Positions 1 through 33,264 of a stretch of 33,264 nt of DNA are shown here, piece by piece (position 1 is the first letter of the stretch; each line of letters starts with the position of its first letter). Under the pieces are notes generated by a model. That model made no database searches. It had not been told where the DNA came from and was given only the letters and a program-made list of their open reading frames with translations. The translations under genes and the position numbers were made by a program. The stretch comes from a virus, in IMG/VR virus record IMGVR_UViG_3300023174_002304, positions 1-33,264 of that record; one strand, 5' to 3'.

Positions 1-1035
1 ATGGTACTTCGTTCTATTATTTTCTGTACTGTGATCTTTATTTGGATCGGTGCCAATGTAATGAATGTTTCTCTCATCATCAATAGAAAGAGCACCAAGT
101 AATCTACCACCCCAGCCAGAAGATGGATCGTATAGATTAATTTGTTCTTGTGATTTAAAATGTTCTGTATATCTTTCATACAAAAACTTTGCAGTCAATG
201 GAGGAAAGTTAACTGCATATTGACAGAATGAAACACGGAAGGCTTTTAGACCAACTGGAAATACTTTCTGATTCTTTTTAAACAAACGAATACGGAACAG
301 TTGTGCATCTTTGTGTTCGATGTTTGTGATAGAATTAGCAGGAACATTTAACTTCAATAAATCATCTTTACTAATTTGTAAATAGGTTTGATTCTTCAAG
401 TCTTCATTGTAACCAGTATACTCATTATCTGCATTCGTTGGTTCTAACCAATAGTCATGTGTATCATACGCACGAGCATTAGTTTCAAACCAAGCAATAA
501 AGTCTTCTGCTGATTTTGCAATGTATCTGTAACTACCAATATCATCAATCAATTGATTAGCTTTAATAGGCGTAGAGTGATGATAGAACGAATCTCTTTT
601 GAAATGTCGTGATGCATATGTTACAAACGTGTCTAACAATTCTTCTTTTGCAAAGAAGTCATAGATTGATTTGCCTTTGTTTACATCTTTGGTATAGTTG
701 ATGCGTGTCTTCATCATGGTTGGAAACCATTGGTTAACTGCATTACCAACATTTGATGTATTACGAATCACATCTTTCTCACCAGTCAATTCATCTTCAA
801 CAAGAAACTTACGAACAGGAAAAGAAGTCATCTCATTAAATTGATTAATAATTTCTAGTTCATTGTAACCAACTCTTGGCGGCTGACCTTTATCATCCCA
901 CAAACGAACAACTTCAGCTCTCATGTCAATCACCCATTGACGAAATTCATCTTTGGTCATCCAAAGTAGTTCTTCGAATTTCTTATTAACAGAAGACTCT
1001 AAGAGTTCAGTATTCTTTTCGTAAAAGTATTTCAT
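1..1035 (-). CDS. Methyltransferase-like protein, C-terminus cut by window edge
   Basis: The frame is open from the ATG at 1033-1035 to base 1, giving 345 residues with no stop, so the gene continues outside the window. The first 300 residues are not recognised. Near residues 302-325 there is a glycine-rich segment reading DPSSGWGGRLLGA followed by YIGTDPN. This looks like motif I and the following acidic strand of a class I SAM-dependent methyltransferase, of the kind seen in DNA or nucleobase methylases of phages. The catalytic motif would lie in the missing part, so the substrate cannot be inferred. The start codon overlaps the stop of the upstream acetyltransferase gene in a TAATG junction, which implies translational coupling at the end of the gp47-gp46 operon. 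Confidence 0.6.
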   Translation of the reverse strand, partial: MKYFYEKNTELLESSVNKKFEELLWMTKDEFRQWVIDMRAEVVRLWDDKGQPPRVGYNELEIINQFNEMTSFPVRKFLVEDELTGEKDVIRNTSNVGNAVNQWFPTMMKTRINYTKDVNKGKSIYDFFAKEELLDTFVTYASRHFKRDSFYHHSTPIKANQLIDDIGSYRYIAKSAEDFIAWFETNARAYDTHDYWLEPTNADNEYTGYNEDLKNQTYLQISKDDLLKLNVPANSITNIEHKDAQLFRIRLFKKNQKVFPVGLKAFRVSFCQYAVNFPPLTAKFLYERYTEHFKSQEQINLYDPSSGWGGRLLGALSIDDERNIHYIGTDPNKDHSTENNRTKYH

Positions 1036-1463
1036 TATATCTCATATTTGTAAACAGTACCAGGTATTGTACCTGATGCCCAATCAATCGAACCAACTTC
1101 TTTCATTCCATTCTTGACATAGAATGATCTAGCTCTATCGTTAGATGATCTCACAGTCAACCACACATTCGTATTTACTTCTTCGAAAAACTTGTTAAGT
1201 ACTTTAGAAGCATTACCGGCACCTTGAGATAAGGTAACAATCTGTCCAATGTGAGCATCACCTCTCACAGCTTCCATATTGCCGATCTTCTGTTTCTTTT
1301 TATAAACACCGAATATGATTACGACACCATCTTCGATTATAACATTGTTTGCTTCAATTTTGCGGCAAATATAATCTTGTCTAATGTGAGGAAAGTATGC
1401 CTTCGCATAAGGGGCAAATATAGATTTAATAGTATCTAAGTCGGCAATAGTTGCTAAATTCAT
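1035..1463 (-). CDS. GNAT-family N-acetyltransferase
   Basis: A 142-residue protein with the shape of a small GNAT acetyltransferase, which transfers acetyl from acetyl-CoA to an amine. The C-terminal third has the typical segment VWLTVRSSNDRARSFYVKNGM, in which a beta strand is followed by an N-x-x-A-x-x-F-Y-x-K-x-G-M helix and turn. The pyrophosphate-binding loop is less canonical: the region IVTLSQGAGNASKVL around residues 73-87 lies where Q/RxxGxG/A is expected. The substrate is unknown. The gene overlaps peptide deformylase upstream by 4 bases and the methyltransferase-like gene downstream by 1 base. Co-location with deformylase raises the possibility of N-terminal protein modification, but that is inference. 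Confidence 0.72.
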   Translation of the reverse strand: MNLATIADLDTIKSIFAPYAKAYFPHIRQDYICRKIEANNVIIEDGVVIIFGVYKKKQKIGNMEAVRGDAHIGQIVTLSQGAGNASKVLNKFFEEVNTNVWLTVRSSNDRARSFYVKNGMKEVGSIDWASGTIPGTVYKYEI

Positions 1464-2035
1464 TTTTTACTCATTCTTGTATGTTTCTTGATTCTCTTTT
1501 GTTGTTTCTCTTTTGCTATTTTTAAAGCAAGAGGACCAACATAGTCTGTAAATTTAACACCATTCATATGATCTAGTTCATGTAAGTAACATCTAGCTGT
1601 TAAACCAGTTAACTCAACTTGCGTAACTTTACCATCTTCTGCGGTGTATTCAACTTTAATTTTACTTGGTCTTTTTACCTTCAAATACAATCCAGGAAAT
1701 GAAAGACACCCTTCATTGTCATTTATAATATCTTCCGATATCTCTAATACTTTTGGATTGATACACACCATATCAAACGAGTCTTCATATCCTAAAACAA
1801 ACACTCTGGCTTTAATACCACATTGATTAGCAGAAAGACCAATACCACCATAAGCCTTTCTTGTAACTTTTAATTTCTTAATCAGTTGATGCAAATCGAA
1901 AGATGGTATTTCACCTTTGTATTCTGGCATTACTTCTAGTAGTAATGGATGTGTATCTGCATAGATTGGTAATGGTGTTATCTTTTCTTCTAGTAACCCA
2001 GCACCAGTATCGATTGTTAGTATTTCGCTACTCAT
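1460..2035 (-). CDS. def: Peptide deformylase
   Basis: Removes the N-formyl group from nascent proteins using a bound metal. All three family motifs are intact: GIGLSANQ at residues 64-71 (motif 1), EGCLS at 108-112 with the metal-binding Cys110, and HELDH at 152-156 with the two metal-binding His and the catalytic Glu. At 191 residues it is slightly longer than most phage versions, having a conventional N-terminal region and a lysine/arginine-rich tail (KEKQQKRIKKHTRMSKK). Phage deformylases are known from marine cyanophages, where they are thought to support rapid maturation of host or phage proteins. The gene overlaps gp46 by 4 bases (ATGA) and the downstream acetyltransferase by 4 bases, so it is translated within the recombination operon. 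Confidence 0.95.
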   Translation of the reverse strand: MSSEILTIDTGAGLLEEKITPLPIYADTHPLLLEVMPEYKGEIPSFDLHQLIKKLKVTRKAYGGIGLSANQCGIKARVFVLGYEDSFDMVCINPKVLEISEDIINDNEGCLSFPGLYLKVKRPSKIKVEYTAEDGKVTQVELTGLTARCYLHELDHMNGVKFTDYVGPLALKIAKEKQQKRIKKHTRMSKK

Positions 2036-3744
2036 TTTAATACCCTTGAAAAATTCTTTTCTTTACCAAATTTAATTACATTCAAAAACTTATCTTGTAG
2101 AATATCACCTTTGTGTGATATAACAAACAGATTAACACCATCAAGCATGTGAAGTATCTTCATCAGTTCTTCTGTGCCATTAGTATCTAGGCTTGAATCA
2201 AATGTCTCATCAAGTATCAACAGATTGGTGTTTGCAGAGTTCTTTAACTTTGCAACAGCACGCCATGTCAACATCAATGCCATATCAATACGTTGTTTCT
2301 CACCTTCAGAAAAGTTATGATAAGAAAAATCATCACGATGCCTTGACTTGATAGTTTCTTTAAACGATTCATCAAGATTAAAGTTCACAAAGAAATCTAA
2401 TGATGATAAATATTTGTTTACTAGTTTATTAATTACTGGTAAATACTGACGAATGATTTTCGTTTTAATACCTGTGTCTTTCAATAAACCAGAGGCTGTT
2501 TCGTAATATGTTTTTTCTTCTATTAATACTTTTAAGTCTGATTCTAGTTGTTTCAACTGACTTGCGAGTTCTTGCAGCTGTATCTCTTGTTGCTGTGTTG
2601 AACCTTTTGTCTCTTTCAATGCCGCAACTTCTTTCTGTATTTTAGAAATATACTTGTTGACTTCATTGATTGTTGTATTCTTAGTTGCAATTTCAATTTG
2701 CAATTTCTGAATTGCCTTTTGAGTCTCAGCAATCTTATTAAGTTTATCTTGTTCTTCTAATAACTTAGTCTCAAGGTCTTTTAAACCCAATTCACATTGG
2801 GTTGTTTTCGTTTGCAAAGACTGTATCTGTCCTTCTTTAAACTCGGTGGCAATGGACTGCCTACATGTTGGACAATCATCATTGTGTTGAAAGAAACTAA
2901 TATCTTTCTGAAACTTGGAGAGGTTGCTTTCAATCTGCGATTCAAGTTTTCCAAGCTTCTTGACTTTACTCTCAGTTTCAACCTGTAGTGCCACATCGGC
3001 AGAGTAGACCTCAACTTGTCCTGAGATGTTAGCAATTTCTTCATGTAAGGCTTGTATGGTTTGGTTGCTATTAAGTATCTCACTCTCATACTCTTTCACC
3101 TTTTCATCGTTGTTTTGTTTTACTTCATCAATATGTTTTTTACCTAAATCATATTTCTGTTGTGTCAAATCTATATCATACTTTGTTACAGTAATAGTTT
3201 CTTTATTGATACCCATTTTCTCTCTAACAATAGAATTCATTGTAGAGAAGATTTGAATGTCAAGTAAGTCTTCAATGATAGCTCTTCTATCAGAAGAAGA
3301 TAACTGCATGAATGGTGTAAATGATGCAGAACCTAAAATTACAATCTGAGTAAATGATTTGTAATTTAGTTTAAGAATAAACTTCTCAAGGTATTCTTGA
3401 TAGTCTCTTGCGGCTGCATCTTGATTGACAAGTTCACCATCACAATAAATCTCAAAGACATTTGGTTTAATACCACGAATGACTTTGTATGATTTGTTGT
3501 TTGAATCAAATTCTACTTCAACGACACAATCTTTTTGATTGATTGAATTGAGTAGCTGCGGTTTATTGATACTGCGGAATGCTTTACCAAACAAGGCAAA
3601 ACACAATGCATCAAGCATCGTACTCTTACCCGAGCCGTTTTCTCCAACAACAAGAGTGTTGGAGTTATTATATAAGTTTATCTCAGTAAAATAATTTCCA
3701 GTTGAAAGAAGATTCTTCCAACGTACATAACGAAAAATAATCAT
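2032..3744 (-). CDS. 46: gp46 recombination endonuclease ATPase subunit (Rad50/SbcC-like)
   Basis: ATPase partner of gp47 in the exonuclease complex that resects DNA ends for recombination-dependent replication and helps degrade host DNA. The order of parts is that of an SMC-like ATPase: Walker A GENGSGKS at residues 34-41, a long coiled coil on either side of a zinc hook CPTCRQ (Cys291 and Cys294), the ABC signature FSEGEKQR at 478-485, Walker B LLILDE at 508-513 with the D-loop after it, and an H-loop ISHK near 542. The length of 570 residues is close to that of T4 gp46 (560). It follows the oxygenase gene with no gap (the ATG begins at 3744 directly after the stop at 3745-3747) and precedes deformylase. 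Confidence 0.97.
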   Translation of the reverse strand: MIIFRYVRWKNLLSTGNYFTEINLYNNSNTLVVGENGSGKSTMLDALCFALFGKAFRSINKPQLLNSINQKDCVVEVEFDSNNKSYKVIRGIKPNVFEIYCDGELVNQDAAARDYQEYLEKFILKLNYKSFTQIVILGSASFTPFMQLSSSDRRAIIEDLLDIQIFSTMNSIVREKMGINKETITVTKYDIDLTQQKYDLGKKHIDEVKQNNDEKVKEYESEILNSNQTIQALHEEIANISGQVEVYSADVALQVETESKVKKLGKLESQIESNLSKFQKDISFFQHNDDCPTCRQSIATEFKEGQIQSLQTKTTQCELGLKDLETKLLEEQDKLNKIAETQKAIQKLQIEIATKNTTINEVNKYISKIQKEVAALKETKGSTQQQEIQLQELASQLKQLESDLKVLIEEKTYYETASGLLKDTGIKTKIIRQYLPVINKLVNKYLSSLDFFVNFNLDESFKETIKSRHRDDFSYHNFSEGEKQRIDMALMLTWRAVAKLKNSANTNLLILDETFDSSLDTNGTEELMKILHMLDGVNLFVISHKGDILQDKFLNVIKFGKEKNFSRVLK

Positions 3745-4395
3745 TTATCTAAATTTCGGACCATTAACCCACACAACAAGAGATTTACGAACACCTTTAG
3801 TTACAGGTTTAACACGGTGAATCATAAAAGAAGGAAACAAAATTAATTTACCTTTACCTGTTGGAATTGTTTCTGCGTCTTTTTCTTGGCCATTATTAAT
3901 TTGAAATTCACCACCTTCAAAATCATCATTCAATACCAGAGTAACAGAAAGCTTTCTAGTCTCAAACATAGTTGTAGGTTTATTTGAGCCCATAATAGTA
4001 TCCATATGGTAATCGTATTTCCCACCTTCAAACGATTGATATTCTGTATATTGGAATGAATCATATCCATTCAAATCATAATTAAAAAATTGTTCATTCA
4101 AAGCTTCAACAACATAATTAATTCTCTGAAAGATCCATAATGTGTTTTCATTCTTCGGATCATAATTATAAAACTTCACATCCGATACACGAACTTCATC
4201 ATTTACAGTTTGTGTAACTTCACCTGTAATCGGATCTTTTTTGCCTACAGTTGTGCCTCTTTCGACACCCTGTTCTGTAAAATACTTACATACTTTATCA
4301 AGTTCTTCTGAATTAAAAGCTCCATCCCAATATGCCCACGGATATGATATACCGGCTCGTTCAATTGGGTTATTAAAAATTTTAGTGTATCCCAT
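3745..4395 (-). CDS. 2OG-Fe(II) oxygenase (PKHD/prolyl-hydroxylase type)
   Basis: A 216-residue non-haem iron dioxygenase. The iron triad and the 2-oxoglutarate anchor are visible: His130 and Asp132 in YHMDT, His193 in MIHRV, and Arg203 ten residues later in GVRKSL. The GGEF segment between them (about 161-164) is typical of the PKHD hydroxylase family. Such genes are abundant in T4-like cyanophages, but their substrates are mostly unknown. Here it sits between gp47 and gp46, which form one enzyme complex, and its start shares one base with the gp47 stop. It is therefore expressed with the recombination genes. Whether it acts on protein, nucleic acid or a small metabolite cannot be told. Confidence 0.9.
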   Translation of the reverse strand: MGYTKIFNNPIERAGISYPWAYWDGAFNSEELDKVCKYFTEQGVERGTTVGKKDPITGEVTQTVNDEVRVSDVKFYNYDPKNENTLWIFQRINYVVEALNEQFFNYDLNGYDSFQYTEYQSFEGGKYDYHMDTIMGSNKPTTMFETRKLSVTLVLNDDFEGGEFQINNGQEKDAETIPTGKGKLILFPSFMIHRVKPVTKGVRKSLVVWVNGPKFR

Positions 4396-5474
4396 TATTC
4401 TGTTCTCTCTGTATTTAATGCTTCAACATATAGTTCACGCATTACGGTTTTAAGTTTCTCTGGTTCAACTTTTAATGCCAAGTTGTCAATATACTTAGAC
4501 AAGATAGTCATTGTATCTTCTGCTTGATCGATGATATCTTGATCCATATCAATCAAGTTGTCTGTAAAGTCTTCAACGATTGATATATCTGCTACTTGAG
4601 CTTTATATAAGTTATCAAGCACAGTATCAAACAAATAAGGATTTTGTTTATTAAGAACTACAACTTTGACAAAACTGTCTTTGTGTTGGTCAAAATCATA
4701 TGTCTTCCAAAATTCAAAATCATTTACTGTATCATCATATGTAATCTTATAAAACATCTTATATGGATTAGGCACAAAAGTTAATTCTCTTGTATCAGTA
4801 TCAAAGATATGAAAACCTCTTTGGTCATTATAATCAGCCCAAGTCATCTCATATTGATTACCGAGATAGAAGATTGTTCCATCATTTGATTTGTGATGGA
4901 AGTGACCAGATAAGACCATATCAAATCTATCAAACATTTTCTTATCTAGACCTTGTAGGCACACATTGCCACGATCCATTTCAAATCCAGCAATTTCAAA
5001 ATGGCCAAAAACTAAATTGACTTCAGCGTTCTTTAAAAGATGTACACTTCTGTCATAGTTGTCATCACATATCCATGGCATTAAAAGAATATCAACACCA
5101 TCAAATGTTGCAATCTTTGGATTCTCATAGATAAAAGGTTCATTTACTTTATCATATGTTGTGCATAGATTGTTTACGGCATTTACTCTATTGGTATTTT
5201 TATAGTATGTGTCGTGATTACCAATCAGTATGTGTGTGTCAATATTGTTATCCCAAAATCTACGCATAAATCGATTTTGGAAATCATCTGCAATTTTATG
5301 ATTGATAAATTTTCTACGATCAAGAACATCACCGAGATGTATACATGTTTTAATGTTATGTTCGGCTAAGTATGGAAAGAATATGTTATCCCAAAACTTA
5401 AAGAAGTATTCATTGAATATTAGATTGTCGCCTCTTGCGCCAAAATGGGTATCATTTATTAAAGCTATTTTCAT
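4395..5474 (-). CDS. 47: gp47 recombination endonuclease nuclease subunit (Mre11/SbcD-like)
   Basis: Metallophosphoesterase nuclease that works with gp46. The five phosphoesterase motifs are present: DTH (Asp8, His10), HLGD (Asp49), GNHD (Asn86, His87), GHFE (His158) and SGHFHH (His191, His193). The length of 359 residues matches the family (T4 gp47 is 339). The start at 5474 is supported because the first beta strand MKIALINDTH begins exactly at this ATG, as in homologues. No Shine-Dalgarno is visible upstream; instead two tandem TATAAT sequences lie at 5477-5488 and a consensus -35 lies 17 bases further up. Its mRNA is therefore expected to be nearly leaderless. Confidence 0.97.
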   Translation of the reverse strand: MKIALINDTHFGARGDNLIFNEYFFKFWDNIFFPYLAEHNIKTCIHLGDVLDRRKFINHKIADDFQNRFMRRFWDNNIDTHILIGNHDTYYKNTNRVNAVNNLCTTYDKVNEPFIYENPKIATFDGVDILLMPWICDDNYDRSVHLLKNAEVNLVFGHFEIAGFEMDRGNVCLQGLDKKMFDRFDMVLSGHFHHKSNDGTIFYLGNQYEMTWADYNDQRGFHIFDTDTRELTFVPNPYKMFYKITYDDTVNDFEFWKTYDFDQHKDSFVKVVVLNKQNPYLFDTVLDNLYKAQVADISIVEDFTDNLIDMDQDIIDQAEDTMTILSKYIDNLALKVEPEKLKTVMRELYVEALNTERTE

Positions 5475-5482
5475 AGATTATA

Positions 5483-5511
5483 ATTATATAACAAATCAAC
5501 TTGAGTGTCAA
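5483..5511 (-). promoter_or_regulatory. Consensus sigma70-type early promoter for gp47 operon
   Basis: On the minus strand, TTGACA (5511-5506) and TATAAT (5488-5483) are separated by exactly 17 bases. A second TATAAT follows immediately at 5482-5477. The TGA stop of gp55 is embedded in the -35 hexamer. Predicted transcription starts about 5477-5475, one to five bases before the gp47 ATG at 5474. Confidence 0.88.
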
Positions 5512-6059
5512 GCGGATTCGGGTATATCTTCAATAAATTTTTCAAGGCCTTTTACTTTGCCTTCTTTTTTCTTCCGTTTACTTTCTTCAAAGTTATGAAT
5601 GAATTCGGAAATGTTATCATACATTTGGAACTGTTTCATATGGCCATCGGAATCTTCATACATCTCATACTCATCTAGAATGCCATATTGTTCTGTTGCC
5701 TTGTACTTAACATACAATTGTTTTTTCTCTTTCATAATCCTACGAAGGAAGGCAAAGTAAATAATCTGTGTGAAGTAGGCAAAAGGATTACTACTCTTGG
5801 TAGGATCAAAGTTGCGGAAATACATTAAACAGTTTTCGATGCCATCTGAAATCATTTCATCACGGAAAGAATATGAGATGAAGTTTGGCTTGCGTGATAA
5901 GTGTTCAGCAATTTTTAGAAAACACTCACCAATATAATTTGGTATTCTAGGGTCTTCTTTGCCATTAGATTTTGCTTCGTCACACAATTTACGATATTCT
6001 ACTAACGCAGCCAAGAAATCTGCATTGTTAATATAGTGTTTTGGTTTCTTTTCACTCAT
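5508..6059 (-). CDS. 55: gp55 late-transcription sigma factor
   Basis: A 183-residue homologue of T4 gp55 (185 residues), the small sigma factor that lets host RNA polymerase recognise the TATAAATA late box, together with the sliding clamp. The region around residues 60-115 (RDEMISDGIENCLMYFRNFD, then NPFAYFTQIIYFAFLRRI and a basic stretch) corresponds to the sigma region 2 core-binding and -10 recognition helices. Late boxes are indeed visible in front of the head and tail genes of this window. The start overlaps the stop of the upstream oxygenase by 4 bases (ATGA). The stop codon lies within the -35 element of the next promoter, so gp55 ends exactly where the early gp47 unit begins. Confidence 0.93.
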   Translation of the reverse strand: MSEKKPKHYINNADFLAALVEYRKLCDEAKSNGKEDPRIPNYIGECFLKIAEHLSRKPNFISYSFRDEMISDGIENCLMYFRNFDPTKSSNPFAYFTQIIYFAFLRRIMKEKKQLYVKYKATEQYGILDEYEMYEDSDGHMKQFQMYDNISEFIHNFEESKRKKKEGKVKGLEKFIEDIPESA

Positions 6060-6658
6060 AAGTTACTTTCGAAAAGTTTTGCTTTGATTGTTCGTTTATC
6101 ATATTTGTATTCCGGGTAAGGTCCATTTTTATCAACATAGTGCATGAATACTTGCCCCATTCTATAATCGGAAGGTCCTTCACATATTTCACGCCAGTGT
6201 GTTAACTCACAGCCACGGTACACGATTGCGTCACCTTTGTCAAGCGAATACTCTTTATCTATCATCCATATTGGCCAGTTGTACCCACCGGTATCTCCTA
6301 ACTTCATTGTTAAAGAAATTTCACATGAAGGTCTGTCTCTATGTGCTTTCAATTCATTACCTGGTTTATACAAACGAGTATAAGTATATGTAGGAAACAA
6401 TTCAAGGCCTGTAACTTCTTCCATTTTAGGTCGCATATGTTTCATTAAAGAATCAAATGCAAGATCACCATGCCTTGAACCAAATGATCCTGGTACTTGT
6501 TCATCACCTTGAATAGCAACTTTATTAATACCACCCATCACAATAGCATGACTTGAGAATCGTAGGTACTCAAACAGATAATCTGCTACTTCAGATGTAA
6601 TAAAATTTTTGACAAGAACATAGCCCTGTTCTTTAAATGTTTCGGCATAGTTATTCAT
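6056..6658 (-). CDS. 2OG-Fe(II) oxygenase, second copy
   Basis: A 200-residue dioxygenase distinct from the one between gp47 and gp46. The triad is His106 and Asp108 in AHRDRP, His154 in LTHWRE, with Arg166 in YRMGQ as the likely 2-oxoglutarate anchor. The N-terminus (YAETFKEQGYVLVKNFI) resembles the entry helix and strand of phytanoyl-CoA or prolyl-4-hydroxylase-like phage proteins. A Shine-Dalgarno (AGAAGGAA) lies before the ATG. It is the first gene after the 71-base gap that holds the divergent promoter pair, and it is translationally coupled to gp55 downstream, so it should be made together with the late sigma factor. The substrate is unknown. Confidence 0.88.
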   Translation of the reverse strand: MNNYAETFKEQGYVLVKNFITSEVADYLFEYLRFSSHAIVMGGINKVAIQGDEQVPGSFGSRHGDLAFDSLMKHMRPKMEEVTGLELFPTYTYTRLYKPGNELKAHRDRPSCEISLTMKLGDTGGYNWPIWMIDKEYSLDKGDAIVYRGCELTHWREICEGPSDYRMGQVFMHYVDKNGPYPEYKYDKRTIKAKLFESNL

Positions 6659-6675
6659 ATTTCCTTCTATTCAGC

Positions 6676-6704
6676 TTGACAAGTGTTTGTGGTTATCATA
6701 TAAT
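6676..6704 (+). promoter_or_regulatory. Perfect sigma70 consensus promoter on the plus strand
   Basis: TTGACA at 6676-6681 and TATAAT at 6699-6704 with a 17-base spacer, reading rightwards against every gene in the window. Predicted start near 6711. No gene follows on this strand, so the transcript would be antisense to the 3' end of the SDR gene at 6730-7656. The -10 lies in the inverted repeat ATCAT-ATA-ATGAT at 6695-6707. Confidence 0.75.
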
Positions 6705-6723
6705 GATGGTGTTCCGCCGTTAA
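6695..6723 (-). promoter_or_regulatory. Weaker minus-strand sigma70-like promoter for oxygenase-gp55
   Basis: On the minus strand TTAACG (6723-6718, 4 of 6 consensus) and TATGAT (6700-6695, 5 of 6) are 17 bases apart. The -10 overlaps that of the plus-strand promoter by two bases, so polymerase could occupy only one at a time. Predicted start near 6688, giving a leader of about 30 bases before the oxygenase ATG at 6658. Confidence 0.5.
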
Positions 6724-6729
6724 GATTAA

Positions 6730-7656
6730 TTATATGTTACCATAAACTGTGTTACGAATCATTCTATAACCTTTAATTAACTCTTGAATCCCAGCATCTA
6801 GACTCATCTGAGTTTTAAAGCCTGTAGATTCTATCTTGTCGTTAGACACAATGTAATTACGTTGGTCAGGGTCTTTACCCACTTCTGCTTCCATAAAGGT
6901 AAATGTAGGGATGTATTTCTGAATAATCTCACACAGTTCTTTCTTAGAGATATTAGCTTCAGAAAGTCCCACGTTATATACTTGATTCTTCATACTATCA
7001 TATTTATTGATTGCGTGTATGAATGCATTTGATATATCGCAAACATGTATGTAATTTCTTTTGAAATGTCCTTCAAATAGAATTGTGAATCCGTCTTTAA
7101 CGGCACGATGCACAAAATCATTTACCAACAAATCAATACGCATACGAGGTGACATGCCAAACACAGTCGCCAATCTATAGCTAATTGTATTTGAATGGTC
7201 GAGTAATCGTTTCTCTACTTCTACTTTATCTATCGCATAACGAGAAATAGGATTCAATGCAGATTCCTCAGTACAGTATGTACCAGTACCATATGCACTA
7301 TTTGTTGTTGGCATAATAACAATCTGTTCTTTCGATAGATTATCAATCATCATAAAGATGGCATCTTTGTTTGTAGATGTTGCACCAATAGGATCTTTAT
7401 TGCACAACGGTGCACCAACATATGCAGCCAAAGGAATGATAATGTCTGCTTGTTTCAACAATGGAAACAAATCATGTTTAAGACGAACATCACCATTGTA
7501 CACATTGAATTTTTTGTTTGCACATAACTGATTCAATGATGTTTGTCCATACATGAAGTTATCAAGTACAGTTACATTATGTCCCTCATTCAACAGATTC
7601 GGCACAAGTATTGAACCAATATAACCTGCACCACCTGTTACTAAAATATTTGCCAT
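6730..7656 (-). CDS. NAD(P)-dependent SDR sugar epimerase/reductase
   Basis: A 308-residue extended short-chain dehydrogenase of the nucleotide-sugar epimerase/dehydratase group. The N-terminal Rossmann motif is TGGAGYIGS (residues 7-15). The active-site segment is TTNSAYG followed by YAIDK, giving the Tyr-x-x-x-Lys pair. There is no Thr-Asp-Glu triad of the 4,6-dehydratases, so a C4 epimerase or 4-keto reductase is more likely than a dehydratase. It begins one base after the stop of the ColD-like gene, with AAGGT as ribosome binding site. ColD is paired with the SDR ColC in colitose synthesis, so this may be the reductase/epimerase acting after the dehydratase. It is the last gene of the accessory block before the gap at 6659-6729. 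Confidence 0.88.
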   Translation of the reverse strand: MANILVTGGAGYIGSILVPNLLNEGHNVTVLDNFMYGQTSLNQLCANKKFNVYNGDVRLKHDLFPLLKQADIIIPLAAYVGAPLCNKDPIGATSTNKDAIFMMIDNLSKEQIVIMPTTNSAYGTGTYCTEESALNPISRYAIDKVEVEKRLLDHSNTISYRLATVFGMSPRMRIDLLVNDFVHRAVKDGFTILFEGHFKRNYIHVCDISNAFIHAINKYDSMKNQVYNVGLSEANISKKELCEIIQKYIPTFTFMEAEVGKDPDQRNYIVSNDKIESTGFKTQMSLDAGIQELIKGYRMIRNTVYGNI

Positions 7657-7657
7657 A

Positions 7658-8827
7658 TTATACCTTATTTAAAACTTTGCAAATTTCATCTACTTCACTC
7701 AAAGACATTGATGGGAAATTACCAATATAGAATCCATAAAAATGAATGTGTTCTGTATTTGGAAATTCCAAATGATAATCTTTCTTCACATAGTTTCTGA
7801 TGTATGGCTGTCTTACTTGATTACCACCACCTGCACTACCTCTTCTAAACTCAATACTGTTGTCTCTTAGCTTATTCATCAGTCTTTCAGCTACATTATT
7901 ATTTGGTTCTTTTAGAATAACTTGAAAAGCATAGTTACTAGAACCTTCCATTAGAAAGTCTGTTTGATAAACATCTTTGTTTATTTTTTCTAGGAATCTT
8001 TGATGATTTCTGTTTCTAAGTATAACATTATTATCTAAGTTTGGCAACTGTTTACGACCAAGTATACCTCCAATCTCGTTGTTTCTCATGTTATATGCCG
8101 GATAAAAGAATATGAAATCTGAGTTTAATTCGGGATTCAATCTCTTGTAGGTGTCTTTGGTATCCTGTAAAGAAGCTTCACGAACCATACCATGTGAACG
8201 AAGCATTCTCAATGTTTCATAAACATCTTCATCATCGGTACAAACCATACCACCTTCAATCGTAGTCATGTGATGAGCATAATAGAATGAGAAGTTGGAC
8301 ATCCAACCAATACTTCCTAGTTTCTTACCATTGTGTGTTGCGCCATGAGATTCGCAGACATCTTCAATCAAAGGAATGTTTAGACTATGCAACTTACTAA
8401 TCAATGTATCGGTAAGGCCATCAAATCCTTGAACGTGTGTCATAAACACAGCTCTAGTATTGTCAGTAATAGCACCAATAATTTTATCGGTGTCCATTGC
8501 AAGTGATTGTGGGTTAATGTCAACAAACACTGGAGTGAATCCACATTGAATAACAGATGCAATATCCGATACCCACGTTAGTGTTGGAACAATTATTTCA
8601 CCGCCTTGAGGGTATTTAATTTTGAGAACAGTCATTGACAAAAGATTTGCCGATGCACCAGAGTTAACAAATACTGAATACTTTACACCCAACCATTCTG
8701 ACCATTCTTTTTCAAACTCACGGCAATTAGGTCCGTTGGTTAAAATTGGATCATCTTGTTCCAGATGTTTAATAACTGCATCCAATTCACTACGCAGAAT
8801 ATTGTTTCTCATCAATGGGTATTTCAT
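7658..8827 (-). CDS. ColD/RfbH-like PLP-dependent sugar 3-dehydratase (DegT fold)
   Basis: A 389-residue member of the DegT/DnrJ/EryC1/StrS fold, almost exactly the size of E. coli ColD (388). The PLP-binding Asp is in IEDVCESHGA (residues 154-163). Where sugar aminotransferases have the Schiff-base Lys in an FSF...K segment, this protein has YYAHHMTTIEGGM with His185 and His186. Replacement of that Lys by His is the hallmark of ColD (His188) and RfbH, which use PMP/PLP to remove the C3 hydroxyl of a 4-keto-6-deoxy nucleotide sugar. I therefore favour 3-dehydratase over transaminase. The exact nucleotide and sugar are not readable. It sits between a 75-residue orphan, overlapping it by one base, and the SDR gene. 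Confidence 0.88.
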   Translation of the reverse strand: MKYPLMRNNILRSELDAVIKHLEQDDPILTNGPNCREFEKEWSEWLGVKYSVFVNSGASANLLSMTVLKIKYPQGGEIIVPTLTWVSDIASVIQCGFTPVFVDINPQSLAMDTDKIIGAITDNTRAVFMTHVQGFDGLTDTLISKLHSLNIPLIEDVCESHGATHNGKKLGSIGWMSNFSFYYAHHMTTIEGGMVCTDDEDVYETLRMLRSHGMVREASLQDTKDTYKRLNPELNSDFIFFYPAYNMRNNEIGGILGRKQLPNLDNNVILRNRNHQRFLEKINKDVYQTDFLMEGSSNYAFQVILKEPNNNVAERLMNKLRDNSIEFRRGSAGGGNQVRQPYIRNYVKKDYHLEFPNTEHIHFYGFYIGNFPSMSLSEVDEICKVLNKV

Positions 8828-9054
8828 TATCTACCTTCTTTAATATATTGTACACTCGGACCGTTACTACTAAAAGCTAAACCAGATAGTTTGCCTTCAA
8901 ATCGTTTACCAGTCCATTTCATTTCTAACTTCAAACTCTTTTGAATACTCACACTCAAATATTTTTGAGCTTGAAAACTCAAAACATCAACCATCATTTT
9001 CTTATCATTGTTTTCACAAATGATTTCACATACATCACTAACATACTCACTCAT
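8827..9054 (-). CDS. Small uncharacterised protein
   Basis: A 75-residue protein that I do not recognise. It has no membrane segment or signal peptide. It is charged, with an acidic N-terminal part (MSEYVSDVCEIICENND) and a central/C-terminal part rich in Lys and Gly around MKWTGKRFEGKLSGLAF. A ribosome binding site AAGGAT lies before the ATG at 9054. The stop overlaps the start of the ColD-like gene by one base, and the gene lies 8 bases after the GHMP kinase, so it is a true member of the operon rather than filler. A small chaperone-like or carrier role is possible but nothing in the sequence, such as a carrier-protein DSL serine motif, supports it. Confidence 0.65.
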   Translation of the reverse strand: MSEYVSDVCEIICENNDKKMMVDVLSFQAQKYLSVSIQKSLKLEMKWTGKRFEGKLSGLAFSSNGPSVQYIKEGR

Positions 9055-9062
9055 AATAATCC

Positions 9063-10055
9063 TTAACTTGAATGTATAATTTGACTACCATCTGTATCAA
9101 ATTTAAAAGGCACCCATACTTTAATAGAACTCATTTGTTCTTTAAACTTTTCTTGTTTCTCTGGTGGCACTAAGAAGAAAAAGAAACCACCGCCTCCTGC
9201 ACCCATTAGTTTACCACCAAGTGAGCCATACTTTATAGATGCATCATATATGTCATCAATCCATTCTTCAGATACACCTTCGGCAAGTTGTCGTTTCAAT
9301 CTCCATCCATAAGATAGTAATTGACCAATACTTGCCATATCTCTTTCTTCTATCATATAGTCTATTGCTATATTTGATAGTGCGGCCATTGCTTCTAATT
9401 CAGAAGTTGATTTGCCTTCTTTAATATTGGCAACTTTCTTTTTAGATTGAATTTCTGAATATCGACTAACACCAGAAAAACCAAGCATGATATGTGACTC
9501 CAATTCTTTTGTGTAATCGGCAGATAACTTGAACTCAGTAGTAGTCCAATCTTTGCCTTTACTACAATCAATAATGCGAACACCACCATGTGCAGCCATG
9601 ATTTGATCTTGTATGCCAACATTCTCTCTTAGAATGTTTTGTTCAATATAGATAGCTTCTTTTGCTAACTCATCTTTACTTAGGGGTCGGTTTTTGAAGG
9701 TGTAGAGTGCATTCAATAGTCCAACAGTAAATGATGAACTAGAACCTATACCAGAACGAGCAGGTAGATCACCTTCATACACAACAGAAACACCTTTATC
9801 AACACCCATGTATCGTAGGCATTCTCTTGCAGAAGGATGTTTAATTACATTAAGAGAGTTTACTTTTTCTATTTCAGAATAGGTAATAACTGTACTATAA
9901 TCAAAGAAAGGCGGTACATCTCTTACAGTAATATAACAATATTGTGCCATTGCAGCTGAAACAATCTTTGTAGGATGATTTTCAAACCACGCTGGATAAT
10001 CTGTACCACCACCAAAAAGAGATAGTCTATAAGGAGTTTTACTAATTACCATCAT
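9063..10055 (-). CDS. GHMP sugar kinase (heptose-7-phosphate kinase-like)
   Basis: A 330-residue ATP-dependent small-molecule kinase of the GHMP superfamily. Motif 1 is TPYRLSLFGGGTDYP (residues 7-21), motif 2, the phosphate-binding loop, is PARSGIGSSSSF (98-109), and motif 3 is KLMGAGGGGFFFF near 279-291. This combination is typical of the HddA/fucokinase-like branch, which includes D-glycero-D-manno-heptose 7-phosphate kinase acting at the anomeric hydroxyl in GDP-heptose synthesis. The assignment to heptose is by family likeness only. In a heptose pathway the partner would be a HAD phosphatase (GmhB), and a HAD gene is present at 14704. Two ATGs are adjacent (10055 and 10052); the first overlaps the upstream stop in an ATGA junction. 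Confidence 0.88.
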   Translation of the reverse strand: MMVISKTPYRLSLFGGGTDYPAWFENHPTKIVSAAMAQYCYITVRDVPPFFDYSTVITYSEIEKVNSLNVIKHPSARECLRYMGVDKGVSVVYEGDLPARSGIGSSSSFTVGLLNALYTFKNRPLSKDELAKEAIYIEQNILRENVGIQDQIMAAHGGVRIIDCSKGKDWTTTEFKLSADYTKELESHIMLGFSGVSRYSEIQSKKKVANIKEGKSTSELEAMAALSNIAIDYMIEERDMASIGQLLSYGWRLKRQLAEGVSEEWIDDIYDASIKYGSLGGKLMGAGGGGFFFFLVPPEKQEKFKEQMSSIKVWVPFKFDTDGSQIIHSS

Positions 10056-10957
10056 AAAGTTATATGTTTAAGAGAGCCACTTGTGTAGTGACTGAACACA
10101 GTTTTTTTATCCACGACATTTTCTTTCTCACTACGCAAACAAGCAATATACAAATCTTCACCAATGTTTGGTACAGAATCTAGATATTCACCTTTGCGAT
10201 CCGGATGCACATCATGGTCACCAGCAAAAATAGTGGTATCAATTGATACTCTACTACTTGCATATGGCAATCTTTTTGTTTTATGTAACAAAGCATAGTC
10301 GCTTACATTTATATATTGTTGTTCTGGAACGATCCTATCATCATCATAGTAATCAGTTACCCATTGCATACTTGTATACTCAGCTGATGTTTCTAGGAAT
10401 CTATCTTCAAAGGCAGACTCATCTTTGAGTTTATAGAAATGCAAATAATTTCTTTGTGTATCACCAAAAATAGGTAGATGACAATTCATACCCCACGGAC
10501 CTTCTACCCATGCATCAGAGTGTGGCAAACCTGTGTCGAGACCACGGCCAATATTGTCTTCCAATTCTTCTGCAAACTTGATACGAATGTTTGGTGTTAA
10601 TCTAAATTTCTTTAGATAACTAGGATCATTTTCAATAAAGTGCTTGACTACATCACACCAACTGCGAATATAAAAGTTATATTCTAACGCATATTCTTTT
10701 TTAGGAACAACACCACCATTTGGTGTTACGTTAGTTCTATCATTACGATGTGCATCAAGTCTGTGCATAAACACATCTTCACGTTCCGAATAATCGAAAT
10801 GTAATGCCTTTGCAATATACATTCCAATAGAACGCTTCAATGCATCATAAAGATTTTTAGGTATTCTTTTACGAATGAATAGTTCATTAACGTGTTCTGC
10901 ACCCCATGTTTGAGCCATCTGACTCATTCTATCTTTGCGGTACTGTAATGAACTCAT
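10052..10957 (-). CDS. Unknown protein with 2OG-oxygenase-like metal residues
   Basis: A 301-residue protein that I cannot assign to a named family. Its central region has PHSDAW (His146, Asp148), then CHLPIFGD and a NYLHFYK strand, then LLHKTKRLPYASSRVSID with His225 and Arg236. An HxD pair, a distal His, and an Arg eleven residues later followed by a beta strand is the arrangement of the double-stranded beta-helix Fe(II)/2-oxoglutarate dioxygenases. The residues in front (about 1-130) are helical and basic. If this reading is right it would be a hydroxylase or desaturase within the sugar pathway. It overlaps the TPP enzyme beta subunit and the GHMP kinase by 4 bases each. Confidence 0.55.
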   Translation of the reverse strand: MSSLQYRKDRMSQMAQTWGAEHVNELFIRKRIPKNLYDALKRSIGMYIAKALHFDYSEREDVFMHRLDAHRNDRTNVTPNGGVVPKKEYALEYNFYIRSWCDVVKHFIENDPSYLKKFRLTPNIRIKFAEELEDNIGRGLDTGLPHSDAWVEGPWGMNCHLPIFGDTQRNYLHFYKLKDESAFEDRFLETSAEYTSMQWVTDYYDDDRIVPEQQYINVSDYALLHKTKRLPYASSRVSIDTTIFAGDHDVHPDRKGEYLDSVPNIGEDLYIACLRSEKENVVDKKTVFSHYTSGSLKHITL

Positions 10958-11856
10958 TTTAATATCTCTTTAATTTTGGCAATAATTTCATCTTTAGATG
11001 GTGGTAAATTATCAACTTGTGGATAAAAACCAGCTGACTTATCTTTTAATCCCATGACATGCATTTCAGAAGCTGTGCCTTTACATAAATCAAATGCCAA
11101 ACTCTTTGCAATACCATCAACATAGTCATCATCTAAAACAATACCATATCGAGCTCTTTTTAAAGTAAGTATATCATTCTCTGTAGGATTAAAAGGTTTG
11201 ATATTAACAATATGATGTACGGCAACTTTGTAACCTTCTTTTTCTAATTCTTTTGATGCTTCAACAGCTGCAAATCTAGTAATAGAAATAGGAAACAAAA
11301 TAATATCAGGTATATCATATTCAATATTGGGTAATTCTTCTGTGTTACCATATGCACCACGATGTTCTGATACATAAACTACATCATCAGATTCCATAAA
11401 ATCGGCATATGCTTGTTCATATTCACCAGGTGTCATTGGTGATACAATTTTAATTCCAGGCATTCTATAATACAATGCGTGATGTGATGAACCTGCAACA
11501 GGACCAATACCACCTTCCATTGCAATAGAACGAACAAACATTGGACAAGGTACACCCCAAATCTCTTTTGATTTGGCTGCGTAGTTAATAATCATTGGTG
11601 CATTGAACCAATTGAACCCTTGGTAACGAATGACATACATTGGTCTACGACCTGCAAGAGCCGCACCGACTGCGAAACCACCACCTGCAACATCTGCCAT
11701 TGATATCTCTACCATACCATCTTCTTCATATAGTTCAGGTAAAGTACCACCAACCCACCCAACGGCAGTTAGACATTGACCCATCGCAAGGCCTTTTTCT
11801 TCTGTTAAATGATATCTAACAGTTTCTTTAATTGTATCTCTTAATGTGATAGACAT
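10954..11856 (-). CDS. TPP-dependent E1-like enzyme, beta subunit
   Basis: Beta (pyrimidine-binding) subunit of a two-chain thiamine-diphosphate enzyme of the pyruvate/branched-chain 2-oxoacid dehydrogenase E1 or split transketolase type. Family features include the segment MVEISMADVAGGGFAVGAALAGRRP (given here only as its pattern of Asp and Gly-rich turn near residues 48-75), PVAGSSHHALYYRMPGI and a C-terminal transketolase domain with IVNIKPFNP. I use the ATG at 11856 rather than the GTG at 11865, because AAGGAAG at 11873-11867 is well spaced for the ATG and almost touches the GTG. It overlaps the alpha subunit by 16 bases, ensuring coupled production. No E2 or E3 genes are present, arguing against an oxoacid dehydrogenase complex. 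Confidence 0.85.
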   Translation of the reverse strand: MSITLRDTIKETVRYHLTEEKGLAMGQCLTAVGWVGGTLPELYEEDGMVEISMADVAGGGFAVGAALAGRRPMYVIRYQGFNWFNAPMIINYAAKSKEIWGVPCPMFVRSIAMEGGIGPVAGSSHHALYYRMPGIKIVSPMTPGEYEQAYADFMESDDVVYVSEHRGAYGNTEELPNIEYDIPDIILFPISITRFAAVEASKELEKEGYKVAVHHIVNIKPFNPTENDILTLKRARYGIVLDDDYVDGIAKSLAFDLCKGTASEMHVMGLKDKSAGFYPQVDNLPPSKDEIIAKIKEILK

Positions 11857-12668
11857 TTTGACCACGCTTCCTTCACTCTCTGTTCGGCCTCTTTAACAAT
11901 ATCGGTGCCAAACTTATCAATATAAATTTTGTGTCTGTCGAATGTATGTGGGTCATCAATACCTGCACCCGCATGCCAGAACAAACGATTTGTTGTCACG
12001 TTTAATAACATAGGTTTTTCCATGTTATGTGACTCAATAAAATTCCAAATCATTAATGGATCATCAGGCAAACCAGATGCATTTACATTCATACTTTGAG
12101 CTACATCTTGTAGTTCCCAATTACGTCTTACTTTTTTCTCAGTAAGAATTGATAGGTTGTTATCTTCAACGATGTACCAAATGGGCAAGTTCTTTGTTGA
12201 TGCCCAACCAATTGCAGTTAATGAATAGTCTTCTTCACCAGCTGCATCACCAGTAAAACATAATGTTAGTTTTTTATTGCCGTAACACATGCCAGTTGAA
12301 ATTGGAACATGCGAACCCATAAGACCATCATGTCCATAGATTTGTTTTTCTCTACATTGAATTGAGGCAGAACCACCCATACCATTGGCACAACCTCTTG
12401 GGTCACCAAGTAATTCATAAACAAGTTCTTCAATGTTACCACCGAAAGACAAGTATGTAGAATGTCCTCGGTGTTGAATGAAGATTTGTTTATCAATAGA
12501 TTCTAGATAAGTGGCGAGAGTAGCAGATGTGTACTCTTGTCCGGCAGAAAGATAAACAGGTATCTTTATAGTTTTATCTTGTAGCCGTCTGTAAACTTCT
12601 TCCTCGAATGCACGGCACAATGAGGCCTTACGGAAGATTTCTTTATCAAGTTCATAACTTAGTGGCAT
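11841..12668 (-). CDS. TPP-dependent E1-like enzyme, alpha subunit
   Basis: Alpha subunit of the same TPP enzyme, 275 residues. The thiamine-diphosphate motif is present as GD at residues 140-141 followed 28 residues later by NN at 170-171. The segment HRGHSTYLSFGG (66-77) and the glycine-rich NGMGGSASI (95-103) are typical of E1 alpha chains. At 275 residues it is shorter than mitochondrial-type E1 alpha and lacks a phosphorylation loop. Known relatives outside central metabolism include E1-like pairs in antibiotic and O-antigen sugar clusters, where they attach two-carbon branches. The start overlaps the DJ-1 gene by 17 bases. Confidence 0.88.
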   Translation of the reverse strand: MPLSYELDKEIFRKASLCRAFEEEVYRRLQDKTIKIPVYLSAGQEYTSATLATYLESIDKQIFIQHRGHSTYLSFGGNIEELVYELLGDPRGCANGMGGSASIQCREKQIYGHDGLMGSHVPISTGMCYGNKKLTLCFTGDAAGEEDYSLTAIGWASTKNLPIWYIVEDNNLSILTEKKVRRNWELQDVAQSMNVNASGLPDDPLMIWNFIESHNMEKPMLLNVTTNRLFWHAGAGIDDPHTFDRHKIYIDKFGTDIVKEAEQRVKEAWSKCLSH

Positions 12669-13197
12669 TTTGTTTCACCATATCAATAGCAGTTTTCATC
12701 CAAATACCCATGTGGTCATAATGTGGTGATGATACGATATTACCATCTACAACTACGGGTGCATTAACATATTTAGCGCCTGCATTATTGATATCATCCT
12801 CAAGACTATAGTAACCACTAATCTCACGACCTTCAACAATCTTGGCTGAAATCATTAATTGAGCACCATGACATGTAGAAGCAATTACTTTACCTTGTTT
12901 GTTCCAATCTGAAATAAATTGAATGACACGTTTTTCTTGTCTCAACTTCTCTAAAGCTTTAACACCACCAGGCAATACCAACAAATCAAAACATCGTTGG
13001 TAAATTTCATAAAAATTCTCTGGTTTTAAATCATTAATGGTAACATGTGAAGTCATATTAGACCCCATGATACCAAAGAATTTACCTGCTACGTTGGACA
13101 TAACAGTAACATCATCCGTTTCTTCTTTCAATCGATAGAATGGATAAACCAACTCTTGGTCTTGAAAATTTTCCCAAGTAATAATAAGTGCCTTCAT
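12652..13197 (-). CDS. DJ-1/PfpI (class I glutamine amidotransferase-like) protein
   Basis: A 181-residue DJ-1/PfpI superfamily protein. The nucleophile elbow is ASTCHGAQLM with Cys109 and His110, and a conserved acidic residue is at Glu15 after FQDQ, which in the family tunes the cysteine. LVLPGGVKAL (73-82) is the second glycine loop. Members act as glyoxalases, deglycases, proteases, chaperones or amide hydrolases, so the reaction cannot be read here. I place the start at the ATG at 13197, because AGGAGA at 13209-13204 gives normal spacing for it, whereas the TTG two codons upstream lies immediately against that site. Two bases separate it from the radical SAM gene. Confidence 0.88.
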   Translation of the reverse strand: MKALIITWENFQDQELVYPFYRLKEETDDVTVMSNVAGKFFGIMGSNMTSHVTINDLKPENFYEIYQRCFDLLVLPGGVKALEKLRQEKRVIQFISDWNKQGKVIASTCHGAQLMISAKIVEGREISGYYSLEDDINNAGAKYVNAPVVVDGNIVSSPHYDHMGIWMKTAIDMVKQNATKL

Positions 13198-13199
13198 AA

Positions 13200-14711
13200 T
13201 CAATCTCCTAATAATTTACGTTTCAATTTAATTGTCTTTGTTGAGTCCAACTCATCTCTGGCCTTTTGACCAAATTTATTTTCTAATAGATTTAAATACT
13301 TATCATTCGAATGATAGGTATCCCAAGCCTTATCTCTAAATGCAAGGATTTCTGCCGAAGTTAAATGTTCATTTGATAGATTCAAAGTGTCGTATGAATG
13401 TTGACTGTAACCAGAATATGTACTTGGCAACTCTGTACCAAACAATCGTGCTTGATTATGTAATGGACTACCTGGATATGCCATTGCAGAATAGAAGTTT
13501 GCCATCTCAGTTGGATTCTCTAATGCAAAGTCTAATGTAGCCTGCATTGTTTCTTTTGTATCATACGGCAAACCAAAAATATAATTACCACCAACATTGA
13601 TACCTGCATTACGAATATCATTAATCAAATCTAATACTTTAACTTCTTGGAATCCTTCTTTGTGAATTTCTTTACGCAAAGTGTTATTTGGATTTTCAAT
13701 ACCAAGACCTAACCATTTGACACCAGCCTTTTGTAACTTCTCTAAGTACTTAGGCTTGCAGGTATCGACTCTTGAATATGCCCAAATATTGAAATCGTAT
13801 CCACGTTCAATAATCAAATCACATATTTTACCAAAATGGTTTGGGTTTAAAACAAACAGTTCATCAGCAATCTTTACATTACGAACACCTTGTGATGCAA
13901 TGTAATCAAACTGTTTAATGATAAACTCTGGCGACCACCAACGAAATGTATTACTATCGGCACTTGATACATTATCACCTTGTTTAGTTCTGTTGATAAT
14001 ATTAATCATACAGAAAGAACACTTGTATGGGCAACCAAGACTTGTATAGATGGCTGCAAATGGTTGTTTCTCTGTGTCATTAGACCATGAATGCCACCCA
14101 GCAGTTCTATACTTACTTAAAGATGGTAACAAGTCCCATGCCATACCAGGAAGTTCTTCTTCAAGTCTTTCTTTTGGAACAACTTCAGTCGGCTCATTCA
14201 TAATGATATTAACACCATCTCTATAAACTAAACCAGGAACTCTTTTAAGTTCAGACTGAGTTAATTTACTCAATGACAGCAATGCATGTAATGTATAAAC
14301 ACCTTCATTCTGACACACGGCATCAATGAATGTTTCTTGTTTCATTGTTTGTACTGGCAAAGCTGCAACGTGGCCACCAACAAACACAATGAATGTATCT
14401 GGTGATAAGTCTTTCAATTCTCTTGCAGTCGCAGTTGCACCTTCCATGTTTTGTGATGATGCAGATGGTTGTTGACCATATACAACAAAACAAACAATCT
14501 TTGTTTTATATTCTGTGATTCTTTTTGCGGCAGATAGGTAATCTAAACCTTCTACTTCTGCATCTAAGATTTCAGGTTTAAATCCTTTTGCACGAACACT
14601 ATTCGCCAACATTGCAGCCCAAATAGGTGGTTCAATTGCGGCATTGTTTTTTGCAAGGCCTTGATAAATCTTTTCAGATGCGTTAGGATGTACAAATAAT
14701 ATATCAATCAT
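13200..14711 (-). CDS. B12-binding-domain radical SAM protein
   Basis: A 503-residue enzyme with an N-terminal cobalamin-binding Rossmann-like domain (about residues 1-145, beginning IDILFVHPNAS and with the VFVGGHVA turn near 109-116) followed by a radical SAM domain with CPYKCSFC (Cys227, Cys231, Cys234) that would bind a 4Fe-4S cluster. B12 radical SAM enzymes often methylate unreactive carbon or phosphorus, and a few catalyse rearrangements. GGNYIFGLPYDT near 386 is typical of the barrel. I use the ATG at 14711, which fits the usual start of the first strand, instead of a TTG four codons upstream; it overlaps the HAD gene by 8 bases. It is unusual in a phage and depends on host cobalamin and iron-sulfur supply. 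Confidence 0.88.
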   Translation of the reverse strand: MIDILFVHPNASEKIYQGLAKNNAAIEPPIWAAMLANSVRAKGFKPEILDAEVEGLDYLSAAKRITEYKTKIVCFVVYGQQPSASSQNMEGATATARELKDLSPDTFIVFVGGHVAALPVQTMKQETFIDAVCQNEGVYTLHALLSLSKLTQSELKRVPGLVYRDGVNIIMNEPTEVVPKERLEEELPGMAWDLLPSLSKYRTAGWHSWSNDTEKQPFAAIYTSLGCPYKCSFCMINIINRTKQGDNVSSADSNTFRWWSPEFIIKQFDYIASQGVRNVKIADELFVLNPNHFGKICDLIIERGYDFNIWAYSRVDTCKPKYLEKLQKAGVKWLGLGIENPNNTLRKEIHKEGFQEVKVLDLINDIRNAGINVGGNYIFGLPYDTKETMQATLDFALENPTEMANFYSAMAYPGSPLHNQARLFGTELPSTYSGYSQHSYDTLNLSNEHLTSAEILAFRDKAWDTYHSNDKYLNLLENKFGQKARDELDSTKTIKLKRKLLGD

Positions 14712-15183
14712 ATTTTTTACCAATCAAATCATTCCAATTAAGTTCTTTAGAGTCAACAGCTGTTACATGCTTAAACTGTTTCATTTTATTTAGCACATCA
14801 TCATTATCATCATAGAAAACAATTTTATCTACAACAAACTTAACATCAAGTGTCTTATCATATATCTTAGACTCTAATCTTTTGATAAAATTAAAATAAT
14901 TGTATATGCCAAATTTTCTTAATAGATGCACAGATTGTTGATGTTCATAGGGTATTGTTGGGTGTTTACCAGCAGAAACAAACCCTATTTTGTTGTTACC
15001 ACTTTGAAGATATTTTAAATAGTCCTTTACACCTTCTCTGAGTATGCATATAGAACCAACATCATCAACGATAACGTCATCGGTATTATTAAAAGGGAAA
15101 ACCATTTGTTTTGCCCAAATAGGATCATTGTGTTTATTGAAACAATCCCAAATTGTTAAGTCTAAGTCAAATAAGTGTATCAT
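14704..15183 (-). CDS. HAD-family phosphatase, MDP-1/subfamily IIIC-like
   Basis: A 159-residue haloacid-dehalogenase phosphatase. FDLDLTIWD at residues 5-13 has the DxDxT motif (Asp6, Asp8, Thr10), and the form FDLDxTxW is characteristic of magnesium-dependent phosphatase-1. Motif II is FVSAG (Ser70), and motif III is VFYDDNDDV with the acidic pair at 125-126. There is no large cap domain, which suits either a macromolecular or a sugar-phosphate substrate. The related HAD GmhB dephosphorylates heptose bisphosphate, and FkbH-type IIIC domains load glyceryl units, so a role next to the GHMP kinase is plausible. It overlaps both the cupin gene (4 bases) and the radical SAM gene. Confidence 0.85.
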   Translation of the reverse strand: MIHLFDLDLTIWDCFNKHNDPIWAKQMVFPFNNTDDVIVDDVGSICILREGVKDYLKYLQSGNNKIGFVSAGKHPTIPYEHQQSVHLLRKFGIYNYFNFIKRLESKIYDKTLDVKFVVDKIVFYDDNDDVLNKMKQFKHVTAVDSKELNWNDLIGKKYD

Positions 15184-15836
15184 TTTGTAATCGAAATCAT
15201 AGTTGTAGTTGGTTCAAGATAAAATGCCTTTAACAGGCGAGAGAGAGTATGACCATCAATAACATCACCAGGCCATACAATAATTTGATTTGTGTGGGTA
15301 CAAATACCACCATTCGTTATAATATATAAGTCTTCTTCTTTACCATTCATTAAAGATCGCTTAACTGGCTTAATGTGCCTTATTTGACAGTTAAAGACTT
15401 CTACAGGTTTAGATTTATTATTAGCTTCTTCTATCCAAATACATTCATCAGTCTTTTCGAAATGATGTTTTGTACCTTCGTATTGTTCACCAGTTCTACC
15501 ATACTTGTCTTCTAATCTAACCAAGTCATGTTTATCTTCCGGCGTTTCAACTTCAAGTATGAATGCACCACCTTTAGATACTGCTTTTGTAGAATGAAAT
15601 CTAGACCTAAAGATATGTATCTTGTCTAGAGCTTTTAATTTAATTGTATTCCGTAAGAACGATAACTCTGTTTTGCCTTTAAGTAAAACAAAACCAGTGT
15701 TCTTATTCGGATGACAATGCATTGAAGTTTCTTTACCTTCTTCAATGTGTAGAAACCAAATTGCAACATTCGAATTTCTATAACAGAGATATTCCATACC
15801 CCAAGGTTTTTTCACAATAACATCACTATAGTCCAT
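15180..15836 (-). CDS. Cupin-domain protein resembling phosphomannose isomerase type II
   Basis: A 218-residue protein. The first cupin (about residues 8-115) opens with KPWGMEY, has SMHCHPNKNTGFVLLKG (His39, His41) and RFHSTKA as likely metal ligands, and ends with VETPEDKHDLVRLEDKYGR. This last segment is very like the C-terminal cupin of mannose-6-phosphate isomerase/GDP-mannose pyrophosphorylase proteins and of capsule phosphosugar isomerases. The second half (about 140-218) looks like a degenerate second cupin. It could isomerise a sugar phosphate feeding the kinase and dehydratase downstream. The start lies one base beyond the stop of the upstream gene and the stop overlaps the HAD start. 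Confidence 0.78.
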   Translation of the reverse strand: MDYSDVIVKKPWGMEYLCYRNSNVAIWFLHIEEGKETSMHCHPNKNTGFVLLKGKTELSFLRNTIKLKALDKIHIFRSRFHSTKAVSKGGAFILEVETPEDKHDLVRLEDKYGRTGEQYEGTKHHFEKTDECIWIEEANNKSKPVEVFNCQIRHIKPVKRSLMNGKEEDLYIITNGGICTHTNQIIVWPGDVIDGHTLSRLLKAFYLEPTTTMISITK

Positions 15837-15837
15837 T

Positions 15838-16272
15838 TTAATGTACCTTACTATTACGTCTTTCTTTTAACAATTCAACTAACTCTTCCTCATCCAACTC
15901 TGCATCTGTTGGACCATCATCGTCATCTTCACCATCAAACAACTGTGGCCTAATTGAAGACTTTGTTGCATGTTTCACATCTTCATCACATACTGCATTA
16001 GAATAATACTCTACTAAATCATCTTTTGGATCTATAACAGTAAGTATATCTGCCTCATAAATTATAGCAGAATTTTCTTTAATCAATTCTATTGGCAACC
16101 AAGGCATCATCATCATTACGGATCTACCCGTTGATACTCTTTTAAATACGATGTGCATCGGCCTATTCAGTAAAACAGTATCACTATCTTCTATTGCTGT
16201 GCAATCAGCTATAATATCTTCGCCACTTTGCAAACGAACAATTTTAATTTGCGATTCTGTTGTATTAAGCAT
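15838..16272 (-). CDS. Uncharacterised acidic-tailed phage protein, possibly Sm-like
   Basis: A 144-residue protein. Residues 8-55 (IKIVRLQSGEDIIADC, then NRPMHIVFKR) form a run of short beta strands that recalls an Sm/LSm-like small barrel; this is an impression of fold only. Residues 109-135 are very acidic (DGEDDDDGPTDAELDEEELV), which may mimic nucleic acid or be disordered. Proteins of this type follow uvsW in other T4-like environmental phages, so I regard it as a phage core-associated gene rather than part of the sugar pathway. The start overlaps the uvsW stop by 8 bases. Confidence 0.6.
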   Translation of the reverse strand: MLNTTESQIKIVRLQSGEDIIADCTAIEDSDTVLLNRPMHIVFKRVSTGRSVMMMMPWLPIELIKENSAIIYEADILTVIDPKDDLVEYYSNAVCDEDVKHATKSSIRPQLFDGEDDDDGPTDAELDEEELVELLKERRNSKVH

Positions 16273-17731
16273 TTTTGAGTTCTATGTTGTAAAATTTGTA
16301 ATTGAATTTTTCTTCGTCATATATTTTAACACGTTCCACAAAATGTTTCAATGTATAATTGGTAAACTTGCCAATTCTAAAATCATCTGCAATGTCAAAT
16401 AGAGTTGCAGCTTCTTTGTTATCACCTAATCTTAGACCTCTACCTATTGATTGTAAATTACGAATCCTTGATTTAGAAGGTGAGGAAAAGATAACATTAT
16501 GTAAATTGCGAATGTTGACGCCAGTACTAAAAGTGCCATATGAAGCAACAATGATTGCATCATGTTCTCTTTCAGTAATTGCCCGAATCGATTCCCTAAT
16601 CTCAACATCGGTGCCACCAAATACAAAAAACACTTTTCTTTTACCTGCATGTTCTTTAATATTCTCATATAAATGTTTACCATGTTTCTCAACAAATTGA
16701 AATAACACTAACGAGTTACCAGTCAGAGATAAAACTAAATTTCTAATAAAGTCATTTCTGGCCTTATTCATTACTATGTATTCGATCTCTTGGTTGTAGT
16801 CCCAAGATTTAGATTCTTTACATATAGTATCAGAGTATTTAAGAATCAAACATTTAATACTGAAATCTGCCAACTGTTTCTTTTCAATCAGTTCGGCAGT
16901 AGATGTTGCCTTATAGACTGGACCAAATAATCCTTCTAATACTAGTCTATGTGTTTGAGTTCCATCAAGTGTCCCTGTTGTCCCTATTCTATATTTAGCC
17001 GCTGTGCAACCAGATAGAATTGTTGTAAGAGACTTTGCTTTGAATTGGTGTGCTTCGTCACCAAGAACAAAATCAAATTGTTCAAAGTAATCACCTTCGT
17101 TTTTATAGATTGATTGCCATGTTGTTATGGTAAGAAACTTGTTTGTGTGTTTCTCTTTACCTGCATATTGGCGATGACAGTATTCTTCTGAATCATATCC
17201 ATATGAAGCAAAATCAGAATACATTTGTTCAACTAATGATGTTGTTGGAACAATTAACAGTCCACGTTTTGCATCTGCTGATTGTAGATATCTAATGATG
17301 CAATATAGTATCAAAGATTTGCCAGATGCAGTTGGTGATAATAAAAGAATTCTTCTGTTACGAATGGCATGAATGAAAGATTTTAATTGATAGTCTCTAA
17401 TCTCATGCGGTAACTTTAATGATTTAACAAACTCTGCAGCTTCAATTGCAGAAAAGTTTTCTGTTGTTGATATATCAGAATCAATCTCTAATGTGTAATC
17501 ACGTTCTTTGCAAAACTTTTCAATATAAGGTACTAGACCATGGTATATTGAAAAGCTCCGCAAGTCAGCTAATCTAATCTTACCATCCCACAAACGACTC
17601 TTGTAAGCTGGAACAAATTGATATCCTGGAACGTAGAAGGTAAAGTAGTCACTCAGTTCTTGTGCAATGTTTCTATCACATTCGAACTGAATGAAAGCCT
17701 CATTCTTCTTATGAAGTATTAAATCAGACAC
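16265..17731 (-). CDS. uvsW: UvsW RNA-DNA and DNA helicase
   Basis: A 488-residue superfamily 2 helicase matching T4 UvsW (502 residues), which unwinds R-loops and branched recombination intermediates and shifts the phage from origin-dependent to recombination-dependent replication. The N-terminal substrate-binding domain has the family segment GYQFVPAYKSRLWDGKIRL. Motif I is SPTASGKS (residues 132-139), motif II DEAH (225-228), motif III GTTGT, and motif VI QSIGRGLRLG. The start overlaps uvsY by 8 bases. It is expected to be transcribed from the sigma70-type promoter at 18179-18207. In T4 uvsW is a late gene, so early control here would be a difference. Confidence 0.97.
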   Translation of the reverse strand: MSDLILHKKNEAFIQFECDRNIAQELSDYFTFYVPGYQFVPAYKSRLWDGKIRLADLRSFSIYHGLVPYIEKFCKERDYTLEIDSDISTTENFSAIEAAEFVKSLKLPHEIRDYQLKSFIHAIRNRRILLLSPTASGKSLILYCIIRYLQSADAKRGLLIVPTTSLVEQMYSDFASYGYDSEEYCHRQYAGKEKHTNKFLTITTWQSIYKNEGDYFEQFDFVLGDEAHQFKAKSLTTILSGCTAAKYRIGTTGTLDGTQTHRLVLEGLFGPVYKATSTAELIEKKQLADFSIKCLILKYSDTICKESKSWDYNQEIEYIVMNKARNDFIRNLVLSLTGNSLVLFQFVEKHGKHLYENIKEHAGKRKVFFVFGGTDVEIRESIRAITEREHDAIIVASYGTFSTGVNIRNLHNVIFSSPSKSRIRNLQSIGRGLRLGDNKEAATLFDIADDFRIGKFTNYTLKHFVERVKIYDEEKFNYKFYNIELKNA

Positions 17732-18158
17732 CTTGAATAAATCTTTCCCATGCTATAAAGTCACGGAGTTGGAATGTTCTACTATTCAACTCCTTTAATA
17801 TAGCGGTACAAACATCAACAATCTCATCGTGCATTGCTTTAGTTGCAATGTACTTGTTGATATCTTCGTCACTATCCATATATGTAGTGATCTCAGATTT
17901 GAGTACAAATGGGAATGGCTGCCATCCATATTTTTGAAGATCGTCATCATCCAATTTACCTGTATAATATTCCCACTTAAGCTTCTTCATTCTGTTATAT
18001 TTGAATTCAGCTTCTTTGGAAAGTAAACGATGCCGTGAAAGTATATTTAAATACTTACTGTGCATCTTAGGTATATCTAGCAATGCTTTGCCAGGTTCTG
18101 TTCTGTCAATGTCGGAATCTTTCCGCCATTCTTCTAGTAGTTCGTCAAGTTGTTTCAT
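17724..18158 (-). CDS. uvsY: UvsY recombination mediator
   Basis: A 144-residue protein close in size and pattern to T4 UvsY (137), which loads the UvsX recombinase onto gp32-coated single-stranded DNA. It opens MKQLDELLEEWRKD and contains the helical region with YYTGKLDDDD. An upstream in-frame ATG at 18191 exists, but I reject it: it lies upstream of the -10 hexamer (18184-18179) and thus before the predicted transcript start. The ATG at 18158 has a strong AAAGGAGG at 18174-18167 with 8 bases of spacing. The gene is followed by uvsW with an 8-base overlap. UvsX itself is not in the window. Confidence 0.92.
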   Translation of the reverse strand: MKQLDELLEEWRKDSDIDRTEPGKALLDIPKMHSKYLNILSRHRLLSKEAEFKYNRMKKLKWEYYTGKLDDDDLQKYGWQPFPFVLKSEITTYMDSDEDINKYIATKAMHDEIVDVCTAILKELNSRTFQLRDFIAWERFIQGV

Positions 18159-18178
18159 AGTTAAAGCCTCCTTTGCGG

Positions 18179-18207
18179 AGTATACTCTCAATTCATAATA
18201 ATGTCAA
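18179..18207 (-). promoter_or_regulatory. Sigma70-type early promoter for uvsY-uvsW
   Basis: Minus strand TTGACA (18207-18202) and TATACT (18184-18179), one mismatch in total, with a 17-base spacer. The predicted start near 18172 falls at the edge of the Shine-Dalgarno, giving a very short leader. The element lies just after the stop of the tube-fold tail gene (18214) and marks the border between late structural genes and early recombination genes. Confidence 0.85.
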
Positions 18208-18213
18208 GCTGTT

Positions 18214-18753
18214 TTAGAATAATTTTTCAATATCGTAGTAACTGTACCTAAAGGTAACATCTGCACTAACTGTGTTACTTGGGTCATCCGTAGCACTCAT
18301 AACAAAGGTAGAAACAGAAACAGGAAACAAATCATGGAAATTAAAACGGTAATATGGTGTATTCGATGATGATAGTATTACAACTGATGCATCTGAATAC
18401 TGAGGCTTTTTAACTGCACTCTTAGCTGTAAATTTGTTTAATGTGCCGAGTTTTTGGTATTCTTCAAACTCTTTTGGGAAAGTCATCGCACGAATCCAAT
18501 CATGAATCTCTACCCAAGCTTTTAATTCTTCATCTATAAGAAAAGTGACATTCAATAAATCATATGTTGCTTTTTCTCCTGGTACATATAAGTCAATGAA
18601 CGGATTTGCTTGTTGTGCTTCTGACATAGAAATTCCAGGCACACTTAATGATTGACAAAAGTATTGTACGTTTGGCAATCTTGCGAATGTTAATATAAAC
18701 TTATTCGGTTGAAGAAAGTTTGGATTGGTTGGGTTTCTTGTAATGGCTGTCAT
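18214..18753 (-). CDS. Tail-tube-fold structural protein (gp19 paralogue, possibly gp3)
   Basis: A 179-residue virion protein. SLSVPGISMSEA, then a conserved YVPGEKATYDLLNVTFLIDE segment and WVEIHDWI correspond position by position to the tail tube protein in this same window (QLPGSTLG, the FVGNRTFADWTI region, and AFERWMQGI). It is therefore a tube-fold paralogue of gp19. Its place between gp23 and uvsY and its size fit the protein often annotated gp3 (tail completion/sheath stabiliser, 176 residues in T4) in T4-like cyanophages, but I cannot prove that identity. It is preceded by the gp23 terminator and by a late-box variant TCTAAATA, so it should have its own late transcript. AGGAGATTTG precedes the ATG. 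Confidence 0.8.
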   Translation of the reverse strand: MTAITRNPTNPNFLQPNKFILTFARLPNVQYFCQSLSVPGISMSEAQQANPFIDLYVPGEKATYDLLNVTFLIDEELKAWVEIHDWIRAMTFPKEFEEYQKLGTLNKFTAKSAVKKPQYSDASVVILSSSNTPYYRFNFHDLFPVSVSTFVMSATDDPSNTVSADVTFRYSYYDIEKLF

Positions 18754-18770
18754 TCAAATCTCCTGTCTTA

Positions 18771-18778
18771 TATTTAGA
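18771..18778 (-). promoter_or_regulatory. Candidate late promoter box (TCTAAATA)
   Basis: A one-mismatch version of the T4 late box TATAAATA, 18 bases upstream of the ATG of the tube-fold gene and just downstream of the gp23 terminator, where a new transcript must begin. Confidence 0.6.
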
Positions 18779-18781
18779 CAT

Positions 18782-18813
18782 AAAAAAAGGGGACATTTCT
18801 GTCCCCTTTTAAA
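18782..18813 (-). terminator. Rho-independent terminator after gp23
   Basis: On the minus strand an 11-base-pair perfect stem (AAAAGGGGACA with TGTCCCCTTTT) closes a GAAA tetraloop, which is a stable GNRA loop, and runs into seven T residues. It lies 24 bases after the gp23 stop and ends the capsid transcript. Confidence 0.95.
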
Positions 18814-18836
18814 GTACCCTCTTAGTGGGGTTTCGA

Positions 18837-20177
18837 TTACATCAAGTTACTGATGCGGAATCCGCGGTAGTAGTTGTTAGCTTGAGTGTTCAATGCGCCC
18901 AAACCTTGAGTAGTACCTTCTGCGAATGGGTTTGCAACTAAGCCGTAACGAGTCTTGAATCCAATTTTTGGTTGGAAAGTACCCGTATCGACTGCACGAA
19001 CCATTTGCAACGGAACGTATGGGCAGTAGAATAGACCAGCGTCATAAGCGTTAGTACCTTTGTAACCAACAACTGCGAATTCGCTGTTGAAGTTAGCAGG
19101 GAAGTATGGATCAATATAGACCTTGATACGACCAAAGATAGTACCAGCAAATGTATTGCCTGTATCGTCAACTGTCAAACTAACTTGACTCTGTAATGCA
19201 GAGTTATAGTCAAGAATACCAGCCATTGCAAGAGCAGATGCAACATCAGATGAACAGATCATGATGTTACCTTTTCCTCTACGAGTTGTTTTAGCAATCG
19301 TATTGGCTTCACGTTCAATTTGGAATGCAAGACCTTTGATCTTCTCAACCATCCAACGACCATTAGAGTCTGTGTCAAGGTTGAAAATACCAGCAGTTGT
19401 CGTACCTACTTGTGCACCGATTTTAGCAGATGCATAAACTGTACGAATAACTTCACGGTTAATTTCAGCAAGAATTTCTGTTGACAAAATATTTGCCAAT
19501 TCTGTTTCTGCGTCTAGACCGTGAACTGCTTTCAAGTCTTGTGCAAGTTCCATTGAGTATTCTGCCTTCAAAGCACGTGTCTTTGCAGTAACAGTAACTT
19601 TCTCAATAGAGAATGCCATTTCTTGGAATGCGTTAGCAGCAGCGCCATCACCCAAAGCTTCAGCACGAGCTGTAGTCATTGCAGCAACAGCGGCAGCGTT
19701 GTTTGTGAACAACTCAGTTGGTAATGAACCTTCTGCGAATGCGTTGTTTCCAGAAGTACCCAAACCAGAGAAACCAGTGTTTGCTTCGTTGTAGAAAGCT
19801 TCTGTACCTGCTTGAGTAGCATACTTAGTACGCATTGCGAAAATCAGACCTGTAGGACCTGTCATTGGTTGAACACCGCAAACGTCATACGCAATCAGAT
19901 TAGGTAATGAACGGCGAACCAAACTGATTAAGATTGGGTCGAAACCGGCAACAGGACCCGCAGCAGCAGAACCGCCTTGGAAACCGCCGTTGGTATTACC
20001 CATAGAGTTAACCACAGGTGCCTCATAGAGCATACCAGATGATTTTTGCATCTCTTGAGCTTGGTTCTCAAGAATAACCGCAGTAACCGCTTTACGGTAT
20101 GGGTCTTTAATTGCTGGGAGGTCTGGATGGTCCAGTACGCCTTCCCATTTCTTTTGTAATGATTCGGACAAATACAT
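18837..20177 (-). CDS. 23: gp23 major capsid protein precursor
   Basis: A 446-residue major head protein of the T4 gp23 family (521 in T4). The N-terminus YLSESLQKKWEGVLDHPDLP and the region FDPILISLVRRSLPNLIAYD, then GVQPMTGPTGLIFAMR, are the strongly conserved capsid blocks used for T4-type phylogeny. A likely gp21 cleavage site of the L-x-E type is LYE before APVVN, after Glu52, which would release a 52-residue delta peptide and leave a mature chain of 394 residues. It has a strong AAGGAGAT ribosome binding site. No exact late box is seen in the 25 bases in front, so it may rely on the gp22 promoter. A strong terminator follows. Confidence 0.98.
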   Translation of the reverse strand: MYLSESLQKKWEGVLDHPDLPAIKDPYRKAVTAVILENQAQEMQKSSGMLYEAPVVNSMGNTNGGFQGGSAAAGPVAGFDPILISLVRRSLPNLIAYDVCGVQPMTGPTGLIFAMRTKYATQAGTEAFYNEANTGFSGLGTSGNNAFAEGSLPTELFTNNAAAVAAMTTARAEALGDGAAANAFQEMAFSIEKVTVTAKTRALKAEYSMELAQDLKAVHGLDAETELANILSTEILAEINREVIRTVYASAKIGAQVGTTTAGIFNLDTDSNGRWMVEKIKGLAFQIEREANTIAKTTRRGKGNIMICSSDVASALAMAGILDYNSALQSQVSLTVDDTGNTFAGTIFGRIKVYIDPYFPANFNSEFAVVGYKGTNAYDAGLFYCPYVPLQMVRAVDTGTFQPKIGFKTRYGLVANPFAEGTTQGLGALNTQANNYYRGFRISNLM

Positions 20178-20202
20178 AAAATCTCCTTAGATTTGTTTTA
20201 GA

Positions 20203-21270
20203 TTATAATTTTGTTTTAGAAATAGCGCCGATAACGGATTGGACATAAGCGTCAGACGTTACAGTCTTCTTCTCACTACCGTCTTCAACTTGTTCATGCA
20301 AGTCTTGTGCGGCTGCTTTTTTCACACCAGAAGGAAAATAGTTTTCACGGATTGTTTCAAGCTTGTTTTTGTATTCGTCCTCTGTGGAGAATTCTACGCC
20401 CTCTGCGAGCGATTTGATTTTTTCAGCTTGAGTGTCTGTTAAACCTTCACACACTTGGTGTGTTACTTCAGTCTTGCGTGACTCAACTAAAGCTTTTGCG
20501 TAACTAATGCCACGTTCAATTTCTTCATTGAGTTTGCCTTCAAGTTCTTCAACTTTTTCGGCAAGTTCGCTTACTAAATCTACTTTCTCAGATGGAACAT
20601 CGATGTAGTGTTCAGCAAACAAATTGCGTAATCCACCAATGAAGTCTTCAGTCAATTCGGCACGTAGGCCAGATTCGATTGCGATTTCATTGTCGGACAT
20701 CCATTGTTCAACAACATAGTTGAGATAGTCATCAACTTTTTCTGTTAAGTCTGCTTTGATAGAATCAATTGCTTCTTCTAACATACCAGCATAACGTGCT
20801 TCTGTTTCTTCTTCAATTTGCGTAATACGGTCGTATACACGAGCTTCAAAGATTGTTGCTGCTTTGGATTTGAATTCTTCTGAGATGGTAGAATCATCAG
20901 CAAAGAGAGCGTCAACGTCCTCTTTCATCTTTTCTTTCATCTTCATTTTTTTCATCATTGCCTTGTCTTCGGCTTCATCATCATGCATTTCAGAAATATC
21001 TTCTTCACTCATGGCTTGTTTGCCACTTGAAGCTTTATTCTGAGTATCAGGTGATGCTGCGGAAGGTTTATTGGTTGGGGCTGCCACTTTAGTAGCGCCT
21101 TTACCAGTTTCGATCTTTTCAGAATCGTCATCTGGTTTACCATTCTCTGGCGTTGGCCCGCCTAAATCCTGTACGTCACCAGGTAATTTTTGTGGAGGCA
21201 TGCCGGATGCTGACTTCTTACTACCTGCAAGAATGTCGGCTGCTGCTTCCATTAATTTGTTATTTGCCAT
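20203..21270 (-). CDS. 22: gp22 prohead core scaffold
   Basis: A 355-residue highly charged, helical scaffold protein around which the gp23 shell assembles and which the gp21 protease later digests. Residues 24-90 are a Pro/Gly/Ser/Lys-rich low-complexity linker (from PPQKLPGD to NKASSGKQ). Residues 88-122 alternate Asp/Glu and Met/Lys (MMKKMKMKEKMKED), and the rest is predicted coiled coil (LVSELAEKVEELEGKLNEE). It is larger than T4 gp22 (269), mainly because of the linker. An exact TATAAATA late box lies 23 bases before the ATG and an AAGGAGATT ribosome binding site follows it, so gp22-gp23 form a late transcript. Confidence 0.92.
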   Translation of the reverse strand: MANNKLMEAAADILAGSKKSASGMPPQKLPGDVQDLGGPTPENGKPDDDSEKIETGKGATKVAAPTNKPSAASPDTQNKASSGKQAMSEEDISEMHDDEAEDKAMMKKMKMKEKMKEDVDALFADDSTISEEFKSKAATIFEARVYDRITQIEEETEARYAGMLEEAIDSIKADLTEKVDDYLNYVVEQWMSDNEIAIESGLRAELTEDFIGGLRNLFAEHYIDVPSEKVDLVSELAEKVEELEGKLNEEIERGISYAKALVESRKTEVTHQVCEGLTDTQAEKIKSLAEGVEFSTEDEYKNKLETIRENYFPSGVKKAAAQDLHEQVEDGSEKKTVTSDAYVQSVIGAISKTKL

Positions 21271-21292
21271 TAGGAATCTCCTTTTGATTTCT

Positions 21293-21300
21293 TATTTATA
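21293..21300 (-). promoter_or_regulatory. Exact T4-type late promoter box before gp22
   Basis: TATAAATA on the minus strand, between the gp21 stop (21304) and the gp22 ATG (21270). This is the gp55-recognised late sequence. The predicted start is near 21287. Confidence 0.85.
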
Positions 21301-21303
21301 AAT

Positions 21304-21954
21304 TTAAAGTTTTCGTAGGTAATTTTCAAAGAGCTTTAACGCAACCTGCTCAATTTGAGCTTTGGAAGCACTCTTTATTTGTTTTTTAGCGTTGTCAAAG
21401 TCTACTTCAACGAAGCGCCCCTCAACAAACATCCATTCTTTATTTTCCATAATGCCGTTAACGAAAGCACCAGGTGCAGATGGATCTGCAACAATGTCAG
21501 CAGCAGTGGCCAATTTTAAGTCATCTTGCACAAGACTATAACCTTCTTTAGTCTGTACAAGAGAACCCATTGCTCTAGATGAAACACCCACTTGAATATC
21601 ATTATCGATAAAGTTTTTAACGATTTGACCGTATGGTGTTTCTAAAATCAAAGCACGTCCATAATAAGAATTGCCATCTTCAGTCAATCCAACAATCTTA
21701 TGTGACACCCGTTCTAAGTTAATAGATGGTGTGTCAGGATGTCCAAGTTCACCCAATGCACGTCCAGTTTTAATAAATTCTTCATTGTAACGGTTTACTT
21801 CTTTACGAAGTGTGTCCATTTTGTACATTCTATTATTCTTGTTTACTTGTTCACCAACAAGAAATGTACCTTCAATGTAAAGTTTTTTCTTACCATTTTC
21901 AGAAGCTTCAGTAAAATACTTTACAGTTTCAATTGTTTCTGTAATTAGTTTCAT
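21304..21954 (-). CDS. 21: gp21 prohead core protease
   Basis: A 216-residue serine protease of the T4 gp21/herpesvirus-assemblin fold (T4 gp21 is 212) that matures the prohead. GELGHPD (His72) and VGVSSRAMG (Ser125/Ser126) carry the expected catalytic His and Ser; the acidic third residue is probably in ADIVADPSAPGA near 152-157. The C-terminus is helical and basic. It overlaps the upstream beta-rich gene by 4 bases and ends just before the late box of gp22. Confidence 0.95.
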   Translation of the reverse strand: MKLITETIETVKYFTEASENGKKKLYIEGTFLVGEQVNKNNRMYKMDTLRKEVNRYNEEFIKTGRALGELGHPDTPSINLERVSHKIVGLTEDGNSYYGRALILETPYGQIVKNFIDNDIQVGVSSRAMGSLVQTKEGYSLVQDDLKLATAADIVADPSAPGAFVNGIMENKEWMFVEGRFVEVDFDNAKKQIKSASKAQIEQVALKLFENYLRKL

Positions 21955-22319
21955 GATACTACTTGTCCTGTATAAACGTCTACGTTGTATGACGAATTCT
22001 TAGATAATTCTAATACAATCGTACCACCAGTTGCAATAGTGATTACAACATTAGATGTATTGTTGTTCGCAATAGAATAACCAAAATCATCAAAACGCAT
22101 TTCTCCAGCATTGTGTAATGTGAGAACTGGAGTATTTGCGGCTCTAGATACGGTAATATTACCATTACTAGACCATGTTACTCTTTTAATATCTGCTGAG
22201 TTAACAACCTCAGTAGTTGGATTTTTTCTTAAATCAATAAGATTGACTGTGTATGTTCCAGGATCAACGCATCTAACAACGGATGAACCTCTTAATGAAT
22301 TTTGAATTTCTATTGACAT
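21951..22319 (-). CDS. Small beta-rich putative virion protein
   Basis: A 122-residue protein that I do not recognise by family. It is composed largely of alternating Ser/Thr/Asn and hydrophobic residues forming beta strands (VKRVTWSSNGNITV-like spacing, then NVVITIATGGTIVLELS), with no Cys pair or membrane segment. Its position among portal, head-core and protease genes suggests a head component or head decoration protein. It overlaps gp21 by 4 bases (ATGA) and follows the basic protein by one base. Confidence 0.62.
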   Translation of the reverse strand: MSIEIQNSLRGSSVVRCVDPGTYTVNLIDLRKNPTTEVVNSADIKRVTWSSNGNITVSRAANTPVLTLHNAGEMRFDDFGYSIANNNTSNVVITIATGGTIVLELSKNSSYNVDVYTGQVVS

Positions 22320-22320
22320 G

Positions 22321-22752
22321 TTATCTTATTCCCATTGATGAGCGTCTACGCAAAGACATTTTTCTTTTTAATAACGTACGGCGCAATTTAGATTTTCTTG
22401 TTGTTTTCCAAGAACGCTTCAACATTCTAGCTTTATGTAACCTAACTGTAGCCGGTATTCTTTTAACTGTGTTACCAGATATTCTATAACCTTTAATACT
22501 AGAGCGTCTGACATTCTTCTGTACAACAATGCGCCCTTTAGCATTTCTTCTAATTCTTCGGCGAATCTTTTGGACTCTGCCCATATTAACAATGTTGCCG
22601 GCTTCTTCTAATTCGACAAACTCAAAAGTATCTTCAGCTACATATCTCTTAGCTTCTTCTAACCTTTTAGAAACGATTTCATCCAAACGAGCAAAAAGTA
22701 TTTCTTTTGCTTCATCTAAACGCTTATGTATAATCGAATCTACAAAACTCAT
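22321..22752 (-). CDS. Very basic head-module protein
   Basis: A 143-residue protein with two halves. Residues 1-50 form an amphipathic helix with the repeated pattern RLDEAKEILFARLDEIVSKR then RLEEAKRY. Residues 58-143 are extremely rich in Arg and Lys (KIRRRIRRNAKGRIVV, KRSWKTTRKSKLRRTLLKRK, LRRRSSMGIR). The position, between portal and protease, is that of T4 gp68 (141 residues), a prohead core protein, but I see no convincing sequence link. The charge suggests binding to packaged DNA, to RNA, or to the acidic scaffold. It overlaps the preceding gene by 4 bases. Confidence 0.7.
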   Translation of the reverse strand: MSFVDSIIHKRLDEAKEILFARLDEIVSKRLEEAKRYVAEDTFEFVELEEAGNIVNMGRVQKIRRRIRRNAKGRIVVQKNVRRSSIKGYRISGNTVKRIPATVRLHKARMLKRSWKTTRKSKLRRTLLKRKMSLRRRSSMGIR

Positions 22753-23453
22753 TTGTGTTTACTAAATGCAAAATCAGAAGCCTTCACAAAATGTTCTGGT
22801 GATTTATGCACCATATCAGCAAACTTTTTCTTGTTATCATCATTCAACGCATTATGCACATTTGTAATTGCCGATGCGGTATAGTGGTCAACTTTGCGAG
22901 TATGACCAGAAGCAAATTTAACTGACTTAGCTTGTTTATTCTTTACAATCTTATGTAGGGTATCCATAACAGCTTCTTCCAATTCAACACTTTCGTTTTG
23001 TTGTAATGGTCCTGTAATTGGTAATCCATAAGGTACAGTAAAAAATCTGTTTAACTTATCATTGAAATATAATGCCACTCTTGTTCCATCTGGAAACAAA
23101 CGAATAGACTTACGTTTCAATATTAATGCAACAGGTGGATCTGGCGGGGTATCAATTGATGCTTCCACCAAATCTGTTGTGATAATTTCATCTTCACGAA
23201 CTGCACGGCGAGCTTGTGTATTGATTTGTTTATTATTAGAAAGTAAATCTACCATCTTAGTGAAAAGATTTTGAATAATCATTCTATCGGCATTATTAAA
23301 GTTAGGTCTTTCTTCACTCATCTTATCTAAGATTTTGTGAATACGTTGCATCTGTGCCTTATTGGCAAGACCTGCTCGTACCAAAACATCAAACTTTGAA
23401 TAGTCTGATGTTTCTTCTTCAACAATAGATTTAAATTCTAATAGAGATTTCAT
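22749..23453 (-). CDS. Uncharacterised conserved head-module protein
   Basis: A 234-residue protein. The N-terminal half (SKFDVLVRAGLANKAQMQRI, then KILDKM and FNNADRMIIQNLFTKMVDLL) is helical and recalls a protein commonly found between gp20 and gp21 in T4-like environmental phages. The C-terminal third has TLHKIVKNKQAKSVKF and a Lys/His-rich helical tail. There is a PPDPP stretch near residue 102 that separates the halves. The function is unknown; prohead core or portal-associated assembly factor is inferred from position. It overlaps the gp67-like gene by 4 bases at its start and the basic protein by 4 bases at its end. Confidence 0.68.
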   Translation of the reverse strand: MKSLLEFKSIVEEETSDYSKFDVLVRAGLANKAQMQRIHKILDKMSEERPNFNNADRMIIQNLFTKMVDLLSNNKQINTQARRAVREDEIITTDLVEASIDTPPDPPVALILKRKSIRLFPDGTRVALYFNDKLNRFFTVPYGLPITGPLQQNESVELEEAVMDTLHKIVKNKQAKSVKFASGHTRKVDHYTASAITNVHNALNDDNKKKFADMVHKSPEHFVKASDFAFSKHK

Positions 23454-23632
23454 GCAGCTTCTGTATCGTCTTCTTGTTCTTCTTCATTGTCATTGAATAG
23501 TGTTTGTGCAATATCAATTTTTCTTGCATTTAAAGCATCAAATGCTCTAGTCGATAACATATCAGTTAATGTATCTTTTGCTTCAGCTGCATTACCAACT
23601 GAAACACTATTAATAAAATCAATCGTTTCCAT
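23450..23632 (-). CDS. 67: gp67-like prohead core protein
   Basis: A 60-residue protein directly after the portal gene, where T4 has gp67 (80 residues). It shares the arrangement of T4 gp67: a helical N-terminal part with the segment RAFDALNARKIDIAQTLFN and an acidic C-terminal tail (DNEEEQEDDTEAA), shorter than in T4. gp67 is a structural core protein that affects head length and is cut by gp21. A late-box variant (ACTAAATA at 23658-23651) and AGGAGA precede the ATG. Confidence 0.75.
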   Translation of the reverse strand: METIDFINSVSVGNAAEAKDTLTDMLSTRAFDALNARKIDIAQTLFNDNEEEQEDDTEAA

Positions 23633-23642
23633 ATTTATTCTC

Positions 23643-25304
23643 CTATTTCTTATTTAGTCTTGATGCCAACTTTTCCGCATCTGCATCAAGCATTGGTGTT
23701 TTAGATTCTGTTGAATCTTCTTCTGCCGTATTATCTACAGGTGGATTAGCATCTGTTTCTGCCTGTTGTTGTTCTTGTCCTGGTATTGGTATAGTTGGTC
23801 CACCAATGCCGGCTTTGTCTTCTTTGGCAATCTGTTTGTCCATTTGTGAAATGTCTTCATCAGATAGTTGAAGAATCTTTCTTCTAACCCATTCAGCTGA
23901 ATAGTAACGACCAATGTATGGATCAACAACTTGTAATAGACCTAATCTTTCACGCAATAATTCTGCATCACGCAATTCTGTGAAGTTATTATCTTTCTTA
24001 TAATCGTAATAAATATCTTCTCTAAATCTATCCCACTCATCTGATGTACAGATACCTTTAAGAACTAATTGAATTCTTAAAGCGTGGTCAAAAATCTGAG
24101 AGAACTTATTACGCAGTCTAATAATAAACTTTGTAAACTTAACTTCATCTCTTGTAACTTCAGTTGTACGACCAATACCTATCATACCACCTTGTTGTGG
24201 TTCTAAACGGCTAATAGGTACATTTAATGCGTTTAATAGTTTCTGTCTGAAGTACTTAACGTCTTCTAACTCACCAAGGTTTTGACCTGCAGGTAATGTA
24301 GTAATCTCTGTACCCTTACCACCTTCACGGCGAGGCAACCAGAAGTCTTCTAACATAGACATATGTTTGCGATCATCACGCAATTCACCAGTCTGTGCAT
24401 CATAGACCATCTTGTTACGATACTTCAACATAACATCACGCAAGTATTGTTCAGCCTTACCTTTTGGTAAGTTACCAACGTCAATATAAAAAATACGGCG
24501 CTCAGGTGCTCTTGATATACGATAGATAACTACCGCATCTTCAATCATACGCAACTGATTAAGGGGTTTAATTGCCTTATGTAAGTATGAAATAACAAAT
24601 GTATTTTTTGCATCCATCATACCAGAGTTTACGTTAATAACGGACTCTGTAGCAATACGAAGACCAGAATTTACTTCTGATGTGAAACTCTGTGCAGATG
24701 GAGCTCTGTCGTTATAGACATAGTACTCTGCAATAGATTGAATGATTTGAGCCCCACTTTTTGGATCTCTCATCTTTTTAACCTCACGCACTTTACGAAT
24801 CTTGCGTGGATCAATATATCTTAATTCTTGTATACCATTTTTAGGATTAGATTCATCTATTACAACATGGTAATAAATTCGTCCATCGATATACCAACGC
24901 TTAAACAGATCATCAGAAAGATTACCAAAGTTGAGCATCTTTAAGACGTTCTCAAATTCTTCAACAATTCTTTTCTTAATTGTTTCTGGTTGTTTCAACT
25001 TATCAAGTATAATATCAACTGTACGACCAGTTACATCATGCGTGATAGCTTCATTAACAATATCATCAATCGCCATTTCAAGCTCAGGATGATTTGCCAT
25101 TTCACGATATCGGGTAATTAATTCAAGTTCATTGCGAACAGCACCCTCTAAGTCTACATACGTTCCGTAGTAGGCATTTTGCGTTATCGTTACCGCACCG
25201 TCATCTAACGATTCCGTTGGAAGTGCGAAAGAAGGTTGCTCAGGGTTTTGTACCTGAACAACATCTTTATTTCCGAGTGTAAACCCGAATAGTTTAATTG
25301 CCAT
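23643..25304 (-). CDS. 20: gp20 portal vertex protein
   Basis: A 553-residue homologue of the T4 portal (524), the dodecameric ring through which DNA is packaged and to which neck proteins bind. Conserved blocks include HPELEMAIDDIVNEAI, FKRWYIDGRIYYHVVID, LRYIDPRKIRKVRE, RAPERRIFYIDVGNLPKGKA and FWLPRREGGKGTEITTLPAG, which are the gp20 signature segments. The C-terminal 70 residues are Gln/Asp/Glu-rich and probably disordered. The gene is separated from gp19 by a 47-base gap with a UUCG terminator, but no exact late box is found right in front of it. Confidence 0.97.
   Translation of the reverse strand: MAIKLFGFTLGNKDVVQVQNPEQPSFALPTESLDDGAVTITQNAYYGTYVDLEGAVRNELELITRYREMANHPELEMAIDDIVNEAITHDVTGRTVDIILDKLKQPETIKKRIVEEFENVLKMLNFGNLSDDLFKRWYIDGRIYYHVVIDESNPKNGIQELRYIDPRKIRKVREVKKMRDPKSGAQIIQSIAEYYVYNDRAPSAQSFTSEVNSGLRIATESVINVNSGMMDAKNTFVISYLHKAIKPLNQLRMIEDAVVIYRISRAPERRIFYIDVGNLPKGKAEQYLRDVMLKYRNKMVYDAQTGELRDDRKHMSMLEDFWLPRREGGKGTEITTLPAGQNLGELEDVKYFRQKLLNALNVPISRLEPQQGGMIGIGRTTEVTRDEVKFTKFIIRLRNKFSQIFDHALRIQLVLKGICTSDEWDRFREDIYYDYKKDNNFTELRDAELLRERLGLLQVVDPYIGRYYSAEWVRRKILQLSDEDISQMDKQIAKEDKAGIGGPTIPIPGQEQQQAETDANPPVDNTAEEDSTESKTPMLDADAEKLASRLNKK
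23651..23658 (-). promoter_or_regulatory. Candidate late promoter box (ACTAAATA)
   Basis: Two mismatches from TATAAATA, overlapping the last codons of gp20 and 19 bases before the gp67-like ATG, the same spacing as the box in front of the tube-fold gene. Coding constraint could also explain it. Confidence 0.35.
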
Positions 25305-25318
25305 TAAATATCCATTCT

Positions 25319-25349
25319 ATAAAAATGGAGAAGGACCGAAGTCCATCTC
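25319..25349 (-). terminator. Terminator between gp19 and gp20
   Basis: On the minus strand, GAGA-U-GGAC, a UUCG tetraloop, then GUCC-U-UCUC form an eight-pair stem with one U-U mismatch, followed by CCATTTTT. The extra-stable UUCG loop and the location a few bases after the gp19 stop support termination of the gp18-gp19 transcript, perhaps incompletely. Confidence 0.75.
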
Positions 25350-25351
25350 TC

Positions 25352-25897
25352 TTAAATCACGTTATCGGCTACTGATTCCCACCATTGATAGGTGAGAGTC
25401 ACAGAGAACTCCTCAATCGTATCATTAGAACCCCAATCTACATCGATTGGTGTTAGGTCTGATGGGAACAAACCGATGAACTTGTATTTCTTCAATTCAC
25501 TGCCTGTTTTACCAAATTGTGTAACTTCACCATCGACTGTGTAACCACCTGGTGTTAATGCAGCTGGATTACGAACATTCAATCCATGACTGTTTATACC
25601 TTGCATCCAACGCTCGAAAGCATTACGGATAACAAAGTCTTCATCATTGATGACTGTGATTGTCCAATCGGCAAATGTTCTGTTACCAACAAACTTCAAT
25701 TCACGACCAAAGTATTGAACTGGCACAACACCTAGCGTAGAGCCAGGCAATTGTGCAGTCTTACACATGAAAGTTGTTTTAGCTTGTGCAGTTCCTGGCG
25801 CTGAGAACGCAGGAAACGGCAAAGATACTTCGAATAGATTTGGACGGGCACCGTCACCAACTAGTTGGGAACGGAATTCGTTTACGTTAAAAGCCAT
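25352..25897 (-). CDS. 19: gp19 tail tube protein
   Basis: A 181-residue inner tail tube subunit (T4 gp19 is 163). The C-terminal signature FPSDLTPIDVDWGSNDTIEE followed by FSVTLTYQWWE is diagnostic of gp19 in T4-like phages. The N-terminal part has NLFEVSLPFP and KTAQLPGSTLG. It follows gp18, with 26 bases between, a ribosome binding site AGGAGAAAT, and a near-consensus late box AATAAATA that overlaps the gp18 stop. Confidence 0.97.
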   Translation of the reverse strand: MAFNVNEFRSQLVGDGARPNLFEVSLPFPAFSAPGTAQAKTTFMCKTAQLPGSTLGVVPVQYFGRELKFVGNRTFADWTITVINDEDFVIRNAFERWMQGINSHGLNVRNPAALTPGGYTVDGEVTQFGKTGSELKKYKFIGLFPSDLTPIDVDWGSNDTIEEFSVTLTYQWWESVADNVI

Positions 25898-25917
25898 TTA
25901 ATTTCTCCTGTTTTCTA

Positions 25918-25925
25918 TATTTATT
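25918..25925 (-). promoter_or_regulatory. Candidate late promoter box (AATAAATA) before gp19
   Basis: One mismatch from TATAAATA, 21 bases before the gp19 ATG, overlapping the gp18 stop codon. It would give an additional tube-protein transcript. Confidence 0.5.
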
Positions 25926-27831
25926 AGAATCGCCCAACAACTTCTTCAAAACTTACGCCTGTGCGTACTGCAACAAAGTTAAGTTGGATGAAGTTAACGG
26001 AACGTGCAGGTTTAATATAGATATCACCAACAAATTGATTAGAATCAATTACATTAGGTGTATTATTAGTACCGTCACACACAACACGGAAGTCGGTGAT
26101 ACCACGGCGACCTTGTACATCACGCAAGAATGGTTCAACCAAGTTAATGAATTGTGCTCTTGTGAATTGGTCATTGAATTCAAACATCGAAGAACGTGCA
26201 GCCTTAGCGATTGATTTTTCAAGAACGATAAACAAACGGCGAACATTGATACGATCAAATACAGATGGGCGACTCAACAGAGTTTTGTCTCCAAATAGAA
26301 CTGTACCTTGTCCTTGGAATGTAGTAACAGGATTAACACCAACAACATACAAGTTGTCACGTTCTGCCTTAGTTGGATTCCAAGCTAGTTTGATAACATT
26401 CTTGATTGTACCACGGTTGAAACCACCAGGTGAGAACCATGGATCACGTTCAAGATCGGTACGAGCGCAAAGACCAGCAATATCACCATTCAACGGCACC
26501 CAACGATATACATCATTGTATCTGTCAAATTGATATTTGTATCCAGAATCAAGAACAGCGTATGATGTACTTGTTAAAGAATTGCGATATGCGATAATAG
26601 AAGCAGATTCAGAACCGGAGTTGTTAACAACTGAAACCTTAGTTGGTGACAAGAATGCCATACAGTCTTTACGAGTTTCGGCAATATTAGAAATAATATA
26701 ACCAGCAACTGTTGCGTCACCAGGACCAGAAATGATTAATCCAAAATCTACCGCATCTGGACTAGCAAATTGTGCATATGCAGTAGTGATTGCACCACTA
26801 GTCATTGTGCCATCAGCACCAGCAGTCAAAGATGCAGTAAACGGATTCTTCATGGAATCAAATGTTGTTCCGTTTGCAGCAGTTCCCCAATTTGAGCTAC
26901 CTGGTGCATGACCAGTCCACCACACATAACGTGAGCGTTGATTCAATATGTTAACATAGTAGTTTGTAGATCCGTCACCAAACTTAGCGTCAGATGCCTT
27001 AGACACAAATGCATATTTTTCTAGTACTGTATTTGCAACACCACCAGAGAATTTACCATCTTCATCAACAACGATGATATGTAATTCATCACCTGAACCA
27101 CTAGCAGCAGTTGTATAGTCAGAAGTACCTGGTGCAACACCAAAACTATCTGCATATTGCCATTTACGAAGAATTGCAGTATTAGCAACAATTGTACTAG
27201 TAACAGCAGATGAAAGAATGATTGCAGTAGTATTTACAGAAGCAACTCTAGTATATGATGAACCACCATCAACAGAAATTAAGTCTCCAGCTTGTACGTT
27301 TGCAGCTGCATTTGCAGTACCGTTTACGTTAATAACTGTAGTGCCGGAAGTTACGGCATTAGTTCTCATTGAATCTGTAACTGTTAAGTTAGCAGAGAAA
27401 GCTTGTGAAGAAGCGCAAATAGAAACACGAATACTGTTACCAAATGTACCAGCGTATCTTGCTACAACTGGTCCAAGCGATGTGTTTGCAGTAGAATAGT
27501 TTGCAAGATAATCGTCTGAATTTTTAATTAATACTGCCGCACCGTTTGCGGTCGCATTGAAAGTTGATGTGGTGTTAGCCGCACGAACAACTTTTAGATT
27601 GTTAGAATATGCAAGAAAGTTTGATGCTGAGAACCAGTATTCGTAGTTTGTGTTGTTAGGTCCACCAAATACTTCAACAAGGCGAACCTCATCAGAAATG
27701 GTAATGACTTCACCTACTGGTCCCCAAGCGAACTGTCCAGCGAAAGCGCCAACCGAAGTGGCAACGGAAGGTACAATTGTAGTCAGATCGATTTCTGATA
27801 CATTTACACCTGGTGATAGCTGAAATGCCAT
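25924..27831 (-). CDS. 18: gp18 contractile tail sheath
   Basis: A 635-residue tail sheath subunit (T4 gp18 is 659). The N-terminus FQLSPGVNVSEIDLT and the C-terminal domain with GDKTLLSRPSVFDRINVRRL, KAARSSMFEFND, and DFRVVCDGTNNTPNVID are the conserved sheath core. A variable insertion lies in the middle. Within it, residues 160-222 form a small beta module (TVINVNGTANAA, then AGDLISVDGG and a V-x-x-V-N strand) like one in gp13 of this window. An exact TATAAATA late box lies 32 bases before the ATG with AAGGAGAAAT as ribosome binding site. Confidence 0.97.
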   Translation of the reverse strand: MAFQLSPGVNVSEIDLTTIVPSVATSVGAFAGQFAWGPVGEVITISDEVRLVEVFGGPNNTNYEYWFSASNFLAYSNNLKVVRAANTTSTFNATANGAAVLIKNSDDYLANYSTANTSLGPVVARYAGTFGNSIRVSICASSQAFSANLTVTDSMRTNAVTSGTTVINVNGTANAAANVQAGDLISVDGGSSYTRVASVNTTAIILSSAVTSTIVANTAILRKWQYADSFGVAPGTSDYTTAASGSGDELHIIVVDEDGKFSGGVANTVLEKYAFVSKASDAKFGDGSTNYYVNILNQRSRYVWWTGHAPGSSNWGTAANGTTFDSMKNPFTASLTAGADGTMTSGAITTAYAQFASPDAVDFGLIISGPGDATVAGYIISNIAETRKDCMAFLSPTKVSVVNNSGSESASIIAYRNSLTSTSYAVLDSGYKYQFDRYNDVYRWVPLNGDIAGLCARTDLERDPWFSPGGFNRGTIKNVIKLAWNPTKAERDNLYVVGVNPVTTFQGQGTVLFGDKTLLSRPSVFDRINVRRLFIVLEKSIAKAARSSMFEFNDQFTRAQFINLVEPFLRDVQGRRGITDFRVVCDGTNNTPNVIDSNQFVGDIYIKPARSVNFIQLNFVAVRTGVSFEEVVGRF

Positions 27832-27862
27832 GGATTTCTCCTTTTTGTTATTGGGTCAATTA

Positions 27863-27870
27863 TATTTATA
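27863..27870 (-). promoter_or_regulatory. Exact late promoter box before gp18
   Basis: TATAAATA on the minus strand in the 60-base gap between gp17 and gp18. Predicted start near 27857 with a leader of about 25 bases. A second box-like sequence ACTAAATA lies 18 bases upstream at 27888-27881. Confidence 0.85.
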
Positions 27871-27891
27871 ACTAATACAGTATTTAGTTTT

Positions 27892-29517
27892 TTAGAATCT
27901 TGAGGATAGATATCCCTTTTCTGTCCATACATCTCCAGTATCAACTAAGACTTCCTCACGGCGCCCATCGTCAATAATACCTACAGGAGTCAAATCTTCT
28001 TCTATGAACATATTTTGTTCTGCCAACATAAGTTGTCTAACGTCTATATTCGTAGAATCTTTGAAATAAGTCTGAGCTGTCAACCAAGCAAATAGTACTA
28101 GACCCATAACCAAATCATCATTATTACCTTCTTCAGCTGCGTAACTATCACGAACTCTTACGAATGTATTCAATTCCGCAATCGTATCAAAGTCATTAAT
28201 GATTAATTTATCATTCTCAATCAGCGTTTTTAAGTTAGCACAACCAATCTTTTTGACAGTTTTAGTTGTTTTAATACCAAACGATGTTGCCCTTTTGAAA
28301 CCACCAGAGATACTTTGACCCTTGATGTGATGATGTTCCAACTTGTAGATATTCTCATACTCTAAATCATAGTGAAGAATATCTACAACTTGCTGGCCAA
28401 TGTTGTTTGTTTCAATCAATGCATAAGCCTCATTGTATTTTTTTGCAATTGAATATATTACAGTTGGAAAAAACAACAAAGGTAACTTATTATTTCTATA
28501 TTTAGCCACTTGTTTATAAGGTGTTTGTGTAACATCTACTACATTAATTGTAGAATAGTCTTGTTGAACACCTTCTGCACAATCTACGTTGGCAATATAC
28601 ATATGTCCTTGTATAGGCTGCTCATATATATCAAATCCTTCTTCTGAGTATAATGGATTAAAAAACGCCAATGAACGTAATTTAGAACCAGATATCAGAG
28701 TTGCAGATGAACCAATGAACTCTGTCTCAAACTCTTGTCTAAACTGTTCTTCAGAAGTATTACGAATCGTTTCTTCTTTCCAAGCCGCATCACGGCCTGG
28801 CACTTGTGACCAATGAACCTCAAGTGTTTTATATGTTGAACGACCCTCCGCAGCATCTACCCACATCTTATAGAAATGATTCAAACCAAATGGTGTTGAA
28901 ACAATAATAACTTTGGTAGTTTTACCAGATGAAATCACAGGGTATGTAGATGTGAAGAATTCATCTGCTAAATTCTTAGGAACGAAAGCAAATTCATCTA
29001 AGAAGATTAAGTTATAAGAACCTCCACGAACACCAGCTGCTGACGTTGCATATGCGGCAATCTTAGATTTGTTTTCTAACTCAATGTTACCTTTGTTCCA
29101 AACAATGATACCTTGTTGCAACCATACTGGTAAATACTCATACGCATATTGAACACGACCCAAAATGTCTCGAGCAAGAGCACCTTTGTTTGCAAGAATA
29201 GCAATACTGTAGTCATCCTGAAACAATACCGACCACAACATATAGCCTACAGTCGTGGTTGTTTTACCAACTTGACGAGGCATCTTTGCGATACAGAAAC
29301 GATTTTCGTGAAATGTTCTAACCATATCCTCTTGGAATGGCCACATCTCAAATGGCATTAAACCTCTGTCTACGTTAACAATCTTAACATATGTCTTAAT
29401 GAAGTAGACAGGATCCTGAGTACATTTTATAATTTCAGCAACTTGTTCCTCGGTGTAGGATATTTCTACACCAGGTTTTTTCAGATTCGAATTACCAAGA
29501 TAACCAATATCAGACAT
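27892..29517 (-). CDS. 17: gp17 terminase large subunit
   Basis: A 541-residue packaging motor ATPase and nuclease (T4 gp17 is 610). The ATPase Walker A is MPRQVGKTTT (Lys85), Walker B is LIFLDE (170-175), and the coupling motif is VSTPFG near 206. The C-terminal RNase H-like nuclease has the first Asp in YIANVDCAEG, a Glu in LIETNNIG, and the last Asp in NDDLVMG. It starts immediately after the Dps gene, with no gap, and is the last gene before the gp18 late promoter. Confidence 0.98.
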   Translation of the reverse strand: MSDIGYLGNSNLKKPGVEISYTEEQVAEIIKCTQDPVYFIKTYVKIVNVDRGLMPFEMWPFQEDMVRTFHENRFCIAKMPRQVGKTTTTVGYMLWSVLFQDDYSIAILANKGALARDILGRVQYAYEYLPVWLQQGIIVWNKGNIELENKSKIAAYATSAAGVRGGSYNLIFLDEFAFVPKNLADEFFTSTYPVISSGKTTKVIIVSTPFGLNHFYKMWVDAAEGRSTYKTLEVHWSQVPGRDAAWKEETIRNTSEEQFRQEFETEFIGSSATLISGSKLRSLAFFNPLYSEEGFDIYEQPIQGHMYIANVDCAEGVQQDYSTINVVDVTQTPYKQVAKYRNNKLPLLFFPTVIYSIAKKYNEAYALIETNNIGQQVVDILHYDLEYENIYKLEHHHIKGQSISGGFKRATSFGIKTTKTVKKIGCANLKTLIENDKLIINDFDTIAELNTFVRVRDSYAAEEGNNDDLVMGLVLFAWLTAQTYFKDSTNIDVRQLMLAEQNMFIEEDLTPVGIIDDGRREEVLVDTGDVWTEKGYLSSRF

Positions 29518-29952
29518 TTACTTCACAATGCTACGTAGCATCCATGCTTTCTTTTGATGAGCACCCAACAAGTCTTGTAGGAAGTTTGATACAGCTGGTT
29601 CACCTGCACCTTCAGCAACAACAATACCAGCACGGAGTTGAATGATATATCTGTCGTTATCATTCTTTAAATTAATCATCATAGTCAATGCATCAGGAAC
29701 AGTTGTTGCTTCATCTACAACAGATAATTCTAAAAATCTAGTAAATGATCCTGGTGCATAGGCATCCAAATATCTTATATGTTCTGCGATTGAATCGTTT
29801 TGTAGAAATACTTCATTATAAAAATTGTTTAAAAAATCGTGATATTGAGGAAAATTATTACCTTCAATATTCCAATGATAGTTGTGTGACTTCAAATACA
29901 AAGCAAAGTTTGTACCTAAAATAACTTTTAGTTGTTCAATTAATTCTTGCAT
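29518..29952 (-). CDS. dps: Dps-family ferritin-like protein
   Basis: A 144-residue Dps protein, which would form a 12-subunit shell that oxidises and stores iron with peroxide. HNYHWNIEG and QNDSIAEHIR carry the intersubunit ferroxidase residues: His26, His38, Asp53 and Glu57 have spacings 12, 15 and 4, identical to His51/His63/Asp78/Glu82 of E. coli Dps. The N-terminal Lys-rich DNA-binding tail of E. coli Dps is missing, so it more likely protects by iron sequestration than by DNA compaction. It is unexpected inside the packaging operon, between gp16 (7 bases upstream) and gp17 (no gap). Confidence 0.93.
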   Translation of the reverse strand: MQELIEQLKVILGTNFALYLKSHNYHWNIEGNNFPQYHDFLNNFYNEVFLQNDSIAEHIRYLDAYAPGSFTRFLELSVVDEATTVPDALTMMINLKNDNDRYIIQLRAGIVVAEGAGEPAVSNFLQDLLGAHQKKAWMLRSIVK

Positions 29953-29959
29953 AGTAATC

Positions 29960-30349
29960 CTATTTATTGTTCTTTAAAAACTTAACTAACTCTGTAGTAG
30001 AACCAACAAATACGGCTTTATCTACATTAATATTACCAGAATTTTTATGTTCTTGTGGTACTAAATCTTTTTTACGTTTTTGAATTTCCATCAAGTCTTT
30101 ATTTAAATCAGAAAGATTTTTGATTAGATTGGCTGCAACTTCATATGCTCTTGGGTGTTCAGATTCTTTTGCAACATGTAAAATACCCTCAACTGCATCA
30201 TTGCCTTTTTGAATCAACTCTCTAATGTTTTGACGAGCGAACTCAGCGTCATCATCAATATTGTTGATGGCAATTAATTGTGTCATTGGTTTAGTGTCGA
30301 TAGGTTCAACATCTAAAACTTCTGACAATGTTTGATTCAATTTATTCAT
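29960..30349 (-). CDS. 16: gp16 terminase small subunit
   Basis: A 129-residue protein in the gp16 position between gp15 and gp17 (T4 gp16 is 164). The central helical region with EFARQNIRELIQKGNDAVEG, then SEHPRAYEVAANLIKNL and DLMEIQKRKKDL matches the oligomerising helices of T4-type gp16, and NINVDKAVFVGSTTELVKFL matches its C-terminal block NIQNATVFMGSPTEL. It recognises concatemer DNA and stimulates gp17. It overlaps the gp15 stop by one base. The shorter length mainly reflects missing N-terminal residues. Confidence 0.92.
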   Translation of the reverse strand: MNKLNQTLSEVLDVEPIDTKPMTQLIAINNIDDDAEFARQNIRELIQKGNDAVEGILHVAKESEHPRAYEVAANLIKNLSDLNKDLMEIQKRKKDLVPQEHKNSGNINVDKAVFVGSTTELVKFLKNNK

Positions 30350-31344
30350 TATGCATTAGGGAAATTAGTTATGGTATCTGAGAAACCAAATTCATCGTCA
30401 ATCTGAGCTGTTAATGGTTTTGGTACTGTGACAATCGACATATCTTTTGTCGGTACAATATCAGTCGATTTAATAACATATGTTGCATTAGAATATTGAC
30501 CAGTTACCGCATCACCAACTTGTAAAAGTTTATTTAATTTATTGGCAATAAAAACACCGGTTGAAGTGTTACTAAAATAAACAACTTCACCAGTAAGGTC
30601 TCTTTTATCAACTCTAATAGTTTCGCCAGTTGTAAACACACCAAAACCATTTGCAGTATGCACAATGACTCTTTGTCCATCTATACTAGAAACATCTATG
30701 TAAATATTCTCAGTAGTTTGACGAATAATTTTGCCATTCTGAACTGGCGGCCAAATGTAACCTTTTGCTGTGAATGTTAAATCCCACATGATTAATCGTG
30801 TAGACATAAAGTCGCCTTCATAATCTGTAGTTGTATTTACAGAATTGAGTTTGACTGGCATATCATACTTCTGATCCATACCAGGAATAAAGTTAACTGT
30901 TACGTTAAAGTCTGGTGTGAAGAATGGTAAAATCTGTTCTAATATTTGTGTTCCGTCTTCTGTGTTTCTTACATAGATTGACATTGAAAATTCAAAGTCA
31001 TATGGTACTGGCAAATATTGTGTTTGTAAAGATGTTGTGGAAGTGTTGGCCGAAAAGTTTCTTATTGTTGTTGGTAGTTTTCTACTTGTATCATAACTCA
31101 TTCCTGTCAATTCAAATGACATTCTAGGAACAGTTGTTGCAATCGATTTTGTTAAATCTGGATCAGATGTGATTCTAGTTAGATACTTTTCTTTTGTGCC
31201 ATATGAAAGAGGTACTTTGAATATTTCATAAGCTCTTGTTCCATCTTTGTTATATCTTTGTAGTTGAATGTCGTTAAACATCGTACCAAAAGCTGTGACA
31301 ACTTTTCGTATTGTTCTATTATAAAAATGTGCATTACCTAACAT
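30349..31344 (-). CDS. 15: gp15 tail terminator/sheath stabiliser
   Basis: A 331-residue homologue of T4 gp15 (272), which caps the tail tube and sheath and joins tail to neck. Shared segments are FYNRTIRKVVTAFGTMFNDI, KVPLSYGTKEKYL, ELTGMSYDTSRK, EQILPFFTPDFN and the TFTAKGYIWPPV block. Residues about 224-293 are an additional small beta module (GVFTTGETIRV, then GDAVTGQYSNATYVI) missing in T4, which explains the greater length. It overlaps gp14 by one base. Confidence 0.96.
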   Translation of the reverse strand: MLGNAHFYNRTIRKVVTAFGTMFNDIQLQRYNKDGTRAYEIFKVPLSYGTKEKYLTRITSDPDLTKSIATTVPRMSFELTGMSYDTSRKLPTTIRNFSANTSTTSLQTQYLPVPYDFEFSMSIYVRNTEDGTQILEQILPFFTPDFNVTVNFIPGMDQKYDMPVKLNSVNTTTDYEGDFMSTRLIMWDLTFTAKGYIWPPVQNGKIIRQTTENIYIDVSSIDGQRVIVHTANGFGVFTTGETIRVDKRDLTGEVVYFSNTSTGVFIANKLNKLLQVGDAVTGQYSNATYVIKSTDIVPTKDMSIVTVPKPLTAQIDDEFGFSDTITNFPNA

Positions 31345-32225
31345 TAAGGTTCACCAAATGGATTGTGTTCTGTGAAGTCTAAGATTCCAGCAGCTTCAGA
31401 TTGTATTCTAGCATTATCGACAACATCTTCAAATGCGGTATTCATCAACGCAGTATCAGAGACAGTATTGATAATCCAATTTGCAGAACTTGTATTGCCT
31501 TTTACACTACCAGTTAAGAATGAACCAGATACTCTAATGATATCTATGAAAGAGTTTGCAGTCGTATTATGCACAATAGCCTGTGCGGTTGCATATGCAA
31601 GATTAGCACCTTGGTATACTATTTCATCTTCAACAAAATTACCTGAACCAGACAACAATGTAATACGAGTTCTTGGATATGCATCTCTAATTTGTTCATC
31701 AACTTCTCTGATACCAGTATCAACAATCTCATTAGAGAATACAAACTGTTTCATCTTTAGTGCATAGACATAGACATTGGCACCACGGCCACGGCCCAAT
31801 GTGTAATACATCGCTTGATTGTTTTCGTGTTCTACAAAAGTAATCTCAAAAAAGTTTTGTACTAAAGGCACATAAACTAAGTCACCCTCTTGTGGTCTTT
31901 TTTGTGGTACAGTTGCGGCAAATCTTCTGCGAGATATTAATAAAGTAACCTCATCTCTAATCTCTAATCCAAATTTAGAGATGAAGTCACCTTCACCTTC
32001 CATTCCAGTAACATCTTCAAGATACATTTCAATTGTATACGCTTCGGTATATTGTTTTAGTGTATCTTCTCCGTATAGAAAATCTACTTGGTCACGGCTA
32101 CTTCTAGGCAAATAGAATACTTCCATGCCATAGATTTGCATTGCCTCAATAAGTAAATCTTCAACGAGCAGTTGCTCAGAAGTTATGTTCTTGGGAAACG
32201 GATTAAAATAGACATTTGTTGCCAT
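31344..32225 (-). CDS. 14: gp14 neck protein
   Basis: A 293-residue neck protein (T4 gp14 is 256) that with gp13 closes the filled head and forms the tail attachment site. Conserved parts are EQLLVEDLLIEAMQIYGMEV, FYLPRSSRDQVDFLYGED, MEGEGDFISKFGLEIRD and the RPQEGDLVYVP segment. Residues about 187-257 hold a beta module with GNFVEDEIVYQGANLA and GSFLTGSVKGNTSSANWII, similar to that in gp15. It ends HNPFGEP, as in many T4-like gp14 proteins. Two bases separate it from gp13. Confidence 0.95.
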   Translation of the reverse strand: MATNVYFNPFPKNITSEQLLVEDLLIEAMQIYGMEVFYLPRSSRDQVDFLYGEDTLKQYTEAYTIEMYLEDVTGMEGEGDFISKFGLEIRDEVTLLISRRRFAATVPQKRPQEGDLVYVPLVQNFFEITFVEHENNQAMYYTLGRGRGANVYVYALKMKQFVFSNEIVDTGIREVDEQIRDAYPRTRITLLSGSGNFVEDEIVYQGANLAYATAQAIVHNTTANSFIDIIRVSGSFLTGSVKGNTSSANWIINTVSDTALMNTAFEDVVDNARIQSEAAGILDFTEHNPFGEP

Positions 32226-32227
32226 TT

Positions 32228-33181
32228 TTATCCTACAAAAATTTCACTCGGTAAGCTACCCATTGTATACATTTCTTCTTCAATCTTATCAATTTCAGCT
32301 TGTGCTTCTTGCATGATTCTAGGACCATCAAGTGTGACTCCACCCGGCATTTGAATACCAGCAAATTTACTTAAATTAGAACCCCATTGATATTTGATTT
32401 TTGCAGTTGCATATTTTTTTAAGAATCTATCGTTCCAAACATCAGATGCGCCTGTTTTCGTTATAGTCGCAGCTGCAACATTAGTTGTCACTGGACTTAC
32501 TAATACAAATTCAGTCGGTGAATTAATGTGTCGTATTTGTTTTTCTACACCATTAATTGTAATCATGTCATTTTCTAAAACCTCTTGGTCAAGAATTGAA
32601 CCAGTACCTGTAACTGTGTTTGAAGTTGTGTTAGCAGAAAATGTACCAGTCAATGTGATTGTATCTGGTGTCAATGCACGATAACATTCCATAATAACAT
32701 ATTCACCAACATCTCTATCGCTACTCCAATCAATATCCAAAAATAGTTTGTTTTGATGGCGATTGAATCTGAATTGTGGTTGACCAGAGAACAACATATT
32801 CAATGTTGCAATATGTTGCATAGTAATTTCATATGACACATAACTTACCGATGTGAAGTCATATAAGTCGTGCAAACGTAATTGATAACGCAAGTCAAAC
32901 ATATTAATTGATGAATTAGAATCATCAAAAGGAAAAACTCTATTTACAGAAATGACTGCATCTGGACAATAAATCCAACGGCGATTAATATCTTCAGCCG
33001 TTATTCTATGTTTCATATAGATTTTTTCAGTACCATCATAATGATAATCGTAGAAAAATGATAAAGCGTCATCAATACGATCTTCTACTTGGTCATCATC
33101 TACGTTGATATCAATGACAGGCCAACCTAACCTACGTAGGCAATAGTCTTTAAATAGTTTTCTTGTGGTTGGTTTTGCCAT
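32228..33181 (-). CDS. 13: gp13 neck protein
   Basis: A 317-residue neck protein (T4 gp13 is 309) that works with gp14 on the portal after packaging. The N-terminus (RKLFKDYCLRRLGWPVIDIN then VDDDQVEDRIDDALSFF) and RVFPFDDSNSSINMFDLRYQ are characteristic of T4-like gp13. Residues about 176-246 contain an inserted beta module (TNTVTGTG-like start, then ENDMITINGVEKQI). The C-terminal part GGVTLDGPRIMQEAQAEIDK is also conserved. A modest GGATAAAAT leader lies before the ATG. Confidence 0.94.
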   Translation of the reverse strand: MAKPTTRKLFKDYCLRRLGWPVIDINVDDDQVEDRIDDALSFFYDYHYDGTEKIYMKHRITAEDINRRWIYCPDAVISVNRVFPFDDSNSSINMFDLRYQLRLHDLYDFTSVSYVSYEITMQHIATLNMLFSGQPQFRFNRHQNKLFLDIDWSSDRDVGEYVIMECYRALTPDTITLTGTFSANTTSNTVTGTGSILDQEVLENDMITINGVEKQIRHINSPTEFVLVSPVTTNVAAATITKTGASDVWNDRFLKKYATAKIKYQWGSNLSKFAGIQMPGGVTLDGPRIMQEAQAEIDKIEEEMYTMGSLPSEIFVG

Positions 33182-33184
33182 ATT

Positions 33185-33264
33185 TTATCCTAAAGCAATT
33201 GAGAAGGCTAAGGATGATGGATCACTAACCGCAAATGTTGATACTGATGTTACACGACCATTAG
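33185..33264 (-). CDS. C-terminal end of an upstream gene (partial)
   Basis: The last 25 residues of a frame that enters from the right edge and stops with TAA at 33187-33185. It reads NGRVTSVSTFAVSDPSSLAF and ends SIALG, a Ser/Thr-rich beta-type sequence compatible with a virion protein. The other two frames contain stops. It ends three bases before the gp13 ATG. Nothing more can be said from this fragment. Confidence 0.5.
   Translation of the reverse strand, partial: NGRVTSVSTFAVSDPSSLAFSIALG

Follow-up and report, generated by a model that had tools for sequence, protein, structure and literature searches.

Why would a phage whose genes all read one way carry, at the head of the unit that holds its late sigma factor gene, a perfect host-type promoter that reads the other way? 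T4-like cyanophages and pelagiphages rank with the sea's most abundant viruses, and to our knowledge little is known about the timing of their late sigma factor or about the sites where their replication starts.

A consensus sigma70-type promoter points away from the gp55 unit

The window, by which we mean the whole 33,264-nt stretch of DNA analyzed here, represents part of the genome of a Kyanoviridae-type, T4-like phage. As the initial annotation had stated, every gene that we found in it lies on the minus strand; none reads rightward, and uvsW.1, uvsW, uvsY and the head and tail genes are all leftward. Naming the genes by profile matches (PHROG), we placed the plus-strand promoter in the 71-base gap between an SDR gene (6730-7656) and an oxygenase gene (6056-6658). 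The SbcD/SbcC-like genes (gp47/gp46) come after gp55. The relevant genes are as follows.

5508..6059, minus strand: gp55-like late sigma factor gene (phrog_234, E 4.7e-63)
6056..6658, minus strand: 2OG-Fe(II) oxygenase-like gene, the first in the gp55 unit of the window (phrog_2954, labelled ferrochelatase)
6730..7656, minus strand: SDR/nucleotide-sugar epimerase gene (phrog_540)
15838..16272, minus strand: UvsW.1-like small gene, about 9 kb from the element here and abutting it in most relatives

In the window, sugar-related genes and unknown ones fill about 9 kb (6730-15836) between uvsW.1 and gp55, which are neighbors in most relatives. The SDR gene adjoins the element in a few relatives too (L023, L054).

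The plus strand at 6676-6704 reads TTGACAAGTGTTTGTGGTTATCATATAAT and matches the sigma70 consensus at 12 of 12 positions, with 17 bases between the hexamers. Performing first-order Markov shuffles, we find that chance would give 0.037 such matches at this spacing per window, in line with the low chance occurrence claimed earlier. The window holds two 12/12 matches; the other, at 5511-5483 on the minus strand, has the sense direction. Sigma70 transcripts start about 7 nt after the -10, and the predicted +1 is accordingly the G at 6711. By every sequence test made, the element at 6676-6704 is a sigma70-type promoter. The parts of the locus are listed below.

6676..6681, plus strand: -35 hexamer (TTGACA, exact match) of the promoter that points away from gp55
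6699..6704, plus strand: -10 hexamer TATAAT, exact match
6710..6712, plus strand: TGT initiator/loop triplet, with the +1 predicted from sequence at G 6711
6705..6718, plus strand: inverted repeat over the predicted start, GATGG-TGTT-CCGCC, with compensatory changes in relatives
6708..6715, minus strand: gene-sense GGAACACC box, the same DNA as the repeat, 6/8 positions invariant in 62 distinct window-family sequences
6675..6682, minus strand: gene-sense TTGTCAAG, the complement of the -35, which in relatives is also or only found 12 bases nearer the -10
6695..6723, minus strand: promoter TTAACG-N17-TATGAT proposed by the initial annotation, 9/12 and not kept, unsupported as a conserved feature

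The last of these had been proposed as a partner reading leftward from the same DNA. Its hexamers, TTAACG (6723-6718) and TATGAT (6700-6695), are present, but a 9/12 match is at the chance level: we counted 71 sites of at least 9/12, versus 90 in shuffles (20 kb). The two -10 hexamers do overlap by 2 bases within the repeat ATCAT-ATA-ATGAT (6695-6707), but neither this repeat nor the minus-strand hexamer pair is kept in the relatives.

The promoter is retained in the family of the window

We found the loci of the window's family through oxygenase and gp55 protein searches, taking the best 80 matches per homologue search. The exact 29-base promoter of the window had no match among viral contigs. 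In the gene sense, the same gap of these loci carries the element ACGG[AG]ACACCGC-N-A...T-A-...TGTCAAG. Among 62 distinct window-family sequences, the core G-ACACC, A11 and T15 are invariant, and A16 is kept in 97%. On the other strand, T15, A11 and A16 correspond to A2, T6 and T1 of the rightward -10, while TGTCAA becomes TTGACA. The A2 and T6 of the -10 hexamer are therefore invariant in these sequences, and T1 stands at 97%. The closest relative among the matches listed (L003, oxygenase 92% identical) has TTGACA-N17-TATCAT, 11/12, in the plus direction. Conservation of both hexamer pairs, proposed earlier as a check, was thus seen for the plus-strand pair and not for the minus-strand pair, which is lost in L003 and in others.

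The distance from TTGACA to the -10 in the family is 17 bases, 5 bases, or both, and the loci with TTGACA solely at 5 bases have TGn before the -10. Of the 25 loci that have no usable -35, 24 carry this extended -10, compared with 44 of 214 loci with one (Fisher 5e-14, a figure inflated by shared descent; 4e-4 on the nonredundant set). To judge from these sequences, such a trade between the -35 and the extended -10 is the behavior of a sigma70 promoter.

Upstream of gp55 in L012, L016, L025 and others, two sites separated by exactly 12 bases, and about 17 bases ahead of the start codon, carry TGTCAAG, either singly or together. Loci with the near copy alone look like deletions between repeats. 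We had also considered an ECF-like gene-sense promoter, GGAAC-N16-GTC, and rejected it on the ground that the distance of the TGTCAAG box takes either of two values, 12 bases apart.

A backward promoter lies before gp55 well beyond the family

Two more scans gave 160 further loci, and we compared 279 gp55 loci (best 80 matches per homologue search). A backward match of at least 11/12 within 260 nt before gp55 was present in 141 of the 279 loci, while shuffled sequences gave 1.9 (s.d. 1.1). At the threshold of at least 10/12, 199 of the 279 loci had a backward match before gp55, versus 23.7 in the shuffled set. Most gp55 loci have TTGAC[AT] 16-17 bases before the -10. The consensus of the element runs from TTGACA, for which a TGn extended -10 can stand in, through 16-17 bases and TA[TCG]NNT to a TGT initiator. 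All of this evidence is sequence conservation among related loci, so that the counts are not independent and the p-values mark upper limits of confidence.

We find the backward promoter before gp55 in the cyanophages S-RSM4, Sf-FP1 (TTGACA-N17-TACAAT), P-SSM5, S-CAM3 and Syn9, and also in the Pelagibacter phage Mosig (TTGACA-N16-TATAAT) and two single-cell marine viruses. In Syn9 its predicted start falls at about 123,698 on the minus strand of DQ149023. TTGACA and TGG-TATATT are six bases apart in the Methylophilales phage Melnitz, an arrangement similar to that of the short-spacing loci of the window's family; the promoters of the window and of Melnitz were assigned by eye, not by script. 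In T4 itself, gp55 stands in another gene neighborhood, with 55.1 upstream. The promoter seen in the window is thus no local accident, as the same place holds a backward promoter across gp55 loci. The earlier proposal of a strong sigma70-type promoter directed against the genes, with a likely start near 6711, agrees with the survival of its hexamers in close and distant relatives.

Forward matches, found before gp55 in 113 of the 279 loci, are gp55's own promoter. A separate gp55 promoter (at least 10/12) exists in 35 of 42 cyanophage-group loci and in 41 of 47 pelagiphage-like loci. Of 31 loci in the window's family, 19 show no separate gp55 promoter.

The gene upstream of the element is UvsW.1-like in most loci, SDR in four, and another gene in some. 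Throughout, the element stays on the side of gp55, also where uvsW.1 is not adjacent. An RNA running rightward from 6711 would be antisense to the 3' end of the SDR gene, and the initial annotation had it run against this gene and the sugar operon, with possible interference with read-through into the oxygenase-gp55 unit. An antisense role on one particular upstream gene, SDR included, is unlikely, because this gene varies between phages while the element stays with gp55.

A covarying inverted repeat straddles the predicted start

The most unusual part of the locus, missed by the initial annotation, is a covarying inverted repeat immediately past the -10, centered on the predicted start. A TGT begins 5 or 6 bases past the backward -10 in 249 of 256 elements, counted before filtering (the strictly filtered set has TGT by construction), and its G is the expected start. 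The same triplet is at the start of 4 of 90 forward gp55 promoters. The arms vary among phages: AACGG-TGT-CCGTT, GGACTA-TG-TAGTCC, GGTCTA-TG-TAGACC, CCGG-TATGT-CCGG, CTGG-TATGT-CCAG and AACAG-TGTCG-CTGTT all occur. In 125 nonredundant loci the mean pairing score was 7.0, compared with 3.8 (s.d. 0.16) when the right arm was shuffled; forward gp55 promoters scored 4.6. The repeat of the window itself (6705-6718) is weak, with 3 Watson-Crick pairs, 1 G.T and 1 mismatch, versus 4-6 pairs in relatives.

When 13 related sequences are aligned without gaps, each of the five pairs shows changes in both arms. The paired cells of this alignment amount to 92.3% (64% shuffled), and its covariation score is 0.82 (0.25 shuffled), with every slid version far lower. 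The wobbles on the backward strand are G.T in 50 cases and A.C in 1. Between sequences that differ at one base pair, we counted 193 cases in which both bases had changed and Watson-Crick pairing was kept, and 60 in which a single change gave G.T; a single change to A.C never occurred. This asymmetry indicates that the structure acts on the plus strand of the window, which is the non-template strand of the backward promoter, and not in gene-sense RNA; on this ground we rejected a gene-sense RNA hairpin or terminator. C-to-T deamination of an exposed non-template strand could account for part of the asymmetry. Since the repeat straddles +1, an RNA started there cannot hold both arms, and the strand asymmetry of the wobbles points to single-stranded non-template DNA.

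A slow-escape promoter may limit or time the late sigma operon

Comparison of the loci establishes conservation of the hexamers, the spacing, the initiator, the compensatory changes, the non-template pairing and the linkage to gp55. We propose, with a probability of about 0.6, that 6676-6718 on the plus strand is a host-sigma70-type promoter conserved among aquatic T4-like phages of the Kyanoviridae type, marine and freshwater, and directed away from gp55, whose non-template hairpin slows promoter escape and so limits or times transcription of the late sigma operon. Host RNA polymerase would start at the element and read against the genes. While it pulls DNA from downstream into the bubble, the non-template strand on both sides of +1 may, with less certainty, fold into the hairpin, and the folded hairpin may in turn slow escape. 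Scrunching in early transcription, or an R-loop, would expose the non-template strand over both arms. The dwelling or backward-moving polymerase would then limit or time the late sigma operon. With a divergent gp55 promoter present, this could happen by occlusion of that promoter, and mutual exclusion would fit Syn9, where the backward -35 and the gp55 promoter overlap. Promoter occlusion cannot account for everything, given the 19 of 31 window-family loci that have no visible gp55 promoter; there, one has to assume that read-through is blocked.

That a hairpin forms in scrunched non-template DNA is our inference, and the hairpin of the window itself is weak. If it does act in this way, it would be a new way to tune promoter escape. 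The short variable stem with a constant small loop resembles the promoters of the phage N4 virion RNA polymerase (PMC4496689). In N4, the hairpin forms on the template strand at about -11 and is read by the phage virion RNA polymerase (PMC4496689), unlike the present one, which is on the non-template strand, centered on the predicted +1, and beside a host-type -10 and -35. In its hexamers, spacing and extended -10 substitution the element is like the sigma70 early/middle promoters of T4-like cyanophages. It differs from the sense promoters of cyanophages in pointing against the genes and in having the TGT start and the covarying repeat, both of which the forward gp55 promoters lack.

We tentatively entertain the idea that this is a new architecture, in which the activity of a host-type promoter is set by a non-template hairpin on its start and which the Kyanoviridae as a whole retain as a backward-facing element controlling the late sigma operon, or as its R-loop primer. 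In the open-access papers that we searched we found no description of the element, part of which the Syn9 transcriptome paper may already map. A backward promoter with a covarying hairpin at gp55 of nearly all T4-like cyanophages and pelagiphages would offer one small piece of DNA for both questions, the timing of the late sigma factor and the start of replication.

Other roles of the element are less probable

The element could instead be an R-loop replication origin, where RNA hybridized to the template primes leading-strand synthesis, as at T4 oriF and oriG, and the displaced-strand hairpin keeps the R-loop open. We regard this as unlikely, and lean toward the slow-escape promoter over the R-loop primer. 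Several features would suit an origin: the hairpin is on the non-template strand, the scanned 95-157 kb contigs and Syn9 contain no second clear copy of the element, and the first 20 nt are G-rich in two groups (0.33-0.35 versus about 0.06-0.19 further along). The element adjoins uvsW, whose T4 counterpart unwinds origin R-loops (PMC3016281), and a single theta origin is predicted for Syn9, its place not being given (PMC2984593). Like oriF and oriG (PMC3016281), the element is promoter-driven, is near uvsW in most relatives and is expected to have a single-stranded non-template strand; unlike them, it has a sigma70 -35 in place of a MotA-box middle promoter. However, neither the four long contigs nor Syn9 had a GC-skew turning point at the element. 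The T4 origins have an A+T-rich unwinding element; here the AT content at +21..+60 reaches 0.73-0.76 in cyanophages only, and no clear unwinding element is seen in the other two of three groups, the pelagiphage-like and window groups having no AT-rich stretch beyond background. In the window, moreover, uvsW is 9 kb off while the element stays with gp55.

A regulatory antisense RNA or a trans-acting small RNA starting at the element also seems improbable to us. The promoter and initiator are conserved, and antisense RNA is known in one T4-like cyanophage: S-PM2 expresses CfrI, of about 225 nt, at psbA (PMC2984593, PMC5931967). (CncR1, which we considered as a cyanophage RNA, is a name that belongs to Helicobacter.) Putative antisense transcription is the likeness to CfrI; unlike CfrI, the present element is known from sequence and has no conserved RNA. 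The gene on the opposite strand differs between lineages, and Rfam gave no match to the element. The initial annotation had placed a stop at a weak hairpin at 6800-6818, giving an RNA of about 105 bases. This hairpin fails our terminator scan, and an intrinsic terminator after the rightward start is not conserved in relatives (7 of 125 loci). With no shared terminator and with sequence conservation ending about 15 nt past the predicted start, no discrete RNA is supported, whether of 105 bases or another length.

Still more doubtful is a symmetric bidirectional promoter of the 18-bp form, in which one shared TATNATA would also drive gp55 leftwards. Such promoters are common in bacteria (Warman and Grainger; PMC12825309), and the element resembles them in its partly symmetric -10, often TATNATA, and in the opposed gp55 promoter that is close by in many phages. 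The predicted divergent starts in the window (6711, 6688) are 23 bp apart, and bidirectional spacings are 10, 18 or 23 bp. Most window-family loci, besides, have no other visible gp55 promoter. Against the symmetric promoter suggested earlier, the gene-sense -35 of the 18-bp geometry is at the background level in all three groups (3.1, 2.3 and 2.3 matches versus 2.6, 2.5 and 2.7). The gene-sense -10 is also weaker (3.7-4.2 versus 4.6-5.7), its first base being kept in cyanophages only, and cyanophages and pelagiphages have a separate gp55 promoter.

An operator that acts in the gene sense, as RNA or as DNA (a terminator, a translational operator or a repressor site), with the other-strand hexamers as its by-product, is very improbable even though the gene-sense GGAACACC box is nearly invariant in the window's family and TGTCAAG lies about 17 nt before the start codon there, because a gene-sense RNA hairpin would tolerate plus-strand A.C (1 seen, against 50 G.T), the arms change sequence, unlike a protein operator, and the sigma70 hexamers at 16-17 spacing are kept far outside the family.

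Other sigma70-type promoters in the window and in related contigs

The same consensus serves sense genes in T4-like cyanophages. An example in the window is the second 12/12 promoter (5511-5483, minus strand), at the junction of gp55 and the SbcD-like gene (gp47); a sense match of at least 10/12 is at the gp55/gp47 junction in 84 of 106 relatives. Its -10 ends only 8 bases before the annotated ATG at 5474; the leader may thus be very short, or the actual start codon may lie further inside the gene. A sense TTGACA-N17-TATACT (11/12) is also at the start of uvsY (18207-18179, minus strand).

Other genomic matches to the gene-sense box, considered as a second copy of the element, were in coding sequence or unconvincing. 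Sense sigma70 promoters with a TGT start triplet occur at about 78838, 102989 and 104767 in contig G001 (IMGVR_UViG_3300043570_001741) and at about 94932 in contig G004. After the promoter at 78838 comes TGTTCCGTTGA, a feature that it shares with the gp55 element.
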